DNA from: Paenibacillus sp. FSL K6-1330
Lineage (GTDB): Bacteria > Bacillota > Bacilli > Paenibacillales > Paenibacillaceae
Assembly (NCBI RefSeq): GCF_037976825.1
Contig: NZ_CP150269.1
Location: forward strand, 3,981,501-4,045,500
Length of the DNA stretch: 64,000 nt
Reading direction: 5' to 3'
Shown here: piece by piece, positions 1-64,000 of the stretch
Layout: the number at the start of each line of letters is the position of its first letter
How positions within the stretch are numbered: position 1 is the stretch's first letter
The notes under the pieces: generated by a model
The model's input: only the letters and a program-made list of their open reading frames with translations
The model's database searches: none
Told to the model about the DNA's origin: nothing
Program-made: the position numbers and the translations under genes

Positions 1-904
1 GCGTCCCGACGACCGTCAAGATAGCCAAAAACATGGTAAAGCCCATGAGGAGCGGATAATCCCGCACCGTGAAAGATTGCATGTACAACTGGCCGATGCC
101 CGGCCAATTGAATATCTTCTCAATGATGATGGAGCCGCCGAACAGGCCCGGCAATTCGAAGCCAATCAACGTAATCGCGGGCAGCATCGCGTTTTTCAAT
201 GCGTGGCGGAACAGCACCGTTCTTTCCTTCAACCCTTTTGCACGGGCGGTGCGGACATAATCCTGCCGGATCACCTCCAGCATGTTGCTCCGGAAATAAC
301 GGGTGAGCGACCCGACGCCAAGCAAAATCATGACGGCTGCCGGAAGCAGCATATGGTGCAGCACCTCGACGACGTAGTCCCAGCCCTCGGCCCGGCTCCC
401 TGTCGTGATCATTCCACCCGGCGGGAGAATTTTTAAATCGACGGCGAATACTTTGATCAGGAATAACCCGATGAAGAACGAAGGAATCGACATCGCGGCG
501 AAGATGCCGATCATCACCAGGGTATCCAGCAGCGAGTATTGCTTATAGGCCGTAAGAACACCCACGACGACCGCAATGAACCAGGTGAAGAACGTCGAAA
601 CCACCGCCAGCAGAAAGGAGTTCCATATGTAATCCTGAAACAGGTCCAGGACGGGGCGCTGCTGGGCCAAAGAATAACCGAAATCGCCTTTGAAAATGTT
701 GGCCATCCAGTTCACGTATCGTTCAATGACAGGCTTGTTCAACCCGTGAATTTCCCTTAGTTCCGCCTTGCGCTCCTCGCTCAAACTCAAGTTGTTGTCT
801 ACATAGTCGCCTGGCGTTAAGGAATACAAGATAAAGATTAACAAGGACGCGCCAATTAATATCAAGAGCATGTACAAGCATCTTCGGAGCAAATAGGTTC
901 TCAT
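1..904 (-). CDS. Oligopeptide/dipeptide ABC transporter permease, DppB/OppB type (3' end beyond window)
   Basis: Membrane permease of a peptide-type ABC importer. The reading frame runs leftward from an ATG at 904 and is still open at base 1, so the C-terminus is missing. The start MRTYLLRRCLYMLLIL is typical of DppB/OppB N-termini, followed by a first membrane segment, the LTPGD region, the GDFGYSL motif and later the EAA-type loop with RTARAKGLKERTVLFRHALKNA. GAAGGAGAG lies just upstream of the ATG. It follows the family 5 binding lipoprotein (stop at 1004) by about 100 bases on the same strand, so the two probably form one transcript, with the second permease and ATPases left of the window. 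The substrate cannot be told from sequence; peptides, nickel or oligosaccharides are all handled by this family. Confidence 0.93.
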   Translation of the reverse strand, partial: MRTYLLRRCLYMLLILIGASLLIFILYSLTPGDYVDNNLSLSEERKAELREIHGLNKPVIERYVNWMANIFKGDFGYSLAQQRPVLDLFQDYIWNSFLLAVVSTFFTWFIAVVVGVLTAYKQYSLLDTLVMIGIFAAMSIPSFFIGLFLIKVFAVDLKILPPGGMITTGSRAEGWDYVVEVLHHMLLPAAVMILLGVGSLTRYFRSNMLEVIRQDYVRTARAKGLKERTVLFRHALKNAMLPAITLIGFELPGLFGGSIIIEKIFNWPGIGQLYMQSFTVRDYPLLMGFTMFLAILTVVGT

Positions 905-1003
905 GTTCTCTCCTTCATCAGTCATCTCCTTGCCTGATGGATTCAGGCAGGAGATGTCTTCTTTGATAGAGCTGTCTAATCTTCCCTCCAGCTGCCAGCT
1001 CGC

Positions 1004-2752
1004 TTATTGCAGATTCCAACCCGGCAAGCTGTATGCGATACCCGCGAGCGGGTTCAACTCAAAACCGTCGATGCGTCCGTTGATTGCGATGACTGATTTC
1101 GTATAGTTGGTAAACATGATCGGCAATTCGTCATTCAATATTTTGAACATTTCGTGGTAAATCGCTTTACGCTTTTCGACGTCGCCAGTCGCAAGACCCT
1201 GGGCGTAAAGCTCTTCGATGCGTGGATTGTCGTAGCCCTTCGTTTCTCCTTTGATGAACCGCTCCACCCCTTGCGAAGGATCACTGATAATCGTCGTGGA
1301 GAACGAAGCCATGTCATAATCGCCGTTATTGACCTTGGATACAAGCGTGTTGAAATCCGGGAATTGCTCAGGCACGAAATCAACTCCGATTTCTTGATAG
1401 TTCTCTTTGGCGACGGCAATGAAAATATCGGTATTCGGGCTCTTCGATCCCAAATAGTTGATACGGAGCTTGACCCCGTCCTTCTCCCGAATGCCGTCTG
1501 CGCCGACCGTCCAGCCCGCTTCGTCCAGCAATTGTTTTGCTCTTTCCGGATCATACGGATACGGGTTGATGCCTTCCTCGGTATAAGACCACAGAATCGG
1601 AGATGATGGAATGTTGGCGATCGACGCTGCCCCTTGCCTGGAATCCACGTAAATCAGCTGACGATTCAGACCGTAAGTCAAGGCTTGGCGAACCCGCTTG
1701 TCTTTCAATTGATCCCTCTCCAGATTGAATTGATTATAGCCGTAGTTACTGGCCGTGGACGGAATCAAGTTTAAGAAGCCAAGGGATTTCAGTTTCTCGA
1801 TGTTATCTGTCGTAGCTGAAAAGCTACCATAGTCGACTTCCCCGGTTTCGATAAACTGCCAAGTGTCTCCCTCCGTGGTCTTGTAGATGAAGTATTCGGT
1901 CTTCGGTTTGCCTAACACATAGTGTTCATTGGCGACAAAACGCACTTCTTGGCCTGGAATGAACTTCTCCAGCTTGTAAGGTCCGTTCGTGATCGGATTG
2001 GCGTGCAGGTTCTTAATATAATCCAGGTTGCCGAACTGATAATCCTTTCCATAGTACACTTTGGACAATATCGGTCCACCAAGCACTGTCAACGCCGTTG
2101 CGTTGGTCTCTTCCAGCGTCACGGAAATGGTTCGCTCATCGATAATTTGAATGCCTTCAATGGAATCCGCCTTACCGTCCTTGTAGGCTTGACCACCTTT
2201 GATCTTCGTCTCCACCACGCTGTTGAGGCCGTCATAAGACGGGTCATGAAGCAAGGTCCATGTAAATTCCACATCCTCGGTTGTCATGGGGGAACCATCG
2301 CTGTACTTCAGTCCTTCGCGAAGATAATATGTATAAGTCAGCTTATCCTCGGAAATGTCCCATTTCTCCGCGAGACCCGGAACTGGCAAACCGCCGGTGT
2401 CGACGCGGACAAGCGGTGTGTACAGGACAGAGTTTACGTTCCCGTCATAGCCCACTTGGGTGAAGTATGGTGTGAAGGCCCCGCTCGGATTCACCAGCGT
2501 CACGATAATCGCATCATTGCGCTGCTTCGCCCTGTCCGGGAGCTTGTTTAGATCGGTTGCGGTCAAGGGTTCTTCGAGTAAATGGCCCTCCGTCCCCTGC
2601 TCAGCCGGCTCACTGGAGGCAGTCGCTGGGGGAGTTGACGGCGGCGATGCCTCCGGCTCGTTGTTGGTAGATGCGGATGAGCAAGCAGACAGTATTAGGA
2701 ATAGCGTCAATAACCCTAACCATAACAAACCGTAATATCGTTGTTTTCTCAT
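1004..2752 (-). CDS. Extracellular solute-binding lipoprotein, family 5 (oligopeptide type)
   Basis: Substrate-binding lipoprotein that delivers ligand to the downstream DppB-like permease. The N-terminus is a lipoprotein signal with lipobox LSAC (lipidated Cys24), then a Ser/Pro/Glu-rich linker and an SBP_bac_5 domain, including PLVRVDTGGLPVPGLAEKWD, the YYLREGLKYSDGSP block and a VRQALTYGLNRQ segment typical of the family. The start is placed at the ATG at 2752, because AAAGGTGG sits five bases upstream; the in-frame GTG at 2761 lies inside that ribosome site. Length (582 aa) is usual. The acidic linker after the Cys is long. Ligand is unknown. Confidence 0.93.
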   Translation of the reverse strand: MRKQRYYGLLWLGLLTLFLILSACSSASTNNEPEASPPSTPPATASSEPAEQGTEGHLLEEPLTATDLNKLPDRAKQRNDAIIVTLVNPSGAFTPYFTQVGYDGNVNSVLYTPLVRVDTGGLPVPGLAEKWDISEDKLTYTYYLREGLKYSDGSPMTTEDVEFTWTLLHDPSYDGLNSVVETKIKGGQAYKDGKADSIEGIQIIDERTISVTLEETNATALTVLGGPILSKVYYGKDYQFGNLDYIKNLHANPITNGPYKLEKFIPGQEVRFVANEHYVLGKPKTEYFIYKTTEGDTWQFIETGEVDYGSFSATTDNIEKLKSLGFLNLIPSTASNYGYNQFNLERDQLKDKRVRQALTYGLNRQLIYVDSRQGAASIANIPSSPILWSYTEEGINPYPYDPERAKQLLDEAGWTVGADGIREKDGVKLRINYLGSKSPNTDIFIAVAKENYQEIGVDFVPEQFPDFNTLVSKVNNGDYDMASFSTTIISDPSQGVERFIKGETKGYDNPRIEELYAQGLATGDVEKRKAIYHEMFKILNDELPIMFTNYTKSVIAINGRIDGFELNPLAGIAYSLPGWNLQ

Positions 2753-2942
2753 AGAAACCACCTTTGTCTTTTTTAAAACCTAGCTTCCAAGTAAAATTAT
2801 AATTCAAATAGGATAAGTAGGATTTATAGCCAAACTGATGCATCAGTAAGATCATTTTAGCCAGCGTTATTGATTCTGTAAATAGCTAACTTCCGCGTGT
2901 TTCTGCCTAAACAGAAACATTCTGACGACTTTTGAACACTAC

Positions 2943-2969
2943 AATGCCGGCCTTAGATTGGCCGGCATT
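2943..2969. terminator. Perfect 10-bp stem hairpin, possible terminator
   Basis: AATGCCGGCC and its exact complement flank a 7-base loop. The sequence after the stem (TTGTCC) is only weakly T-rich, so termination is plausible but not certain. Confidence 0.5.
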
Positions 2970-3349
2970 TGTCCAAATGCTGAATATCATATCTTCTTCG
3001 GTTCTTCAACGCTTACGATGGATTTCGTCAATCCATTCATGTTCTTTCATCCTAGTTTTCGAATGGAACGACATGCTTCGTGATAGGAAGAAATCGAATG
3101 TGCACGCTCCGTTCAATCCCTAAGTTCAGAATCCGTTTTTGCACCGATGGTCTCTTGGGCACCTAGACATTCCGCTAATCCGAATTAAGATGCTATTTGT
3201 CCAAATGTTGAGTCTTCCATATCAGTCAAATTTAGTATTTCACATACGGTTCGAGCATTTAATTTTTTTAAAAAAAATCTTTTACGTGGCTTTTGCACGT
3301 CGTTTTGCATCCTAATTGCACTTAAATACGGATTAAAGTCTGTTGAAGA

Positions 3350-3416
3350 TATGCTTAAATACAAAAAAAGCCACATTTCATGTGACTTTCAAGATACCAT
3401 GCTCTTATCGTCCGAT
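3350..3416 (-). repeat. Repeat copy A with A-tract hairpin (related to 61011-61076)
   Basis: On the minus strand: TCGGACGATAAGAGCATG, a short spacer, then AGTCACAT-GAA-ATGTGGCT followed by a T run and a TTTAAG-type end. The same arrangement with scattered substitutions is found at 61011-61076. A hairpin-only relative lies at 46529-46544. Confidence 0.55.
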
Positions 3417-3520
3417 AGGAATGTGAACACTTTTGTATCATTAGACATTAACGCTATCGGAGGACTAGAAACATCTATCAAAAGTTGAATAACCAATTCA
3501 CGAGGCATCAGGCCGCTCGC

Positions 3521-4015
3521 CTACTCCTGCTCTTTGTTAGCCCAATGGGAGGATACGCTTTGCAGAAATCGCAGAATAACGTGTAATTCCGCTTCCTTAA
3601 ACGGCTCAAGCAGCTGCATAAACCTCTCCTCCTCCAGCTTGTGAAGTTGTTGATGAAGCTCAAAAACCCGTCTGCCCTTCTCCGTTAAACTGAAGTAGAC
3701 TTCCTTCTTATTATCATTCAGTTGCCTTCGATGGATATAGCCTTCCTCCAACAGCTTCGCGCTGATCTTCGTAATGCCGGCCTTGGACAAGTTCATCTTC
3801 ACTGCAAGCGCCGTATTGTTGATCGGCTCGTTGTTGCCGATGCAGTCGATCACGTGCACGCTAGTCAAATGACGCGGGATCGACTCCAATTGCTGCTCTT
3901 GTGCATAACGAAAAATCTTGTCCTGCTCCGATTCGATCCTTTGCTCGCTCAGATGCACAAAATGAACAACCTGATCCTGGACCAGCCATTTGATCGTCTC
4001 CAATGAATTCATCAT
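3521..4015 (-). CDS. MarR family transcriptional regulator
   Basis: Winged-helix regulator of about 164 residues. The DNA-binding core reads NNTALAVKMNLSKAGITKIS for the recognition region and the wing contains RRQLNDNKKEVYFSLTEKG, as in MarR proteins; flanking helices would form the dimer interface. The ATG at 4015 is chosen because GGAAGGT is five bases upstream. It lies about 115 bases downstream of the MFS exporter gene on the same strand, the usual arrangement for a MarR repressor of its neighbouring efflux pump. It is the best local candidate to bind the GTTTACTAGTTAAC palindromes at 5632 and 10125, although that pairing is inferred. Confidence 0.9.
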   Translation of the reverse strand: MMNSLETIKWLVQDQVVHFVHLSEQRIESEQDKIFRYAQEQQLESIPRHLTSVHVIDCIGNNEPINNTALAVKMNLSKAGITKISAKLLEEGYIHRRQLNDNKKEVYFSLTEKGRRVFELHQQLHKLEEERFMQLLEPFKEAELHVILRFLQSVSSHWANKEQE

Positions 4016-4131
4016 CTCGCACCTTCCGTAACACAAATTATAGTTTACCGAGAAACAATCGTATCATGTTCCGATACCAGGGAGCAACGTTCCTCTACCA
4101 AAGATACGAGATGGTTAACGCAGGGATTCCT

Positions 4132-5601
4132 TCAGGCTCTGTCGATTCCCCGTTCCTTCTGCCGCGCTTTGCAAATTGCAAAAACAAATGGTAGTGCCAG
4201 CACGACAATAAGCGTTGATAAAATGTTCAAATCGTTGATGCCCATCGTTGTGGACAGGTGGGCCAAGTTCGGTCCGACTTCCCCATCGGTCAGCCTTGCG
4301 GCGTGGTCAGCCGTACGTGAAGATAGCAGCGTGGTGAATAGAGCCACACCGAACGATACGAATACATTCCGCAGCCAGTTCTGAATGGAGGAGGCGTGTC
4401 CGATATATTCGCGGGAAATCTCCTCCATCCCGGCCGTCGTCGCCGGCATCAGCACCAGGGCGAGACCTAGACTGCGGACCGTCATCCACAAGAGCGTATA
4501 TGCAGATGAGCTGTCGATTTTCAGCCACGCTAGCGGCAAATTTCCTGCGGCCATCAACAGTACGCCAACAAGCAGTAGCGGCATGGGGCCAACCACTTTG
4601 TACAGCCGACCGACAACCAAGGACATAATCGCCATGGCACATGTAGCTGGTAACAGAATCATCCCCGAATCAAGTGGCGAATGTCCCTGAACATTTTGCA
4701 AGAAAACGGGAACGAGGAGCATGCCCGAAAAAAAGTTGATCATCACGATACACAGCAATATCACCGTCGACGTGAATCGCCGATTCAGAAATACTTTGAG
4801 CTGTAGAAGCGGCGTGTCGATTGACATCTCGCGCCAAAGAAACAGTGCTAGCGCCAATAGCCCGCCTCCCAGACAAAGCAGCGTACGGGCCGAGCCCCAT
4901 CCCCAACCGGAGCCTTGCGACAACGTGATCAACAGCAGCGAACTTGCGGCGATGACCGTCAGAAGCCCCCATACATCGAAACCCTTCGGTACTTTCAGAC
5001 GATAGTAAGGAATGAAGAAAACGGCAACAACGATCGCAAGCACGCCTAGCGGCACATTGGTCCAGAAGAGCCACTTCCAGGAGCCGTGCTGGATAAGCCA
5101 ACCTGCGTAAGTCGGTCCAATGGCTGGCGCCACGATCGAAGCTGCGATCCAGATGCTCATGGTGACAGACTGCTGGTGCCTGGGGATGATTTGAAATATC
5201 ATGGTCATCGACGCCGGCACTATAATACCGCAGAACGCGCCCTGAACAATGCGGAAGGCGATCAGCATCGACGCGTTCCAAGACAAGGCGCACAGTACGG
5301 AAGCAATCGTCATGCCAAGCAAGGCGAAAATATACAATCGCTTATAACTGAAGCGTTGGCCGAAATAGCCAGCTGTAGGCGCGAAGGTCCCGAGCGCCAA
5401 CATGAAGCCTGTCAGTGTCCATTGCACAACACTTAAGTCGGTTGCAAATTCTTTTTGCAAGACCGGCAAAGCTATATTAATCGTATTGCTATTCAACAGC
5501 GAAAGGAAGTTTCCCATGAAAATCGCTACAATTAATGGTATAAGCTTTAGGGGCTTCTGAGTTTGTTGCTCTTGCATGTTCATTACATTCGTTTTTTTCA
5601 T
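4132..5601 (-). CDS. MFS drug exporter, DHA2 (EmrB/QacA) family
   Basis: Proton-driven multidrug exporter of 489 residues with about 14 hydrophobic segments, the size expected for the DHA2 family. Diagnostic motifs are LNSNTINIALPVLQKEF in TM1, VQWTLTGFMLALG in TM2 and the antiporter motif C-like AIGPTYAGWL in TM5. The protein begins with a short hydrophilic tail (MKKTNVMNMQEQQTQ); the second or third Met could also be the start. Upstream, a MarR-type palindrome covers 5632-5645 and a MarR gene follows downstream, so drug- or stress-induced derepression is likely. The substrate is unknown. Confidence 0.92.
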   Translation of the reverse strand: MKKTNVMNMQEQQTQKPLKLIPLIVAIFMGNFLSLLNSNTINIALPVLQKEFATDLSVVQWTLTGFMLALGTFAPTAGYFGQRFSYKRLYIFALLGMTIASVLCALSWNASMLIAFRIVQGAFCGIIVPASMTMIFQIIPRHQQSVTMSIWIAASIVAPAIGPTYAGWLIQHGSWKWLFWTNVPLGVLAIVVAVFFIPYYRLKVPKGFDVWGLLTVIAASSLLLITLSQGSGWGWGSARTLLCLGGGLLALALFLWREMSIDTPLLQLKVFLNRRFTSTVILLCIVMINFFSGMLLVPVFLQNVQGHSPLDSGMILLPATCAMAIMSLVVGRLYKVVGPMPLLLVGVLLMAAGNLPLAWLKIDSSSAYTLLWMTVRSLGLALVLMPATTAGMEEISREYIGHASSIQNWLRNVFVSFGVALFTTLLSSRTADHAARLTDGEVGPNLAHLSTTMGINDLNILSTLIVVLALPFVFAICKARQKERGIDRA

Positions 5602-5631
5602 ATCAGGTTCTACCGCCCCTCCACTTACATT

Positions 5632-5645
5632 GTTTACTAGTTAAC
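5632..5645. promoter_or_regulatory. MarR-type operator palindrome before the MFS exporter
   Basis: GTTTACTAGTTAAC is an inverted repeat around ACTAGT with one mismatched pair. The identical 14-mer, inside a 15-base identity (TGTTTACTAGTTAAC), occurs at 10125-10138 before sufC. Both lie within 60 bases of the start of a leftward gene. Binding by the local MarR protein is inferred. Confidence 0.65.
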
Positions 5646-5697
5646 TAAAATAATAGATCCACACGCATCATCGACAGTTTCAATCCAATTCTTGCCC

Positions 5698-6447
5698 TTA
5701 TTCCATAATCTTATCTGGCTCGGCAACCTGCTTGATCTTACTCTCGAGATGCTTCTCGCTTCCTAGGTAATATCTCTGAACCGGATGTAGTCGGTCATCA
5801 AGATTATATACAAGCGGAATACCCGTTGGGATGTTCAAATCAATAATCTCTTTTGAGCTGAGATTTTCCAGAAACATGATTAATGCCCGTAGACTATTGC
5901 CGTGTGCAGCGATAATGACATTTTTACCCGCTTTAATCTGCGGTGCAATTTCCTTATCCCAATAATCCCTAACCCGAACAACCGTTTCCTTGAGGCTTTC
6001 CGTTAACGGGATAAGCTCGTCATCCATGTCGCGATATTTAATATCGTATCTTGGATAACGGGCATCGTCCTTTGTCAAAGCAGGGGGCAGCACATCATAG
6101 CTTCTGCGCCATAATTGAACCTGCGCTTCTCCATATTTCTCAGCGGTTGTTGTTTTGCTTAAACCTTGAAGCGCACCATAATGGCGCTCATTAAGCTGCC
6201 ATGTTTTATATACAGGGATCCACAGCAAATCCATTTCTTCCAGCACATAATCTAGTGTTTTAATCGCTCGCTTTAAATATGAGGTATAGGCTACATCAAA
6301 TACCAACTGTTCTTCCTTAAGTAATTTGCCGGCATGTAAAGCCTCCTGGATGCCTTTATCCGACAAGTTTACATCCATCCAGCCTGTAAATAAATTCGCT
6401 TTGTTCCACAGACTTTCTCCATGTCTAATCAAAACCAATTTATGCAT
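5698..6447 (-). CDS. gpmA: 2,3-bisphosphoglycerate-dependent phosphoglycerate mutase
   Basis: Cytosolic glycolytic enzyme interconverting 3- and 2-phosphoglycerate through a phosphohistidine. The catalytic N-terminal motif [10 protein letters not shown] is present (His about residue 8), as are [11 protein letters not shown] and the second histidine motif [10 protein letters not shown]; length (249 aa) matches the family. GGATGGGAGAG precedes the ATG. It follows sufB by 63 bases on the same strand, making it the likely fourth gene of the iron-responsive suf transcript. Placing a metal-free mutase behind a Fur box is unusual. Many firmicutes use the manganese-dependent iPGM, so a back-up role under metal stress is possible but is inference. 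Confidence 0.93.
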
Positions 6448-6510
6448 CTCTCTCCCATCCTTTCTGATGAACTCAGTTGCAACCTCAAAATTCTGGACAG
6501 ATGATAGGAC

Positions 6511-7908
6511 TTACCCTATGCTGCCTTCCATCTCCAGCTTGATGAGCCTGTTCATTTCAACCGCATATTCCATTGGCAGTTCTTTCGTAAACGGCTCGAT
6601 GAAGCCCATCACAATCATCTGGGTCGCTTCGTCTTCAGACAGGCCTCGACTCATCAAGTAAAAGAGCTGGTCCTCGGATACCTTGGAAACGGTCGCCTCG
6701 TGCTCAAGCGTGACATTGTCGTTCTTGATCTCGTTATAAGGGATCGTATCCGACGTGGACTCATTATCAAGAATGAGCGTGTCGCATTTGATGTTCGATT
6801 TGGCTCCTGAAGCTTTGCGTCCAAAGGAAGCCAGACCGCGATACGTGACTTTACCACCATGCTTGCTGATCGATTTTGATATGATAGTCGAGGTCGTATC
6901 CGGAGCCAGGTGAATCATTTTGGCCCCGGCATCTTGATGCTGTCCTTTGCCAGCGACTGCAATCGAAAGTACCGAACCCCTGGCTCCGCGGCCTTTTAAC
7001 AATACGGAAGGGTATTTCATGGTCAGTTTCGAACCAATATTGCCGTCCACCCATTCCATTGTTGCATTTTCTTCGGCTACCGCCCGCTTTGTCACCATGT
7101 TGTAAATATTTGGCGCCCAATTCTGAATGGTTGTATATCGCGCACGGGAATTTCGCTTACAGATGATTTCCACAACGGCACTATGTAGCGAATTCGTGCT
7201 GTAAATCGGTGCCGTGCAGCCTTCTACATAATGCACAAAGCTGTCCTCTTCCGTAATGATGAGCGTCCTTTCGAATTGTCCCATGTTCTCCGAATTGATG
7301 CGGAAGTAAGCTTGCAATGGGACTTCGCATTTTATCCCTTTTGGAACATAAACAAAGCTTCCTCCGGACCATACCGCGCTGTTAAGTGCGGCAAATTTGT
7401 TATCGCTCGGCGGAATAATGGTGCCAAAATACTGGCGCAGCAGATCCGGGTGCTCGCGCAGCGCCGTATCCGTGTCTGTGAAGATGACCCCTTGCTCCTC
7501 TAACTCTTTCTGGATGCTGTGATACACGACTTCGGATTCATATTGGGCGGACACGCCGGCAAGAAACTTCTGTTCCGCTTCCGGTATGCCAAGCTTGTCA
7601 AAGGTTTGCTTAATCTCAATCGGCACTTCCTCCCAGGTCTTCCCCTGCTTCTCGGAAGGCTTGACATAATATTGAATATCATTGAAGTCCAGTGCTCGCA
7701 GATCGCCGCCCCATGCAGGCATCGGCATACTTTGGAACAATTCCAGCGATTTCAGACGAAAGTCGAGCATCCAGCCCGGTTCTCCCTTCATCTCCGATAT
7801 GGTAGCAACAATCTCACGCGTCAGTCCCTTCCCGGATTGGAACACCGCTTGATGCGCATCTTTGAAACCATACTGATATTCTCCCAGCTCCATCAATTCC
7901 TTGGCCAT
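6511..7908 (-). CDS. sufB: Fe-S cluster assembly scaffold SufB
   Basis: Scaffold subunit of the SufBCD complex, which builds Fe-S clusters in the cytosol from persulfide sulfur and iron. The 465-residue protein carries the usual SufB features: [12 protein letters not shown] near the N-terminus, [30 protein letters not shown], and the C-terminal [14 protein letters not shown] with the conserved cluster-site Cys. A perfect AAGGAGG lies eight bases before the ATG and only 15 bases separate it from the sufD stop. The order sufC-sufD-sufB matches the firmicute operon, but sufS and sufU, which normally sit between D and B, are absent. Confidence 0.96.
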
Positions 7909-7923
7909 TTGTTGTCATCCTCC

Positions 7924-9240
7924 TTATTCAGATATGCTTGCTTCATCTAGTTCCTTGATTTGCCCCAGCTTATGTTCCACGAGTGCTTGCATCTGAGTGG
8001 CTACACCTTCCAGCGGTACTTCGGCCACGACGGGAGCGAGGAAACCATACACGATTAGCCGCTCGGCCTCTACGCGGCTAATGCCTCTGGACATCATATA
8101 ATACAGCTGTTCCGGATTGACTTGTCCGACGCTGGCGGCGTGTCCGGCTTTCACATCGTCTTCATCAATCAACAGGATCGGATTGGCGTCGCCGCGCGCG
8201 TCGGGATGCAGCATCAATATTTTTTCCGTCTGCTGTCCGTTCGCCCCGCTTGCTCCCTTCTCAATTTTGGTGATCCCGTTCAATATTGCGGTTGACTGCT
8301 CTCTCATCACTGCTCTGATTACCATATCGCTTGGCGAATTTTTGCCAAAATGGACCGTCCGGGCTGTGATATTCATAGTCTGATTGCCGGATCCTACCAA
8401 GATTGATTTTATATCCGAACGTGCCCCTTCGCCTTTGAGTATGGATGCCGTATCGCTCATCGACTTGCCCCAATTCATTTCGCCATTCAACCAATTCACA
8501 CTTCCGTCTTGTTCAACGATTGCGCGCCGATAGGTCAGGTCGATCACGTCTCTTTCCAGTTGGTGCAATGACACGACATTGACTGCTGCACCTTCGCCAA
8601 CGAATACTTCCATAATGGCTTGATTCACTGCCACACTCTTATCTAATGAGGACATGGTATTCTCCACAAGCGTTACGGAACTACGCTTCTCGGCTACCAC
8701 CAAAACATGCGGCATAAAGAGCGTATCGGATTCGTCTACAAAAAATAGCGTCTGCAGCGGGGTCTCTACATGAACCCCCTGAGGAATGTAAATAAAGGCT
8801 CCGCCGCTCCAGTGCGCGGCATGCTGCGCAGTAAGCAGATTCTCTTCAGTCTGCACGGCTTGCATGAAATGAGGCTTTACAAGTTCCGGATACTGCCTTG
8901 CTGCTGTTTCCAGATCGGTCAGAATAATTCCCTGCTTCTGAAGTTCTTTTGACAAGCACTTTATTAATGGGCCCGAATTCCGCTGTACCAACATATTGTC
9001 CGTGTACACCCATTTCCTGATGGATTCCGGCAATTCATCGAAAGATCTCATCTGCTCTGGCTTACGGCAAATCCCTTGCTGCTCTAATGGCCACCGCTGC
9101 AGATTCGTCTTTTCCAGCTTGGGTAGCTGCAGGGTGCTGACGGCATCCAAGCCTCTTTTCCTCAACTTGTCCAGCCAATCCGGTTCTGCTTCAAATTGAA
9201 GCTGTCCTGATAACTGGTTTTCTGCACTGTTCATTGTCAT
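7924..9240 (-). CDS. sufD: Fe-S cluster assembly protein SufD
   Basis: SufB paralogue that partners SufB and SufC. It is 438 residues long, with the right-handed beta-helix core typical of SUF_FeS_assembly proteins: SGGAFIYIPQGVHVETPLQ, ATGAT-like GHAASVGQVNPEQLYYMMSRG near the C-terminus (the family's conserved His is within KAGHAASVG) and RVEAERLIVYGFL. AAAGGGGAGAG precedes the ATG at 9240, and the gene begins 17 bases after the sufC stop. It lies in an operon with sufC and sufB. Nothing in the frame looks broken. Confidence 0.95.
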   Translation of the reverse strand: MTMNSAENQLSGQLQFEAEPDWLDKLRKRGLDAVSTLQLPKLEKTNLQRWPLEQQGICRKPEQMRSFDELPESIRKWVYTDNMLVQRNSGPLIKCLSKELQKQGIILTDLETAARQYPELVKPHFMQAVQTEENLLTAQHAAHWSGGAFIYIPQGVHVETPLQTLFFVDESDTLFMPHVLVVAEKRSSVTLVENTMSSLDKSVAVNQAIMEVFVGEGAAVNVVSLHQLERDVIDLTYRRAIVEQDGSVNWLNGEMNWGKSMSDTASILKGEGARSDIKSILVGSGNQTMNITARTVHFGKNSPSDMVIRAVMREQSTAILNGITKIEKGASGANGQQTEKILMLHPDARGDANPILLIDEDDVKAGHAASVGQVNPEQLYYMMSRGISRVEAERLIVYGFLAPVVAEVPLEGVATQMQALVEHKLGQIKELDEASISE

Positions 9241-9257
9241 GTTACGGCTCTCCCCTT

Positions 9258-10085
9258 TCAGATACGCGGTGACTTGGTTTGCATCGGAATTTGAAACGAC
9301 TCTTCTTCATCCGGCGTCGCCGCTTCTTCTGTAATACCCAGCTCTTCTTTGATCCACTCATATCCGTCTGCTTCTAACCGCTCCGCTAATTCCGGCCCTC
9401 CAGACTTTACGATGGTTCCTTGCATCATCACATGTACAAAGTCCGGCTTAATATAATTAAGGAGTCGCTGATAGTGCGTAATAATTAAGAATCCTCGGTC
9501 TGCACTGCGCAAAGAATTGACCCCTTCAGCAACGATGCGCAGGGCATCGATGTCCAGACCGGAGTCGATTTCATCCAGAATGACCAATGACGGCTCAAGC
9601 ATTATCATTTGCAAAATTTCATTTCGCTTTTTCTCCCCCCCGGAAAAGCCCTCGTTCAAGTAACGATGCATAAATTCAGGGTTCATCTCCAACGTCTGCA
9701 TGCTTGCTTCCATCATGCGCACTAATTTGATCAACGAGATTTCCTGGCCTTCTTCACGTTTTGCATTGATCGCACTACGCATGAAATCGGAATTCGTGAC
9801 TCCCGTGATCTCACTCGGATATTGCATGGCCAGAAACAATCCTGCCCGTGCCCTTTCATCCACTTCCATCTCCAGCAGATCTTCTCCGTTCAGCGTAACC
9901 CTTCCCTCTGTTACTTCGTACTTGGGATGCCCCATCAAAGCGGAGGCCAATGTACTCTTCCCTGTTCCATTCGGTCCCATCACGACATGAATTTCTCCCC
10001 CATTTACCGCAAGGCTCAGACCTTTCAAGATTTCCTTACCCTCAACTGCCGCCTTCAATTGTTCTATTCGCAGACTCACTGTCAT
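9258..10085 (-). CDS. sufC: Fe-S cluster assembly ATPase SufC
   Basis: ABC-type ATPase driving conformational change of SufBD during cluster assembly. Walker A is GPNGTGKST, the SufC-specific signature is GFSGGEKKRNEILQ, and Walker B is SLVILDEIDSGLDIDAL. The protein ends in an acidic tail (EEAATPDEEESFQIP) slightly longer than in housekeeping SufC. The ATG at 10085 is favoured because AAAAGGAG lies upstream at proper distance; the in-frame ATG at 10106 lies before that site. It is the first gene of the leftward suf-gpmA group, beneath a promoter overlapped by a Fur box and a MarR-type palindrome. Confidence 0.95.
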   Translation of the reverse strand: MTVSLRIEQLKAAVEGKEILKGLSLAVNGGEIHVVMGPNGTGKSTLASALMGHPKYEVTEGRVTLNGEDLLEMEVDERARAGLFLAMQYPSEITGVTNSDFMRSAINAKREEGQEISLIKLVRMMEASMQTLEMNPEFMHRYLNEGFSGGEKKRNEILQMIMLEPSLVILDEIDSGLDIDALRIVAEGVNSLRSADRGFLIITHYQRLLNYIKPDFVHVMMQGTIVKSGGPELAERLEADGYEWIKEELGITEEAATPDEEESFQIPMQTKSPRI

Positions 10086-10124
10086 TTCATCGCCACTCCT
10101 TTTCATATGTGTTGATCATATTTT

Positions 10125-10138
10125 GTTTACTAGTTAAC
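10125..10138. promoter_or_regulatory. MarR-type operator palindrome before sufC
   Basis: GTTTACTAGTTAAC is identical to the site before the MFS exporter at 5632-5645. It abuts the likely -10 element (10139-10144, minus strand) of the suf promoter on its downstream side, a position suited to repression. Confidence 0.65.
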
Positions 10139-10168
10139 ATAATAATTGATAATGATTCTCATTGTCAA
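10139..10168 (-). promoter_or_regulatory. SigA-type promoter of the suf operon with embedded Fur box
   Basis: On the minus strand, TTGACA (10168-10163) and TATTAT (10144-10139) are 18 bases apart. The spacer holds TGATAATGATTCTCA (plus strand 10147-10161), which matches the 7-1-7 Fur consensus TGATAATNATTATCA with one mismatch. Iron-bound Fur would occlude the promoter, so the suf genes should be induced when iron is short. Confidence 0.82.
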
Positions 10169-10281
10169 CTATCTTTTTGAGAATAACCGTAAATATACCG
10201 GTGATGGAAAGCAAAAGTCCCGGATTCCTTGACTAGATATCAGGTAATGCATAGGCTAAAATAGAATGAGCATACTGATCG

Positions 10282-10306
10282 TTTCATTCAAATGAATACT
10301 TATTTG
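10282..10306. promoter_or_regulatory. ArsR/CadC-type operator at its own gene
   Basis: TTCAAAT and ATTTGAA form an imperfect inverted repeat spaced by GAATACTT, ending next to the ribosome site of the arsR-family gene. The half-site TCAAATGA recurs in the palindrome before the HMA gene (13068-13089). It resembles the TCAAATA-type operator of cad genes. Confidence 0.6.
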
Positions 10307-10317
10307 AAGGAGTGTCC

Positions 10318-10710
10318 ATGAAAAAAGACAAGGAAATACTTCACGACCACGGACAAGATTTAAGCCATGCTTTAAAGCAAATGCCTGATGTGGAATATTT
10401 TCTGGACGGAGCCACCGTCTTTCAACAGCTTTGCGACGGCACACGTTTGCGAATCCTTTGGTTGCTCTGTCATTGCGAGGAGTGCGGGAACAATATTTCA
10501 GCCGCTCTTGGCATAAGTGCCGCTTCCGTTTCTCATCACTTGAAATTGCTGAAGCTTCACGGACTGATCAAAAGCAGACGTGCGGGGAAAGAAGTTTATT
10601 ATTCACTCGCCGACAATGAAAGAGCACGTCTGGTTCATCAAATGATCGATGATTTTTTTCAAATGACTTGTCCGAAGAAAGGACTTGCAGATCACAACCT
10701 CAATCGATAA
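10318..10710 (+). CDS. ArsR/SmtB family metal-sensing repressor, CadC-like
   Basis: Winged-helix metalloregulator of 130 residues. The N-terminal DGATVFQQLCDGTRLRIL and the helix motif LLCHCEECGNNIS place Cys residues where CadC proteins carry their ELCVC metal-binding box. The recognition region reads SAASVSHHLKLLKLHGLI and the wing SRRAGKEVYYSLAD. The ATG at 10318 has AAGGAG five bases upstream; the in-frame GTG at 10312 lies inside that site. It converges on the P1B ATPase gene, whose product would export the sensed metal. Cadmium, lead or zinc are likely effectors by family; which one is not visible. Confidence 0.92.
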   Translation: MKKDKEILHDHGQDLSHALKQMPDVEYFLDGATVFQQLCDGTRLRILWLLCHCEECGNNISAALGISAASVSHHLKLLKLHGLIKSRRAGKEVYYSLADNERARLVHQMIDDFFQMTCPKKGLADHNLNR

Positions 10711-10720
10711 AAAAGGAGGC

Positions 10721-10750
10721 GTGTTACTCACAGAATCTATCCGGTAACAC
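10721..10750. terminator. Hairpin between convergent arsR and cadA-like genes
   Basis: GTGTTAC and GTAACAC pair across a 16-base loop between two converging stops, with A-rich sequence at 10709-10714. It could serve both genes, but the stem is short. Confidence 0.45.
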
Positions 10751-10761
10751 CCCCCTCAACA

Positions 10762-12660
10762 TTAAGCCAGCGCTCTCTCCCCTTGCTCTCGGGCTACTGT
10801 TTTTTGCGTATTGAGTTTTTTCACGTTCAGTGCCCGGATTGCGTTGATAATTGCAATGACGGATACTCCAACATCAGCAAATACTGCTCCCCACATGGTT
10901 GTGATGCCAAGCGCTCCCAGAACCAGTACAATTCCCTTGACACCCAGAGCAAAAATGATGTTTTGTTTGACGATACGGAGCGTCTTTTTGCTTATCTTCA
11001 TCACGGTGGCGATTTTGGATGGCTCATCGGTCATGATCACAACATCCGCAGCTTCAATCGCCGCATCGGAACCCAAGCCGCCCATGGCTATGCCGATATC
11101 GGCGCGAGCAAGAACAGGTGCGTCATTGATGCCGTCACCGACAAAAGCCAGTTTTCCGTTGGCACTTTTCTCCTTCATTAATTCTTCCATTCGTTCAACT
11201 TTATCCGCTGGCAACAACTCGGTATAGGCTTTGTCTAGTTTGAGCGTTGCGGCAACCTTTTTCCCCACGGCATCAGCATCACCGGTCAGCATAACGGTCT
11301 GCTTGATTCCTGCCGATCTCAAAGCTGCGATAGCGCGCGCAGCGTCCTCCTTAATTTCATCCTCAATGAGGATATATCCTATATACTCCCTGTTTACAGC
11401 CAGATGAACTACGGTACCTACAAGATTCTTTTCTTTGAAGGAGATGCGTTCACGTTTCATGAGCTTGGCATTGCCTGCCAACACGACCTTGCCATCGATC
11501 ACAGATTTCACACCATGACCGGCGATTTCTTCGATATCTTTGATGCGGGTGGAATCAATGGTTCTACCAAATGCCTTCTTGATACTCTGTGCGATAGGAT
11601 GGTTGGAGTAATCCTCCGCATAGGCTGCCAATTCCAATAGCTCCGGACTTGTCATTTTGTCGGAATGCATCTCACTGACCGCGAAGCTGCCTTTTGTCAG
11701 TGTACCGGTTTTATCAAACACGACCATCTCTGTTTTTGCCAGAGCCTCAAGATAGTTGCTTCCCTTCACTAATACGCCGGATTTGGATGCCCCGCCGATT
11801 CCCCCAAAAAAGCTGAGCGGTACCGAAATAACCAAAGCACAGGGACAGGAAATGACAAGGAAGGTCAGCGCTCGTTCAACCCACATACCAAATGACTGAC
11901 CTGTGATAAGCGGTGGAATGATGGCCAAAATGACCGCCGCGAAAACAACGATCGGCGTATAGTATCGAGCGAATTTTGTGATAAAGTTTTCACTCTTGCT
12001 CTTTTTGTCGGAAGAATTCTCAACTAACTCCAGTATTTTCGCTACCGTAGACTGGCCGTATTCTTTGTTTACTTGGATTGTCAGTTTACCGGTTTGGTTG
12101 ATGCAGCCGCTAATCACATTTTCTCCGGCATGTACTTCCCGCGGAACAGACTCTCCCGTAAGAGCTGATGTATCGATTGCGGAGAAACCGTCTGTAACAA
12201 CACCGTCCAGAGGGATACGCTCTCCAGGCTTCACCACAACGATTTCATTAACCTGTACTTCTTCCGGGTCGACCTGTATCAATTCCCCATTTCTTAGCAC
12301 ATTGGCATAGTCGGGACGAATATCCATCAGTTCGGATATGGACCTGCGGGATTTGGAAACGGCATAGGATTGAAACAGTTCGCCGACCTGATAAAACAGC
12401 ATAACAGCGATACCTTCCGAATACTCGCCAAGACAGAATGCCCCGATCGTGGCCACTGACATCAAGAAGTTCTCGTCGAAGACCTGTCCTCGAGAAATAT
12501 TTCTTATCGCTTTCCAGATGATGTCTCCTCCAACGATGAGATATGTGGCGAGATATAGCAGAAATTCAGCGATGCCCTCTAACTTTAGGAGTAGTGCCGC
12601 TACGAAACCAACAGATGCAATAATGATACGCACCAACTGTTTTACTTCCTTTTTTGACAT
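10762..12660 (-). CDS. cadA: P1B-type heavy metal-translocating ATPase (CadA/ZntA class) without N-terminal HMA domain
   Basis: Membrane ATPase exporting divalent soft metals such as Cd, Zn or Pb. The 632-residue protein has the TM-located CPC motif (SCPCAL, about residues 271-276), the phosphorylation motif DKTGTLT (Asp316), SNHPIA with the P1B-specific His-Pro pair, TGES in the actuator domain and GDGINDAP in the P domain. Family members usually begin with one or more HMA domains. Here the N-terminus goes straight into the first membrane helix, and a separate HMA gene lies 134 bases upstream on the same strand. An ArsR-type repressor converges from downstream. Confidence 0.94.
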   Translation of the reverse strand: MSKKEVKQLVRIIIASVGFVAALLLKLEGIAEFLLYLATYLIVGGDIIWKAIRNISRGQVFDENFLMSVATIGAFCLGEYSEGIAVMLFYQVGELFQSYAVSKSRRSISELMDIRPDYANVLRNGELIQVDPEEVQVNEIVVVKPGERIPLDGVVTDGFSAIDTSALTGESVPREVHAGENVISGCINQTGKLTIQVNKEYGQSTVAKILELVENSSDKKSKSENFITKFARYYTPIVVFAAVILAIIPPLITGQSFGMWVERALTFLVISCPCALVISVPLSFFGGIGGASKSGVLVKGSNYLEALAKTEMVVFDKTGTLTKGSFAVSEMHSDKMTSPELLELAAYAEDYSNHPIAQSIKKAFGRTIDSTRIKDIEEIAGHGVKSVIDGKVVLAGNAKLMKRERISFKEKNLVGTVVHLAVNREYIGYILIEDEIKEDAARAIAALRSAGIKQTVMLTGDADAVGKKVAATLKLDKAYTELLPADKVERMEELMKEKSANGKLAFVGDGINDAPVLARADIGIAMGGLGSDAAIEAADVVIMTDEPSKIATVMKISKKTLRIVKQNIIFALGVKGIVLVLGALGITTMWGAVFADVGVSVIAIINAIRALNVKKLNTQKTVAREQGERALA

Positions 12661-12686
12661 GTCTCTATCCTCCTCCTATTTGAAAA

Positions 12687-12716
12687 AGCAGCGGCTGTAT
12701 CATCACAACCACTGCT
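12687..12716. other. Intercistronic hairpin between HMA gene and ATPase gene
   Basis: AGCAGCGGCTGT pairs with ACAACCACTGCT (two G-U pairs) around a 6-base loop. No T run follows on the minus strand, so it looks more like an RNA-processing or stability element setting chaperone-to-pump ratio than a full terminator. Confidence 0.45.
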
Positions 12717-12794
12717 GAATCAAATAGCGCAATTTGAATGTGGCTAACCATGTTCATTCGTTATGGACCATATCGAGAAACTTGCATCTATCGC

Positions 12795-13013
12795 TTAAGC
12801 CTCAATGGATACATCCGGTTCAAGTTTTTTTATAACCTTCTTGGATTCCTCAAGAACGGCATTAAATTTATCATCCGGAGCCTCCAGAATCATCCTCTGC
12901 CCCATAAAGTTAACTTTAACCTCGGTCACATCAGACAGCTTGCGAATACCATTTTCGATCTTCGCCGCGCAATTCGCACAATCCAGATTGCTCAGTTTAT
13001 AAGTTTTTTTCAT
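12795..13013 (-). CDS. Stand-alone heavy-metal-associated (HMA) domain protein
   Basis: Small ferredoxin-fold metallochaperone of 72 residues with the metal-binding CxxC in LSNLDCANCAAKIENGI, as in the N-terminal domains of CadA/ZntA pumps. The sequence DVTEVKVNFMGQRMIL forms the expected second strand. The ATG at 13013 has AAGGGAG upstream. It precedes the HMA-less P1B ATPase on the same strand, so the two look like one pump whose metal-binding domain is encoded separately. Upstream lies a 22-bp near-perfect palindrome likely bound by the ArsR-type repressor. Confidence 0.9.
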   Translation of the reverse strand: MKKTYKLSNLDCANCAAKIENGIRKLSDVTEVKVNFMGQRMILEAPDDKFNAVLEESKKVIKKLEPDVSIEA

Positions 13014-13067
13014 AAAAAAACTACTCCCTTCAAATATCGAATTTTTTATAACAATCAAACCATATAT

Positions 13068-13089
13068 CAATCAAATGATCGTTTGATTG
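13068..13089. promoter_or_regulatory. Operator palindrome before the HMA-ATPase genes
   Basis: A 22-bp inverted repeat with arms CAATCAAATGA and TCGTTTGATTG and one mismatched pair. The TCAAATGA half-site is shared with the arsR operator at 10282. The site lies about 55 bases upstream of the HMA start, in promoter position. Confidence 0.65.
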
Positions 13090-13317
13090 TTTAAAAGTAT
13101 ACTCTCTCCAATGTTTTTTTCAATAAAATTTGGAAAGTGAATCTGTTTGGGCTAAAAGTTCGACGGTTTGGAATAATTTTTAGCGATACTGTATGTAAAC
13201 GAACTCATACTGCCTATTGATTCCCAATGGAAAACCGAGACTCTAGGAAATTGTCTATTCGAATTCGTATATATTAAGATGGGAAATAGAAATAATAATC
13301 GGAGGAGAAACCAACCT

Positions 13318-14271
13318 ATGGGAGCATCTGCTTTTTCACATTTTAGTACAGGCATGATTGTTGCACGGAACCATGACCACATTGTTTATCAGCTGGATCC
13401 TAAGGATGGGCAAGGTACTGCCTCGGTGTATGCTGTAATGCCTGGTGTTGAAGTGATTAGCTTAAGCTTTCAGGCGAGCCGTTTTATACCAACACTTCAC
13501 TCCAAACGTAACATTCTGGAACTAAATCACTGTCAAGAAGGACGAGCCGAGTGTAAAATGAAGGACGGGTGCCTGCAATATATAGGCGAAGGTGATTTGT
13601 TCATGAACACAATGAGCAACCACAGTGATTGCATTGAGCTTCCATTGGGCTGCTATAAAGGGATAAACATTACGATTGATTTGGAAAAGTTAGCAGAACA
13701 GCTATCGGATTATTTGCCCGATCTTCCCATTGATCTTCAAGGAATGGCTAATCGTTTTTTTGTAAACGATGAGTGCTTTTTTATACAGGCCAAGGAAGAG
13801 ATTCAGCATATCTTCTGTGGTATGTACTCGGTTCCTATCGAGGCCAAATCCACTTATTTCCGGCTTAAAGTACTAGAAATGTTAATATATCTTTATTACT
13901 TTGATATAGCCAGTGAGACACAAAAGACGATTTATGCAAGGCAGCAAGTTGATATTATCAAACAGATTCAAAAGAGAATGACAGAAGATTTTGAACGAAG
14001 ATTTACGATTGAGGAACTAGCTCAGCAATACTGTATCAGTCCGACTGTACTAAAGACTACTTTCAAAGGAGTATACGGCGTTTCCATTGCGGCATATATG
14101 AAAGAATATCGGATCAGGCAGGCTGCTTCCATGTTACATAAGACTTCAAAAAGCATCGGGGATATTGCCTTGGCGGTGGGGTACAAAAGTCAGAGTAAAT
14201 TCGGGGCTGCTTTTAAAGAGATTTATGAAATGAGTCCTCTCGAATATCGAAATCAAATCAGACTAAATTAA
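13318..14271 (+). CDS. AraC family transcriptional regulator
   Basis: Regulator of 317 residues. The N-terminal part (about 1-200) has no recognised sensor beyond a likely ligand-binding beta domain. The C-terminal AraC/XylS domain has both helix-turn-helix units: FTIEELAQQYCISPTVLKTTF and IGDIALAVGYKSQSKFGAAF, followed by the family end motif MSPLEYRNQI. The ATG at 13318 is preceded by GGAGGAGAA. It resembles PchR-type AraC regulators of siderophore genes in overall layout, but that is only an impression. No target gene is adjacent on its strand; a bidirectional terminator follows. Confidence 0.9.
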   Translation: MGASAFSHFSTGMIVARNHDHIVYQLDPKDGQGTASVYAVMPGVEVISLSFQASRFIPTLHSKRNILELNHCQEGRAECKMKDGCLQYIGEGDLFMNTMSNHSDCIELPLGCYKGINITIDLEKLAEQLSDYLPDLPIDLQGMANRFFVNDECFFIQAKEEIQHIFCGMYSVPIEAKSTYFRLKVLEMLIYLYYFDIASETQKTIYARQQVDIIKQIQKRMTEDFERRFTIEELAQQYCISPTVLKTTFKGVYGVSIAAYMKEYRIRQAASMLHKTSKSIGDIALAVGYKSQSKFGAAFKEIYEMSPLEYRNQIRLN

Positions 14272-14310
14272 CTTCCGTTGAATATTGGTAACTTCATAGA
14301 TAAAACTTAA

Positions 14311-14334
14311 AAAGCCGCTATAATAGCGGCTTTT
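14311..14334. terminator. Bidirectional rho-independent terminator
   Basis: AAAGCCGCTA and TAGCGGCTTTT form a perfect stem with an A tract on the left and a T tract on the right. It separates the rightward AraC gene from the leftward LacI gene. Confidence 0.85.
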
Positions 14335-14433
14335 AATGAAACCATGTTTTTGCCCATCGACAAAGCTTTAAAACTCTTCTAAAACCTTGGATTTGTCGCC
14401 ATTCCATCAGCATTATTAAAGATGAGCTCCTAA

Positions 14434-15384
14434 CTATATCGATTGACGTACAATGATGTGGTAAGGAATCTCTACCTTATCCTTTGATTTCTCAATTGTA
14501 AGATCAAAGGCTTGTTCACCGACTTTCACCAATTGATGATCAACCGTAGACAGGTGCAGCCCAATTCCAACGGGCTGATTCTCTTGGCCAATGATCGCCA
14601 GATCCTCTGGCACCCCCAGTTGAATGCTCCTTGCATACTGATAAATGCCTGTCGCAACCTCATCGCCGTTCGCATAAACAGCGGTTGGTCTAAGATCCAT
14701 ATTAAGTAGTTGTTGTGCTGCTCTTACCCCGTCATCAATGCTGTAGCAATCCGTGATATGGTATGCTGGCGACAGATCACCAAATATATACTGATACGCT
14801 TTTATTGTCAGCTGTGTACTATTACTCTCTTCTCCTCTTGCTGTCGTAAAAGCGACTCGTGAATGCCCTCTATCCTTTAACAGTTGAAACGTGTCTACAT
14901 AAGATGCATATCGATCCATGTAAGCACAGCCAATCTCAGGATGATCCGTAAACTCGCATGCGACGATCGTCCCATACTTGGTATATGGCATAATGGCATC
15001 CCAAGTGTTCGAACGAGAGGTAATGATAATTCCATCCAGTTGTTTATTTTTCAGCATATTTAAGCAGCTAAGCTCTTTTTCAGGATCGTACTTTGTAGGG
15101 AGAACCATCACGGAATAATCACGTTCAACCGATCGATTAAGTACACCATGAAGCAGTTGATCAAAGGCTTGATTGTTGTTGTATGGCATGATCACACCGA
15201 TACTTCTTGTTTCCTTTCGGATTAAATCGACAGCTAAGCGATTTGGCGTATAGTCCATTTCATCAATCACACGCTGAACAGCTGCCCGCTTCGATTCAGA
15301 TACATAAGGATGTTGATTCAGCACCCTTGATACGGTTGATACGGATACTCCTGCACGCTTTGCGATATCATTAATATTTGCCAT
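14434..15384 (-). CDS. LacI/GalR family transcriptional regulator
   Basis: Sugar-responsive repressor of 316 residues. The N-terminal LacI headpiece is intact (INDIAKRAGVSVSTVSRVLN, then the hinge YTPNRLAVDL), followed by a periplasmic-binding-like effector domain (GVIMPYNNNQAFDQLLHGV through TAVYANGDEVATGIYQYA). The ATG at 15384 is chosen, with AGGAGAAGG upstream; the GTG at 15390 overlaps that site. No sugar gene lies next to it, so its target is not obvious; neighbours are remnants and a DUF5946 gene. Confidence 0.93.
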   Translation of the reverse strand: MANINDIAKRAGVSVSTVSRVLNQHPYVSESKRAAVQRVIDEMDYTPNRLAVDLIRKETRSIGVIMPYNNNQAFDQLLHGVLNRSVERDYSVMVLPTKYDPEKELSCLNMLKNKQLDGIIITSRSNTWDAIMPYTKYGTIVACEFTDHPEIGCAYMDRYASYVDTFQLLKDRGHSRVAFTTARGEESNSTQLTIKAYQYIFGDLSPAYHITDCYSIDDGVRAAQQLLNMDLRPTAVYANGDEVATGIYQYARSIQLGVPEDLAIIGQENQPVGIGLHLSTVDHQLVKVGEQAFDLTIEKSKDKVEIPYHIIVRQSI

Positions 15385-15585
15385 TGTCACCTTCTCCTAT
15401 ATCTCACACTTCATACACTAGTCTTACACCAAATCAGCATGTAAAACAACAATCAGCTTCCCACAAGTGTAATCACACTAATGAGAACCTTAACCTAGAT
15501 TGGCCGCTTATATCCAATATTCCTTGAAATACACAATTCCCCAGATGTTACATTTAGTTTGTGCAATATAACTCTACTAAAAAAA

Positions 15586-15870
15586 TCAAGAAATAAGCGC
15601 AAAAAAGACCCCACCAGTGCCGGAAGAGTCTTTGGTCGTAAAATGCATGTTGGATGTAGTAGACGCCTGGTTATCGAGCAGGCATTGATACTGAAGTTCG
15701 TATCCCTGATCAGAGGCATACTTGCGGATTGAACACACCACTTCGCGATCGAGCGTATTTCCCCTAAAAGGCGTCAGAGTCAGTACGCCGCAATCCGCAA
15801 TTTGCGCATTCTTCCAAGAATAGATGCTGGCAGCGCTGACCCATCGGTTTTGCTCAAAAGAGCCGCACGC
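15586..15870 (-). pseudogene. Remnant of a GNAT-like acetyltransferase (C-terminal half)
   Basis: An open frame without a start codon reads from CGSFEQNRWVSAASIYSW, through LTLTPFRGNTLDREVVCSI in the place of a GNAT motif A (usually R-G-K-G-Y-A), to QYQCLLDNQAS, a phrase common near the C-terminus of GNAT enzymes, and then degenerates. The match is by eye and the N-terminal half is missing, so this is a decayed copy at best. Confidence 0.4.
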
Positions 15871-15901
15871 CGTTTGACTTGGTTCTGATTCGCATCATTC
15901 A

Positions 15902-16381
15902 TCATAAAACAAGCGCTCTCATCTCTTTAAGTGTCGTACGCCCCCACTGCTCAATGAGCTTACAATAGCTTTCGGCGTCATGCATCTGTGCAGCCACGTC
16001 GGCAATCGTCATGGTCCAAGCCACCTTGGGGAGAGGCGACGCATTCACTGGCCTTCGAATCCCCTTGGTGCTCCCTGGTCCTCTGGCCATATCTTGGCGA
16101 ATCAACTCCGTAGCGTAGCCTTCTTCCAGATGCTTCCGTAATGCAGTTTGGACCCAGACATACATCTCATCGCTATAGCCTTCATGTTGAACCATGTAAG
16201 ATGCAACAGTGAGAAAGTGAACCCGTCCATAGCTAGGATCGGTGAATTCAAGTGCCATAAATTCGTTAAAAATCGATTGACATGTATTCCCCATAGGTAG
16301 ATGGGCACTGCATTTTTCGCAAGTATTCGACAGGATTTCCCCTCCTAACAGCTCATAATCCCCTCTTTCCTTTAGAATCAT
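15902..16381 (-). CDS. DUF5946 family protein
   Basis: Cytosolic protein of 159 residues with an N-terminal zinc-ribbon-like CEKC and a later Cys, then FNEFMALEFTDPSYGRVHFLTVASYMVQH, which I recognise as the DUF5946 signature. No enzymatic function is established for this family. The start shown is the first ATG; no strong ribosome site is visible before it. It stands alone between a GNAT remnant and a divergent EamA transporter. Confidence 0.75.
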   Translation of the reverse strand: MILKERGDYELLGGEILSNTCEKCSAHLPMGNTCQSIFNEFMALEFTDPSYGRVHFLTVASYMVQHEGYSDEMYVWVQTALRKHLEEGYATELIRQDMARGPGSTKGIRRPVNASPLPKVAWTMTIADVAAQMHDAESYCKLIEQWGRTTLKEMRALVL

Positions 16382-16487
16382 AATCCTTAACCTTGCGAGA
16401 AAGTCAATACCTAAATGAATGGAGTCGCATGGAGCGATTCATTGATCTAAACCTAATATTCATCGGTATACCTTGGCAATTGATTTG

Positions 16488-17402
16488 ATGAAATTATGGC
16501 ACTATGCACTAATCGTTTTTTTAGGAGACTGCAGTTATGGGGTTTTGTCCACTTTTGTCAAATTGGCGTATGCAGCAGGTTTCACCGTGTCCGCTGTAAC
16601 CGGAGGACAGTATCTCTTCGGTGTTGTGCTTACTTGGCTTGCCGTGTTATTTACTAAAAAGAAAAAACTGACTCGAATACAAACTTCAAGGCTTATCTTA
16701 TCCGGAGTTCCATTCGGGTTAACGGGCATATTTTATTATCAAGCCTTACAAACTTTAAACGCATCTCTTGCTATCGTTTTTTTGTTCCAATTTGTTTGGA
16801 TCGGAGCTTTGTTGGAGTGGGGATTCCATAAGAAAAAACCGACCAAGACGAAACTTATTTCCATCGCATTGCTTCTGGTTGGTTCCATGTTGGCTGCCAA
16901 AATCCTATTTCAGGAACCCTTGGCGTTGTCTTGGCAGGGAAGCTTTTGGGGAATGCTTGCGGCATTATCCTTTTCCACATTCGTTTTTTTGAGTGGGTCG
17001 GTTGAAAAGGAGACCCCTCCTATTTTAAAAAGCGCACTTCTTTCCACGGGAGGCGCATTGACCATATTTATCGTATTTCCGCCAACGTTTTTGTTTGACT
17101 TGGATGTACTTATGGGAATCATTCCTTACGGATTAGCTCTGGGCATATTCGGCGGCGTCCTTCCACCACTTCTGTATTCGATTGGAATGCCGCATGTTGG
17201 TTCGGGATTGGGAACCATTCTTACGTCATCCGAATTGCCGGTTGTCGTTATCATGTCCTCTTTAGTGCTGGGAGAAGCCATAAGCTGGCCTCAGTGGATA
17301 GGGGTGATTATTATTCTATACGGGATTGTTAACAGTAACATTCGATTTGATATTTGGAACAAGAAATCTATAAATAGAGCTGACAACCATTATGTAAGCT
17401 AA
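16488..17402 (+). CDS. EamA/DMT family transporter
   Basis: Inner-membrane transporter of about 304 residues with ten hydrophobic segments arranged as two EamA repeats. The first runs from WHYALIVFLGDCSYGVLSTFVKL to the KILFQEPL region and the second from SWQGSFWGMLAALSFSTFVF to WPQWIGVIIILYGIVNS; GSGLGTILTSSELPVVVIMS is a typical second-repeat motif. The start is uncertain, because neither the ATG at 16488 nor the in-frame TTG at 16473 has a clear ribosome site. Family members export amino acids or metabolites; the substrate is unknown. Confidence 0.87.
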   Translation: MKLWHYALIVFLGDCSYGVLSTFVKLAYAAGFTVSAVTGGQYLFGVVLTWLAVLFTKKKKLTRIQTSRLILSGVPFGLTGIFYYQALQTLNASLAIVFLFQFVWIGALLEWGFHKKKPTKTKLISIALLLVGSMLAAKILFQEPLALSWQGSFWGMLAALSFSTFVFLSGSVEKETPPILKSALLSTGGALTIFIVFPPTFLFDLDVLMGIIPYGLALGIFGGVLPPLLYSIGMPHVGSGLGTILTSSELPVVVIMSSLVLGEAISWPQWIGVIIILYGIVNSNIRFDIWNKKSINRADNHYVS

Positions 17403-17478
17403 ATGTTTGTGTCCAAAAAGCCCGCTAACCAAATGTGATATGCTCCTTTTCAAGTAGATAGCGTAAAAAAATATGAAT

Positions 17479-17507
17479 CCCTCAGTTCAATTGAATAGAA
17501 TTGAGGG
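17479..17507 (-). terminator. Terminator of the GNAT-like acyltransferase gene
   Basis: On the minus strand, CCCTCAATTC and GAACTGAGGG pair (one G-U) and are followed by ATTCATATTTTTTT, a good rho-independent terminator 20 bases past the stop. Confidence 0.8.
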
Positions 17508-17527
17508 ACACTTGCTCTTTTTGCGTG

Positions 17528-18364
17528 TCACACCTCTTGATCAAAGTGGTTATTAGTTTCCGGCACATATATACCACAGCCCCGGCCAAGCTTTCCACCA
17601 TTTTGTAAAAACGCTTTCGCTGCACACTGCAAACTCGTTTCCTCTCCATATTCGGAAGGATCCGCTGTGACTCGATTGAAGATTCGCTGCTCGGCTTCCC
17701 TCGATGCTTCATCGACCTCATAAATATGGAACAGCCGCTGAAAGCGTAGAATGTTCGATTCGGCTTTCAGGATATTATCAAGACCGGGATACAGCAGCCA
17801 AGAGCGGCAAGTGTAGATTGGCGGAATGCCTCTAAAGAATGCCCGGGCTAACGAAAAGGAGTGTTCCACCTCTTGCGGGGTTAGCGGCTCCCCTTCCGGG
17901 ATGTGCACATTCAGCACGAGCTGATGCTTCTCCACTGTCAGGTTCCCTTCCTTTAAGTCGCTTTCAAAAGCGATAGGCTGAAACTGCAGCCTGCCAAGGC
18001 GGAACAGCCGGAGCCGGACATGCTCTTGAAGCCAGTTGTACTCCTCAATGCCGTACTCGCCGTAATCCCGGTAACAAACCTCGCACCAAACCCGAATGTC
18101 CGAAAACGTATCGAAATAGATTTTGTCGGCGATTCCCCGAACTCGGTACTCCCCATAAGCATCAATGGAAAATCTCGCGAAAAGGTAAAGCAGTTTTTGC
18201 CTGTACCCGGCTGCTCCTGTAATATGCTGGAAGAATGAATGGCGATCCGTCTGAAAACGTTGCTTTAACTCCGCGTATTCACTCTCCTCCATGTCGTAGT
18301 CTACAATGATCCGGACAGCTACTTCCCCCAGTTGGATTCCTTTGCAAAACTCAAGTAAATGCAT
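17528..18364 (-). CDS. Acyltransferase with GNAT-like C-terminal domain
   Basis: Soluble protein of about 278 residues. The C-terminal half carries the diagnostic series LVLNVHIPEGEPLTPQ, FFRGIPPIYTCRSWLLYPGL and SNILRFQRLFHIYE, characteristic of a family annotated as acyltransferase with NAT N-terminal and GNAT-like C-terminal domains; the substrate is not known. GGGGAG lies ten bases before the ATG at 18364, favouring that start over the TTG at 18394. It is followed by its own terminator and appears monocistronic. Confidence 0.8.
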   Translation of the reverse strand: MHLLEFCKGIQLGEVAVRIIVDYDMEESEYAELKQRFQTDRHSFFQHITGAAGYRQKLLYLFARFSIDAYGEYRVRGIADKIYFDTFSDIRVWCEVCYRDYGEYGIEEYNWLQEHVRLRLFRLGRLQFQPIAFESDLKEGNLTVEKHQLVLNVHIPEGEPLTPQEVEHSFSLARAFFRGIPPIYTCRSWLLYPGLDNILKAESNILRFQRLFHIYEVDEASREAEQRIFNRVTADPSEYGEETSLQCAAKAFLQNGGKLGRGCGIYVPETNNHFDQEV

Positions 18365-18516
18365 GAAATCATCACTCCCCTGAACGCACAGCAATGTCTG
18401 CCCTTTGACGAATACGCGAGGGGCAACCAGTGTTATGACATCTTGTTTGATTTTAAATCGGCTTCCACTGTTTTACGTATTAATAGCGTTGCCGTTCCCG
18501 TAATATTTTCGCAGAA

Positions 18517-18555
18517 AAATTGGCACTGCTAATTGATTGGAAATTGGCACTGTAA
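18517..18555. repeat. Direct repeat upstream of the DapA-family gene
   Basis: AATTGGCACTG occurs twice about 27 bases apart, roughly 65-100 bases before the lyase ATG. This spacing is compatible with a regulator binding on one helix face. No regulator is assigned. Confidence 0.4.
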
Positions 18556-18618
18556 AGTAGTCCAATTCATTTCTTATAATCCAATTATAATTCTTCGCGA
18601 TTGTAAAGGTATCATTTC

Positions 18619-19533
18619 ATGTTCCACGGATTATCTGCTTTTCCATTAACACCACTTAATGAGACGGGTATAGACGAACAGTCTATTGTGACCTTGATAC
18701 AACGTTTAGTTAACGCCGGCGTCGACTCCATTGGCGCGCTCGGCTCAACCGGAAATTATGCATACCTGGACCGGGATGAGCGGTCCCGTGTACTTCAACT
18801 TGTTATCCATTCAGCAGAAGGAATTCCCGTAATGACGAGTATAAGTGCGATCCGCACCCTTGATGTACTTCGATATGCTGAATATGCACAAAAATTAGGA
18901 GCAAGCGCCGTCTTACTTGCTCCTTTCTCCTATCAAACACTAATGGATGAAGAGGTATTTAAACTTTACGAACAAGTGACCCGCTCACTTTCCGTACCAT
19001 TATGTGTATATGATAATCCGAGTACCACCCATTTTCAATTTAGCGATGAGTTACATGGTCGGATTGCTGAACTACCAAACGTCTGTTCGATAAAGATCCC
19101 CGGAGTCCCTTCTAATTTAGCGGAAGCTAGATCGCGAGTTAACAATCTACGATCCGTAATTCCTCCCCATGTAACCATAGGGATCAGTGGAGATCCGTTT
19201 GGAGTCATTGGCTTGAGTGCAGGCTGTGAAGCGTGGTATTCAGCTCTCGCAGGGATATTTCCAAAAACTTGCCTCCAGTTAACTCGTTTGGTCCAGGCAG
19301 GGTATCTTGACGAAGCAAAACGATTATCGCACCTTCTAGACCCTCTATGGAAGCTATTCTTTAAATACGGTAGTCTTCGCGTTGTATCCACGGCAGCAGA
19401 AATCAGCGATCTTGTTTCAAGCCCAAGCCTTCCTCTGCCCTTACAGTCATTGAGCCCATCGGCCAGAAAAGATTTGGAGGCCATATTAGAAGATTTGCAG
19501 ACATTAGAATCCTCTGATACTCCTTTTTTGTGA
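18619..19533 (+). CDS. DapA/N-acetylneuraminate lyase family protein
   Basis: Class I aldolase-fold enzyme of 304 residues, using a Schiff-base lysine to form or cleave a C-C bond with pyruvate. Visible family features are GALGSTGNYAYLDRDER in the pyruvate-binding loop, the catalytic Tyr in VYDNPSTTHF, the Schiff-base Lys in SIKIPG and GISGDPFGVIGLSAGCEAWYS near the C-terminal part. The STGN loop replaces the TTGE seen in housekeeping DapA, so it is more likely a sugar-acid or hydroxyproline-type aldolase than lysine-pathway DapA. No ribosome site better than AAAGGTATC precedes the ATG. It is monocistronic with a strong terminator. Confidence 0.87.
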   Translation: MFHGLSAFPLTPLNETGIDEQSIVTLIQRLVNAGVDSIGALGSTGNYAYLDRDERSRVLQLVIHSAEGIPVMTSISAIRTLDVLRYAEYAQKLGASAVLLAPFSYQTLMDEEVFKLYEQVTRSLSVPLCVYDNPSTTHFQFSDELHGRIAELPNVCSIKIPGVPSNLAEARSRVNNLRSVIPPHVTIGISGDPFGVIGLSAGCEAWYSALAGIFPKTCLQLTRLVQAGYLDEAKRLSHLLDPLWKLFFKYGSLRVVSTAAEISDLVSSPSLPLPLQSLSPSARKDLEAILEDLQTLESSDTPFL

Positions 19534-19590
19534 TTTTTTTTAAAATAACTCGTCCCCTGTCATGCAGCAAATTCAAAAAGAAAGTCTTAT

Positions 19591-19635
19591 AAAAACGACC
19601 GTCCCCATATTCAATCAGGGAACGGTCGTTTTTAT
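19591..19635. terminator. Strong terminator after the DapA-family gene
   Basis: AAAAACGACCGTCCC pairs with GGGAACGGTCGTTTTT; A and T tracts on both sides make it usable in either direction. Confidence 0.88.
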
Positions 19636-19789
19636 TTCGATCGTCACGTTTCTTTTCCTCCGAAAGCTGCATTCTGGATCGAGCTGAATGAATCCATTTT
19701 TTCGGAAAATGACCCACGCTCCAGTTTATAGCATGATGCTCCTCATGTATTCGCCGCTCTGATTTAGCGACTCTGTTAAATCAATGATT

Positions 19790-20815
19790 TCAAAACACGC
19801 ATTCCGTGGCGATCGACGGACGCTTAAGCAATTCCCATCCGGTCTTGGCGGATATAAAAGAGGCTAGTTCCCATCCCATTCGGTAATGCGTCTGATAGCC
19901 GGGATGATATCGGCCGCCCCATCCTTCCACCTCCGGATGAATCAACCCCAGATCAACTACGAATACCTTCCCGTTTCCGCTTTGATTGAAATAGGACACG
20001 ACCTTATTCACGCTCGCAAGATAGTTGTTATTCATGGTTCCGACACAGCAAAAGACGTAGGGATTGTTATACTTTTCCTGGATAACCTGAATGAATTCAA
20101 TATAAGCGGCAATATACGCCTCATCGTCAATTGGCGTAGAATAATCGTTCTGGCCCAAATTAATGACGATTCCATCAGGCATATACCGGGAAAAGTCCCA
20201 TGGCGCCGTCCCTTTGCCGAGCGTTCCCGAAAAATGTTCCGGTAATCCTTGCTTGTTCCCTACCGCATCCTGCCAAACGCCAATTCCGCATATGGCCATC
20301 GTATGATATTCCGCATTCAACATTCTGGCGCTGATCCCGACATAAGACATGTATCCGTCGTCAAGATGCGGAGCTTCAGCGAGCACATGCGGATGACCGA
20401 TCCCTGCTCCATCCGTGATGGAATCCCCAAAGTATTCAAGCCGGACAGGTTTTGCCGCGGGCGGGGCAAGGAAGCTTCCGCCGTCAGGCAGAGAAAAATG
20501 ATGAAATGCTATACTTCCGGTGAGGATCCCCGTTCGCTTGTGGATCTCTAAAGTGTGTTCACCCTCCGGCAGCCCCTGTTCGATTATGTATTCATGTACC
20601 CCCTTCTTCAAATTGATCCAATTACGAGCGACGCCGTCCACTACGATTTCAACATAATCCTGGCCGTCGGAATCCTCAGCCGTCATCGAGATGGCCGTAC
20701 CTCGGAAGGCAACAAAAACCGCGCTGTTGACCCATCCGCATTTCGGCTTCTCTTTCTCGGTCAGATCGAATCTCCCCATCAGCCTGGCATATTTGGTAAA
20801 GTTAAACTCCAACAT
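19790..20815 (-). CDS. SGNH/GDSL esterase, carbohydrate esterase family 2-like
   Basis: Probable cytosolic sugar deacetylase of 341 residues, as no signal peptide is present. An N-terminal beta-sandwich (about 1-115) precedes an SGNH domain: block I FGDSITDG with the nucleophile Ser, the oxyanion motif NLGQND, and the C-terminal catalytic His in GGRYHPGYQTH. This two-domain layout is that of CE2 acetyl-xylan/glucomannan esterases. GGGAGG sits five bases before the ATG at 20815. The gene diverges from a GntR-LacI regulator, with a perfect 22-bp palindrome 50 bases upstream. Substrate inferred only from family. Confidence 0.88.
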   Translation of the reverse strand: MLEFNFTKYARLMGRFDLTEKEKPKCGWVNSAVFVAFRGTAISMTAEDSDGQDYVEIVVDGVARNWINLKKGVHEYIIEQGLPEGEHTLEIHKRTGILTGSIAFHHFSLPDGGSFLAPPAAKPVRLEYFGDSITDGAGIGHPHVLAEAPHLDDGYMSYVGISARMLNAEYHTMAICGIGVWQDAVGNKQGLPEHFSGTLGKGTAPWDFSRYMPDGIVINLGQNDYSTPIDDEAYIAAYIEFIQVIQEKYNNPYVFCCVGTMNNNYLASVNKVVSYFNQSGNGKVFVVDLGLIHPEVEGWGGRYHPGYQTHYRMGWELASFISAKTGWELLKRPSIATECVF

Positions 20816-20861
20816 AATTCCTCCCTTCAACTTTTGCATAGACTAACGAAGTCCTTATAGT

Positions 20862-20883
20862 AAAATAAAGTATACTTTATTTT
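20862..20883. promoter_or_regulatory. Perfect 22-bp operator palindrome
   Basis: AAAATAAAGTA is followed directly by its exact complement TACTTTATTTT. A second, shorter copy of its core lies at 21012-21023 before the divergent regulator. Sites of this kind are typical targets of AraR-type GntR-LacI repressors. Confidence 0.8.
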
Positions 20884-21011
20884 GTTAATAACTATATTTA
20901 TATTATCAATCGATATACTTTTAGTCAATTACTAAGCAATGAATCCCCTTAATTTATACGTATACATATGCATGAAATTCAAGATAAAAGCCTTGATTTC
21001 AATGCATTAAT

Positions 21012-21023
21012 AAAGTATACTTT
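21012..21023. promoter_or_regulatory. Second operator core before the GntR-LacI gene
   Basis: AAAGTATACTTT is a perfect 12-bp palindrome identical to the centre of the 20862-20883 site, 59 bases upstream of the regulator start. It suggests autoregulation and possible looping between the two sites. Confidence 0.75.
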
Positions 21024-21081
21024 TATAAAATCATTTGAAGTACCGTGATTAAGCACCAGTCTGTAAAAGAGGAGAATTTTT

Positions 21082-22143
21082 GTGAACGAGCCGAAGTACA
21101 TGAAGGTAAAACAAGCGCTGCTGCATCAGATTCAAGTCGGCAAGCTTCGCTCTGGCGATAAGCTGCCGAATGAAGAAGATCTTATGAAACAATTTCATGT
21201 AAGCGGAATAACGATTCGAAAAGCAATGACGGAACTGGCCAACGAGGGCGTAATCACCAGAATCAAAAGAAAGGGCTCTTTTGTAAATGGAGATCAAGCC
21301 GCAGACCATTCGAGTCACTTGATCGCGTTCATTTTATCGGCGGAGGACAATTACGATGTATCGTATATGAAAATCATCAAAGGCGCCCAGCAAGTGGCCG
21401 CCGAATTCAATTACTCCTTAATCGTGGAATGGAGCAACGAAAATTTGGCCGTTGAACAAGCATCCATTCAGAAAATGCTGGACCGGAAAGTCGACGGCTT
21501 CTTGATTTATCCGTTCGATCCGATCCAGAGCAAGGATAACTACCTATTCATCGAACAAAATAACATCCCCTATCTATTGGTAGACCGGTACAATGTGGAT
21601 CATCCCAGCTATTTTTCCGGATGCAACAATTATGACGGAGCGATCCTGGCTACCCGGGAGTTGATCCGTCTGAAGCACACCAAAATAAAGTTCGCAAGCT
21701 ATCACTTCTTTCTTCATTCCGAGCAGGAGCGGTTCGCCGGCTATTGCAGCGCCATGCGTCACGCAGGGTTTCCGTTAACCGACGATAACTTGCTGACCCG
21801 CGTGGACTATGACGCACTAGCCGACAGTATTTTGAAGCGGAATGTTACTGCTTTGTTTTGCTGCAATGACAAACTTGCCATAGAAATGATCGAGAAGCTG
21901 ACGGACCGCGGCATTAGAATTCCGCAGGATGTTTCCATTATGGGATTCGACGATTGGGACCATTCCAGCAACCTCTCGATCGGATTGTCTACCGTCCGGC
22001 AAGATTTCGAGGAAATCGGCAGAAACGCTGCGCATTTACTCCACCAAGTTATTCAAGGCAAAACTCTTGGAGGAAACACGAAAATATTGTCTGGCGTTTC
22101 TTTGGTGATTCGGGAGTCTACATGCGAGAACCCTTACGGGTAA
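21082..22143 (+). CDS. GntR-LacI chimeric repressor (AraR type)
   Basis: Transcription factor of 353 residues with an N-terminal GntR winged helix (residues 1-70: LRSGDKLPNEEDLMKQFHVS, then TIRKAMTELANEGVI) fused to a LacI/GalR-type effector domain (FILSAEDNYDVSYMKIIKGA through ALFCCNDKLAIEMIEKL and SIMGFDDWD). Starts at GTG 21082, with AGAGGAGAA eight bases upstream. It sits between two SGNH/CE2-like esterase genes and should control both; palindromes with core AAAGTATACTTT lie in the divergent promoter region. The effector is probably a sugar released from an acetylated polysaccharide, which is inference. Confidence 0.93.
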   Translation: MNEPKYMKVKQALLHQIQVGKLRSGDKLPNEEDLMKQFHVSGITIRKAMTELANEGVITRIKRKGSFVNGDQAADHSSHLIAFILSAEDNYDVSYMKIIKGAQQVAAEFNYSLIVEWSNENLAVEQASIQKMLDRKVDGFLIYPFDPIQSKDNYLFIEQNNIPYLLVDRYNVDHPSYFSGCNNYDGAILATRELIRLKHTKIKFASYHFFLHSEQERFAGYCSAMRHAGFPLTDDNLLTRVDYDALADSILKRNVTALFCCNDKLAIEMIEKLTDRGIRIPQDVSIMGFDDWDHSSNLSIGLSTVRQDFEEIGRNAAHLLHQVIQGKTLGGNTKILSGVSLVIRESTCENPYG

Positions 22144-22185
22144 CGTTGTCAGCTCAAATAAATCAATGAGAGGAAGGAATGCGTT

Positions 22186-23193
22186 ATGAAATTCGACTTT
22201 GCGTCTTCCAGTCTGAGGCACGGGCTCTTTCATCAAGAAACGGATGGCATCTCCTGTTTTCTTCCCGGAAGTGCGATAACCGTACGCTTTCAAGGACGGG
22301 AAATAACGGCCGAGATCGAGGATGTCAACGGAGAGGGGAAAAGCTGGCTTAACGTCTATATCGACGATCTTCCGGTAAGGGTGATGAGAATCGATCCGGA
22401 TAACCGGCTGTACCAGCTTGCGGATGATCTGGAAGATGCGCCCCATACCTTAACGCTGCAGAAACGTACGGAGGCGGCATTCGGCAGCATTAAATTTACC
22501 GATTTAACTACGGAGAACGGAGCTCTTCTGAGCCCGCCAGCCCCTCTTCCCCATCGCCTGCTCATCATTGGTGATTCGATCACGTGCGGCTTTGGTAACG
22601 AGGCGCAGATTCCCTGCGACTGCGATGCTTCACGCGAAAATATCGCGCTCGCTTACAGCTCGCTGACCGGTCAACTTTTGAATGCCGAAACTTTGATTGT
22701 GGGCGCGTCCGGCACGGGATGCTATCAGAATTTCGGCGGTGGCCAAGAAGGCCGCATGTCGGATTATTTCATGGAAACCATCTGTCCTGATCTTGATCAA
22801 CAAGCCATAGATCCGTTTCATCCTGAAATGGTTGTCGTTAATCTCGGAACCAATGATTGGTCCGCGCCCATCGAGCCTGCGGATTACCTTGAACAATATC
22901 GCAAATTGACGGGTTTTATTCGCGATAGATATCCATCGGCCCCTTTGTTCTGCGCAATCGGTCCGATGACGCTGGATCCCGCTCCCCATTTGAAGGCTCT
23001 CGTCCAGCGTCTCCACGAAGAAGGCGACGACAACATTCATTTCGTGGAGTTTCCGCTCATCAAGCGGCCGGAAGACGGAATGGGAGGCTGCGGGCATCCC
23101 TCCGTCAAGAAGCATCGGCAAATGGCTGAACAGTTGGCCGGGACAATCCGTCAGGTTATCTCCGGTCCTGCCCCGTTTACCGGAAGCCGTTAG
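22186..23193 (+). CDS. SGNH/GDSL esterase, carbohydrate esterase family 2-like (second copy)
   Basis: Probable sugar deacetylase of 335 residues, organised like the divergent neighbour: beta-sandwich N-terminus, then SGNH domain with IGDSITCGFGNE, NLGTNDW and a catalytic His in DGMGGCGHPSVKKH. The NLGTND and GCGHPS forms are closer to classical CE2 enzymes than the copy at 19790. No signal peptide is visible. AGGAAGGA precedes the ATG. It starts 42 bases after the regulator stop on the same strand and is probably cotranscribed with it; a 17-bp stem terminator follows. Confidence 0.9.
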   Translation: MKFDFASSSLRHGLFHQETDGISCFLPGSAITVRFQGREITAEIEDVNGEGKSWLNVYIDDLPVRVMRIDPDNRLYQLADDLEDAPHTLTLQKRTEAAFGSIKFTDLTTENGALLSPPAPLPHRLLIIGDSITCGFGNEAQIPCDCDASRENIALAYSSLTGQLLNAETLIVGASGTGCYQNFGGGQEGRMSDYFMETICPDLDQQAIDPFHPEMVVVNLGTNDWSAPIEPADYLEQYRKLTGFIRDRYPSAPLFCAIGPMTLDPAPHLKALVQRLHEEGDDNIHFVEFPLIKRPEDGMGGCGHPSVKKHRQMAEQLAGTIRQVISGPAPFTGSR

Positions 23194-23323
23194 AAAATAA
23201 CAACGACCCGCCAAAAGAACCGCTTCCTATGCGTAGCGGTCCAATCTTATCAAGGACGATTTCGTCAAAATATCTATACATGCCTCATAATCACTTCGAT
23301 ATATTTTGCGAGTCGATGCAGAA

Positions 23324-23363
23324 AGAAACGGACTAGCGTAAAGTCATACGCTAGTCCGTTTCT
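23324..23363 (+). terminator. Very strong terminator, perfect 17-bp stem
   Basis: AGAAACGGACTAGCGTA and its exact complement flank a 6-base loop and are followed by GTTTGTT. It ends the regulator-esterase transcript. Confidence 0.88.
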
Positions 23364-23510
23364 GTTTGTTCATTATTCGCCATTTGGAGCTGCTTTCGCT
23401 CCACATGGGACACTCCCCATTGATGTAAGGATACCAAAATCGGGGACAGAGGCATCGTTCTCGAACCGGAATCCACATAAAACGAACTCCACATCATTTC
23501 GTAAATAATA

Positions 23511-23540
23511 AAAAAGCCTGTTGAAGATTTTCAACAGGCT
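23511..23540 (-). terminator. Terminator of the ABC importer operon
   Basis: On the minus strand, AGCCTGTTGAA and TTCAACAGGCT pair around a 4-base loop and run into TTTTTTATT, 60 bases past the binding-protein stop. Confidence 0.9.
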
Positions 23541-23601
23541 GACCACTTCCTATTGGAAGCGGTCCTTTTTTTGCGGGCATTGTTCCAGTGAACAGCAATC
23601 T

Positions 23602-25140
23602 CTATTTTACCAAGAAGGCATCGACCTGATTCTGCAGCTCCGTCTGGATTGGCTTGAGCACCGCTTCGCCTTCCGTTTTAAATCTGGCAAAGTATTCGTC
23701 CGGTTCAAGCGCCCCGTTAAATAGTCCGCTATAGTATTTGGCCTGAATAGTCGCAAACTGGGCCACTTCGTTCTTCACCGGAGTCGGATCGAAAGTGAAG
23801 CCGGTGAGGATGTCCTTCGTGAAGTTGTCGGCTTTCATAATGAATTGACTGTACTTCTGAGTCTCTTCGTCCGTACCAGCCCACTCCCGCTCTAACGTAG
23901 GATTCAACATGAGCTGGAACGAGATGATACCGCCATCGTTGTTCAGCGTTTCGTATTGATGCTCGCCGACCGATTTCCAGTTCACGCCTTCAATTCCGTG
24001 TTCCAACAAATCATAATTCTCCTGCCGGTTCGCCCAATCGAGGAACATCATCGCGCGGTCTTTATGCTTGCTCGTCTTTACAATGCAGATGAAGTTATCC
24101 ATCTTGAAATTGGAAATGTTTTTCCCTTGGGTAAGGTCAAACAGACGCACGGCTTCCAACTCGCCGCTCGGAACGACCTGTTTCAGTTGGTCGTTGAACG
24201 ATTGGGGAACCCCAAAGGCCATTTGGGGCGTAGCCGCCACTTTATTCTGAAGCTGCATTTCTGCCGGACTGCTTTTATTCGTCAAAACGTCCTGCGACAT
24301 GACTTTGTCCACGAACAGCTTGCGGACATCCTGGATGCCGGACCAGATCTTAGGTTCCTGGGTTTCAAAGAAGTTGTAGACCTTCCCATCGTTGCCCTTG
24401 TAATACAGCATCAAGCTGGCTCCAGCAAAATTCGTTGGACGAATGTTGATGCTGGTATCGTCACGGATCAGCCAGTTGACCCAGCTGTAGGTGACGTCGT
24501 CTGCGCCTGCGAGTAGCGGTGTAATACCGGACTTACCGTCACGAACGGCATAGAGATAAGTTTTAAGATCCTCATACGTCTTTACGGGCGGCAAGTTGAA
24601 CTGCTCCCTCAGGTCCTTTCGGATGAAGACTGCTCTCTGTTGAGTATAGGCGCTTCCCAAGGGAACGCCGTAGATGTTGCCGTTAATTTTGTTGGCGTCC
24701 CACATTTGTTGCGGCCTCGTCTTTTTTACGTTGGGGCCGTATTGCTCCAGCAGTTCGCTTAATTCTTCGTAATAGCCCTGGGAAGCCATCGTGTCCAAAT
24801 GCAGCCACGGGGCATCAAACATCAAATCCACGTTCTCTCCCGAAGCCAGCATGACGTTGGTCTTCTGATTCAGATCGGCAAAGTCGACAAATGTAAATTT
24901 AACCTGCGTATTGATTTCGGTTTTTAGTCGCTTGTTGACTTCGGTCAGCACCTCGTCATAGTTAGCCCCCTTTGCCCCCGGAATGACAACCTCCAAAGTG
25001 ACCGGTTCAAGGGACGGATCGCCGGTTTCCCCGGAATCACCCGGCGCGGAGGCATCCCCGCCGGATCCGGAGCACCCGGACAATGCGATGGCTAGTCCGA
25101 GCAGCGTCGTCGCCAAGAACTTGCGTTTTGATTTGGCCAT
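23602..25140 (-). CDS. Sugar ABC transporter substrate-binding lipoprotein (LplA-like)
   Basis: Extracellular lipoprotein of 512 residues that captures a carbohydrate for the two permeases encoded upstream. It has a signal peptide with lipobox LSGC (Cys23), a Gly/Ser/Asp-rich linker and a family 1 solute-binding fold (TLEVVIPGAKGANYDEVLTEVN, VDLMFDAPWLHLDTMASQGYYEEL). The ATG at 25140 has AAGGGAG eight bases upstream. The gene is separated from the preceding permease gene by a 430-base repeat element rather than being tightly coupled. The cognate ATPase is not in the window, as is usual for LplABC-type systems that share MsmX-like ATPases. Confidence 0.92.
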   Translation of the reverse strand: MAKSKRKFLATTLLGLAIALSGCSGSGGDASAPGDSGETGDPSLEPVTLEVVIPGAKGANYDEVLTEVNKRLKTEINTQVKFTFVDFADLNQKTNVMLASGENVDLMFDAPWLHLDTMASQGYYEELSELLEQYGPNVKKTRPQQMWDANKINGNIYGVPLGSAYTQQRAVFIRKDLREQFNLPPVKTYEDLKTYLYAVRDGKSGITPLLAGADDVTYSWVNWLIRDDTSINIRPTNFAGASLMLYYKGNDGKVYNFFETQEPKIWSGIQDVRKLFVDKVMSQDVLTNKSSPAEMQLQNKVAATPQMAFGVPQSFNDQLKQVVPSGELEAVRLFDLTQGKNISNFKMDNFICIVKTSKHKDRAMMFLDWANRQENYDLLEHGIEGVNWKSVGEHQYETLNNDGGIISFQLMLNPTLEREWAGTDEETQKYSQFIMKADNFTKDILTGFTFDPTPVKNEVAQFATIQAKYYSGLFNGALEPDEYFARFKTEGEAVLKPIQTELQNQVDAFLVK

Positions 25141-25170
25141 GTAAATTACTCCCTTCAAATCATCATCTTA

Positions 25171-25583
25171 TAGTGCGTGTTCAAAAAGTCAGGTTTTCAG
25201 GACCAAGAAGATTGGATGAAGCTAGGGACGCCTGGTAGCGCGGCAGCGTAAAGGACCGTAATGACCTTATTTGCCCATTTCCCGGCTATTTCCCGCTGTA
25301 ACGGACTCCAGAGGCCTTATTGGTCCCTCATGGCGGCCATTTAGCCGCTTTTGACCGAAATAAGGTCTCCTCGGTCCGTTAGAATCGGGAACTACCACAA
25401 AGCGGACTAATAGCGTTTTTGGTGTCCGTTAGCTTAATGGAGGCTACGTGAGCAACTGAAATGTTTCCGCAGGAAACATGCTCCGGGAACATACGCTTTG
25501 GCCCGGCTGAATTCAAGATTCGACGTCGAATCCGCTTCATGATCTGCTTCGTCATGCATAGACGACTTTTTGAACAACCTCTT
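25171..25583. repeat. Long intergenic repeat element with inverted ends
   Basis: The element begins with AGTGCGTGTTCAAAAAGTC and ends with GACTTTTTGAACAACCTCTTA, so its ends are inverted copies of GTTCAAAAAGTC. The right part (TTCAAGATTCGACGTCGAATC onward) matches the short element at 26533-26628. The extra 320 bases inside contain several TAACGGAC...CTTATT units in both orientations (for example near 25294, 25362 and 25425). No open reading frame of note. It looks non-autonomous and mobile or regulatory. Confidence 0.75.
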
Positions 25584-25587
25584 ATAT

Positions 25588-26499
25588 TCAACCTTTCACC
25601 GAACCGAGCGTCAGACCTTTGACAAAATACTTCTGAACCATTGGATAGACAAGTATAATTGGGCCGATCGTCAGGCATACCGTTGCCAACTTGACCCCTT
25701 CCGCCGGCGGCAGCGTAAGCACATTGCCGTGATTGAGCGATGTGAGCTGCATCTGCGACATGAGCTGCCGAAGAAGCAGCTGAAGCGGGTACATATCGCT
25801 GTTATCGATAAACAGAAGGGACAGCCACCAATCGTTCCAATATTGCAGTGCGTAGAACAAGCTGATCGTTGCAATAACCGGCGTTGAGATCGGCCGGATA
25901 ATTTTGAAGAAGATCGTCCACTCTCCGGCGCCGTCCATGTTAGCCGATTCGTTCAGCTCATAAGGCAACGAGCGATAGAACGAGACTAAGATAAACGCAA
26001 AAAACGGATTCATGACGTAAGGGAGCACAAGCGCCCACAGCGTATCTTTCAGATGCAGCCATTGAACGACCAGAAGATAGAAGCCGACGAGCCCCGAGCC
26101 AAACACCATCGGCACGTAGGTCATAAACGAGAGGAAGCCTCGGTATCGGTTCTTCGGATGGGCCAGCACGTAAGCAAACAACGCAGTGACGACGAGGCCG
26201 ATAACGGTTCCGATGGCTGTTACCGCAATAGTGATGCCATAGCTGGTAAACATTTGCTCGCCCTGAAGGAGGAAACGATACGACTCCAGCGTAAATTCAG
26301 CGGGCCATATGGAGTATCCGTTCACCGCCAAGCTTCGGGTGCTGGAGAATGAATTAATGACCATCAGCCAAAAAGGAAGTAAACAAGCCAGCGCAAATAT
26401 AATCAAAAACAGTCCGAACAACAACACCGCCATTTTATCGGAGAACTCGGTTGTCCGTTGGACTGGTGGGGGCGGGATCAGAGCATCCGGACGATTCAT
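25588..26499 (-). CDS. Sugar ABC transporter permease (LplC-like)
   Basis: Inner-membrane permease of 303 residues with six predicted helices. The EAA-type loop motif reads YELNESANMDGAGEWTIFFK and the C-terminus PMVQKYFVKGLTLGSVKG is typical of LplC/YteP-partner permeases. The ATG at 26499 has GGGAGGTG eight bases upstream and is preferred over the farther in-frame start at 26547. It lies between two repeat elements that separate it from both neighbours, an odd layout for an ABC operon. Confidence 0.93.
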   Translation of the reverse strand: MNRPDALIPPPPVQRTTEFSDKMAVLLFGLFLIIFALACLLPFWLMVINSFSSTRSLAVNGYSIWPAEFTLESYRFLLQGEQMFTSYGITIAVTAIGTVIGLVVTALFAYVLAHPKNRYRGFLSFMTYVPMVFGSGLVGFYLLVVQWLHLKDTLWALVLPYVMNPFFAFILVSFYRSLPYELNESANMDGAGEWTIFFKIIRPISTPVIATISLFYALQYWNDWWLSLLFIDNSDMYPLQLLLRQLMSQMQLTSLNHGNVLTLPPAEGVKLATVCLTIGPIILVYPMVQKYFVKGLTLGSVKG

Positions 26500-26532
26500 T
26501 TGGAATTCACCTCCCTTACATTCCGCAAAATT

Positions 26533-26628
26533 AAAGTGCGTGTCCAAAAAGTCAGTTCAAGATTCGATGTTGAGTCCACTTCATAATTTGTTTTGTCATG
26601 GAAAGATGACATTTTGAACAAGCTCTTA
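26533..26628. repeat. Short intergenic repeat element, relative of 25171-25583
   Basis: AAGTGCGTGTCCAAAAAGTCAG at the left and GACATTTTGAACAAGCTCTTA at the right match the ends of the long element, with the TTCAAGATTCGA core between them and no 320-base insert. Its right edge includes the TAA stop of the upstream permease (26626-26628), so it begins exactly at the end of that gene. Confidence 0.75.
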
Positions 26629-27537
26629 AAATAATCTGGAGTCTTTATCGATTTTCCGAACCAACGCATTAAACGAAACGACGGCGATAAGCCCCATGAT
26701 AGACTGATAGAATATGATAGCCGATGACATGCTGAAATTGCCAAGCTGCCTTAACGCCCGATAGGAATATGTATCGATGACATCAGTCGTCGGGAATAGA
26801 ATTCCGTTGTCCCCGATAATTCCGTAGATCATGCCGAAATCCCCGTAGAAGATCCGTCCGACTCCCAAAAGGACGAGAATGATGATTTGCGGCTTCAGCA
26901 AGGGCAGCGTAATGTATTTCATCTGCTGCAGCCTCGTGGCTCCATCCAGGCGGGCGCTCTCATAATAATCGGTGGAGAAACCTGTAATGGCAGCGAGCAG
27001 AATAATCGAGTAGTAACCGGCACTCTTCCAGATTCGCGTTAAGGTTAGAATAATCGGCCATACCCAGGGGGTCTGGTACCAATCGACAGCTTGAAGCCCG
27101 GTCATGCCCAGCACGCGGTTAATCAGGCCGTCCGTATTGTTGAATAAAATGAATGCCATATACCCCACGACGACCCAGGAAATGAAATAAGGAAGGAAGA
27201 TGACGGATTGAATCGTGCGTTTAAACCATTTCAAGCGAATCTCATTCAAGAAAAGAGCAATGAGAAGCGCAAAAACCATCTCGAAAATAATGAACAGCGC
27301 ATTTAAATAAACCGTATTGACCGTCACTTGAATCCAATCCCGATTGGAGAAAAAGAAGCGAAAGTTGTCCAGCCCCACCCAATCACTGCCCCATATGCCT
27401 TTGCTGATCTGAAAGTCTTTGAACGCTAGCAGATGTCCGGACAGAGGAATATAGGAGAAGACAACGAGAAAAATGATTCCCGGTATCGCCATCGTATACA
27501 AGCCCCGGTTCTTTACAAGATCCCTAAACATTCTCAA
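26626..27537 (-). CDS. Sugar ABC transporter permease (LplB-like)
   Basis: Inner-membrane permease of about 303 residues and first gene of this importer. Motifs include YIPLSGHLLAFKDFQISKGIWGSDWVG, characteristic of the LplB family, and the EAA loop YYESARLDGATRLQQMKYITLP. The start is uncertain: TTG at 27537 has GGAGGG ten bases upstream and gives an N-terminus of normal length, while the ATG at 27582 has no good site. It diverges from a membrane-bound AraC regulator gene, its probable controller. Confidence 0.92.
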   Translation of the reverse strand: MRMFRDLVKNRGLYTMAIPGIIFLVVFSYIPLSGHLLAFKDFQISKGIWGSDWVGLDNFRFFFSNRDWIQVTVNTVYLNALFIIFEMVFALLIALFLNEIRLKWFKRTIQSVIFLPYFISWVVVGYMAFILFNNTDGLINRVLGMTGLQAVDWYQTPWVWPIILTLTRIWKSAGYYSIILLAAITGFSTDYYESARLDGATRLQQMKYITLPLLKPQIIILVLLGVGRIFYGDFGMIYGIIGDNGILFPTTDVIDTYSYRALRQLGNFSMSSAIIFYQSIMGLIAVVSFNALVRKIDKDSRLF

Positions 27538-27838
27538 TTTATAGTATCCCTCCATTCGATCTGGTCTGTCCGATGTGGCCATATCCTGACAGTGTTTATT
27601 ATGTACGGAAGGAGGAATTCGGAATAGTCCTCATTGTGTCACAAAGGGTATTCAACTTAGGGATTGTGCGGTAAATCGGGCTTTCAGCATCATCTTTATT
27701 TCTACTTTGTCAAAATGAGGACTTCACACAAGGGTCAGGATATGATTGAGTAAAGAGGTCACGGCTCGTTTCTTCTATCGAACCGTTACGTTATACCCTT
27801 AAACCGTCAATCCATCAGCAAGGGGTGCTGGCTTATAT

Positions 27839-30088
27839 ATGAAGATCAAACCTATTTTACAGAAGACCTATTTTCGAACCTTTCTTGTACTGACCACCGT
27901 TCTGATCTGTTCCATGATTCCCTTCGTCTATTTACTGTCTGCAGAATTCGCAAAATACACCATGCTGGAGGTGCGCAGCAATTCGCAGAACGAAGTCAAC
28001 AACCTGGCTTCGAAGGCCGAAATGATTCTCGGCAATTTGAAAGCTAACGGGCTCAGCATGTACGCCGATCAGAATATTCAGAACTGGTTCTTCAATACAA
28101 GCAAAGATCCGCTCATCGACCATGCTGCGCTCGTCGCCCAATCCAACTTCATGTCCACCGAACCACTCATCCAGCGATCCTATCTGATTAATTTGAAGCA
28201 AAATCTTGTCGTCGATTCCAAAGCCGGAATCGTCCGTAATGAATCCTTTGCCGACCCGAGCATGCTGGAGCGTGTGAAGTCATTCCACCCCCAATATTTG
28301 CGCTTCTTTAATCATTCGCTGGATGGCTCGGACTCCCTGGCCCTTATTCTGCCCGCAACCCCCGAGAAGCCGTCTGACTTCTACCTCGTGCTGCTCGTTG
28401 ATAAACCGCTGCTGTCGAAGCTTCTGTTCGGCCAAACGATCGCCTCGGAGCAAGACATTCGGATTCTCGACGAGCATGGGCAACTTCTATTGGGCGTATC
28501 CAATCCCGCGCTGAGCGGACAGCTTTATCAAGCGAGCCGGGAGCTGCAGGACAGCGATTTTCAAGTTCGGCTCCCCCATCAGAGATGGTTCGTCAATACA
28601 GCCAAGCTGACTACTGAAAATTGGTCGGTATACTACTCGAACGAGTATCATATTTTGACACGCCACATCTCCTTATTCCAGCACAAATTGATAACGTATA
28701 CATTGCTGCTACTGGCACTCCTCTCCTTGTTGTTCTTCTGGAGTTCTCGCCGTTCCTTGCGTTCCATCACCTTCTTGTCGGAAAAGCTGAAGGGAAAGGT
28801 TGCATTCGCAAACTCCACGTTCGATGCCAAGCCGGATATCCAATGGATCCACGACGGCATCGATATGCTGCTGAACAACGTGGAGCAGCTTCATGCATCC
28901 ATGAGAAACCAATCCGAGCTCGTTCGAACGGAACTACTCGCCCAGTGGATGCTGCACGGGACGCCGGGTACCAAGGGCTATGAATATATCCATACCCAGA
29001 CCAAGCTCGCTTCCTGCGACGTTCTGTTTTTGGCCGTTCTTCGGATCGAAGCCTATACGGTCTTTTGCGAACGTTACGATTTCCCCTCCCGGAAATTGAT
29101 CAAGTACGCCATACGCAATATTAGCGAAGAAGTGTTTGGTGCAGGTTCTTATGCGGCCGAAGGCTTGGATATGGGCGGCGATCACCTTATCCTGGTCATC
29201 GGAGGCCAAGAATTGGACGAGCTTCAGCTACAACGTCTTCTGGAGGAGATCCACCATCAGGTCGCACGCATTCTGAACGTTGATACAACGGCTGCAGTCA
29301 GCAATGCCTATGACTTCGGCGCTAATATCCGAAACATCTATGATCATATCTACGAATTGACGAAACTGCGATTTCTTAACGGAGAGAAGCAAATTTTTCT
29401 GGAGAGCGATTATGAAGAGTTTATGGCAGGGTATCCTTCTGCGTCTGAGGCGCTGGAGACAGCCGAGATCATCAAGTCGATCCGCCGCGGCCGCCCGGAG
29501 ACCGCGCTCGTTCTGCTGCGTCAGCAGATGAAGCACGTCCATGAGCTTCCTTATCGCGACTGTAAGCTTAACCTGACCTACTTTACTTATGACCTGCTCA
29601 AAAATTTTAACAAGTCCAGCGTTCTGCATGAAATCAGCAGCATCCATCAATTGCTGGAGCGGTACAGCACGCTGTCCGAGTTTCAAGCATGGCTGGAGAG
29701 CATCGTCACGAAGCTCGCATCCGAGACCGAAGTTCCGAAATCTTCGAACCGCAAGGAAGAGATCGTCTTGGAGATTAAAGAATACGTGGACAACCACTTG
29801 CAGGATGCGCAATTATCGATCGAGCAGATAGCCGACAATTTTTCCTTCTCCGTCAGCTATATCCGGCAGCTATTCAAAGAGATCATGAACGTGTCATTGT
29901 CCGAGTACATCCTTCAGGAACGAATCGAGAGAGTGAAGGAGAAACTGATCTCCAGCCAGCTCTCGGTGCTGGAGATTGCAGATCAATGCGGTTTCATATC
30001 CAAAGGGCATTTTTTTTCCGCATTCAAGAAGTTCACGAATCTAACTCCGAAGCAGTATCGGGAAATCCACGGGGACTCCCCTAGTTAA
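27839..30088 (+). CDS. Membrane-bound AraC-type regulator with extracellular sensor
   Basis: Single-protein sensor-regulator of 749 residues. A first membrane helix (about 12-34, FRTFLVLTTVLICSMIPFVY) and a second (about 283-303) enclose a Cache-like extracellular domain; the cytosolic part ends in an AraC domain with IEQIADNFSFSVSYIRQLF and VLEIADQCGFISKGHFFSAF, finishing TPKQYREIHG. Proteins of this architecture sit beside LplABC-type importers in Paenibacillus and are thought to sense the extracellular sugar. It diverges from such an importer here. AAGGGGTG precedes the ATG. Confidence 0.92.
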   Translation: MKIKPILQKTYFRTFLVLTTVLICSMIPFVYLLSAEFAKYTMLEVRSNSQNEVNNLASKAEMILGNLKANGLSMYADQNIQNWFFNTSKDPLIDHAALVAQSNFMSTEPLIQRSYLINLKQNLVVDSKAGIVRNESFADPSMLERVKSFHPQYLRFFNHSLDGSDSLALILPATPEKPSDFYLVLLVDKPLLSKLLFGQTIASEQDIRILDEHGQLLLGVSNPALSGQLYQASRELQDSDFQVRLPHQRWFVNTAKLTTENWSVYYSNEYHILTRHISLFQHKLITYTLLLLALLSLLFFWSSRRSLRSITFLSEKLKGKVAFANSTFDAKPDIQWIHDGIDMLLNNVEQLHASMRNQSELVRTELLAQWMLHGTPGTKGYEYIHTQTKLASCDVLFLAVLRIEAYTVFCERYDFPSRKLIKYAIRNISEEVFGAGSYAAEGLDMGGDHLILVIGGQELDELQLQRLLEEIHHQVARILNVDTTAAVSNAYDFGANIRNIYDHIYELTKLRFLNGEKQIFLESDYEEFMAGYPSASEALETAEIIKSIRRGRPETALVLLRQQMKHVHELPYRDCKLNLTYFTYDLLKNFNKSSVLHEISSIHQLLERYSTLSEFQAWLESIVTKLASETEVPKSSNRKEEIVLEIKEYVDNHLQDAQLSIEQIADNFSFSVSYIRQLFKEIMNVSLSEYILQERIERVKEKLISSQLSVLEIADQCGFISKGHFFSAFKKFTNLTPKQYREIHGDSPS

Positions 30089-30163
30089 GATATCGCGCTT
30101 GCCAGCTTATCATGGAGAAGCGGCAGCTAAGTATGCTTGTTTTGCAGGAACAGATCCAAGTCG

Positions 30164-30213
30164 AAAAGGACCTTTCCCGTAAAGCCCCACAGTGCTTACG
30201 GAAAGGTCCTTAT
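30164..30213. terminator. Bidirectional terminator
   Basis: AAGGACCTTTCCCGTAA pairs with TTACGGAAAGGTCCTT between convergent stops at 30088 and 30246, with A and T tracts on either side. Confidence 0.88.
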
Positions 30214-30245
30214 TCGTTTATCCAAAAAGCTCTGGCGCCCTGACG

Positions 30246-31871
30246 CTATTTACCGTTCGTTTCTTGAACCGGCTCAAGACCCAGCTTCGGATTCGCCAAG
30301 TCGAGTTTATACATGATCTGATTGTAGTTATACCGTGGCGTTGGGACATGATTCGTGAATGTATTCGTATAGGTTCCTTCGAAGTAGATGACCCGGCCGC
30401 CGTCCTTGTTGAAGTATTCATGCTGGGCTACGTTATAAAAAGTATAGTCGTTATGCGTAATGATATGCTTGGCATTGGTCCAAGGACCTTGAGGCGATGG
30501 TGCTTCCGCGTACCAGACTTCCCCAAGTACCGATGTCTTGCCTTGTATCTGCTGCGCGATCATCACGTAACGCTGCCGATATTCATTCCATTCAATGGAG
30601 CTTTGGGCGATTTGAACGTCTTCACCGGTATCGATATCCTTCAATTGATAATAACGCGGGTCGTCAGCTTTGATCAGCCCTAATTGGATCAGCTCTTTCT
30701 CTTGTTCTTGGTTGAGCGGCTGAGTGTCCTTTTTCCAGCCCCATACGAGCTTACCGTCCGCGTCGCGTTCCAGCGACGTTTGAGCCCCGTTGTATGTCGT
30801 TCCCGGCGTCAGGCAAGTAAACGATTCGTATTGGGTATAGTCGATGATGGCGTCATAGCTGGCAGCAACGCGCAAATTCGGAATTCGGTGTTCGGTAAAG
30901 AGCCAGTATCCCTTACCCCCCTCCTCGTAGAAGGTCGCCTGTCCGCCCGGATGACGCCAGTCGTCTTTGGAAGGGAACTGGACGACCTGCTCGAACTCCT
31001 TCGTCGTGTCGTTAAAGGCAAGAATACCGAAGGCGGTGGGTTCAGGATTGTGCGTGCTGTAGCCAGCGAGCAGACGTTCCTGTCCGGCGCTGTCCTTGGC
31101 GGTCATCAGACCGAATACCCAGGCTATGCCTGCACCATCAGGCAGAGGCGGCACCAAACTTTTGACGAAACCGTCTTGATTCGTAAAATAGTCCAGATTC
31201 ACACCGATATCCGGGTCCAGTCCCCCCTTACTCGGAAGCTTCGAAGTCGCACCCGTCACGCGGAAGTTCCCCAGCGGATAGGCCGGTCTGTCCGTATCGC
31301 CCCAGAACCAGTACAGTTTATTGTTGTACTCGATCGTCTGCACGGAATCCTGTCCCATGACCAAGCCGTTGATCAGCGGCTCGTTAATGGGCGGCTTCTG
31401 GCCAACGAGTAAGCTGTCGCGATAAATGCCTTGGCCTGTCAGCCGGTACAGCCGCTCTGCAATGTTGATCCGATTCATCTCGAGCGTTACACTGCCGTTT
31501 GGCTTAACCTCTACAGCCTGCCCCCGGTAGCCAAACATATCGGCAGGAATGTCGTAGCCGTCACTCGACATATGGAAGAAGACCGTCTGATCCATCAGAC
31601 CTGGCTCGTCAAATGCCACAATACCGGCACTGTCCGTATAATACAACACACTGTTCGTCGTCTTCAGTTGGACATGTGGGATGCCCCTGCCTGTCTCGGC
31701 ATCCACCACCTTGATCATGAATGGCCCCTGGACCTTTATCTTCTCGCTGCTCACATTCGGCTCGGCGCTGCTTCCCGCCGCCTGCACTGCCATCGCGGCG
31801 CCCGGCGCCGTCATGGCCATCAGCAGGATACAAGTCCATATCCCCGCACGTTTCCACTGTTTCATTTTCAT
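30246..31871 (-). CDS. Secreted protein with regulatory-like N-domain and beta-propeller-like C-domain
   Basis: Exported protein of 541 residues: signal peptide (residues 1-30, cleavage near AVQAAG), a small domain with VVDAETGRGIPHVQLKTT resembling carboxypeptidase-regulatory repeats (about 48-140), then a long domain rich in W/Y/G blades (YNNKLYWFWGDTDRPAYPLG, ATFYEEGGKGYWLFTEHRIP, WNEYRQRYVMIAQQIQGK). This looks like a five-bladed beta-propeller as in GH43-type or DUF4185-type proteins, but no catalytic triad can be assigned with confidence. GGGAGG is eight bases before the ATG. It neighbours carbohydrate genes, so polysaccharide binding or hydrolysis is plausible. Confidence 0.78.
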   Translation of the reverse strand: MKMKQWKRAGIWTCILLMAMTAPGAAMAVQAAGSSAEPNVSSEKIKVQGPFMIKVVDAETGRGIPHVQLKTTNSVLYYTDSAGIVAFDEPGLMDQTVFFHMSSDGYDIPADMFGYRGQAVEVKPNGSVTLEMNRINIAERLYRLTGQGIYRDSLLVGQKPPINEPLINGLVMGQDSVQTIEYNNKLYWFWGDTDRPAYPLGNFRVTGATSKLPSKGGLDPDIGVNLDYFTNQDGFVKSLVPPLPDGAGIAWVFGLMTAKDSAGQERLLAGYSTHNPEPTAFGILAFNDTTKEFEQVVQFPSKDDWRHPGGQATFYEEGGKGYWLFTEHRIPNLRVAASYDAIIDYTQYESFTCLTPGTTYNGAQTSLERDADGKLVWGWKKDTQPLNQEQEKELIQLGLIKADDPRYYQLKDIDTGEDVQIAQSSIEWNEYRQRYVMIAQQIQGKTSVLGEVWYAEAPSPQGPWTNAKHIITHNDYTFYNVAQHEYFNKDGGRVIYFEGTYTNTFTNHVPTPRYNYNQIMYKLDLANPKLGLEPVQETNGK

Positions 31872-32380
31872 TTCTCATACCTCCCGAACTTTTGGCCTTT
31901 TGATAGAAGAAATCGTTGCTCTAACCCGATACCGTCTGTTCAATCCATATTTCTACTGCCATGGTTACCCAAATACCTCTGGATGTGTTTGGTTTATCGC
32001 GTCCAAGCGATCGAAGCGACACTGAGCGGCATTGCTTCTCCGTTGATGAACTCCTCACTAACCACCTCCTTTCGCAGCATGGGAGCAATGCGATGTTCCA
32101 GATCGAGCAATAAAAACATCTATCCACGTGCTTATTCAATGAAGCCAGACCACATTTAACGGGAGTTTTGTTCTTGCGATATGAGGAAGCTCCGTCTCGA
32201 AGTACATTATGTAAGCGGATACATTAATCTTTGTGAGTAACAGCCGCACAAGCTGCGCGGCTGTTCTCTGTAAAGAAATGTCTTTCGAACCCATAAATCT
32301 GCTTATGAATATCAATGAAGTCCGATTTCCCTGTCCCCCCTAATATATAGTAGGAATTATTCCACCTAAGACAGTTGACG
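31872..32380. other. Intergenic region with a small coding remnant and a terminator
   Basis: About 500 bases hold no intact gene. A leftward 41-codon frame (31994-32119) reads LDLEHRIAPMLRKEV then EEFINGEAMPLSVASIAWTR and looks like the C-terminal tail of a lost enzyme; its family is not recognised. A hairpin lies at 32239-32265. Confidence 0.5.
32239..32265. terminator. Hairpin, possible terminator
   Basis: AACAGCCGC and GCGGCTGTT form a perfect 9-bp stem 115 bases beyond the truncated SGNH frame. The trailing sequence is only moderately T-rich. Confidence 0.5.
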
Positions 32381-32650
32381 TTAGGAACCCATGCGCATTC
32401 GCGACCAATCGAAGCTAATCGCCTCCAGCAGTGCGCGTGCAAGCAGCAGATGGCCCGTCAAGCTCGGATGCACCCGATCGGACACCAGCGCAGTCGGATG
32501 TACGTAGTCGAAATGGCTGGCGAAAGCCGCCTGCGTATCCACAAACAATGCGCCTACCCGCTCCGCAACCCTTTTGGTAGCCCGTCCGAACTCATCCATC
32601 CGGCTGCGCATGCGATCTTGGTCATTCGGCTCCAGATAGAACGGCGTCAT
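32381..32650 (-). pseudogene. 5'-truncated SGNH/GDSL hydrolase (C-terminal third)
   Basis: The 89-codon frame reads MTPFYLEPNDQDRMRSRMDE, then ALFVDTQAAFASHFDYVHP and SDRVHPSLTGHLLLARALL. These are the last helix-strand units and block V (catalytic Asp/His in DRVHPS) of SGNH hydrolases. The nucleophile block GDS and everything before are missing. The remaining frame overlaps the last 29 bases of the GH38 gene, so the 5' part was probably lost when the two genes were joined. Confidence 0.75.
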
Positions 32651-35600
32651 TCGGCCGGAGCCTGATCGTCTTCACCTCGAACGGACGGAACTTAAGTGAT
32701 ACCTCTTCGCCCTCCTGCGGCAAAGCCGCCAACTTCTCCTCCAGCATGTTTGTCTCATAAACCGCCGCAACGGACAGCCCGAAGTGAAGCCCGCACGCTA
32801 CGGAAGCTCCCTTGCTCTCGTACAGACGCACGATCCAATCGCCCGATCCGTCTTCGGCAAGCTTGACCGTCTCCGCGATCACATTGGCTTGATCGATGAA
32901 GAGCAGCGATTGCGCCTCCCGGCCTCCTCCGGACACGAGGCTGACAGGATAGTTCAGCTCGTAAGCTTCCTGTACGACAGGACTATCCAGAAACGCGCCG
33001 TTCCAGAACGTAAATCCATATGCAAAATGGTGCGTCCCTTGATCCGACGTCTCATCCGGCCACGTCGGAGCCCGAAGCAGCGTTAGGCTCATCGTGTTGC
33101 CGTTCACGGAAATCCCGTATTTGCAATCGTTCAGCAGCGCGAAGCCGCGATTCGCTTCAGCAAGCGCCGACCATTTATGCTGAACCACTTCGTAACGATC
33201 CGAATCATGCGGACGCGAAGCATGATTCGGTCTCTTGACATAACCGAACTGGATCTCCTGCAACGACTCGTTCGCATGAACGCGAACCGGGAAATCGACT
33301 TTTAGCAGCTTGTTCTTCTCGCACCAGTGAACCGTCGTATGGAATTCCACTCGACGGCTGCCGGCGCGCAAACGGATATCCTGGACCATGGTCGATTGGT
33401 TCAGTTCGCGCTCAACCCGAATATTGGCGAAGAGCGGTCCGTTTGCGGTAACGGATACCTTGGCGTTTGTTTTCAGTTCGACGGGTGCCAAGCGGTAGCG
33501 CCGATCGATCTCCCAAGCATCGAAATCCGAATTTTGATCCCTATACATCCGCATGACGTTGCAGCGATCCGCCGCCCATTCCGTGCCGGTCTCCTTGTCA
33601 AAAATACGAGTCAACTCTCCCAGTTCGTTCATTTCGAGCGCAATCCATTCGTTCTCTAGACGCGATTCCGTTGCAAGGACCGCAGACGTTGCTGGAGCAT
33701 CTCCCGCTTCCACTTCTTCAGTCTTGTACGTTGACCAGCCCATGGAAGGCGCCTCTACCTCGGCGTAGCGAAGGCCTTCGTGCATTTGCACCGGCAGAAC
33801 CACTCCATTCTCATCCGCAATTCCATGGATGCCGGCAGGTAACGCGACCAGTTCCTTTCTCGGCCAGGACAGCGAGTTAAAGACGGTAACCCGGGAGGCA
33901 TCGTCGTCCGTGAGCGCATCTCTTGCGTCTGAAGCCATGTCATATACGTTCTGATTCAATTCCTTCAGCTCCAGCTGCGCCTCTTCGTGGACGCGATGAA
34001 TGGAGGAACCCGGCAGAATATCGTGGAATTGGTTCAGCAGCAGAACCTTCCATAACCGTTCCAAGTCCTCGTAAGGGTAAGCTCGGTTATTAAGCAGCTT
34101 CGCCGCAGCCCCCCAAAGCTCCACCTCGCGGAAACCGATTTCCGCCTTCCGGTTTAGCTTTTTGATGATCGCTTGCGTCGTGTAGGTCCCGCGATGAGCG
34201 GGATAATAGAGCTCTCCTACATATTTGGCGTCAGGAATGCCTTTTTCGATCTGATCCTCAAAAAATTCGATCGGCGAGCCATGCTTTGTCTTGGGGACGC
34301 CCTCCAAATTGCCGAGCCTGCGCATAAACTCGAGATCGTCCCGATTGGATCCGCCGCCTCCGTCGCCATGTCCGAACTGGGTGAGACGTGTGGAAATTCC
34401 TTCAAGCTGGACGCGATCGCTCCACTGATGGATCAAGAACGACGGGTTGATCCGAATTGGATAGTAATCGCCGTAATTCATCAGATGCGTCAAAATTTGC
34501 GAACCGTCGATCCCTTCCCACATGAACGTATTATGCGGGAACGGATCCGCTACATTATCATAAGTACCGAACAATTTTGTAGACGCGAAATAATGGATCC
34601 CGCAGCCCTTCATAATTTGCGGCAGGTTCCCGGAATAGCCGAATACATCAGGCAGCCACAGCATCTCGTTGTCCACGCCGAATTCGTCCTTGAAGAACCG
34701 CTTGCCGTGCAGTGCCTGACGGATCAGACTCTCGCCACTGGGCAGATTCGTATCGGGCTCCACCCACATGGAGCCTTCGGGAATGATCCTCCCTTCCTTT
34801 ACCGCCTGTTTGATGCGCGCATAAAGCTCCGGATACAGCGTCTTGGCCACCTGGAACAAAAACGGCTGGCTCTGGGTATACGTGTATTCCGGGTATTCGT
34901 CCATGAGCGCCAGCTGATTGGACATGGTCCGCGCAATCTTCCGCTTTGTCTCCGCGATCGGCCACAGCCAGGCGACATCCAGGTGGGACTGTCCCATCAG
35001 GTACAGGGTCGGCGCCGTTGAACCGTTCACGCAGGAGAGGAGCGGCTCCATCAACTTCCGGCACTGCTTTGCATTTTCACCGAGCGATTCCTGACGGAGG
35101 GTCAGGTCGATGGTAGCGAACACCTGAGTCAGGCATCGATCAATCTCCGACACGCGGAGGGATTTGGGATTCAGATGATTGCGAAGATCGTACAAGCATT
35201 CCAAATCGATGAAAAACTGGTAGACTTCCTCTTCAAAAACGCAAAGCTGTGACTCTCCGAACGTCGGCCTGGAATCCGAATGGCCGGCGTACGCCTCTGC
35301 GACGATTTCAAATGCCTCGCCGGCTTTTGCTGAACGGGTTAACGTTACGTAATGATGGTTAAGGTCCTTTGCGCCGCTCACGATACCGTTTATGTACACG
35401 GTCGCTTCGGATCCGAAATCAAGCATGGCCACAAGCCGTTTGCCTTCGGCCTCTTTGGGAACAACAATGGTCGTGCGGAACCAGCCGTATCCCCAATTTT
35501 CTCCCCACCGTTGGCCCGGAGCGAAACTCTCAAACGGTCGTCCATCCATTTCATGGATGAACAGTTGTTCCATTGTCGTAAAACCGGAAAAATCGATAAC

Positions 35601-35681
35601 AGAAAGCATCGTCATCATAAATTGATCTCTTTTGTTTAGCAGCTTTTCCACATGGAATAAAATCTCTTTCTTTTCATTCAA
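32622..35681 (-). CDS. Glycoside hydrolase family 38 alpha-mannosidase
   Basis: Zinc-dependent retaining alpha-mannosidase of 1019 residues. The catalytic domain shows the zinc and substrate motifs GQSHLDVAWLWP (about 230), EPDTNLPSGESLIRQ (about 308), the nucleophile Asp in WLPDVFGYSGNLPQI (about 345) and QFHDILPGSSI (about 551), followed by the beta-domains of GH38. No signal peptide, so it acts in the cytosol on imported mannosides. The start is TTG at 35681, since no in-frame ATG precedes the conserved N-terminus and only a weak site (GATGTGAG) is seen. It lies downstream of an ABC importer binding protein and is probably cotranscribed at reduced level past a hairpin. Confidence 0.94.
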   Translation of the reverse strand: MNEKKEILFHVEKLLNKRDQFMMTMLSVIDFSGFTTMEQLFIHEMDGRPFESFAPGQRWGENWGYGWFRTTIVVPKEAEGKRLVAMLDFGSEATVYINGIVSGAKDLNHHYVTLTRSAKAGEAFEIVAEAYAGHSDSRPTFGESQLCVFEEEVYQFFIDLECLYDLRNHLNPKSLRVSEIDRCLTQVFATIDLTLRQESLGENAKQCRKLMEPLLSCVNGSTAPTLYLMGQSHLDVAWLWPIAETKRKIARTMSNQLALMDEYPEYTYTQSQPFLFQVAKTLYPELYARIKQAVKEGRIIPEGSMWVEPDTNLPSGESLIRQALHGKRFFKDEFGVDNEMLWLPDVFGYSGNLPQIMKGCGIHYFASTKLFGTYDNVADPFPHNTFMWEGIDGSQILTHLMNYGDYYPIRINPSFLIHQWSDRVQLEGISTRLTQFGHGDGGGGSNRDDLEFMRRLGNLEGVPKTKHGSPIEFFEDQIEKGIPDAKYVGELYYPAHRGTYTTQAIIKKLNRKAEIGFREVELWGAAAKLLNNRAYPYEDLERLWKVLLLNQFHDILPGSSIHRVHEEAQLELKELNQNVYDMASDARDALTDDDASRVTVFNSLSWPRKELVALPAGIHGIADENGVVLPVQMHEGLRYAEVEAPSMGWSTYKTEEVEAGDAPATSAVLATESRLENEWIALEMNELGELTRIFDKETGTEWAADRCNVMRMYRDQNSDFDAWEIDRRYRLAPVELKTNAKVSVTANGPLFANIRVERELNQSTMVQDIRLRAGSRRVEFHTTVHWCEKNKLLKVDFPVRVHANESLQEIQFGYVKRPNHASRPHDSDRYEVVQHKWSALAEANRGFALLNDCKYGISVNGNTMSLTLLRAPTWPDETSDQGTHHFAYGFTFWNGAFLDSPVVQEAYELNYPVSLVSGGGREAQSLLFIDQANVIAETVKLAEDGSGDWIVRLYESKGASVACGLHFGLSVAAVYETNMLEEKLAALPQEGEEVSLKFRPFEVKTIRLRPNDAVLSGAE

Positions 35682-35735
35682 GGTTTCTCACATCCTATGT
35701 TTCGTTATCTATGATCCTATCGCCTTGAGATATGC

Positions 35736-35769
35736 CGTCCCTCCGCGGCGGCCTTGCAGCGGAGGGACG
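35736..35769. terminator. Intercistronic hairpin between binding-protein and GH38 genes
   Basis: CGTCCCTCCGC and GCGGAGGGACG form a perfect 11-bp stem. It lies just after the binding-protein stop; such hairpins commonly let a binding-protein mRNA accumulate over downstream genes. Confidence 0.65.
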
Positions 35770-35773
35770 ATTT

Positions 35774-37399
35774 CTATTCGTTTCCTAGCGCTCTTTGTGC
35801 AGCATCATTATAGATTTTCAGCGCTTCATCAATGTTGCCCATTTTTTGGACCTTATCGATGAATGCCTGCCAATTGTCGAAGCTGTTTTTGCCTGCTACG
35901 AATTTGGCCTGTTCTTCCGTAACGAACGTCTTGATCGGGTTCATAATCTCCGAGACCCGCTGGCTTTCACTGCCCGTGAGTTGAATCGACGGCTCGCTCA
36001 ACCAGGAAGGAACATAGTCGTTCTCGGGCATAGGCAGACTCGTCAGGAATTCCGCCTTCTCAATCGGCACCTCTTCATATTTGCCGTTAAATACCGTATA
36101 GTCTGTCGCGGCAAAATCCACGAACGCTCTTGCGTCGCTCACCATCTGCAAGCCGGGGTTATGGTTTCGGCTAGCGCGCATGCCGTATTTATCGCCCTCC
36201 ACCCAGGGATCCTTGGCCGTTTTCAGCGAGTCGACAAAGGTCGGAACGCCGTCTTCCCCGATCGTATAGGTTGTGCCCTCGATTCCCCAAGTGATGAGCT
36301 GGATCATTTCATCCGAATATTGATAATCGATGAATTTGATCAATTCTTCAGGGTTTTTAACTTTCGAGCTTACGCCGTAGACTCCCCAGCCCAAGTCAGG
36401 GGTATTGCCGTTCACAACCTCCTGCCAGGCTTTTCCGTACTTCGGATTGTCGGGATACAACGAAACCGCGAAAATCTTCCCGTCGTCGGCCGTTCTCGTG
36501 TACTCGGCCGGCGTCGTAAACCACTGCGTCAGCCACATGAGGTTGTCGCCGTTCAGCGCTTTTCTTTTCAGCGTATCGTCTGTATCAATGGTATACTCCG
36601 GATCTAACAGTTTCTCCGCATACAGCTTATTCGCAAATTGGAGCGCATCTTTATATCCTTCATCCAGAATTCCGTATACGTATTTCTCGCCGTCCCAAAA
36701 AATTTCATCCCGGATATGGTTCGCGGAGAACAGCGATCTCAAGCTGTTCCATTTTGTCGCAACGGGATATTTATCGGGGTAGAGCTCTTTAAGTTTTTTG
36801 GCAGCCCCATAAAATTCATCGAGCGTTTCCGGAATTTTGATGTTATTGGCCTCGAACACGTCATAGCGGTAAGCAGACGTATTCTGGATGAGCATGCCGC
36901 GATCCTCGGGGAATCTGGGCGTGGAGGTTTCTTTAAAGGTGAACATGTTGCCGTCGGCATCCGTTACCCGCTTCATTCCGTTCTTTACCTTGCTAATGTA
37001 GTTCATATAGTTCGGCATTAAATCTTGATACTGGCCTAACTCGAGAAGCTGGCCTTGTTCGGCCATTTCGGTCGTATCATAGAATAAAGGCGTCACGAAG
37101 AAATCCGTCAGATCGTCGCTTGCGATCATAAGCTTGACCTTTTCGTCATACTCGGAAGACGGAATATAGTTATATTTGATTTCTACCTTTTTGCCCATAT
37201 AAGCTTCCATGCGCTTGTGCCATTCCTTGCCCACCAGACTATTCGGATTATCCACACCGTTCGCAGGCAGCGTGACCGAAAAGCGCAAGACTTCTTGATT
37301 CTCTTCATGGGTATCGGATTTTTTGGAATCATTCGAACATCCGGAAAAAACCATCAGCGCGATCAACCCAAGGACAAGCATTTTTGCCAATTTGTTCAT
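35774..37399 (-). CDS. Sugar ABC transporter substrate-binding lipoprotein (LplA-like)
   Basis: Extracellular lipoprotein of 541 residues with lipobox FSGC (Cys21) and a long family 1 binding fold (VLRFSVTLPANGVDNPNSLVG, LTDFFVTPLFYDTTEMAEQGQLLEL). The C-terminal third includes a YKDALQFANKLYAEKLLDPEY segment common in LplA proteins. The ATG at 37399 has AGGGGGAA upstream. It follows the two permease genes and precedes the alpha-mannosidase gene, so its ligand is probably a mannose-containing oligosaccharide. Confidence 0.93.
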   Translation of the reverse strand: MNKLAKMLVLGLIALMVFSGCSNDSKKSDTHEENQEVLRFSVTLPANGVDNPNSLVGKEWHKRMEAYMGKKVEIKYNYIPSSEYDEKVKLMIASDDLTDFFVTPLFYDTTEMAEQGQLLELGQYQDLMPNYMNYISKVKNGMKRVTDADGNMFTFKETSTPRFPEDRGMLIQNTSAYRYDVFEANNIKIPETLDEFYGAAKKLKELYPDKYPVATKWNSLRSLFSANHIRDEIFWDGEKYVYGILDEGYKDALQFANKLYAEKLLDPEYTIDTDDTLKRKALNGDNLMWLTQWFTTPAEYTRTADDGKIFAVSLYPDNPKYGKAWQEVVNGNTPDLGWGVYGVSSKVKNPEELIKFIDYQYSDEMIQLITWGIEGTTYTIGEDGVPTFVDSLKTAKDPWVEGDKYGMRASRNHNPGLQMVSDARAFVDFAATDYTVFNGKYEEVPIEKAEFLTSLPMPENDYVPSWLSEPSIQLTGSESQRVSEIMNPIKTFVTEEQAKFVAGKNSFDNWQAFIDKVQKMGNIDEALKIYNDAAQRALGNE

Positions 37400-37510
37400 C
37401 CCATTTCCCCCTAATTTGCACAATGAACCGCTTCTTCTTCAAATCTGCTATTTATTACTGGTCATGAATGACTGCACACTCAACTTGCTTGCACCGGCGC
37501 GTCCGGATCT

Positions 37511-38410
37511 CTAGCCTTTGATGGAGCCGACGAATATCCCTTTGGTGAAATGCTTCTGAAAGATCGGATAAATACACATGATCGGAAACATGGTAATAAT
37601 GATGACGCTCATTCTTACCGCCTTCGGATCAAGCGTTTCCCCCGGGGCATTGATGGCGACCGCGCCGCCTCCTACTCGTCCTTGAATCGCGGTCGTATCC
37701 AAGGTAAACAGGTAGTTTCGGAGCACCATCTGCAAAGGATACTTATCCTGATCTCGCAGATAAATCAAAGCCTCGAACCAGCTATTCCAGCTTCCGACCA
37801 GACCGAATAGAGCAAAGGTTGCAAACAGCGCTTTCGACAACGGCAGTATGATCCTGAAAAGAACGACCAAATCACTCGCTCCATCGATATAGGCAGAGTC
37901 CTTCAGTTCAGAAGGAATATTCAGAAAGAAGGTCCGAAACAGAAACACATTATAAGCACTGATCGCACCGGGGAGAATCATGACCCAGACCGTATCCAAC
38001 AGATTCAAACCGCGCATAAGCAGATAGGTCGGGATTAAGCCGCCGCCGAAAAACATCGTAATCATGAGAAAAATGGTCAGAAATTTCTTGCCCGCAAATC
38101 CCGGGATCGTGAGCGGATACGCCATCAGTGCCGTAAACAGCAGCATGATGCACGTAGAGCCGGTCGCATAAATAATCGAGTTCAGATATCCTTTAAAAAT
38201 GTACGGATCATTAAATACCGTCGTGTACGCTTCCAGATTAAATCCCTTGGGCCAAATCGTTACACTCCCCGAGGAGATGTAACGCGTGCCGCTAAGCGAT
38301 GTCGCGATAATGTTCAGAATCGGATATAGCACGACAATCAGGATGAATAGCATGATAACCATATTGAATACATCGAATGCTCTGGAACCCAAACTAGCCT
38401 TCTTCAACAT
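37511..38410 (-). CDS. Sugar ABC transporter permease (LplC-like)
   Basis: Six-helix permease of 299 residues. It has the family EAA-loop SELKDSAYIDGASDLVVLFR and the ending FQKHFTKGIFVGSIKG. ATG at 38410 is chosen, with AGGTGG just upstream and eight bases after the preceding permease stop, giving tight coupling. The loop DTTAIQGRVGGGAVAINAPG is a usual insertion in this subfamily. Part of the putative mannoside importer. Confidence 0.94.
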   Translation of the reverse strand: MLKKASLGSRAFDVFNMVIMLFILIVVLYPILNIIATSLSGTRYISSGSVTIWPKGFNLEAYTTVFNDPYIFKGYLNSIIYATGSTCIMLLFTALMAYPLTIPGFAGKKFLTIFLMITMFFGGGLIPTYLLMRGLNLLDTVWVMILPGAISAYNVFLFRTFFLNIPSELKDSAYIDGASDLVVLFRIILPLSKALFATFALFGLVGSWNSWFEALIYLRDQDKYPLQMVLRNYLFTLDTTAIQGRVGGGAVAINAPGETLDPKAVRMSVIIITMFPIMCIYPIFQKHFTKGIFVGSIKG

Positions 38411-38418
38411 CCCACCAC

Positions 38419-39333
38419 CTAGAACAAACTCGTCTCTGATACTTTCCGGCTTAACCAATTGGTCAAGTAAAGGATCGTAAAGGAAATAACCGACATGAAT
38501 AATCCGATGGCCGTCGTGTACTCGTATTGTGCGCCCAGTATACCTTGACGATAAACATAGGATCCGATGACATCTGCTACTTCGTAAGTCTCAGGCGAAT
38601 AGAGCAGAATGATCTTCTGGAAATCGCTCCCGAGGATTCCTCCGACGGCGAAAATCAGCAAAATGATTGTGGTCGGCTTAAGCGACGGCCATGTGATGTG
38701 CAAAACCTTCTTCCATCGGCCTGCGCCGTCTACCTCGGCTACGTCATACAGCGTAGGATCTATTCCGCTTAATGCAGCAAGGTAGATGATCGTGCCGAAC
38801 CCGACGCCCTGCCATATGCCGGAAGAGATGAAGATAGTCCGAAAAAAGTCAGGTTCGAGAAGAAACATGATCGGATCTCCGCCGAAGAAGCCGACAATAT
38901 GGTTAAACAAACCGTCTCTCGCCGTAAATTCCTTAAGCATCCCCGCAACAATGACAACCGAAATAAAATGCGGGAAATAAGAAACCGTCTGCACAAGCTT
39001 CTTAAAGCCCTTGTTTTTCAATTCATTAAACAACAGAGCCAATATAATCGGCGCCGGAAATGACCAAAATAAAGTATACAAACCGAGAAGCAAAGTATTC
39101 TTTAATACCCTGAACGCCATCGGATCGTTAAAAAAAGAAGTGAAGTACTTTACCCCCACCCACTCGCTTCCCCATATCCCCTTGGAAGCGTTGAAATCTT
39201 TGAAAGCGATTAATATTCCGTACATCGGAAAATAGTGAAAGACTAACAGCGTCAGAAAGCCGGGAAGCACCATAAGGTAGAGATAGCGGTGCTTGACGAA
39301 TCTGGCCACCAGCCTGTTATTGGTTGTCTTCAA
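38419..39333 (-). CDS. Sugar ABC transporter permease (LplB-like)
   Basis: Six-helix permease of 304 residues, first gene of the importer. The FHYFPMYGILIAFKDFNASKGIWG stretch and the EAA loop LYDVAEVDGAGRWKKVLHITWP identify the LplB family. It starts with TTG at 39333, five bases after AGGAGGTG. An AraC-type regulator lies 290 bases upstream on the same strand, and the following permease, binding protein and GH38 genes complete the transport and degradation unit. Confidence 0.94.
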   Translation of the reverse strand: MKTTNNRLVARFVKHRYLYLMVLPGFLTLLVFHYFPMYGILIAFKDFNASKGIWGSEWVGVKYFTSFFNDPMAFRVLKNTLLLGLYTLFWSFPAPIILALLFNELKNKGFKKLVQTVSYFPHFISVVIVAGMLKEFTARDGLFNHIVGFFGGDPIMFLLEPDFFRTIFISSGIWQGVGFGTIIYLAALSGIDPTLYDVAEVDGAGRWKKVLHITWPSLKPTTIILLIFAVGGILGSDFQKIILLYSPETYEVADVIGSYVYRQGILGAQYEYTTAIGLFMSVISFTILYLTNWLSRKVSETSLF

Positions 39334-39619
39334 AGGAACACCTCCTGACTGTTAACATGTTGTGATCAATGCGGCTGGTGCAATTACTCCAGGTCGCATG
39401 AGTCTGGCCATTTGGTTCGTTTTTTATGTAAGCGCATTCAATTTCACCCCCAGACTGTATCCTAACGTTCGTCGAAAACGCATTTGCTTCCGGCAACCGT
39501 CCCCTATAGATATGATCATCGTGATGCCTTTCAACTTGTTATGCTAAGTAGAAATTAACACATACTAACTTCATCGTCAACAAATAAAAATACTGATGTA
39601 TTCATTGGTAATTAGCATA

Positions 39620-40468
39620 CTATCTCCGAATTATCCCGAACTGACGATATCGATGCGGCGTTAGGTTATGCCTCCGCTTGAATAAGTCGTAAAAGTAGCT
39701 GACGTTGTCAAGTCCGATCTCAAGGCTGATCTCCACGATGTCCATATCCGTGTTTAGCAGCAAATTCTCGGCATAGGACATTCTCAATTCGTTAATGTAC
39801 TGGGTTGGGGACATTCCGAGATGTTCCCTGAACATTCTGCATACATAGGCATGCGATTTGCCCGACAGCTGGACAAGCGCAGCCGTTCCCCGCGTGAAGT
39901 GCTCTTTCTTTTTCGCCTCTCGGCATAGGGACTTAAACCATTCCGGTTGTCCGGTAAGATCAATCGAATCCGCGTCAGCCTTGATATACCTGGAGAACAG
40001 GTCGGTCAAAATGACTCTTACCTCCGCTTTGACGGCCAGCTTCTTCTCCTGCGGAATCAGACTGAGCTGGTCCAGCCGGTATCGCACATATTCCTTCTCC
40101 GTTTTGGACAGCAAGGTCGACGGCGGCATGGCTGGCCCAAGCAGTCTTTCGCTTGGGAACCCTTCTCCCAAGAAAGCTATGAGGTCATCCAGGACCTTGC
40201 GATGGAACGACAAATTGATGAACTGGCAATCGCTATCCGTCGTCTGCTCATAGTAATGAACGTCCCGGTCCCGTATGAACACGAGTGTATTTTCCTGCAG
40301 CGGCTGCCTTTTGCCGTTAATGACATGCACAACGCTTCCTTTCAGAATAAGAAACAATTCAAAGAAGTCGTGCGTATGCATGCCGATCGTATCGCGCACC
40401 GAAGCGATCAGCCGATAGTGGGCCTGAATTTCAGAATCAATGCCGTCTGCCGCAAGAAGCTTCAACAT
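39620..40468 (-). CDS. AraC family regulator with cupin N-terminal domain
   Basis: Cytosolic regulator of 282 residues. The N-terminal cupin-like sensor includes HTHDFFELFLILKGSVVHVING and the HYYEQTTDSDCQFINLSFH segment; the C-terminal AraC domain has SGKSHAYVCRMFREHLGMSP and DIVEISLEIGLDNVSYFYDLF. AAGGAGGG precedes the ATG at 40468. It diverges from the DUF1861 gene and lies upstream of the importer genes, so it is the probable activator of the mannoside locus. Confidence 0.92.
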   Translation of the reverse strand: MLKLLAADGIDSEIQAHYRLIASVRDTIGMHTHDFFELFLILKGSVVHVINGKRQPLQENTLVFIRDRDVHYYEQTTDSDCQFINLSFHRKVLDDLIAFLGEGFPSERLLGPAMPPSTLLSKTEKEYVRYRLDQLSLIPQEKKLAVKAEVRVILTDLFSRYIKADADSIDLTGQPEWFKSLCREAKKKEHFTRGTAALVQLSGKSHAYVCRMFREHLGMSPTQYINELRMSYAENLLLNTDMDIVEISLEIGLDNVSYFYDLFKRRHNLTPHRYRQFGIIRR

Positions 40469-40613
40469 ATGCGATATCCCTCCTTGTTTGTATATTGACT
40501 AGTTCCTCCGATGTCAAAACACCATAATGCATTCAAAAATAGAGCAAGATTGAGAGCAAGACTTTCGATTAGGATAGAGTTGTTACTGCAGCCTGAAAGG
40601 AGATTTGCCACGA

Positions 40614-41555
40614 ATGAACTTATTAGAACTGCGTCAGCAATTCGAAGTAAACAAACGCATTTATGAAAGCGCCAAGCTTGTCTTCCGCGGAGTCGAAGGC
40701 TTCGATGTCTACAATCCTTCCATTCCGTTCGAATGGAACGGCAAGCGCTACATTTACGGACGCGTGGAAAAACGCCATGAGTGGGCGAGGTCCTGGGTTC
40801 GCCTGTTCGAGCAGAGCGGTCCGGACCAGTGGACAGCCGTGCCGAATACGATGATTTATCAGCTAGAAGATCCTTATATTAGCGTGATCAACAAACAGCT
40901 CGTATTGGGCGGCACGCATGTCCGTTACAAGCAGGGACGCCTCGATACATTCTACGGTTATTTCTACAAAGGCAGCGATCTTCATGATCTCTTCTACTTC
41001 ACGACCGGTCCGAATTATATGAAGGACATTCGGCTCGTAGAGCTACAGGACGGGAGGATCGGCGTCTTCTCCAGGCCGCGCGGCGAAGGGGTTCGCAAGG
41101 AATTCGGCAGCGAATCCTTGGTGGGATTCACCGTCATCGACAGCCTGGACGAATTGTCTCCGGAAGTCATCGAGAACGCCCCTTATATCCGCGGATTATT
41201 CAGCAAGGACGAGTGGGGCGGCTGCAACCAGGCCTACTTGCTCGAGAGCGGAAAGGTCGGCGTCATCGGCCATATCTGCTACGCTCAAGAAGATAGATCG
41301 ACCTATATGAACATGGCCTTCGTATTGGACCCGCAGACGAATCAATTCTCGGATTTGAAAATCATCGGCAGCCGCCCTTGTTATCCGGATGGCCCCGCCA
41401 AGAAGCCGCATCTGACCGACTGCGCGTTCACCGCCGGCATCGAAATGCGTCCCGACGGCAAGGTCAATCTGTACAGCGGCATCGGCGATACCGAAGCGGC
41501 GCGCATCGCCATTGACTACCCGTTCGAGAAGGAAGGCGCCATTGTAAGCTTATAG
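40614..41555 (+). CDS. DUF1861/MTP-1 family protein, probable glycoside-processing beta-propeller
   Basis: Cytosolic protein of 313 residues. VEGFDVYNPSIPFEWNGKRYIYGRVE and DIRLVELQDGRIGVFSRPRG are hallmarks of the DUF1861 (MTP-1) family, which shares the five-bladed propeller fold of GH43/GH130-type enzymes and is often found beside mannosidases; a mannoside phosphorylase or binding role is inferred. The ATG at 40614 has AAAGGAGA ten bases upstream. It diverges from the cupin-AraC regulator and faces the GH38-importer operon across it. Confidence 0.82.
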   Translation: MNLLELRQQFEVNKRIYESAKLVFRGVEGFDVYNPSIPFEWNGKRYIYGRVEKRHEWARSWVRLFEQSGPDQWTAVPNTMIYQLEDPYISVINKQLVLGGTHVRYKQGRLDTFYGYFYKGSDLHDLFYFTTGPNYMKDIRLVELQDGRIGVFSRPRGEGVRKEFGSESLVGFTVIDSLDELSPEVIENAPYIRGLFSKDEWGGCNQAYLLESGKVGVIGHICYAQEDRSTYMNMAFVLDPQTNQFSDLKIIGSRPCYPDGPAKKPHLTDCAFTAGIEMRPDGKVNLYSGIGDTEAARIAIDYPFEKEGAIVSL

Positions 41556-41882
41556 TTGTAATTCCATGATGGAGCTGCTGGATTCCCCGGCGGCTCCTTT
41601 TTATGTCCGATTCATGGTATAGTACCATTCATTTTTTTCCGAGGTGTCCGCTTCGAAGTTATTATGATAAGTAAATCAAAACACATACCTTATTTGACCC
41701 CATCGTAATACAGACCTCCGCGAAATTCAAACCTTTTATAGCATTTCGCTCCTTTTTTGTTTAATTTCTGAACATTTCTCACCTATTCGACAAAATCTTT
41801 AACGAGATGTGTTTCAAGTACGTATACTTTTTAAAGCGGTGTGCGTTATAATTGAGGAAATGTTGATACGAGGTGAACTTAC

Positions 41883-42962
41883 TTGAACAAGAAGGACTTG
41901 GCTCTTCCAAAGTACCAGATGGTAAAAGACTATGTCTTATCCCAGATCGAGAATCAGGAATTTACGAAGGACGATCGGATTCCTAGCGAGTCGGAATTTT
42001 CCAAACTGCTGGATGTCAGCTCCATCACTGTGCGTAAAGCGCTGTCAGAGCTGGTGAACGAGGGCGTGATTTACCGCGTCCGAGGTAAGGGAAGCTTTGT
42101 CGCCAGCCAAGTAGCCGTCTCGGAGAAGACCTCCAATCTGGTGGCCTTCGTCATCTCCGGCATCGACCTGTACGACAGTTCGTATATGCAGATCATGAGA
42201 GGCATTCAGTCACTTCTAGGCCAGCATGGCTGCAAGCTGATCATCGAATTCGTGGAGAACGACTTCGAACAGGAACGTGAGCTCGTTCTGGGGCTCATTC
42301 AAACGGAGCTAAGAGGATTACTCATCTATTCCTCTGATCCCGAAGCTGCAAAGGGCTATCTCGGAGAGGTTCGCAAAAAATCGATTCCGTTTGTTATGCT
42401 GGATCGCTCCCCTTCCAGCTATCCAGTCAACGTTGTCACCTGTAACAACCATGACGGTGCTTACGAAGCTGTTGAATACTTGATCCAGCAAGGACATCGA
42501 CGAATTGGATTCGCGGCTTACGATTATCATCTGAGCCCGGAAGTCGACAGATATAACGGTTATTGCAATGCCATGTCGAATGCATCCCTTCCTATACCCG
42601 ATTCGCTCTTGTTCCTGGATAAGGAACTGGACTATGCTGCGCTTGCGCGCCTTATCCAAGACGGAGAGCTGACCGCGCTATTCTGCGCGAACGACAAGCG
42701 GGCCCTTGAGGTAATCGAACAGCTCACCGCACTTGACATACGTATCCCCGAACAAGTATCCCTAATGGGCTTTGATGATTTCGAGAGCTCCAAATTTGCC
42801 AAGGTGGCCTTGAGCACCGTGAAGCAATATTTCGACGTCCTAGGCTATGAGAGTGCCAAGCTGCTGCTCGAAATTACAGAAGGCTCATCTTACGGCAATA
42901 AGAAAGTCATGCTGCCTACAAGCTTGGTCATACGTGACACGATCAAGATAGTCCAAGGTTAA
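41883..42962 (+). CDS. GntR-LacI chimeric repressor (AraR type), second copy
   Basis: Repressor of 359 residues paralogous to the one at 21082: GntR domain (FTKDDRIPSESEFSKLLDVS, TVRKALSELVNEGVI) plus a LacI-type sensor (FVISGIDLYDSSYMQIMRGI, LSLMGFDDFESSKFAK-like end). It begins with TTG at 41883, seven bases after GAGGTG. A short inverted repeat AAGTACGTATACTT lies near 41816, sharing GTATACTT with the esterase operators, so the two repressors may recognise related sites. Its likely targets are the neighbouring mannoside genes, but no operator was found there. Confidence 0.92.
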   Translation: MNKKDLALPKYQMVKDYVLSQIENQEFTKDDRIPSESEFSKLLDVSSITVRKALSELVNEGVIYRVRGKGSFVASQVAVSEKTSNLVAFVISGIDLYDSSYMQIMRGIQSLLGQHGCKLIIEFVENDFEQERELVLGLIQTELRGLLIYSSDPEAAKGYLGEVRKKSIPFVMLDRSPSSYPVNVVTCNNHDGAYEAVEYLIQQGHRRIGFAAYDYHLSPEVDRYNGYCNAMSNASLPIPDSLLFLDKELDYAALARLIQDGELTALFCANDKRALEVIEQLTALDIRIPEQVSLMGFDDFESSKFAKVALSTVKQYFDVLGYESAKLLLEITEGSSYGNKKVMLPTSLVIRDTIKIVQG

Positions 42963-43408
42963 AGCAAAGCTAAAAAGGCATTGGATTCCAGGATATGCTG
43001 GTATCCATTGCCGGTCATAATGCCGCAAAACATGCTAAAGAAATAGGTCCATTGTAATTTCAAAAGATCATGGATCAGCCCCTATCCATAATCCTCCACG
43101 CCTATCCTCTTGATACAAATTCTGTACTATTTGACGCTAACGGATTCGACACCTCCGATTCCTTGATCGCATCTACCAACAAATTTCTCTAGATCGATAA
43201 CCGTTCTATCGAAAAAATGATTGATACGTCGTGCTTCCTCCTCGGTTTTGACAATCTTGATGATCTTGTTTTCTTTTCTGTTTCAATAGGTCAGCTATCC
43301 AGATTTAACATCATGAGAAACTCTGTACTTATGATGATATATCCCTCCGCATCATAACCATCCGGTCTTTCATCAGAAAACACAGTGAGCCAATAGTATG
43401 CTGGATTT
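42963..43408. other. Intergenic region with a decayed coding fragment
   Basis: A hairpin of GGATtCCAG/CTGGtATCC type lies at 42984-43008. Leftward frames at 43128-43408 read PAYYWLTVFSDERP followed, in another frame, by KIVKTEEEARRINHFFDRTV and end at a stop at 43128. They look like a frameshifted remnant of an unidentified small gene. Confidence 0.45.
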
Positions 43409-43891
43409 TTAGTGGTTAGCGAGCGTCTCTCCGGTTTCAAGCAACGTCTTCATACCTGAAAGAACAATCGGCAGCCCGTTTTCAAGAATTTTTGCAGTGC
43501 TCATCGCCTGTTCGAATTCATCATGTATAACGGTTACGAGCGTCACGCCATGAAGTTCGGCATGCGAATCGATCTCCCACGTAATGCGCGACGGGGTGTC
43601 ACTCTCCGTGCCCGGAAACGAAGTAAAACGCCAACTCATCACGAGCTTATTCGGAGGATCAAGTTCCAGAATGATTCCTTCCGCTTTCTTCTCTTCCCCG
43701 TTCCATAGTTCGAATGGAGATTCGATTTCCCAGGTGGTTCGGATGGCGCAGTTGAACCAAAACTTCGACGTTTTGGTCGGATCCGTGAGAGCTTGCCACA
43801 CGTGTTCAGGCTTTGCTTTAATCGCTATCTGGTTATCCCTGCAGGAAAAGAAATATATACGGATCCTGTCGATCTCCAAGTAAAGGAACAT
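43409..43891 (-). CDS. SRPBCC/AHSA1-type domain protein
   Basis: Small helix-grip protein of 160 residues in the Aha1-C-like START superfamily. KPEHVWQALTDPTKTSKFWF and the PPNKLVMSWRF strand are diagnostic. Such proteins bind hydrophobic ligands or act as toxin/stress-response accessory factors. The first 17 or so residues (MFLYLEIDRIRIYFFSC) do not resemble family N-termini and no ribosome site is seen. The original 5' end may have been replaced, consistent with the surrounding gene decay. Function in the cell is unknown. Confidence 0.78.
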   Translation of the reverse strand: MFLYLEIDRIRIYFFSCRDNQIAIKAKPEHVWQALTDPTKTSKFWFNCAIRTTWEIESPFELWNGEEKKAEGIILELDPPNKLVMSWRFTSFPGTESDTPSRITWEIDSHAELHGVTLVTVIHDEFEQAMSTAKILENGLPIVLSGMKTLLETGETLANH

Positions 43892-43899
43892 GTGTGACG

Positions 43900-44210
43900 T
43901 AACCGTCAGCGTTTATGTACCTGAGTCGACCCCTACCTCAACATGGCATTTTTCGCCTCCTAGGTCCACTTATGTTGCCGAGGGAAACCATACCGACGAT
44001 AGCAACGCGGATTTTTTTCCGAAAGAAGATTCATTCATACTACTGGCTTTCGGGTATGGAGGTTTTATCACAAGATGAGCATTTTCGAGTCATTGCCGCC
44101 TTTGGTGATTCCATTACAGAAGGGGGTACGTCACTCAAAATGCTAACCATCGTTGGCAATCAAATTTAGCCGATTGCATTCCATTGTCCCTATTCATGGA
44201 TAAAATCTAA
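43900..44210 (+). pseudogene. Frameshifted and truncated SGNH/GDSL hydrolase
   Basis: Pieces of one SGNH protein are spread over three frames. The first reads STPTSTWHFSPPRSTYVAEG and PKEDSFILLAF; the second reads SQDEHFRVIAAFGDSITEGG with the block I nucleophile; the third continues GYVTQNANHRWQSNLADCIP and stops soon after. At least two frameshifts and a missing C-terminal half make it non-functional. Confidence 0.82.
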
Positions 44211-44267
44211 TTTGTTTTGACCCAGTACAACTGATTTCAACAAACAATAAAAAAGGAGCTGTTTTGT

Positions 44268-44615
44268 ATGAAAACGATGGAACAAAGAAATGCAGCAGCG
44301 GTGACCGCGTTTATCAAGGACATTGCGAATCAGAGCATGTTGGAGAAGACCGATCAATTCTTTGCACCACAAATCGTAGAGGCATTTACGGATCGGCGGT
44401 TTACCGTGGAGGAAATTCTGGCCCAAGGCGAGAAGGTCATCGCTAGAATCTTCATGACGGCTGTGCATGCTGGCCATTTTGCAGGAAATGCACCTAAAGG
44501 CAGAACCGTGAAGGCAACACAGTTCCGCGAATTTCGCGTCATCGAAGGGGACATCGCTGATCACCGCGGCTGGTTCGATACGGCCACGCTTTTGCCTCAG
44601 ATCCAAGCTCAATAA
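44268..44615 (+). CDS. SnoaL-like ester cyclase family protein (short paralogue)
   Basis: Small NTF2-like fold protein of 115 residues. FTVEEILAQGEKVIARIFM, HAGHFAGNAPKGRTVKATQF and the ending IADHRGWFDTATLLPQI follow the SnoaL-type polyketide-cyclase pattern. AAAGGAGC precedes the ATG. Against the 133-residue paralogue 71 bases downstream it lacks about 18 residues around position 35-52, as if 54 bases were deleted in frame. It may therefore be folded differently or inactive. Substrate unknown. Confidence 0.82.
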   Translation: MKTMEQRNAAAVTAFIKDIANQSMLEKTDQFFAPQIVEAFTDRRFTVEEILAQGEKVIARIFMTAVHAGHFAGNAPKGRTVKATQFREFRVIEGDIADHRGWFDTATLLPQIQAQ

Positions 44616-44686
44616 CCGCCTATGAAGAACGGCATTTCGTCGTTAAGTCAATTCCTAATAACCCATTCATAAGGAGATGTTTAAGT

Positions 44687-45088
44687 ATGAAAACGTTGGA
44701 ACAAACCAATGTGGAGACGGTAAACCAATTTATCGAGGCATTTTGGAATCAGAGTGAATTGGAGTCTGTGGATCGATTTCTGACCGACGATTATCAAGAG
44801 CTCTCTTATCAATCCAAGGAAGGCCTAAAAAAATTCGCTGCAACGACCTTGGAGGCATTTCCCGATAAACGCTACACCGTGGAAGAGATCATCGGTCAAG
44901 GGGATAAGGTGCTCGTGAGAATGACTGTGAAAGGCACACATCAAGGCATGTTCTTTGGAACCGCGCCCACGGGCAATACGATTGATGTCACGCTTTACCG
45001 TCAATACCGCGTTGTGGACGGCAAGATCGCCGAGCATCGGGGCTGGATCGACATGGTGTCCATGTGGAGCCAAATTCGGGGCAACTAA
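44687..45088 (+). CDS. SnoaL-like ester cyclase family protein (full-length paralogue)
   Basis: NTF2-like fold protein of 133 residues with the complete SnoaL pattern: VNQFIEAFWNQSELESVDRF, KRYTVEEIIGQGDKVLVRMT, GTHQGMFFGTAPTGNTIDVT and KIAEHRGWIDM. AAGGAGATG precedes the ATG at 44687. It is a tandem duplicate of the gene at 44268. Family members act on small aromatic or polyketide-like compounds, but many are uncharacterised. A terminator-like hairpin follows. Confidence 0.88.
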   Translation: MKTLEQTNVETVNQFIEAFWNQSELESVDRFLTDDYQELSYQSKEGLKKFAATTLEAFPDKRYTVEEIIGQGDKVLVRMTVKGTHQGMFFGTAPTGNTIDVTLYRQYRVVDGKIAEHRGWIDMVSMWSQIRGN

Positions 45089-45116
45089 CTCCGTAAAATA
45101 CAACGCTTCACATACT

Positions 45117-45141
45117 ACCGACCCAAAACTGGGTCGGTTAT
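45117..45141 (+). terminator. Terminator after the SnoaL pair
   Basis: ACCGACCC and GGGTCGGT flank a 6-base loop, followed by TATGTGTTGT, 30 bases past the stop. Confidence 0.7.
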
Positions 45142-45249
45142 GTGTTGTAATGAAAGATCATAGAGACAGAATTAGAGCCTTACTACTTGCCCTTTGTTTT
45201 GGGACGCTTCTCATCTAGTTAGATATTCATCTAATCGGCAATAAAGACA

Positions 45250-45558
45250 TTACCCTTCCACGATATCTGCCCGAAGATCAGTTGCAATTTCGATCATGAG
45301 GGGTACGATTTCTTGATGGGAGACGGCTACATACAACTCCCCCATATAGTGTCTGAATGGAATAAGGGTTTCTCCCTGTTTCCACATAAAGAAATCCCCT
45401 TCTATAGACATAGTGCTTTCCTCCCCTTTCACAGTCAGCACTGTCTGATAAGTAAAATCAGCTTTGGATGAAAAATAAGCTTGGCATTCTTCCAATGAAA
45501 TCTCTTGACCACTTGAGTTTGGTTGCAAGGATCTCGAAATTCGATAACGTTGATTCAT
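45250..45558 (-). CDS. Hypothetical protein
   Basis: Protein of 102 residues with no recognised family. GGAGGATATTT before the ATG at 45558 argues that it is translated. The sequence (QAYFSSKADFTYQTVLTVKG, FFMWKQGETLIPFRHYMGEL, ISHQE-like end) suggests a small beta-rich fold without membrane segments. It stands between a terminator and an AraC remnant, so it may be a survivor of the decaying region. Confidence 0.6.
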   Translation of the reverse strand: MNQRYRISRSLQPNSSGQEISLEECQAYFSSKADFTYQTVLTVKGEESTMSIEGDFFMWKQGETLIPFRHYMGELYVAVSHQEIVPLMIEIATDLRADIVEG

Positions 45559-45655
45559 AAATATCCTCCAAAAATAAAATGACCTTGTATCCTCCAATAC
45601 ATTAATTCTTAAGCTGGTCTCTGTCAATTGATTTGGATGACTCCGACTAAGCAAC

Positions 45656-45840
45656 CTATTGGGTCGTGGCGAACTTGCGAGTGATGTTCCTATACTTTGT
45701 CGGTGATATGCCTTTTTTAACCGTAAACTGATTGATAAAGTAAGTGTCATACTCAAATCCGGTAGCGCGTGCAATTTCATCAAGCTTCATACCGGTATGA
45801 GTTAAAAGATCACAGGCAACTTTCAACGATGTGAAAACAA
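45656..45840 (-). pseudogene. C-terminal fragment of an AraC family regulator
   Basis: The frame holds only the second half of an AraC domain: LKVACDLLTHTGMKLDEIAR, ATGFEYDTYFINQFTVKKG and ISPTKYRN, then a stop. The upstream helix-turn-helix and sensor are absent, and the adjacent frame is broken. Confidence 0.75.
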
Positions 45841-45891
45841 ATAACCCATTGCTGTATGTCCGCATGTTTCCTGGAACTGTTTATTAAGAGT

Positions 45892-46535
45892 TCATGAGAA
45901 TGACTTACACCATACAAACATATTTCCAAGTTCTTGAAAGCCAACCCTCGTGCAGACGCGCATCGCGTCATCCGGTTCAGGTTCCAGCGTCCACATCCCC
46001 CCATGATTAATGTAGAGCTTGCTGACGCCGACTTCTTTCAAGCGGCGCATGCACTCGAATAAGAGGTTTGTTGCCAATCCCCTTCTTCGATGCGTCGGAG
46101 CCGTTCCGAACGGTTCGATAATCGCGATGTTGTTCTCGCGATCGAGCCAGATATTTGCAAAGCCGACGACTGTATTCGCCTCGTCTAGTATAACCAAGTC
46201 GAAATCCTGACTGTACGTTGGACAGGACATCAAACGGCGGTAAATATTCATATCCGGCGCAGTCAACCCTGCTGAACCGCTCATGATCATAACCTTTTGC
46301 TCAATATTCCCATCTTAATCGGACGAACCTTGAACCCCTCGGGAAAACGAGGCTCGTGATTCGCAGTTTCCAAATCGATTACTCCGGAATACATGTACCA
46401 TGTATGCTGCTCGTATCCCCTTGCCTTCAGCGTAATATGCGACTTATCATGATACCAATTTTTGACTAACGATATATGTTTTTGTCCTCCGTTTTTGACA
46501 AGAACATATATCGTTAAAAAAACAAAAAGCCGCAA
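45892..46535 (-). pseudogene. Frameshifted GNAT acetyltransferase
   Basis: Two adjoining leftward frames make one GNAT protein with a break near 46290. The upstream part (46287-46535) reads LKARGYEQHTWYMYSGVIDL; the downstream part (45892-46290) reads DFDLVILDEANTVVGFANIW, then motif A TAPTHRRRGLATNLLFECMR and YINHGGMWTLEPEPDDAMRV. Some 20 residues between them are missing. The downstream part still encodes a complete acetyl-CoA site. Confidence 0.75.
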
Positions 46536-46544
46536 CTATGCGGC
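46529..46544 (-). terminator. Terminator-like hairpin with long T tract (minus strand)
   Basis: GCCGCA-TAGT-TGCGGC is followed on the minus strand by TTTTTGTTTTTTT. It overlaps the stop of the Sat/Nat-like remnant and resembles the hairpins of the repeats at 3350 and 61011. Confidence 0.7.
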
Positions 46545-46744
46545 ACCGTGTCCTCTATAATGCTTGTCAACTTTGATATCTTCGACATAGGCATATTTGT
46601 TCCAATTTCTTTTTATAACAATTTATCCAACGACTTTGATTATTTACGAGCGCTAAGTAAATGATTTTATGCGGATTGTCGATATAGCTCGAATGATCCT
46701 GAACCGTATCTTCTTCAATCGGTTCATCATCGGGGCCTAATTTT
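46536..46744 (-). pseudogene. Remnant of a Sat/Nat-like GNAT acetyltransferase
   Basis: Leftward frames read LKLGPDDEPIEEDTVQDHSS and PHKIIYLALVNNQ, then, after a frameshift, RNWNKYAYVEDIKVDKHYRG and HGAA-stop. The NWNKYAY(I/V)EDI..DK.YRG series is typical of streptothricin acetyltransferase-like GNAT proteins. It is cut off within motif A by the hairpin at 46529. Confidence 0.7.
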
Positions 46745-46831
46745 AGCCTTTTTAAAATTTTCTAGTTAATTGTACAATCATTAGATAGCAGATTCTACCA
46801 TTTGTTATTCGTTAAGACTCCACTCAACACC

Positions 46832-46860
46832 TTGTAATAATAATTTTCATTGGGTACAAT
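46832..46860 (+). promoter_or_regulatory. SigA-type promoter of the aadD-like gene
   Basis: TTGTAA and TACAAT are separated by 17 bases, placing transcription start near 46867, about 26 bases before the leader ORF. Confidence 0.6.
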
Positions 46861-46892
46861 TTCCATATGAAAACATTGTGGGAGGAAATATA

Positions 46893-46919
46893 ATGCATCC
46901 AAAAAAAGTCCCCCGTTAA
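46893..46919 (+). CDS. Eight-residue leader peptide ORF upstream of aadD-like gene
   Basis: ATG at 46893 has GGGAGG seven bases upstream and encodes MHPKKVPR followed by TAA. The main gene starts 67 bases later. Short ORFs with strong ribosome sites in this position often mediate translational attenuation of antibiotic-resistance genes. TCCTCC at 46931-46936 can pair with the leader ribosome site. Translation is inferred, not shown. Confidence 0.5.
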   Translation: MHPKKVPR

Positions 46920-46986
46920 GCCCGAGGTCCTCCATCCATGTGTTAGTAGCTTACCACCCAAATAATTCAAAGGGAGATGCACGCTA

Positions 46987-47757
46987 ATGCACATGAATGG
47001 ACCTGTGAATATTTCTCGAACCGAAAGACTTCAAACCTGCCACGACATTGCTTCGAGATTACACGAGGTTTACGGAGAAAAAATCCTAGCCATTGGGGTC
47101 TATGGTTCTGTTTCCAGAGGTACGGACGGCCCTTACTCGGACATTGAGATGTTTTGCGTTCTAAATGAATCCAATGAGTCCGTAGACTTTAGCTATGAAT
47201 GGTCTGCTGGGCCTTGGAAAGCAGAAGTGAACGTCTGTAGTGCAGACGTTCTCATTAAGGTCGCCTCTACGGTTGAAGGAGACTGGCCATTGACGCATGG
47301 GCCATTCTTTTCCCAGCTTTGCCTGTATGACCCTGAGGGCTTTTTTCCAAGATTAAAGGAAGCTGCAGAGTCACCTACAAAGGAAGATTTTCGACATGCA
47401 ATCCATGAAGTCCTTGTAGGGGAAATGTACGAATTTGTTGGAAAACTAAGAAATGTAAGTCTAAATGGACCTCATACCTATTTGCCTTATTTGGCAGTGG
47501 AATTTGCCCAATATGGAGCTATGTTAGTCGGGTTACACAACCAAAAGCTTTACTCTACTGGCTCCATGGTTCTACCGGAAGCCTTGAAACTGCCTGGTCG
47601 TCCAGAAGGATTCGACAATGTTCTGCGAATGGTTATGTCTGGAGAATTAGCAAATCCCTCCAGTGTTGTTTCAGCCTGTGAAAATTTCTGGAATGGCATT
47701 GTGAAATGGGCAACCGAGCATAACTACTCAATCCATTCTAAACGATTTCCATTCTGA
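46987..47757 (+). CDS. Aminoglycoside O-nucleotidyltransferase, ANT(4')-like (AadD family)
   Basis: Enzyme of 256 residues expected to adenylylate the 4' hydroxyl of kanamycin-type drugs. It follows plasmid AadD along the full length: IGVYGSVSRGTDGPYSDIE (nucleotide-binding GS and metal Asp/Glu), EGDWPLTHGPFF, VGEMYEFVGKLRN with the glutamate (about 146) matching the proposed catalytic base Glu145, and NFWNGIVKWATEHN near the C-terminus. GGGAG precedes the first ATG. It is clearly diverged from the mobile form, suggesting a resident chromosomal homologue. A promoter and leader ORF lie upstream and a strong terminator follows. Activity is inferred. Confidence 0.9.
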   Translation: MHMNGPVNISRTERLQTCHDIASRLHEVYGEKILAIGVYGSVSRGTDGPYSDIEMFCVLNESNESVDFSYEWSAGPWKAEVNVCSADVLIKVASTVEGDWPLTHGPFFSQLCLYDPEGFFPRLKEAAESPTKEDFRHAIHEVLVGEMYEFVGKLRNVSLNGPHTYLPYLAVEFAQYGAMLVGLHNQKLYSTGSMVLPEALKLPGRPEGFDNVLRMVMSGELANPSSVVSACENFWNGIVKWATEHNYSIHSKRFPF

Positions 47758-47844
47758 TTCGCATTTTAAACGTACTTATGATATAGGCTCTCCAAAGCTC
47801 GCTTTTATAAGGGTATAGGAATATCTCTTCGATCATAACTGGCA

Positions 47845-47881
47845 CAAAAAAAGGTCAATCCTCTGGGATCGACCTTTTTTT
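47845..47881. terminator. Bidirectional terminator between convergent genes
   Basis: AAAAAAAGGTCAATCC and GGGATCGACCTTTTTTT pair around a 3-base loop, between the aadD-like gene and the leftward monooxygenase gene. Confidence 0.9.
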
Positions 47882-47897
47882 GACTTTAGATCTTTAA

Positions 47898-48194
47898 TTA
47901 TTTTCTAATAGGCTGACCTGTAAGAGCTTGAACCTGTAACGGAGCTGTCAAGTATTTTGGAGCATTAGCTACGAACGCCTGAAAATGGCTGCTTGCATTG
48001 TGAGCCCCTACTGCTTCTTCATCTTTCCATTGTTCAACCATCATATATGTGTCATCCTGATCTGTATCCTTTAGGAGTTTATACGACACATTCCCTGCCT
48101 CCGCGCGGGATGACGCAATAAGTTCTTGTATGGACTCCAGAAATTCCGCTTCTACTTCACGGTTTACTTTCATTTCTGCATGAATAATAATCAT
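47898..48194 (-). CDS. Antibiotic biosynthesis monooxygenase (ABM) domain protein
   Basis: Small ferredoxin-like protein of 98 residues. IIIHAEMKVNREVEAEFLES, YKLLKDTDQDDTYMMVEQWK and SSHFQAFV follow the ABM/YgiN quinol-monooxygenase pattern, with the conserved E-W pair. GAGG lies eight bases before the ATG at 48194; an ATG six bases earlier is possible. It starts within ten bases of the nitroreductase stop, so the two are translationally coupled under the same MarR-type regulator. A role in detoxifying quinones or nitroaromatics is inferred. Confidence 0.88.
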   Translation of the reverse strand: MIIIHAEMKVNREVEAEFLESIQELIASSRAEAGNVSYKLLKDTDQDDTYMMVEQWKDEEAVGAHNASSHFQAFVANAPKYLTAPLQVQALTGQPIRK

Positions 48195-48204
48195 AGTCAT
48201 AACC

Positions 48205-48843
48205 TCACTTCCAATCCGCAATACGGTCAATAGGCAGACGAGTTGTTCTACGTGCCTCTTTAGCAGCTTTACCTACAGATATGAGCATAACCGGTACATA
48301 ACGTTCCTTTTCCATACCAAATGCTTCCGCAATTCGGGATTTGTCATATCCACCAATCGGGTTTGTATCATATCCACGGGCACGAGCAGAAAGCATGAGC
48401 TGCATGGATACCAAGCCGCTATCAATAAGAATCATTTCGCGAAAAGCTTGTGCTGGTATACGTGCAAAAAGATCAGTATAGTTAGCCATCAGTTGATCTT
48501 TAATCTCTTGCGGCAAATAGCCTCTTTCCACAGCAGTACCCATAATTTCGTCAGCATTATCAAATGCGTTCATATCTCCGAAAACGGCAATGACTGCAGA
48601 GGAAGTTGTAACTTGCGTTTTGTTACCTGGTGCAAGCTCTTCAAGCGTCGCTTTACCTTCTGGGCTATCAACGACAAGAAATCTCCAAGGCTGAAGATTA
48701 ACGGAAGATGGTGCCAAAGTTGCTTCTTCCAAAATCTCAGTCATTTCCTCACGGCTGATTTTAACCGCTGGATCGTACACACGCACAGAGCGACGGGAGG
48801 TAATTATTTCTTTATAATCATTGATTAGGGATGTTACAGTCAT
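48205..48843 (-). CDS. Nitroreductase family protein (MhqN/YodC-like)
   Basis: FMN-dependent NAD(P)H oxidoreductase of 212 residues. It has the FMN-binding RRSVRVYD near the N-terminus, APSSVNLQPWRFLVVDS, GLVSMQLMLSARARGYDTNPIGGYD and VPVMLISVGK. AGGAGAG precedes the ATG. It lies between a MarR regulator and an ABM protein in one leftward unit, which matches quinone- or nitro-compound-responsive operons of firmicutes. The direct electron acceptor is unknown. Confidence 0.93.
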   Translation of the reverse strand: MTVTSLINDYKEIITSRRSVRVYDPAVKISREEMTEILEEATLAPSSVNLQPWRFLVVDSPEGKATLEELAPGNKTQVTTSSAVIAVFGDMNAFDNADEIMGTAVERGYLPQEIKDQLMANYTDLFARIPAQAFREMILIDSGLVSMQLMLSARARGYDTNPIGGYDKSRIAEAFGMEKERYVPVMLISVGKAAKEARRTTRLPIDRIADWK

Positions 48844-48870
48844 GATAGTCTCTCCTTTAATCTCTATAAG

Positions 48871-49329
48871 TTAATTGGTCTTACTAGATTCTTTCATCTG
48901 TTGAATCTGGCTGTTCAGCTTCTGCAGCACTTGAACAAACGCAAGTCGTTCTGATTCTGTAAGGTCTGCCTGCAGGGCCTCCATAAATCGATCTTTCTCC
49001 GCTCTAAACGTTGCTACTTTTCTCTTGCCTTCTTCGGTTAGCTGAACTAACGTAATCCGGTTGTCATTCTCACATCTGGTTCGCAGAAGCATTCCTTCCG
49101 CTTCCAACTGCTGAACATGCCGGGTCACCGCAGCAGGATCAATAGACACTGCCTTCTGCAGATCCGATTGGCTAATTTGGCCCCCCGTCAGTTTGCATAG
49201 GAGTTCGAGCCGATTGGGACTAACTCCAGCACAACGTTCAAACCGGGTCGCTATATGCTTGTTTAAATGCATTAGCAAGTACAGCAGGTCTTCTGTATGA
49301 CATGTAGAGATGATAAATACCTCCTTCAA
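48871..49329 (-). CDS. MarR family regulator with unusual start context
   Basis: Winged-helix regulator of about 150 residues. The recognition region is SQSDLQKAVSIDPAAVTRHV and the wing RTRCENDNRITLVQLTEEG. The frame opens at TTG 49329, but AAGGAGGT immediately follows that codon. The next in-frame codons at correct spacing are ATC ATC, and the first in-frame ATG is at 49272 inside the conserved dimer helix. The true start is therefore uncertain. Two palindromes lie just upstream, so it probably autoregulates and controls the nitroreductase-ABM pair 28 bases downstream. Confidence 0.85.
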   Translation of the reverse strand: MKEVFIISTCHTEDLLYLLMHLNKHIATRFERCAGVSPNRLELLCKLTGGQISQSDLQKAVSIDPAAVTRHVQQLEAEGMLLRTRCENDNRITLVQLTEEGKRKVATFRAEKDRFMEALQADLTESERLAFVQVLQKLNSQIQQMKESSKTN

Positions 49330-49332
49330 TTC

Positions 49333-49361
49333 ATTGACTCGTCAATAATTGATGGGTCAAT
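49333..49361. promoter_or_regulatory. Tandem MarR-type operators
   Basis: ATTGACTCGTCAAT (49333-49346) and ATTGATGGGTCAAT (49348-49361) are adjacent inverted repeats of the ATTGA-n4-TCAAT type directly upstream of the marR-nitroreductase-ABM unit. Confidence 0.72.
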
Positions 49362-49541
49362 CATATATCTTTATTTACAGAAAATCAAGTCCCCTTGCAG
49401 AAAATAAGACCGCCAAAGATTCCGTTCAGGGAACTTCATCGGTCTATTCAGTAATTTTAATTACCTAGCTTCTACACCTGGATGAGGTTCATTTCTTCGT
49501 GGATAAAACACAAAGTCTTTATGACAGATCATCCCAATCTC

Positions 49542-50228
49542 TTACTGCCAGCGAAGTTCTGCAATGACCGGATAATGATCCGACGCGTCGTAAGGAATAA
49601 CCCTGGCTGTGGCCAGTTCTGTCGGCATGTTTACAAAGATGTGATCGATCTCCTTACCATTTTCCATGGTAGGCAGGTTGTTCTGAAGCGTGACTTTTGT
49701 CCATCGGGCGTTCAACCGTTTCATGAAAGGATCGTCCATCTCCATATTAAAGTCCCCGGCCAGGATCGTCGGTTGTTCCAGTTTCTCTAAAGCATTCCAA
49801 AGAATTGGGTTCTGTTTTATCCGTTCTTTCATATGTACCCCCAAATGGGTATTTACTACTGTAACCACGTCTTCATTGATTTGCAGTTTTACCATTAAGA
49901 TGCTCCTTCTCTCTTTAGACCCGCCAATATACTGAATTTCTTTTGAAATTATCGGATAGTGGCTTAAAATAGCGTTTCCATATTGAAAAATAATGAGATT
50001 AACGCTAGGAGAGAAACAAGCGTGCATCCCGAGCTGTTTAGCCAGCCTTTTCAGCTGATCTCGAAAGCCGCTTCGGGGCAGAAAACGGTCCACCCCTTGC
50101 AATGCAACAATATCCGGTTGGACTTTTGTGATCACTTCCGCTATGCGGCTCAAACTTGCTTTCCCATCTAATCCTTTTCCGTGCCGTATGCTGTAGGACA
50201 TCACTTTCAGATTGATGTTGTTATCCAT
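49542..50228 (-). CDS. Endonuclease/exonuclease/phosphatase (EEP) fold protein lacking one metal-site Glu
   Basis: Cytosolic protein of 228 residues. EEP-family motifs are present in order: VMSYSIRHGKG, PDIVALQGVD, VVNTHLGVH, ILAGDFNME, IDHIFV and SDHYPVIAEL, with the active-site His-Asp pairs kept. The second motif normally reads LQEVD, where the Glu binds catalytic Mg; here GGG codes Gly, one base from GAG. ATG 50228 follows AAAGGTG by six bases. The protein may be inactive or use a changed metal site. It is monocistronic. Confidence 0.88.
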   Translation of the reverse strand: MDNNINLKVMSYSIRHGKGLDGKASLSRIAEVITKVQPDIVALQGVDRFLPRSGFRDQLKRLAKQLGMHACFSPSVNLIIFQYGNAILSHYPIISKEIQYIGGSKERRSILMVKLQINEDVVTVVNTHLGVHMKERIKQNPILWNALEKLEQPTILAGDFNMEMDDPFMKRLNARWTKVTLQNNLPTMENGKEIDHIFVNMPTELATARVIPYDASDHYPVIAELRWQ

Positions 50229-50607
50229 ATGAATCACCTTTTCCATTTTATCTATCTAACCTTCGTGTAGTTTACAATGGATATAAAAGTTAATGATCAG
50301 ATGAAGCGATGAAATCTAACAGCAGGCTTAGCCCTGGAACCCTTTGTTATTTTTTCACAAAATGTGAATATTCATAAGTTCCAATTAATGTTAATAACGC
50401 TATATTTAAACTACTATCCTTTTACCCTAAATAAGAACGGAAACTGATCGTGAATATTCTTACAACAACAGAATCAACCTTTTCAACAAACATATCCAGG
50501 GGCATCATGCAGCGGTCGCTATTTGCCATTAAATAAGGCCGGATAGCATACTCTGATGTATGTCGTTTTATAATTTCATACTCATATCTCGAAGAATCCC
50601 ATCTTGA

Positions 50608-50622
50608 TGGCACGAAAATTGC
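50608..50622 (+). promoter_or_regulatory. Consensus sigma-54 (-24/-12) promoter of the aspartase-like gene
   Basis: TGGCAC-GAAAA-TTGC matches the TGGCAC-N5-TTGC consensus exactly, 50 bases before the ATG at 50673. The local rpoN and enhancer-binding-protein genes make its use likely. Confidence 0.88.
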
Positions 50623-50672
50623 TTATTATCCCTATAAGGAAATGACGACACAACATTTTCGAAAGGGATGAG

Positions 50673-51830
50673 ATGATGATGTTAAGAATTGAACGGGACA
50701 AGAATGGAGAGGTCAACGTGCCCTCCCATGCATACTACGGTGTGGAGACGATGCGCGCTGCCGGAGAATATCCCACTGTGAACGCTCGTGTCCATAGCGA
50801 ATTTATTAAGGCTTTGGCTTCCGTCAAAAGCGCTACCGTACGTGCAGGCATAGAGCATAGCATCGTGCCGGAGCGAATCGGAAATCTCATTATGAAGGCG
50901 ACGGATGAAATCATGGATGGAAAGCATTCGGAGCAATTTATTACAGATTATATCCATGGTTCTTCAAGCAATATCCTGAATGTGAATATGAACGAGGTCC
51001 TTGCCAACCGGGCACTGGAGCTGATGCTTGAGGATAAAGGAAACTATGCGGTGGTTGATCCAGACATTCACGTGAACGGCCCTCATACAGCCGATTGGAT
51101 CATTTCGACTACGCTAAATGTCGCCGCCCATCAATCTTCGCACAAGTTAATCACAGCCATCGAGGGATTAAAGTATCGATTATGGATGGCAAAAGAACTT
51201 CTCGAGGGACAACGTCCGGCCGATTCCGCGGATTCTGTTATGATGGTGTCGACACGACTGATCCGTTTTTTCAGGGAATCCGCGAAGCAGCTGCAGCTCG
51301 ATGCGACGGCGCTCACGGAAGCCGCCTCCCGATTAAAGAGCATCCGGATCGCTTCCGCACCGGATGCTGCCATGCCCCATTCGTATTGCGAATTAACGGA
51401 GAGAACCGTCTCTTACTTAAGGCAAATTACTCGTACTGATTATTTTGCAGCAAGTCACTACCAAGATTCTTCTTCCGTCAGCAAAAGCGCCTATGCAGAC
51501 CTTTCATCGGTTCTGAAAACATTGGCTGTTAATCTGTTCAAGCTATGCTGCGATATTCGGAACGCCTTTATGAGTGAGAAGGATATGAATCCGCCGAACC
51601 GCATTTACTATGAATCGGCTGGATTTTTGCATCAGGTCTGTATGCAGGTTATTGGATATGACCATATCATCAATCTCGCCGAGGAAGCCGGGATGCCTGA
51701 TGACGACACCGTTCCTCCGGTAATCCTCTACCATTTAATGGAGTCGCTTGACATTATGATGAAGGGAATCGGATCGTTTGCAAGTTCGCTGACACGAGAG
51801 CAGAATGATGCCGATACAACAGCCGACTGA
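50673..51830 (+). CDS. Degenerate aspartase/fumarase-superfamily protein
   Basis: Protein of 385 residues. VPSHAYYGVETMRAAGEYP, FIKALASVKSATVRAGIEH, VNMNEVLANRALELMLEDKG and CMQVIGYDHIINLAEEAG align with aspartate ammonia-lyases. However, the family is about 470 residues, and the catalytic segments are altered: GAGTSTNMN is replaced by HGSSSNILN, SQSTND by GPHTAD, and the mobile GSSxMPxKxN loop by FMSEKDMNPPN. The general-base Ser loop is thus lost. AAAGGGATGAG precedes the ATG. It is a probable pseudoenzyme, perhaps a regulator or partner in amino-acid catabolism, under a consensus sigma-54 promoter. Confidence 0.85.
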   Translation: MMMLRIERDKNGEVNVPSHAYYGVETMRAAGEYPTVNARVHSEFIKALASVKSATVRAGIEHSIVPERIGNLIMKATDEIMDGKHSEQFITDYIHGSSSNILNVNMNEVLANRALELMLEDKGNYAVVDPDIHVNGPHTADWIISTTLNVAAHQSSHKLITAIEGLKYRLWMAKELLEGQRPADSADSVMMVSTRLIRFFRESAKQLQLDATALTEAASRLKSIRIASAPDAAMPHSYCELTERTVSYLRQITRTDYFAASHYQDSSSVSKSAYADLSSVLKTLAVNLFKLCCDIRNAFMSEKDMNPPNRIYYESAGFLHQVCMQVIGYDHIINLAEEAGMPDDDTVPPVILYHLMESLDIMMKGIGSFASSLTREQNDADTTAD

Positions 51831-51864
51831 AGGAAAATAACGCACCGCCTCAGGAGTATTGAAA

Positions 51865-52098
51865 ATCGAATAGGCGGCTACTAATAGTTGAGTAGCCGCC
51901 CTTCCACACCACCGTACGTAAGTTCGGTATACGGCGGTTCAATCGCTTAAGTGCAAGTTACGCATGCGCTCGTACTGCGCAGGAAAGTCGTAATATCCTG
52001 CCTGTGCGAGCTTTTCATATGTAATCGAACGCTGTAATATCGCGCTTACGGCTATATACAGATTTTCATCTCCAAGTTATCGCCCATGCTTGGCGGAC
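51865..52098 (-). mobile_element. 3' end of a group II intron with ltrA tail (5'-truncated remnant)
   Basis: On the minus strand, a frame encodes an LtrA-type tail (SITYEKLAQAGYYDFPAQYE, then a stop). It is followed by a domain V-like hairpin with arms CCGCCGTA and TACGGTGG (51917-51945). Next comes a domain VI-like stem GGCGGCTAC/GTAGCCGCC (51873-51900) and the TATTCGAT end typical of bacterial introns of this class. The ribozyme core and nearly all the reverse transcriptase are missing, so it is inactive. Confidence 0.8.
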
Positions 52099-52104
52099 CC
52101 AAGT

Positions 52105-52138
52105 AAGGGTGTCTCGGAAACCTATCCGAGACACCCTT
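52105..52138. terminator. Strong bidirectional terminator at the rpoN 3' end
   Basis: AAGGGTGTCTCGG and CCGAGACACCCTT form a perfect 13-bp stem that ends two bases before the rpoN stop. Confidence 0.9.
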
Positions 52139-52140
52139 TT

Positions 52141-53451
52141 CTATCTGCGCTTGCGGAATGAGGAGGGCATAATCTGCATTTGTTCCCGATACTTCGCAAC
52201 CGTTCTGCGAGACAGCCGGATTCCCTCCGCTCGCAGCATATCCGCCATATGCTGGTCCGAATAGGGAATGTTTTTATTTTCGGCGTCGATAAGCTCCTTG
52301 ATTCGGGCTTTAACACTCCGGGAGGATACACCGCTACCGCCCGTCGTCGATAGTCTAGCGGAGAAAAAATATTTCAGAGGGAGCACACCATGCGGCGTAA
52401 GTACGAATTTACCGTTCACCGCCCGGCTAACGGTCGATTCATGCAGGTCCAGTTTGGTGGATATCGTATTCATCTTCATCGGTGCAATTCCCTTGATTCC
52501 TTCAACCAGAAACTGTCCCTGCTCCTCCATAATGGCATTGACGACCCTCATCAGCGTCCGGTTCCTCTTCTCCAAGCTCCGAACCAGCCAACGGGCAGAT
52601 CGGACGCAGCTGCTCAAATACGAAGTGGCTTCGGCTGATCCCCGCAACTTAACCCATTCTCGGGAGGAGTTGTTAATGGAGAGCTTGGGGAGATTTTCCG
52701 GATGGATCGACACTATGAAGCCACCCTCATAGTATTCGACGATCGCATCCGGAACGATATACTCTGGCTCGAACGAGGCATACGCCAGCCCCGGACGAGG
52801 ATTCAATCCGCGAATATATTCCGATGCCGTCCTTGCCGTCTCCATGGGTATGTTCAAAGCCATTGCGATCTTCTCCAGCTTCCCGTATGCCAGCTCCGAC
52901 ATATACCGGTCTACGACTTCATACGCATACGGAGCGGCCGCCGGATCTCTATTAATCTGCAGCAGCAGGCATTCACTCAAATCTCTGCAGCCGACACCGG
53001 CAGGCTCTAACGATTGCAATGCCTCATGGGCGCTCCGAATAAGCTCTTCTGATACGTCAAGCTTCCTTCTGATTTCGGTGATCGGGATATCCAGATATCC
53101 GTCATCCCTTAGATTCCCCGCCATAAATGCCGCAATTCGGTATACCTCCCTTGGCAAGGGGAGCATACGCAGTTGGCTCCTAAGCCTTGACTCCAACGTG
53201 TCCTGCGACTGCCTTGCGTTCCGTAATGGGTCCATCTCGTACCCATTGCTGATTGTGGCCCTTCTCCTGTAGCCATAAGCGTCGTAATCCCGTCTGAATT
53301 CGAGTTCAAGGACCGGGTTTTCAGCTTCCTGCTCCTGTAAATAACGGACCAGGTCTTCGGCGGACATGGTTAATATATGAATCGATTGCTTCAGTTCAGG
53401 AGTTATTGCCAGCTTCGTGCTTTGGTCTTGCACTAATTGATAGCTCAGCAA
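52141..53451 (-). CDS. rpoN: RNA polymerase sigma-54 factor
   Basis: Alternative sigma factor of 436 residues that directs RNA polymerase to -24/-12 promoters and needs an AAA+ activator. Region I is present at the N-terminus (QLVQDQSTKLAITPELKQSI, Gln-rich), the core-binding domain follows (LEPAGVGCRDLSECLLLQI), and the C-terminal RpoN box reads SRRTVAKYREQ, close to the ARRTVAKYRE consensus. It lies beside P5C dehydrogenase, proline dehydrogenase and their enhancer-binding protein, with three -24/-12 promoters within 5 kb. The start at 53451 has GAGGAGGAGAAT upstream. Confidence 0.95.
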   Translation of the reverse strand: MLSYQLVQDQSTKLAITPELKQSIHILTMSAEDLVRYLQEQEAENPVLELEFRRDYDAYGYRRRATISNGYEMDPLRNARQSQDTLESRLRSQLRMLPLPREVYRIAAFMAGNLRDDGYLDIPITEIRRKLDVSEELIRSAHEALQSLEPAGVGCRDLSECLLLQINRDPAAAPYAYEVVDRYMSELAYGKLEKIAMALNIPMETARTASEYIRGLNPRPGLAYASFEPEYIVPDAIVEYYEGGFIVSIHPENLPKLSINNSSREWVKLRGSAEATSYLSSCVRSARWLVRSLEKRNRTLMRVVNAIMEEQGQFLVEGIKGIAPMKMNTISTKLDLHESTVSRAVNGKFVLTPHGVLPLKYFFSARLSTTGGSGVSSRSVKARIKELIDAENKNIPYSDQHMADMLRAEGIRLSRRTVAKYREQMQIMPSSFRKRR

Positions 53452-53545
53452 CAGATTCTCCTCCTCCCGCAGGCTCTCTTCAATGAATATACTGTTCCCT
53501 CTTGACTATACTCAAAAACATTCGAAATGAACATCATGATTTCGT

Positions 53546-53561
53546 GTCTAATATTTTAGAC
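53546..53561. promoter_or_regulatory. Candidate enhancer site for the local activator (downstream of P5CDH)
   Basis: GTCTAATATTTTAGAC is a perfect palindrome around TATT. Thirteen of its bases recur at 58105-58120 behind the activator gene. It lies beyond the 3' end of the P5CDH gene, a downstream location used by RocR-type activators in Bacillus. Confidence 0.6.
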
Positions 53562-53598
53562 TATATATGATATGTTGAGCGTTTTGATGTTCATCCTG

Positions 53599-55146
53599 CT
53601 AGAAGCGCTCAGCTACCAGCTTTGCCTGCGTAAACAACAGCAAATAATCCCGACCGCCGGCTTTTGAATCCGTGCCTGACATATTAAATCCGCCGAACGG
53701 ATGCGTTCCGACCAAGGCGCCAGTGCATTTGCGATTGAAATACAGATTGCCAACGAAAAGTTCGCGTCTTGCCGTCTCCAGATTCGGCCCGCTACGAGAA
53801 ATGACGGCACCGGTCAAGCCATAATCCGTATTGTTGGCATACGCCACCGCCTCATCAAAGGTTTGCGCCTTCGTGAATGTAACTACCGGACCGAATATTT
53901 CTTCCCGCGAAATCCGGGCATTCGGGTCTACATCCGCGAAAATCGTCGGTTCGATGAAGTATCCGTTCGGATCTCCTGTGCCGCCACCAAGGACCAAGCG
54001 TCCTTCCTGTTTTCCGATTTCGATATACTCCTGAATTTTGAGGTATGCCTTTTCATCAATAACAGGACCTACATCGGTTGCGGCGGCTGCCGGGATACCC
54101 ATTACCAGCTGACTTGCCCGCTCCACTACACGCTGCAGCACGATGTCGTAGACTTTCTCATGGACGATAGCCCTGGAACAAGCCGAACACTTCTGCCCGG
54201 AGAAACCGAAGGCGGACAGCGTTATGGCGTCCACCGCCAGATCGAGGTCTGCATCCTGATCAACGATGATCGCATCTTTGCCGCCCATTTCCGCAATGAC
54301 ACGTTTGATCCATTTTTGCCCAGGCTGCGTCTTGGCCGCCCGTTCATTGATGCGGAGTCCAACATCGCGGGAGCCTGTAAAGCTGACGAAACGGGTCAGT
54401 GGGTGATCAACAAGGTAATCGCCGACCTCTCCACCCGGTCCAGGAACGAAGTTGACGACGCCTGACGGCAACCCCACCTCTTCGAGCAGTGCCATAAATT
54501 TGGCAGCGATGACAGGTGTTGGACTGGCCGGTTTAAGGACGACGGTATTCCCGGATACAACGGCAGCCATCGTCATGCCTGCCATAATGGCCAATGGAAA
54601 GTTCCATGGCGGAATGATGACACCGACGCCTAAAGGCAGATAATACAGCTCATTCTCTTCTTCCTGGCTAACCGTTAATGGCTGCGGCTGGCTAAGCCGC
54701 TGTATCTCGCGTCCATAGAACTCCAGGAAATCGATCGCCTCCGCCGTTTCAACATCCGCTTCTACCCGGGTCTTCCCAGCCTCAAATGTCATCAAGGCAG
54801 AAAATTCATGTCTGCGCCGGCGCAAAATAGCTGCTGCCCGGAATAAATAACGTGCACGCTCATTCGGATCAGTCCGCTTCCAAGTCTCAAATGCAGCTGC
54901 AGCCGCCTGCATTGCCTGCTCCGCATATTGTACATTCGCCTGAGATACGATACCGACCACCTGAGCTTTATTCGCAGGGTTAATGGAGACGGCTTTGTGC
55001 TCAGTCATGATGCGCTCACCTCCGATGATTAGCGGATACTCTTTGCCAAGTCCTGCCTCCGTCTGCTCAAGTACGCGGTCATATTCCGCATTGTTACGCT
55101 CATCCTTAAAGTTAACAAACGACTCGTTCCTGAATTCAGTTCTCAT
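53599..55146 (-). CDS. rocA: L-glutamate gamma-semialdehyde (1-pyrroline-5-carboxylate) dehydrogenase
   Basis: NAD-dependent enzyme of 515 residues converting glutamate semialdehyde to glutamate, the second step of proline and arginine breakdown. Aldehyde-dehydrogenase motifs are present: [20 protein letters not shown], the general-base Glu in [10 protein letters not shown] and the nucleophile Cys in [16 protein letters not shown]; length equals firmicute RocA/PutC. ATG 55146 is favoured with AAAGGGTGG upstream. It diverges from proline dehydrogenase, and its promoter is a perfect TGGCAC-N5-TTGC sigma-54 site. Confidence 0.95.
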
Positions 55147-55222
55147 AATTATTACCCACCCTTTTTCGTGTGATTTGGGTAGAATCGTCAAACCCTATTC
55201 CACCGGTCCTCTTGGATAATAA

Positions 55223-55237
55223 GCAATTATCGTGCCA
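55223..55237 (-). promoter_or_regulatory. Consensus sigma-54 promoter of rocA-like gene
   Basis: On the minus strand, TGGCAC-GATAA-TTGC matches the consensus exactly, about 75 bases before the P5CDH ATG. It is followed by the same TTATTATCC as the aspartase-like promoter. Confidence 0.9.
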
Positions 55238-55258
55238 ACTGTGCTTGTTTCTTTCGTC

Positions 55259-55273
55259 TGGAACGATTTTTGC
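55259..55273 (+). promoter_or_regulatory. Sigma-54 promoter of proline dehydrogenase gene
   Basis: TGGAAC-GATTT-TTGC differs from the consensus at one position of the -24 element. It is 65 bases upstream of the GTG start and only 22 bases from the divergent rocA promoter. Confidence 0.82.
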
Positions 55274-55337
55274 TTGCAGTTAAACCTGGTAAAGATTCAT
55301 TGCACGAGCAATGACAGCCTGAAAGGAGAAATCAACC

Positions 55338-56258
55338 GTGGATAGTACTGAACTCTATCGAAAAGTATTATTATCAGTTTCCGGCAATAAGCTGGTCGAG
55401 CATCTTGCCCTTCGGTACGGCCGTAAATTAGCAGCTAAATTCATTGCAGGTAACAGCTTGGAGGAAGCGTTGGATGAAATTGAGAGGTTGAACGAGAAAG
55501 GGATCATCGTCACATTGGATCATTTGGGGGAGGGAATCACACAGTTATCGGAAGCTGCAGGCTACAGAGAGGAATATATACGCTTAATTAATGGGATCGC
55601 CATGCGGAAGGTGAACTCCAACGTATCACTGAAGCCAACGCAGATGGGCTTGGCCCTTGATCCAAAAGCATGCTATAGCAACATTCGGGACATCGTCATC
55701 CAAGCTGAACAAGATAACAATTTCGTACGGATCGATATGGAGGATTCTCCCTTTACACAAGCGACAATCGATATCGTTCTTCGCCTTCACGGGGAGGGAT
55801 TAACCAATGTCGGGACTGTGATTCAAGCCTACTTGCTGCGTTCACGCGAAGATGTGAAGCGATTGATTGAAGCTGGTGTAAACCTCCGTCTCGTAAAAGG
55901 AGCGTACAAGGAGCCGGCATCCGTTGCCTATCAGCAAATGAGCGAAGTCATCGATAACTTCAAAGACCTCATTCAAATGCACCTTGACCAAGGCGTGTAC
56001 ACCGCCATTGCTTCGCATGATGATCGCATCATCGATTGGGTCAAGGGATATGCTCTTAAGAACGGCATCCCGAACGATGCCTACGAATTCCAGATGTTGT
56101 ACGGCCTGCGAATGAACGACCAGGCGCAATTGGCGAAGGAAGGCCACCGAATCCGCTGCTATATGCCCTACGGCAGCATGTGGTACCCGTACTACACCCG
56201 ACGTCTGGCAGAAAAGCCTGCTAATCTATGGATGGTCGTCAAAAATATGTTCAAATGA
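55338..56258 (+). CDS. putB: Proline dehydrogenase (PutB/FadM type)
   Basis: FAD-dependent enzyme of 306 residues oxidising proline to pyrroline-5-carboxylate. The TIM-barrel features are seen as VTLDHLGEGI, NVSLKPTQMGL, VRIDMEDSPF, VNLRLVKGAYKEPASVAYQ, ASHDDRII and YEFQMLYGLRMNDQ, with the C-terminal RRLAEKPANLWM typical of monofunctional firmicute enzymes. GTG at 55338 follows AAAGGAGA by eight bases. It is transcribed away from P5C dehydrogenase through a sigma-54 promoter, and the activator gene follows in the same direction. Confidence 0.95.
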   Translation: MDSTELYRKVLLSVSGNKLVEHLALRYGRKLAAKFIAGNSLEEALDEIERLNEKGIIVTLDHLGEGITQLSEAAGYREEYIRLINGIAMRKVNSNVSLKPTQMGLALDPKACYSNIRDIVIQAEQDNNFVRIDMEDSPFTQATIDIVLRLHGEGLTNVGTVIQAYLLRSREDVKRLIEAGVNLRLVKGAYKEPASVAYQQMSEVIDNFKDLIQMHLDQGVYTAIASHDDRIIDWVKGYALKNGIPNDAYEFQMLYGLRMNDQAQLAKEGHRIRCYMPYGSMWYPYYTRRLAEKPANLWMVVKNMFK

Positions 56259-56287
56259 TTTACACTGGAAAACAGGCCCGGTATAAT
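56259..56287 (+). promoter_or_regulatory. SigA-type promoter of the activator gene
   Basis: TTTACA and TATAAT are 17 bases apart, starting exactly at the putB stop; transcription would begin near 56294. The activator is thus probably made independently of sigma-54. Confidence 0.7.
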
Positions 56288-56343
56288 GGCCCTAGTACCA
56301 GATTGTAAGCATTTACATTTCCCATAAAATAGGGGGCAATCGA

Positions 56344-58083
56344 ATGAAGCATCTATTGCCGGCCGTGGAGCATTTCATCCGCACGGACTGCATAATTGTA
56401 GATCTGACTGACCTTGTAGCCATCCGGGGTGCACGGATGGCCGCCGAGTTCACCCCTGTTTTTGTCAGGGATGAGTCCGGTCAATATGCACTGCTGCCTG
56501 TATCGGCAGCCGAAACCATTCTGAATGTTCAAGATATCCTGATCAACGTCAAGACAGTAAACACAGATGATCCGTTAACGAAAGTCTCTGCTGCCTTCAG
56601 CTCTTGTTCATTGGCGATCGTTCTTAACGACGGCAAGGCTGTCGGTTACCTTTCCGCACAGGATGTTATGGATGCGGTGGTGCAGGCTCACCGGGTGCTG
56701 GAGGCTTATTTTGCAACAACGCTGGATACCTTGGACCCGGACGTTGCCATTACGCTGATTGACGAGGAAGGATGTGTAGCCGTCTGGACGTCAGGAGCGG
56801 AGCATATATTCTCCATTCCGAAAGAGGATATCATCGGCAAGCCTGCTTCGGATTTCTTTCCCGTCGATCGTCTGCAGTCTCTTCGCACGCTCGAAACCGG
56901 CCAGCCCGCCCATAAAATGCAGCATCGGCCGCGGCACGACCTGTTCGTCCTAATTAATTCGAATCCGGTTACTCTCGAGGATCGGATTATTGGCGCCGTT
57001 GCGGCGGAATCAGACCTGACCACCCAAATGCGGCTGCATCAAGAGCTGCTGCAGATGACAAGCAAGGTCCATCATCTTCAGAAGGAAGTGGCCCTGCTGA
57101 ACCCTGCGGCAGACCCATTTCAGCATATCAAGGGAACGAGCCGCGCGATTAAACACAGTATCGAAACGATCAAGAAGATCAGTTCGACGAAAGCGACGGT
57201 GCTTATCCTGGGTGAGAGCGGTACCGGAAAAGAATTATTCGCGAAGGCGATCCACGAGTCCCGCGAGTCGATGAACGCCCCCTTCATTGCAATCAATTGC
57301 GGAGCCATACCAGCCGCACTGTTCGAGAGCGAATTATTTGGCTACGAACGGGGCGCTTTCTCAGGTGCAGACCCGAAAGGGAAGAAAGGGAAGATCGAAC
57401 TGGCCCGCGGCGGCACCCTATTCCTTGACGAGATCGGGGAAATGCCTCTTGATCTTCAGGTCAAGCTGCTGCGCGTGCTCCAAGAACGGAGTTACTTCCC
57501 GGTCGGCGGCACGAAGTTGCTGCAGGCCGACTGCCGGATTATCGCGGCCACAAACCGTGATTTGAAGCGAATGATTGATGACGGTAGCTTTCGCGAGGAC
57601 CTATATTACCGGCTAAACGTCGTAACTTTGGAGGTTCCCCCCTTACGCGCCCGCAAAGAAGATATTTACGAGCTGACACAGTCCTTTCTTCACGAATTCT
57701 CGCTCGTTTATGGCCGCCATATCCATTCGTTTACGCCGGAGGTATTCGAGGATTTGCTTCATTACGATTGGCCTGGCAACATCCGCGAGCTGCGCAACAC
57801 CATTGAGCGCCTCGTCATCTTCTCTACCGAAGGAGAGATTCGGCGCGAATATTTGCCAGACCATATTTATTCTGGCGATAAGAGTCCGCAGCCGGGAGAG
57901 GATGTTGGTCCAAGCACCGCACCCATCAACGGTGCTACTTACCAGGCTAGGCTTGACGAGTACGAACGGAACCTAATGCGTGAAGCGCTTGAAGCGGTCA
58001 ACGGGAACAAGTACACGCTGGCGAAGCAGCTCGGCATTTCGCGGGCTACGCTCTACAACAAGCTCAAACGGCTGAAACTGTGA
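56344..58083 (+). CDS. Sigma-54-dependent enhancer-binding activator with CBS-like and PAS domains
   Basis: AAA+ activator of 579 residues. An N-terminal CBS-like pair (about 10-115) and a PAS domain (about 120-225) precede the central ATPase with Walker A GESGTGKE (290-297), GAFSGA loop (337-342, Thr of the usual GAFTGA replaced by Ser), Walker B GGTLFLDEIGE and arginine finger REDLYYRLNV. A Fis-type helix-turn-helix (YTLAKQLGISRATLYNKLK) ends it. RocR-like proteins of this plan control arginine and proline catabolism. Sigma-54 promoters and candidate enhancer repeats flank it, and rpoN is 3 kb away. Confidence 0.93.
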   Translation: MKHLLPAVEHFIRTDCIIVDLTDLVAIRGARMAAEFTPVFVRDESGQYALLPVSAAETILNVQDILINVKTVNTDDPLTKVSAAFSSCSLAIVLNDGKAVGYLSAQDVMDAVVQAHRVLEAYFATTLDTLDPDVAITLIDEEGCVAVWTSGAEHIFSIPKEDIIGKPASDFFPVDRLQSLRTLETGQPAHKMQHRPRHDLFVLINSNPVTLEDRIIGAVAAESDLTTQMRLHQELLQMTSKVHHLQKEVALLNPAADPFQHIKGTSRAIKHSIETIKKISSTKATVLILGESGTGKELFAKAIHESRESMNAPFIAINCGAIPAALFESELFGYERGAFSGADPKGKKGKIELARGGTLFLDEIGEMPLDLQVKLLRVLQERSYFPVGGTKLLQADCRIIAATNRDLKRMIDDGSFREDLYYRLNVVTLEVPPLRARKEDIYELTQSFLHEFSLVYGRHIHSFTPEVFEDLLHYDWPGNIRELRNTIERLVIFSTEGEIRREYLPDHIYSGDKSPQPGEDVGPSTAPINGATYQARLDEYERNLMREALEAVNGNKYTLAKQLGISRATLYNKLKRLKL

Positions 58084-58100
58084 AGCTAGCTTGGATGGAC

Positions 58101-58141
58101 GAATGTCTAATATTTTGGACACTTCAATTTTGAATGTCTAA
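58101..58141. promoter_or_regulatory. Candidate enhancer repeats behind the activator gene
   Basis: GAATGTCTAA occurs at 58101-58110 and again at 58132-58141, 31 bases apart (three helical turns). The first lies in GTCTAATATTTTGGAC (58105-58120), nearly identical to the palindrome at 53546-53561. Confidence 0.6.
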
Positions 58142-58251
58142 AATTGCATACATAATGGAATTATCAGCCAATTATGAATCATACACGCTTGTACCTTGCT
58201 TTTCTTGCTGACTTCCATCGTATTGATCTGTTCATTATTTCCCAAAAACGA

Positions 58252-58283
58252 AAGGCAGCTGATCGTTTGATCAGCCGCCTCTT
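58252..58283. terminator. Terminator-like hairpin
   Basis: GGCAGCTGATC and GATCAGCCGCC pair around a short loop and are followed by TCTTTAT, about 170 bases past the activator stop. Confidence 0.65.
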
Positions 58284-58370
58284 TATCATGGTTCAACTAC
58301 CGTATCCAGTTAGCTAAATAAACTCTATTTCTCTAGCTTGTCATTGTTTGTTATTTCAACCTCTGACAGG

Positions 58371-58530
58371 CTAATCACGGATCTCAAGCTTTCGTTTCTG
58401 TAATCCATACAAACCGGCAGCAGCAATCGCTATAAAAATTGCGCTGGATGCTACGCCGAGTTGCAAGCCGTACCGGTTCGACCACCACATCTCCGACGAT
58501 GGGATCGATAATCTGTCCAGAGGCAAAAAA
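58371..58530 (-). pseudogene. C-terminal scrap of a membrane transporter
   Basis: Leftward frame reading SSEMWWSNRYGLQLGV, then a hydrophobic helix (ASSAIFIAIAAAGLYGLQ) and KRKLEIRD-stop. It resembles the last helix of an MFS-type transporter. It lacks a start and begins just after the stop of the stalk-domain gene. Confidence 0.5.
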
Positions 58531-58538
58531 GCAGCTTC

Positions 58539-59765
58539 TTATTTCATGTCCTTCCAGCTTTTGAAATCGTGAATGGCGAAGCCGGCATAGCTTGTGTAGT
58601 GCGCCAATTGATTATGGGCGGACTGCAACTCTTTTTCCATCACTTCGCTGCTCATGGAATAGAATGAGACCCGCGGCCCCTCTTTGCTTTCGAGCGTTTC
58701 TACAGCAACAACAACTTTCTTCTTCAACGTGGAGGCTTCTCTCAGTATGGCCTGCGCATTCTTCACAATTCCATTGCTGCCTAACGCATAATTCCGATAA
58801 TTCATGATGACTAGGCAATCGAACTTCTCTAGCATCCATGCGCTCATACTGTAATCCTTCCCCGGTACATTAATCGTATTTAGCCAAAACGGAACGTCGA
58901 TCGCAATGTTCAAGCCGCTCCCTTTGGTTTCTTTCTCGATCAGTCTCAAATTGTCCATCCAGCATTCAAGAATCGTCTTATTGTCCTTCGTCCATTCACT
59001 TAGCGCATAAGGTTCAATATCGAAATGCAATCCCGAAAAGCTTGCTTCCGGGCCAACAGCGGCGTTATAGGCTTTAACCCACGCTATAAATTTTTGAATA
59101 TCCTCCTGCTTAGACCTATAGGCCCATTCGGGACGACCCTCAAGTGCCTCCACTTGAATTCCTTCGCTCTTCGCTTTTCGAATAAAACCCTCATATATTG
59201 CTGGATCTATGTCTCTATCAACCTGAAGGTAAATATCCGTTATCCCTTTTATTCTTGCAAAACTTATAATTTTATCTTGATCCTGTTTCAGGATGTTGCT
59301 ATCCCATATCCATGTTCCTTTCGGAGCACGAGCCACTGAGGTCATGACGCTCACCAGATTGAGTGAAGGTTGCCAATCCACAATTGCATGCAAGGCTTCA
59401 CTAATAAAGCGAAGCGGAACCATCGTGCGACCGTTTTTGAGCACCGCCGACCCTTCAAAATCTACTCTTTTTCCATTCACCAGTGCATGATTATCGCCAA
59501 TCATCAATATAATGATGTCACGGTTAAGCAAGATCGTGATTTGTTTTAATTTTCCGCTCCATTTCGTAGTAGCTCCGAGCTTGTCGGATACAAAAGCAAG
59601 TGGAACCATCGTAAGGTTGGTTTTTTGATCGACGTATGGGTGTTCATCTGGGAATTGAACTTCACGGCCATCCACGGATACTCGGACTTCAGAAGCGTAG
59701 GTAGCGGGGGTAAACGCAGCTAAACATAGCATGATAGCTAACGTGCATACTAGCAATTTTCTCAT
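58539..59765 (-). CDS. Secreted protein with copper amine oxidase-like stalk domain and TIM-barrel-like domain
   Basis: Exported protein of 408 residues: signal peptide (about 1-25, ending TYASE), then two copies of the copper-amine-oxidase N-terminal-like stalk repeat (VPLAFVSDKLGATTKW and TMVPLRFISEALHAIVDW) common in Paenibacillus surface proteins. A C-terminal domain follows (GTWIWDSNIL, TDIYLQVDRDI, FSGLHFDIEPYALSEW, CLVIMNYRNYA) resembling a glycosidase TIM barrel with an acidic pair in HFDIEP. ATG 59765 has GAGGAAG six bases upstream. Likely acts on cell-wall or environmental glycans; substrate unknown. Confidence 0.82.
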   Translation of the reverse strand: MRKLLVCTLAIMLCLAAFTPATYASEVRVSVDGREVQFPDEHPYVDQKTNLTMVPLAFVSDKLGATTKWSGKLKQITILLNRDIIILMIGDNHALVNGKRVDFEGSAVLKNGRTMVPLRFISEALHAIVDWQPSLNLVSVMTSVARAPKGTWIWDSNILKQDQDKIISFARIKGITDIYLQVDRDIDPAIYEGFIRKAKSEGIQVEALEGRPEWAYRSKQEDIQKFIAWVKAYNAAVGPEASFSGLHFDIEPYALSEWTKDNKTILECWMDNLRLIEKETKGSGLNIAIDVPFWLNTINVPGKDYSMSAWMLEKFDCLVIMNYRNYALGSNGIVKNAQAILREASTLKKKVVVAVETLESKEGPRVSFYSMSSEVMEKELQSAHNQLAHYTSYAGFAIHDFKSWKDMK

Positions 59766-59854
59766 GTGTGACTTCCTCATCTTATTTTTTTATTTTCCTT
59801 ACTGTGCATGCAATGTTCGACTATGAGATTATAAGGTATGTAATAATTGGTAAC

Positions 59855-59888
59855 AAGAACAACGACGCAACGAAGCGTCGTTGTTCTT
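59855..59888. terminator. Perfect 14-bp stem terminator
   Basis: AAGAACAACGACGC and its exact complement surround a 6-base loop. It lies upstream of the stalk-protein gene and downstream of the next leftward gene's 3' end, ending the transcript from 60375. Confidence 0.8.
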
Positions 59889-59994
59889 CTGATACTTCCA
59901 AGTTATATATGGAATTTCGGTTTCCAGCGTTATTTTTTGAGCGTAATCCTACAGGCTCCTTGATCCAGTATCGTTTTACGCCGAGAGCCGCATT

Positions 59995-60375
59995 TCACTT
60001 AAAATTTATTGTGTGAACCTCAAGAGCTTCTATAGCTGCTTCAATAGAAGCAATGCGTCTTTCAAGTAATGTCTTTTGAGGACTACCTTCTTTAGCGTTT
60101 TCATGCTGTTTTTCTACAGATGGAAGAATACCAATTATAACTTTTCGGGCTTCAAGGATGTTTTCCTTTTCGTATGAAAAATCTGCTCCATGCCAAGCAT
60201 TTTCTAGACTATCTAAGGCGATTTTCACTGCATCCAGTCGTTTCTTAACGAGGGTTGCGTTTGATCCTTTCCCAATCATATTCTTGTAGGCATTTTCGAG
60301 TTTGCTTAAAGTTGACTGCATCGATTTTATCAACAATGTTTGGCGTTCTGGACTAACAGCTTTCAATTTTCTCAC
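59995..60375 (-). CDS. Hypothetical helical protein
   Basis: Protein of 126 residues, almost entirely helical and charged (RQTLLIKSMQSTLSKLENAY, KKRLDAVKIALDSLENAW, LLERRIASIEAAIEALEV), with heptad-like spacing that suggests coiled coil. GTG at 60375 follows GGGAG by six bases. No known domain was recognised. Its terminator is the 14-bp stem at 59855. It shows no sign of export. Confidence 0.72.
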   Translation of the reverse strand: MRKLKAVSPERQTLLIKSMQSTLSKLENAYKNMIGKGSNATLVKKRLDAVKIALDSLENAWHGADFSYEKENILEARKVIIGILPSVEKQHENAKEGSPQKTLLERRIASIEAAIEALEVHTINFK

Positions 60376-61010
60376 TCCTCACTCCCTTATGTATTGTACT
60401 CAACGTAAGGTGCTGATCCCATAGGTCGCTGCACCCAACTCGTGAGCAGTTACATGCGTCACAGCCAGGGCCTGCCCGTTGAGCCTGTGCTGCGTTAGCT
60501 TCAAAGGCGGCCTTACTTGATTGAGTTCAATCACTCGACAATGGCGGTCTTCATTTGGTTGTGTTTGCTCGAAATAATGTAGCTCATGTTGTGCGCAATC
60601 GACTGCCTATATCGTAAGAAGCGGATAATCCGAATCTGTCAATGTACCGCCCGACTCATAATGACGAAGCTAGGGGCTCCCATTACAATCCGCTTCCTTT
60701 TGATTCCAATATAAGTGTACAACATTTATGCAAGTGCAAAGATAAAACTGACATTCCCTTCATTTCCCTAATATCAATATAAAAAGATTATCGAAGTACT
60801 TTAATGTTTTCTCTAAAGATTGTTTGAATCATATGAGGTACATTAGATCATTCTCCTCTACTTGTAATGACTCAATTATGGCTACAAAAATGATCTATCA
60901 GGCTATTCGGCTTTGTTGATGTGTTTTTCAACTATAGTGTCCTTTAGCTAAATAATCTGTTGATGTTATTCAATTAGAAGCTCTTGTCATCGAGTCACGA
61001 CAAGAACTTA
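60376..61010. other. Region with a decayed coding fragment and no intact gene
   Basis: A leftward frame at 60402-60700 reads ESGGTLTDSDYPLLTI-stop-AVDCAQHELHYFEQTQ and continues LKLTQHRLNGQALAVTHVTA to a stop at 60402, with two or more in-frame stops. It looks like a pseudogene of unidentified family. The remaining AT-rich part up to 61010 shows nothing recognisable. Confidence 0.5.
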
Positions 61011-61076
61011 TATACTTAAAAGAAAAAAGCCGCATAGAATGCGACTTACACAGTTTTCATGTTCTTGTCGTCCGAC
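61011..61076 (-). repeat. Repeat copy B with A-tract hairpin
   Basis: On the minus strand: GTCGGACGACAAGAACATG, a spacer, then AGTCGCAT-TCT-ATGCGGCT and a T tract, ending TTTTAAG. It matches copy A at 3350-3416 over its length. It begins where the virginiamycin-lyase remnant loses homology. Confidence 0.6.
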
Positions 61077-61396
61077 AATTCAGTGTTGGAATTGGAAATT
61101 CTGTTACATCACCTTCGGTGGCTATTCTGCCGACCGAATTACCTCGATTCTGCGTAAACCATAATGCCCCGTTTGGGCCGGGAACAATAAATGAAGGAAA
61201 TGAGTCTGAATTAGGCAACTCAAATTCGGTCATCTCCCCCGATGTGGTTAACCTTCCGATTCTGCCGCTATTCATTTCCGTAAACCAAATCGCACCTTCC
61301 CGATCTTCCGTCATGCGGAAAGGCGCTATTGGCTTGATACTCGGTAAACCGCAAGTCCCGATCCGATCCGATTGCCCCGTTGTTCCGTTATTCTGA
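61057..61396 (-). pseudogene. Fragment of a virginiamycin B lyase-like (Vgb) beta-propeller
   Basis: The frame contains propeller blades of the Vgb family: [30 protein letters not shown] and [20 protein letters not shown], then EFPIPT. The family is about 290 residues; only some 110 remain, without start, and the C-terminus changes at the repeat element. The active-site region cannot be complete. Confidence 0.82.
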
Positions 61397-61882
61397 TTCC
61401 TTAATCCGTCGAATCCCTCGCGCGATTTGTTCCCTCTCATGCTCGCTTAGCGAATATAGTACAGGTGCCCTAGGAATGTCGAACTTCAGATGAGAATGAG
61501 GGATTTCCGTCAATAGAGTTCCAATAGGTTGTTGACCATTCTTACTACGAATAACGTTCCAGAAAATTCTAGACCTATTTTCCTCGGTTCCCCATTTTTC
61601 AAGCGAATTGCGAAATAGCAAACATCTCCCGATGACAAAATCATGCTCCTTGAGGGGCTCCGTTGCTTCAAAACCTGCATCTTCAAGGCTATCAAAGATT
61701 ACGGGCATCAACTGGTCCAAATAAAGCCCATAGGCAGCATCCTCGATTTCACGAAAAGCGATCGTTAACTCATCAAGCATCGAATCGTATAGTGTTTTCC
61801 ATACCGATTCGATATATTGATTACCTGCCCCGCCAATCTCCTCAATGGTCATGTCGTAACGGAATACTGGTTTTACAGTCAT
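61388..61882 (-). CDS. Hypothetical protein
   Basis: Protein of 164 residues with no family recognised. The ATG at 61882 has GGAGGAGT upstream. Features: acidic helical middle ([20 protein letters not shown]) and a compact C-terminal end ([19 protein letters not shown]). No membrane segment or signal peptide. Its end overlaps the Vgb fragment by a few bases. Not obviously linked to the divergent MerR regulator. Confidence 0.7.
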
Positions 61883-62033
61883 ATATACTCCTCCTTGAAT
61901 TGGATTATCTCCATCATATAACATGTAAGCCAATTGGAAGGTTAGAGGATAAATTTGAAGGAAATCAATAAATAATCAAGAATAACATTACAACGGTTTT
62001 AATGTTGTGCATTGTTCACGAAGGTGGGATAAC

Positions 62034-62732
62034 ATGGGCTTTCGACCCAAAAAACTGGCTGAAAAATACGGGTTAAGCAGCAGCACCCTGCGGAACTACG
62101 AAGCGAAGGGGCTGATACCTCCTGCAGTTCGATCTTCAAATGGCTATCGTATGTATACCGAACGGCATGAAGCTTATCTGGCATGTATTCAAGCCATGGC
62201 TGCCGGATTTGGTATGGAAGTAACGAGCGAGGTAATGCATTGTCTTGGGCGAAATGAGTTGAATGACGCATTGTGGATCGTCAGGGATCGGGAGGTCATG
62301 CTGCATCGGGAAAAAGCAAGTTTAGATCAACTGGTAAGGGAATTGAAGTCGTATTCTGAAGGTAGTCAAGCTTACGACTTTAACCAACATTTCAGCATCC
62401 ACGAGGTTTCCAGCCGGACAGGGGCTCCTAAATCGGCAATCCGTTACTGGGAGCAAAGCGGCCTGTTTACGGCTAAGCGAGACCCTGATAACGATTACCG
62501 TCTTTATAATGAAGCACACCTATTTAAAATTAGGATGTTTCAGGTACTGCAGAGCGCTGTTTATTCCGAGGAAACCGTGAACTTAAAACAATCCATTGCA
62601 CGCTTAGATCTAGAGAACATCGAGCATGCGATGAAGCTTTCTGAAAGTATCCAGGCTTACCTGCACAAAACGATCAAACTCCAGATGCGAGCGCACTATT
62701 TTCTATATCGCTTAATTAAAGACCCATTGTAG
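62034..62732 (+). CDS. MerR family regulator with two tandem HTH domains
   Basis: Regulator of 232 residues containing two MerR-type winged helices. The first (1-70) reads PKKLAEKYGLSSSTLRNYEA, then GLIPPAVRSSNGYRMYTE. The second (about 122-190) reads IHEVSSRTGAPKSAIRYWEQ, then SGLFTAKRDPDNDYRLYNEA. MerR proteins normally have one such domain and act as dimers, so one chain may span both half-sites. ATG 62034 has AAGGTGG six bases upstream; the ORF opens 27 bases earlier without a ribosome site. Effector domain is short; ligand unknown. Confidence 0.88.
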   Translation: MGFRPKKLAEKYGLSSSTLRNYEAKGLIPPAVRSSNGYRMYTERHEAYLACIQAMAAGFGMEVTSEVMHCLGRNELNDALWIVRDREVMLHREKASLDQLVRELKSYSEGSQAYDFNQHFSIHEVSSRTGAPKSAIRYWEQSGLFTAKRDPDNDYRLYNEAHLFKIRMFQVLQSAVYSEETVNLKQSIARLDLENIEHAMKLSESIQAYLHKTIKLQMRAHYFLYRLIKDPL

Positions 62733-62750
62733 TGTATAGATTAATAAACG

Positions 62751-62795
62751 AAGCCATGGTAACAACGTAGGATTATCGCTGTGACCATGGCTTTT
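62751..62795 (+). terminator. Terminator of the MerR-family gene
   Basis: AAGCCATGGT and ACCATGGCTT pair across a 24-base loop and run into TTTATTTATTT, starting 18 bases past the stop. Confidence 0.78.
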
Positions 62796-62873
62796 ATTTA
62801 TTTGGAACTATAAGTTATCCGTATCATGGCGCGAGGAGTATTTGTCATGAAAGACCTTGGTTCAAGGTCGAAA

Positions 62874-63053
62874 TCAACGATAAACAAACCGTTTGTTTTC
62901 GAATTCTCGCCAGTACATGCCGACAAGCTCCAGATAGGAATAGTTCGCCTCCTGCCATCCTTGGCGGACCTGATCCAGCCACCACTGCATCACTTTTATC
63001 CGGTTTTCGAACGCTTTCTCTTTGCCGCCGAATGTTGCGGACACTTTGGTTAT
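62874..63053 (-). pseudogene. DUF4855 fragment in frame with the upstream NPCBM protein
   Basis: Directly after the TAA of the NPCBM gene, the same frame continues with KAFENRIKVMQWWLDQVRQG and EANYSYLELVGMYWREFENK to a stop at 62874. The QWW-x-D...YLELVGMYW series is typical of DUF4855 proteins. The fragment has no start and lacks most of the domain. Confidence 0.65.
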
Positions 63054-64000
63054 TTATTTCGCTTTGTCAGCAATAAATTGGGCGTCCGCCCAATCGGCGT
63101 GATCATTGCCATTTCCATCGCCGGCATCGGTAACGATTAACTTCAATTGTTTCCTTCCACTAACATCAACATCAATAAACTTGGCCGGAGTGTCTCTTTT
63201 CATCGTCCCACTGTCAAACAATTTCTCACCGTCGGCCCATACTTGAAAAGCTACGGATCCGACATCGTTTCTGTTTGCCTCCTGGTCAAGGCCTACATAG
63301 CATTGAAAGCGATCATACCCTTTCCCAGCAATGTCGTAAATGATTTCTGAATTAGCATGCGTTCCAATTCCTCTATCATAAGTGACAACGCCCGAATCAC
63401 TTAACAATTCAATCGGGTTCCCTTCGACACTAGCATCTCGATGAATCGTTCCCCAGCCAGTCGTCGCGTATATCCACGGAATGTCGCTTAAATACAATTG
63501 TGGAGTGATATTAAAATGAATCTTATACGTTTGCGTCACGGATCCATCTGCCGAGGTGACGGTAATCACGGTGGTACCCGGAAGTTGTTCAGCCGGTAAC
63601 ATATCTACCATGACATCGTTATTGGCCGGAATGACTTCCACCGTGGGTACATCCGATATCGTGCCTTCCAAAAATGTCATGTAGTAATCTTTGGTTACGT
63701 GATCAAAACTTGAGAAGGATTCCCCGTTGATCTTGATGTCATCTATTAACACCTCTTTCAACAGCTTAGCTCCCGCCCAATCAGCATGAGTCGCACCATT
63801 GCCTACCCCACCGTCCGTTACTTCCAACGTAAGAACATCAACATTGGAAACATCAACATTGACATGCTGGGTATCCGTCTCACTTTTCATTACGCCGCTA
63901 TCATAGAGCTTTTGCCCGTCTCCCCACACTCGAAATACGACAGAGCCCCCCTGAGTCTCACTGTCTAGTCCAATATCCGTGATAAACCTTGAAAAGTTTT
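63054..64000 (-). CDS. Large NPCBM-domain surface protein (5' part beyond window)
   Basis: C-terminal 315 residues of a protein that runs past the right edge; the frame is open to base 64000. Two NPCBM carbohydrate-binding modules are seen. The first is entered at its FITDIGLDSE strand and continues VVFRVWGDGQKLYDSGVM to HADWAGAKL; the second runs from WIYATTGWGTIHRDASVEGN through RFQCYVGLDQEA to HADWADAQF. Between them is a cadherin-like link (TTVITVTSADGSVTQTYKIH). Such tails belong to secreted glycosidases, for example GH27 or GH98 types; the catalytic part is not visible. A DUF4855 remnant follows the stop in frame. Confidence 0.9.
   Translation of the reverse strand, partial: NFSRFITDIGLDSETQGGSVVFRVWGDGQKLYDSGVMKSETDTQHVNVDVSNVDVLTLEVTDGGVGNGATHADWAGAKLLKEVLIDDIKINGESFSSFDHVTKDYYMTFLEGTISDVPTVEVIPANNDVMVDMLPAEQLPGTTVITVTSADGSVTQTYKIHFNITPQLYLSDIPWIYATTGWGTIHRDASVEGNPIELLSDSGVVTYDRGIGTHANSEIIYDIAGKGYDRFQCYVGLDQEANRNDVGSVAFQVWADGEKLFDSGTMKRDTPAKFIDVDVSGRKQLKLIVTDAGDGNGNDHADWADAQFIADKAK

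Follow-up and report, generated by a model that had tools for sequence, protein, structure and literature searches.

A conserved pseudoenzyme in a proline-linked sigma-54 locus of Paenibacillus, probably formed in place from an aspartase

Analysis of a 64-kb stretch of DNA (64,000 nucleotides, hereafter the window) from a single-contig Paenibacillus genome (7.4 Mb) indicated, on the evidence of sequence comparison, that a gene within a proline-linked sigma-54 locus very probably encodes a conserved pseudoenzyme formed in place. This open reading frame (50673-51830, + strand) specifies a protein of 385 aa, here called pseudo-aspartase, which was characterized by its matches to aspartase models, the disappearance of the catalytic positions and a fold model. 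Read from its sequence, the product is a pseudoenzyme: catalytic residues have been lost throughout the orthologues, and the gene has been kept by selection. The original prediction had described an aspartase-like protein with a degraded active site under a sigma-54 promoter. Beyond that description, it was found that the locus carries its own sigma-54 gene together with the only activator found (in 13 of 16 genomes), and that in a sister genus, g18, this place is occupied by an intact aspartase.

The 385-aa product resembles aspartases across residues 4-372. Nevertheless, it did not reach the curated cut-offs of the aspartate ammonia-lyase families (NCBIfam), scoring far under that of the aspartase model TIGR00839 (189.5 vs 681.2 bits) and under those of PRK12273 (204.9 vs 510) and PRK14515 (177.7 vs 876), while the Pfam Lyase_1 model was matched above its cut-off (54.3 bits vs 27). 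The window genome encodes a separate canonical aspartase (AspA, G000:C1:638844), 34% identical to pseudo-aspartase, and a fumarase-like protein (G000:C1:7019493), 27% identical. A fumarase identity was discarded, as matches to fumarases were weaker than those to aspartases. The aspartase N-terminus is retained, together with a predicted five-helix bundle. Alignment to the genome's own AspA revealed that HVNMSQSTND is replaced by HVNGPHTADW and that the GRTHLQDA segment, the GSSIMPGKVNP loop (SS loop) and the entire C-terminal domain are missing. Counted from the equivalent start, AspA has approximately 469-472 aa, so that the length deficit of about 85 residues claimed originally is correct, as is the claimed loss or alteration of the catalytic segments.

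To compare catalytic residues, pseudo-aspartase was related through the genome's own aspartase to the solved enzyme 1j3u, in which we take T101, T187-H188, S318, K324 and N326 to be the catalytic residues. Twelve positions of the active-site region were constant in 49/49 full-length aspartases. None of the 15 full-frame short proteins retains T101, S318, S319 or K324; H188, T141 and M321 each survive in a single protein, while two keep N326, three T187, five N142 and six S140, with the counts near 187 and 321-326 resting on a loose alignment; aligned column 191 is Asp in aspartases. Position 101, always Thr in the full-length enzymes, is acidic (Asp/Glu) in 11 of the 15 short proteins. The SS loop and the C-terminal domain are missing from all 15, and the loss of catalytic residues is common to every full-frame orthologue aligned. 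Half of the 54 invariant residues of the short proteins (27) lie in residues 1-30 and 96-135, the latter segment, which is the first catalytic region, holding 16 of them, and no invariant residue was found in residues 181-225. Over short and full-length rows together, 31 columns were invariant (gap columns included).

Retention of the fold markers, as had been proposed, was apparent both from the alignment and from the structure model. The model, built from 27 sequences (pLDDT 82.7, pTM 0.85), predicts long helices at residues 138-177, 185-220, 271-298, 305-337 and 347-372; an earlier model built from 15 sequences was poorer (pLDDT 76.3), with an unsure N-terminus. The best solved match of the 27-sequence model was 3r6y, a chymotrypsin-treated aspartase (chain 3r6y_A, TM 0.83, rmsd 3.9). 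Domain 1 followed by a long five-helix bundle, the hallmark of the aspartase/fumarase superfamily, is thus present in the predicted structure. This is the arrangement of Bacillus sp. YM55-1 AspB (solved as 1j3u and, after chymotrypsin treatment, as 3r6y), but AspB has the catalytic residues, the SS loop and the C-terminal domain that pseudo-aspartase lacks. Active sites in this superfamily are assembled from three subunits.

Of 100 genomes of the genus screened with a profile, 16 encode the short form. Paenibacillus sp. EZ-K15 belongs to the same species as the window genome, and P. lactis is a relative. The order pseudo-aspartase> <rpoN <P5CDH proDH> activator> was found in all 16; as these genomes are related, they do not amount to 16 independent events. 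An rpoN of the window type (54-100% identity) occurred in exactly those 16 genomes out of 100, as did a close proDH (80-100%). Among 392 genomes of the order, the short form was confined to the Paenibacillus genus of the window (11 of the 16 were sampled), with a clear gap (E 5.7e-164 to 1.2e-120), and among 398 genomes of the class only the window's own genome matched at E 1e-121. The 15 short proteins formed one clade in the tree (100/100). Plasmid records contained 337 matches to pseudo-aspartase, all below 60% identity, and the best 5 of these 337 were annotated as aspA.

Maintenance of the gene, another element of the original prediction, was borne out by its presence in 16/16 loci and by dN/dS values (NG86) of 0.18-0.31, well below 1 in 8/8 pairs; all eight pseudo-aspartase rows were used, the genomes G000 (the window genome) and G002 (P. 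lactis) each entering two pairs. Values obtained with YN00 were higher (0.22-0.46). For the other genes, four rows (68 codons or fewer, early in-frame stop) were left out; dN/dS of rpoN was similar to that of pseudo-aspartase (0.14-0.30) and that of the activator lower (0.09-0.15), and in most pairs pseudo-aspartase evolves faster than P5CDH, proDH or the activator. Pseudogene decay was not apparent in 15 of the 16 copies, whose reading frames are uninterrupted over their whole length, and a recent pseudogene was thereby ruled out for these. In the remaining copy (G019) the first residues lie in another frame. The aspA gene of G019 likewise lacks its N-terminal frame, which makes assembly errors possible in that genome. 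Because of this frame, G019 was excluded from the alignments, residue counts and second and third trees; counts of gene order, promoters, rpoN and activators do include it.

The neighbours of pseudo-aspartase define the locus. Convergent with it and adjacent in 16/16 genomes lies rpoN, encoding sigma-54 (52141-53451, - strand; TIGR02395, 408 bits vs cut-off 277), followed by the gene for P5C (L-glutamate gamma-semialdehyde) dehydrogenase (P5CDH; 53599-55191, - strand; TIGR01237, 770 bits vs cut-off 660), that for proline dehydrogenase (proDH; 55338-56258, + strand; Pfam Pro_dh, 121.8 bits, above cut-off) and that for a PrdR-like sigma-54 activator with PAS, AAA+ and Fis-type HTH domains (56344-58083, + strand; PrdR model, 516 bits, under the cut-off of 795). 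The window genome contains one rpoN and a single PF00158 match, the locus activator, both within the locus. Likewise, the locus activator is the only sigma-54 activator (PF00158, E <= 1e-15) in 13 of the 16 genomes; the other three (G014, G061 and G081) contain a second activator plus a second, distant rpoN.

Several further features of these regions were recorded. The rpoN at 52141-53451 is far more variable than P5CDH (53-63% vs 81-84% identity to the same 12 relatives). Second, distant rpoN genes were located at L168, L169, L170 and L171 (genomes G014, G061, G081 and G098), beside other catabolic genes, among them one for an aldehyde dehydrogenase approximately 31% identical to P5CDH. By eye, L168 and L170 also encode an FAD oxidase and a protein like dihydrodipicolinate synthase, and L170 has racemase-like ORFs; the second rpoN loci are perhaps a hydroxyproline-type island. 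L170 and the nearby L176 encode an activator 53% identical to that of the window, and sigma-54 genes in this group may travel with their own catabolic loci. The proDH gene of P. lactis (G002:C8:34794-35711, in L079) carries one in-frame TAA. Between pseudo-aspartase and rpoN, a remnant resembling the 3' terminal part of a group II intron was noticed (51865-51939, - strand; RF00029, E 0.00053, 29 bits, under the gathering score of 40). Its surroundings occur twice more in the window genome and once more in G104, and were not found in G002 or G006. No Rfam match at gathering level was obtained in 49000-58200.

A -24/-12 site of the sigma-54 type, TGGCACGAAAATTGCT (50608-50623, + strand), precedes pseudo-aspartase and carries 11/11 consensus letters, as does TGGCACGATAATTGCT (55222-55237, - strand), the site of P5CDH; that of proDH, TGGAACGATTTTTGCT (55259-55274, + strand), carries 10/11. 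The first two are the only 11/11 sites in the window, confirming the consensus promoter of P5CDH style that had been attributed to the gene. A chance promoter was ruled out, as 60 first-order simulations of the window gave an expectation of 0.017 such sites per 64 kb. Sites of at least 9/11 precede pseudo-aspartase, P5CDH and proDH in 16/16 genomes, and the sharing of sigma-54 sites with the proline genes, from which co-regulation had been proposed, is therefore general among the orthologues. The gaps before rpoN and the activator contained only two score-8 sites in the 16 genomes, both before rpoN. Up to 400 bp upstream of the canonical aspA, no site of at least 9 was detected in the 16 genomes, and one of score 8 was present (G020). 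With its -24/-12 site kept and both sigma-54 and an activator present in the genome, pseudo-aspartase is a predicted sigma-54 target.

Across the whole window genome, a tight sigma-54 pattern gave four exact matches, two of them promoters in the locus (including that of pseudo-aspartase) and two inside reading frames. When one mismatch was allowed, 38 sites were found against 16 for the reversed control pattern, an excess that makes further sigma-54 targets possible; surroundings were inspected for seven of the one-mismatch sites outside the locus. A 10/11 sigma-54-like site is also found at 5302-5317 (- strand), within a transporter-like ORF (4132-5601), and chance alone would give approximately one 10/11 site per 64 kb. 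Regarding activator binding, no convincing palindrome or shared word emerged when the 220 bp upstream of the gene were compared with the P5CDH-proDH gap in 16 + 22 genomes. From the -12 element to the start codon (approximately 50630-50672; same place in L033, L034 and L035), the window, EZ-K15, P. lactis and G006 share an almost unchanged leader, and the DNA directly upstream of the -24 element differs among the four. This conserved leader could contain a downstream activator site or a translational signal.

After the short form, the next best matches in the order were full-length aspartases of the sister genus g18, of which 67 genomes were among the matches listed. The 26 g18 loci analysed were the top of the score list and not a random sample. 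The arrangement aspartase> <rpoN <P5CDH proDH> was found in 22 of the 26, with the activator seen in 18 of these 22; in three of the others (G153, G359 and G230) an activator lies at most 3 kb beyond the stretch examined, and in G123 on another contig. One activator each was detected in the eight g18 genomes searched. All 22 locus aspartases contain the three motif groups (STND, GRTHLQDA and SS loop) and are preceded by a 10/11 sigma-54 site, and the P5CDH and proDH sites of these loci score 10 or 11 of 11. The remaining four loci (L141, L143, L166 and L167) are without rpoN, the aspartase still lying beside proDH; no site of at least 10 precedes the aspartase in them, and one of 9 is present in L143. 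A single aspartase at E <= 1e-70 per genome was found in the 22 g18 genomes, among the candidates scored (at most four per genome).

Compared with pseudo-aspartase, the AspA of the g18 loci (for instance L140, L142 and L148) shares place, orientation, the rpoN-P5CDH-proDH neighbours and the sigma-54 site; it differs in its length (approximately 490 aa) and intact motifs, with 33-34% identity in the loci measured. In the aspartase tree, the short clade adjoined the g18 locus aspartases (85/79), a position made uncertain by its long branch, and both grouped with the four rpoN-less loci (100/99). The rpoN tree also placed the pseudo-aspartase loci with the g18 loci (94/91). That pseudo-aspartase is derived from the full-length aspartase still present in g18, or occupies the same position as it, is well supported by these sequence comparisons. 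The intact aspartase with its sigma-54 site at the same place in g18 points to a sigma-54-controlled aspartase that turned pseudoenzyme where it stood.

Aspartate connects glutamate with fumarate and ammonia. The ancestral locus would have produced ProDH, P5CDH and aspartase together, so that proline would be converted to glutamate and then, through transamination and aspartase, to fumarate and ammonia. Where another canonical aspA existed, the locus copy would have lost its active site and C-terminal domain and kept the subunit core. During proline use, sigma-54 would induce pseudo-aspartase, whose retained five-helix bundle may allow it to join or contact the real AspA and to lower or tune its activity, so that aspartate flux would follow the breakdown of proline. 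Such a present role, that of a non-catalytic partner tuning AspA during proline use, is suggested tentatively from sequence and fold model. It is favoured because the subunit core is what remains and an aspartase is always present, a canonical enzyme with all motifs being encoded elsewhere in 16/16 pseudo-aspartase genomes. Against it count the frequency of aspA without the locus (aspA is present in 64/100 genomes of the genus, hence in 48 of the 84 without the locus), the faster evolution relative to proDH and the activator, and the tree comparison, in which co-evolution of pseudo-aspartase with AspA did not go beyond species history. The pseudo-aspartase tree joins G010/G075 to the window genome's group and the rpoN tree does not, but this grouping looks like species history, since the P5CDH + proDH + activator tree joins them too. 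The specific version in which the dead aspartase acts as an inducible regulatory subunit, mixing into or capping the real aspartase tetramer and so tying aspartate breakdown to proline supply, is somewhat doubtful.

Other explanations were weighed against the partner role. Pseudo-aspartase might instead sense a ligand for the locus, binding an amino acid or dicarboxylate at the remnant of the first catalytic region and acting on the activator, on sigma-54 or through P5CDH/ProDH feedback. Its constant position beside rpoN and two genes from P5CDH, and the concentration of invariant residues in 96-135, would fit such a regulator, and the acidic residue at position 101 makes a different ligand conceivable; however, g18 has an intact enzyme at the same place with no hint of a regulatory role, and we consider this unlikely. 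An equally improbable reading holds that a second aspartase made the locus copy dispensable, leaving a slow relic, expressed and folded yet on its way out. The rapid evolution relative to P5CDH, proDH and activator, the long branches and the shifted frame of the G019 copy agree with it, although the gene is kept in 16/16 loci spanning 81-98% P5CDH identity, with its promoter kept in all of them and dN/dS well below 1 in every pair, and the defect of G019 aspA suggests that the assembly of that genome contains errors. A function unrelated to aspartase, whether a new activity or scaffolding of ProDH/P5CDH, would explain why the gene always occurs together with the locus's proline genes, but no new motif was recognised and the kept residues are those of aspartases (the 31 invariant columns, gap columns included), making this quite improbable. 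Finally, it is scarcely credible that pseudo-aspartase is still an aspartase or related lyase: the N-terminal half and the fold are aspartase-like, but S318, K324 and T101 have disappeared from all 15 full-frame short proteins and H188 from 14 of 15, in addition to the general absence of SS loop and C-terminal domain.

Within the delta-crystallin/argininosuccinate lyase member of the superfamily, an inactive form exists. Delta-crystallin resembles pseudo-aspartase as interpreted here in belonging to the same superfamily and having a non-metabolic role, but it is a full-length bird lens protein with no link to sigma-54 or proline. It is named among moonlighting enzymes in a review (PMC10211241). 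As described in the available portions of two studies, the SigL/sigma-54 regulons of B. thuringiensis and Clostridiales govern amino-acid use, proline supports hardly any growth of a B. thuringiensis sigL mutant, and PrdR is an activator (PMC4428206, PMC6615313). From those portions, such regulons comprise several activators and many targets, whereas here one sigma and, in 13/16 genomes, one activator lie inside the target locus itself. Neither "aspartase" nor "aspartate" appears in the accessible main text of PMC6615313. According to the part available of another study, B. subtilis aspartase can run backwards, assimilating ammonium in mutants (PMC10938345). No report of pseudo-aspartase or of the proline sigma-54 locus of the window was retrieved in a literature search with subscription journals mostly outside it. 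Pseudoenzymes and superfamily members with other roles are already known, and a pseudo-aspartase at a proline sigma-54 locus is new as far as found.

The persistence of the gene, its place and its sigma-54 site despite catalytic loss suggests a non-catalytic job. With one sigma-54, usually one activator and three recognised promoters in a single locus, the system appears to be a sigma-54 regulon of very small size and would make a convenient model. Moreover, as an enzyme and its apparent pseudoenzyme descendant occupy the same locus under the same kind of promoter in sister genera, the states before and after the change can be compared and swapped. If pseudo-aspartase were indeed an inducible regulatory subunit, a former enzyme would now regulate the aspartase that replaced it, and would do so from its original genomic position.
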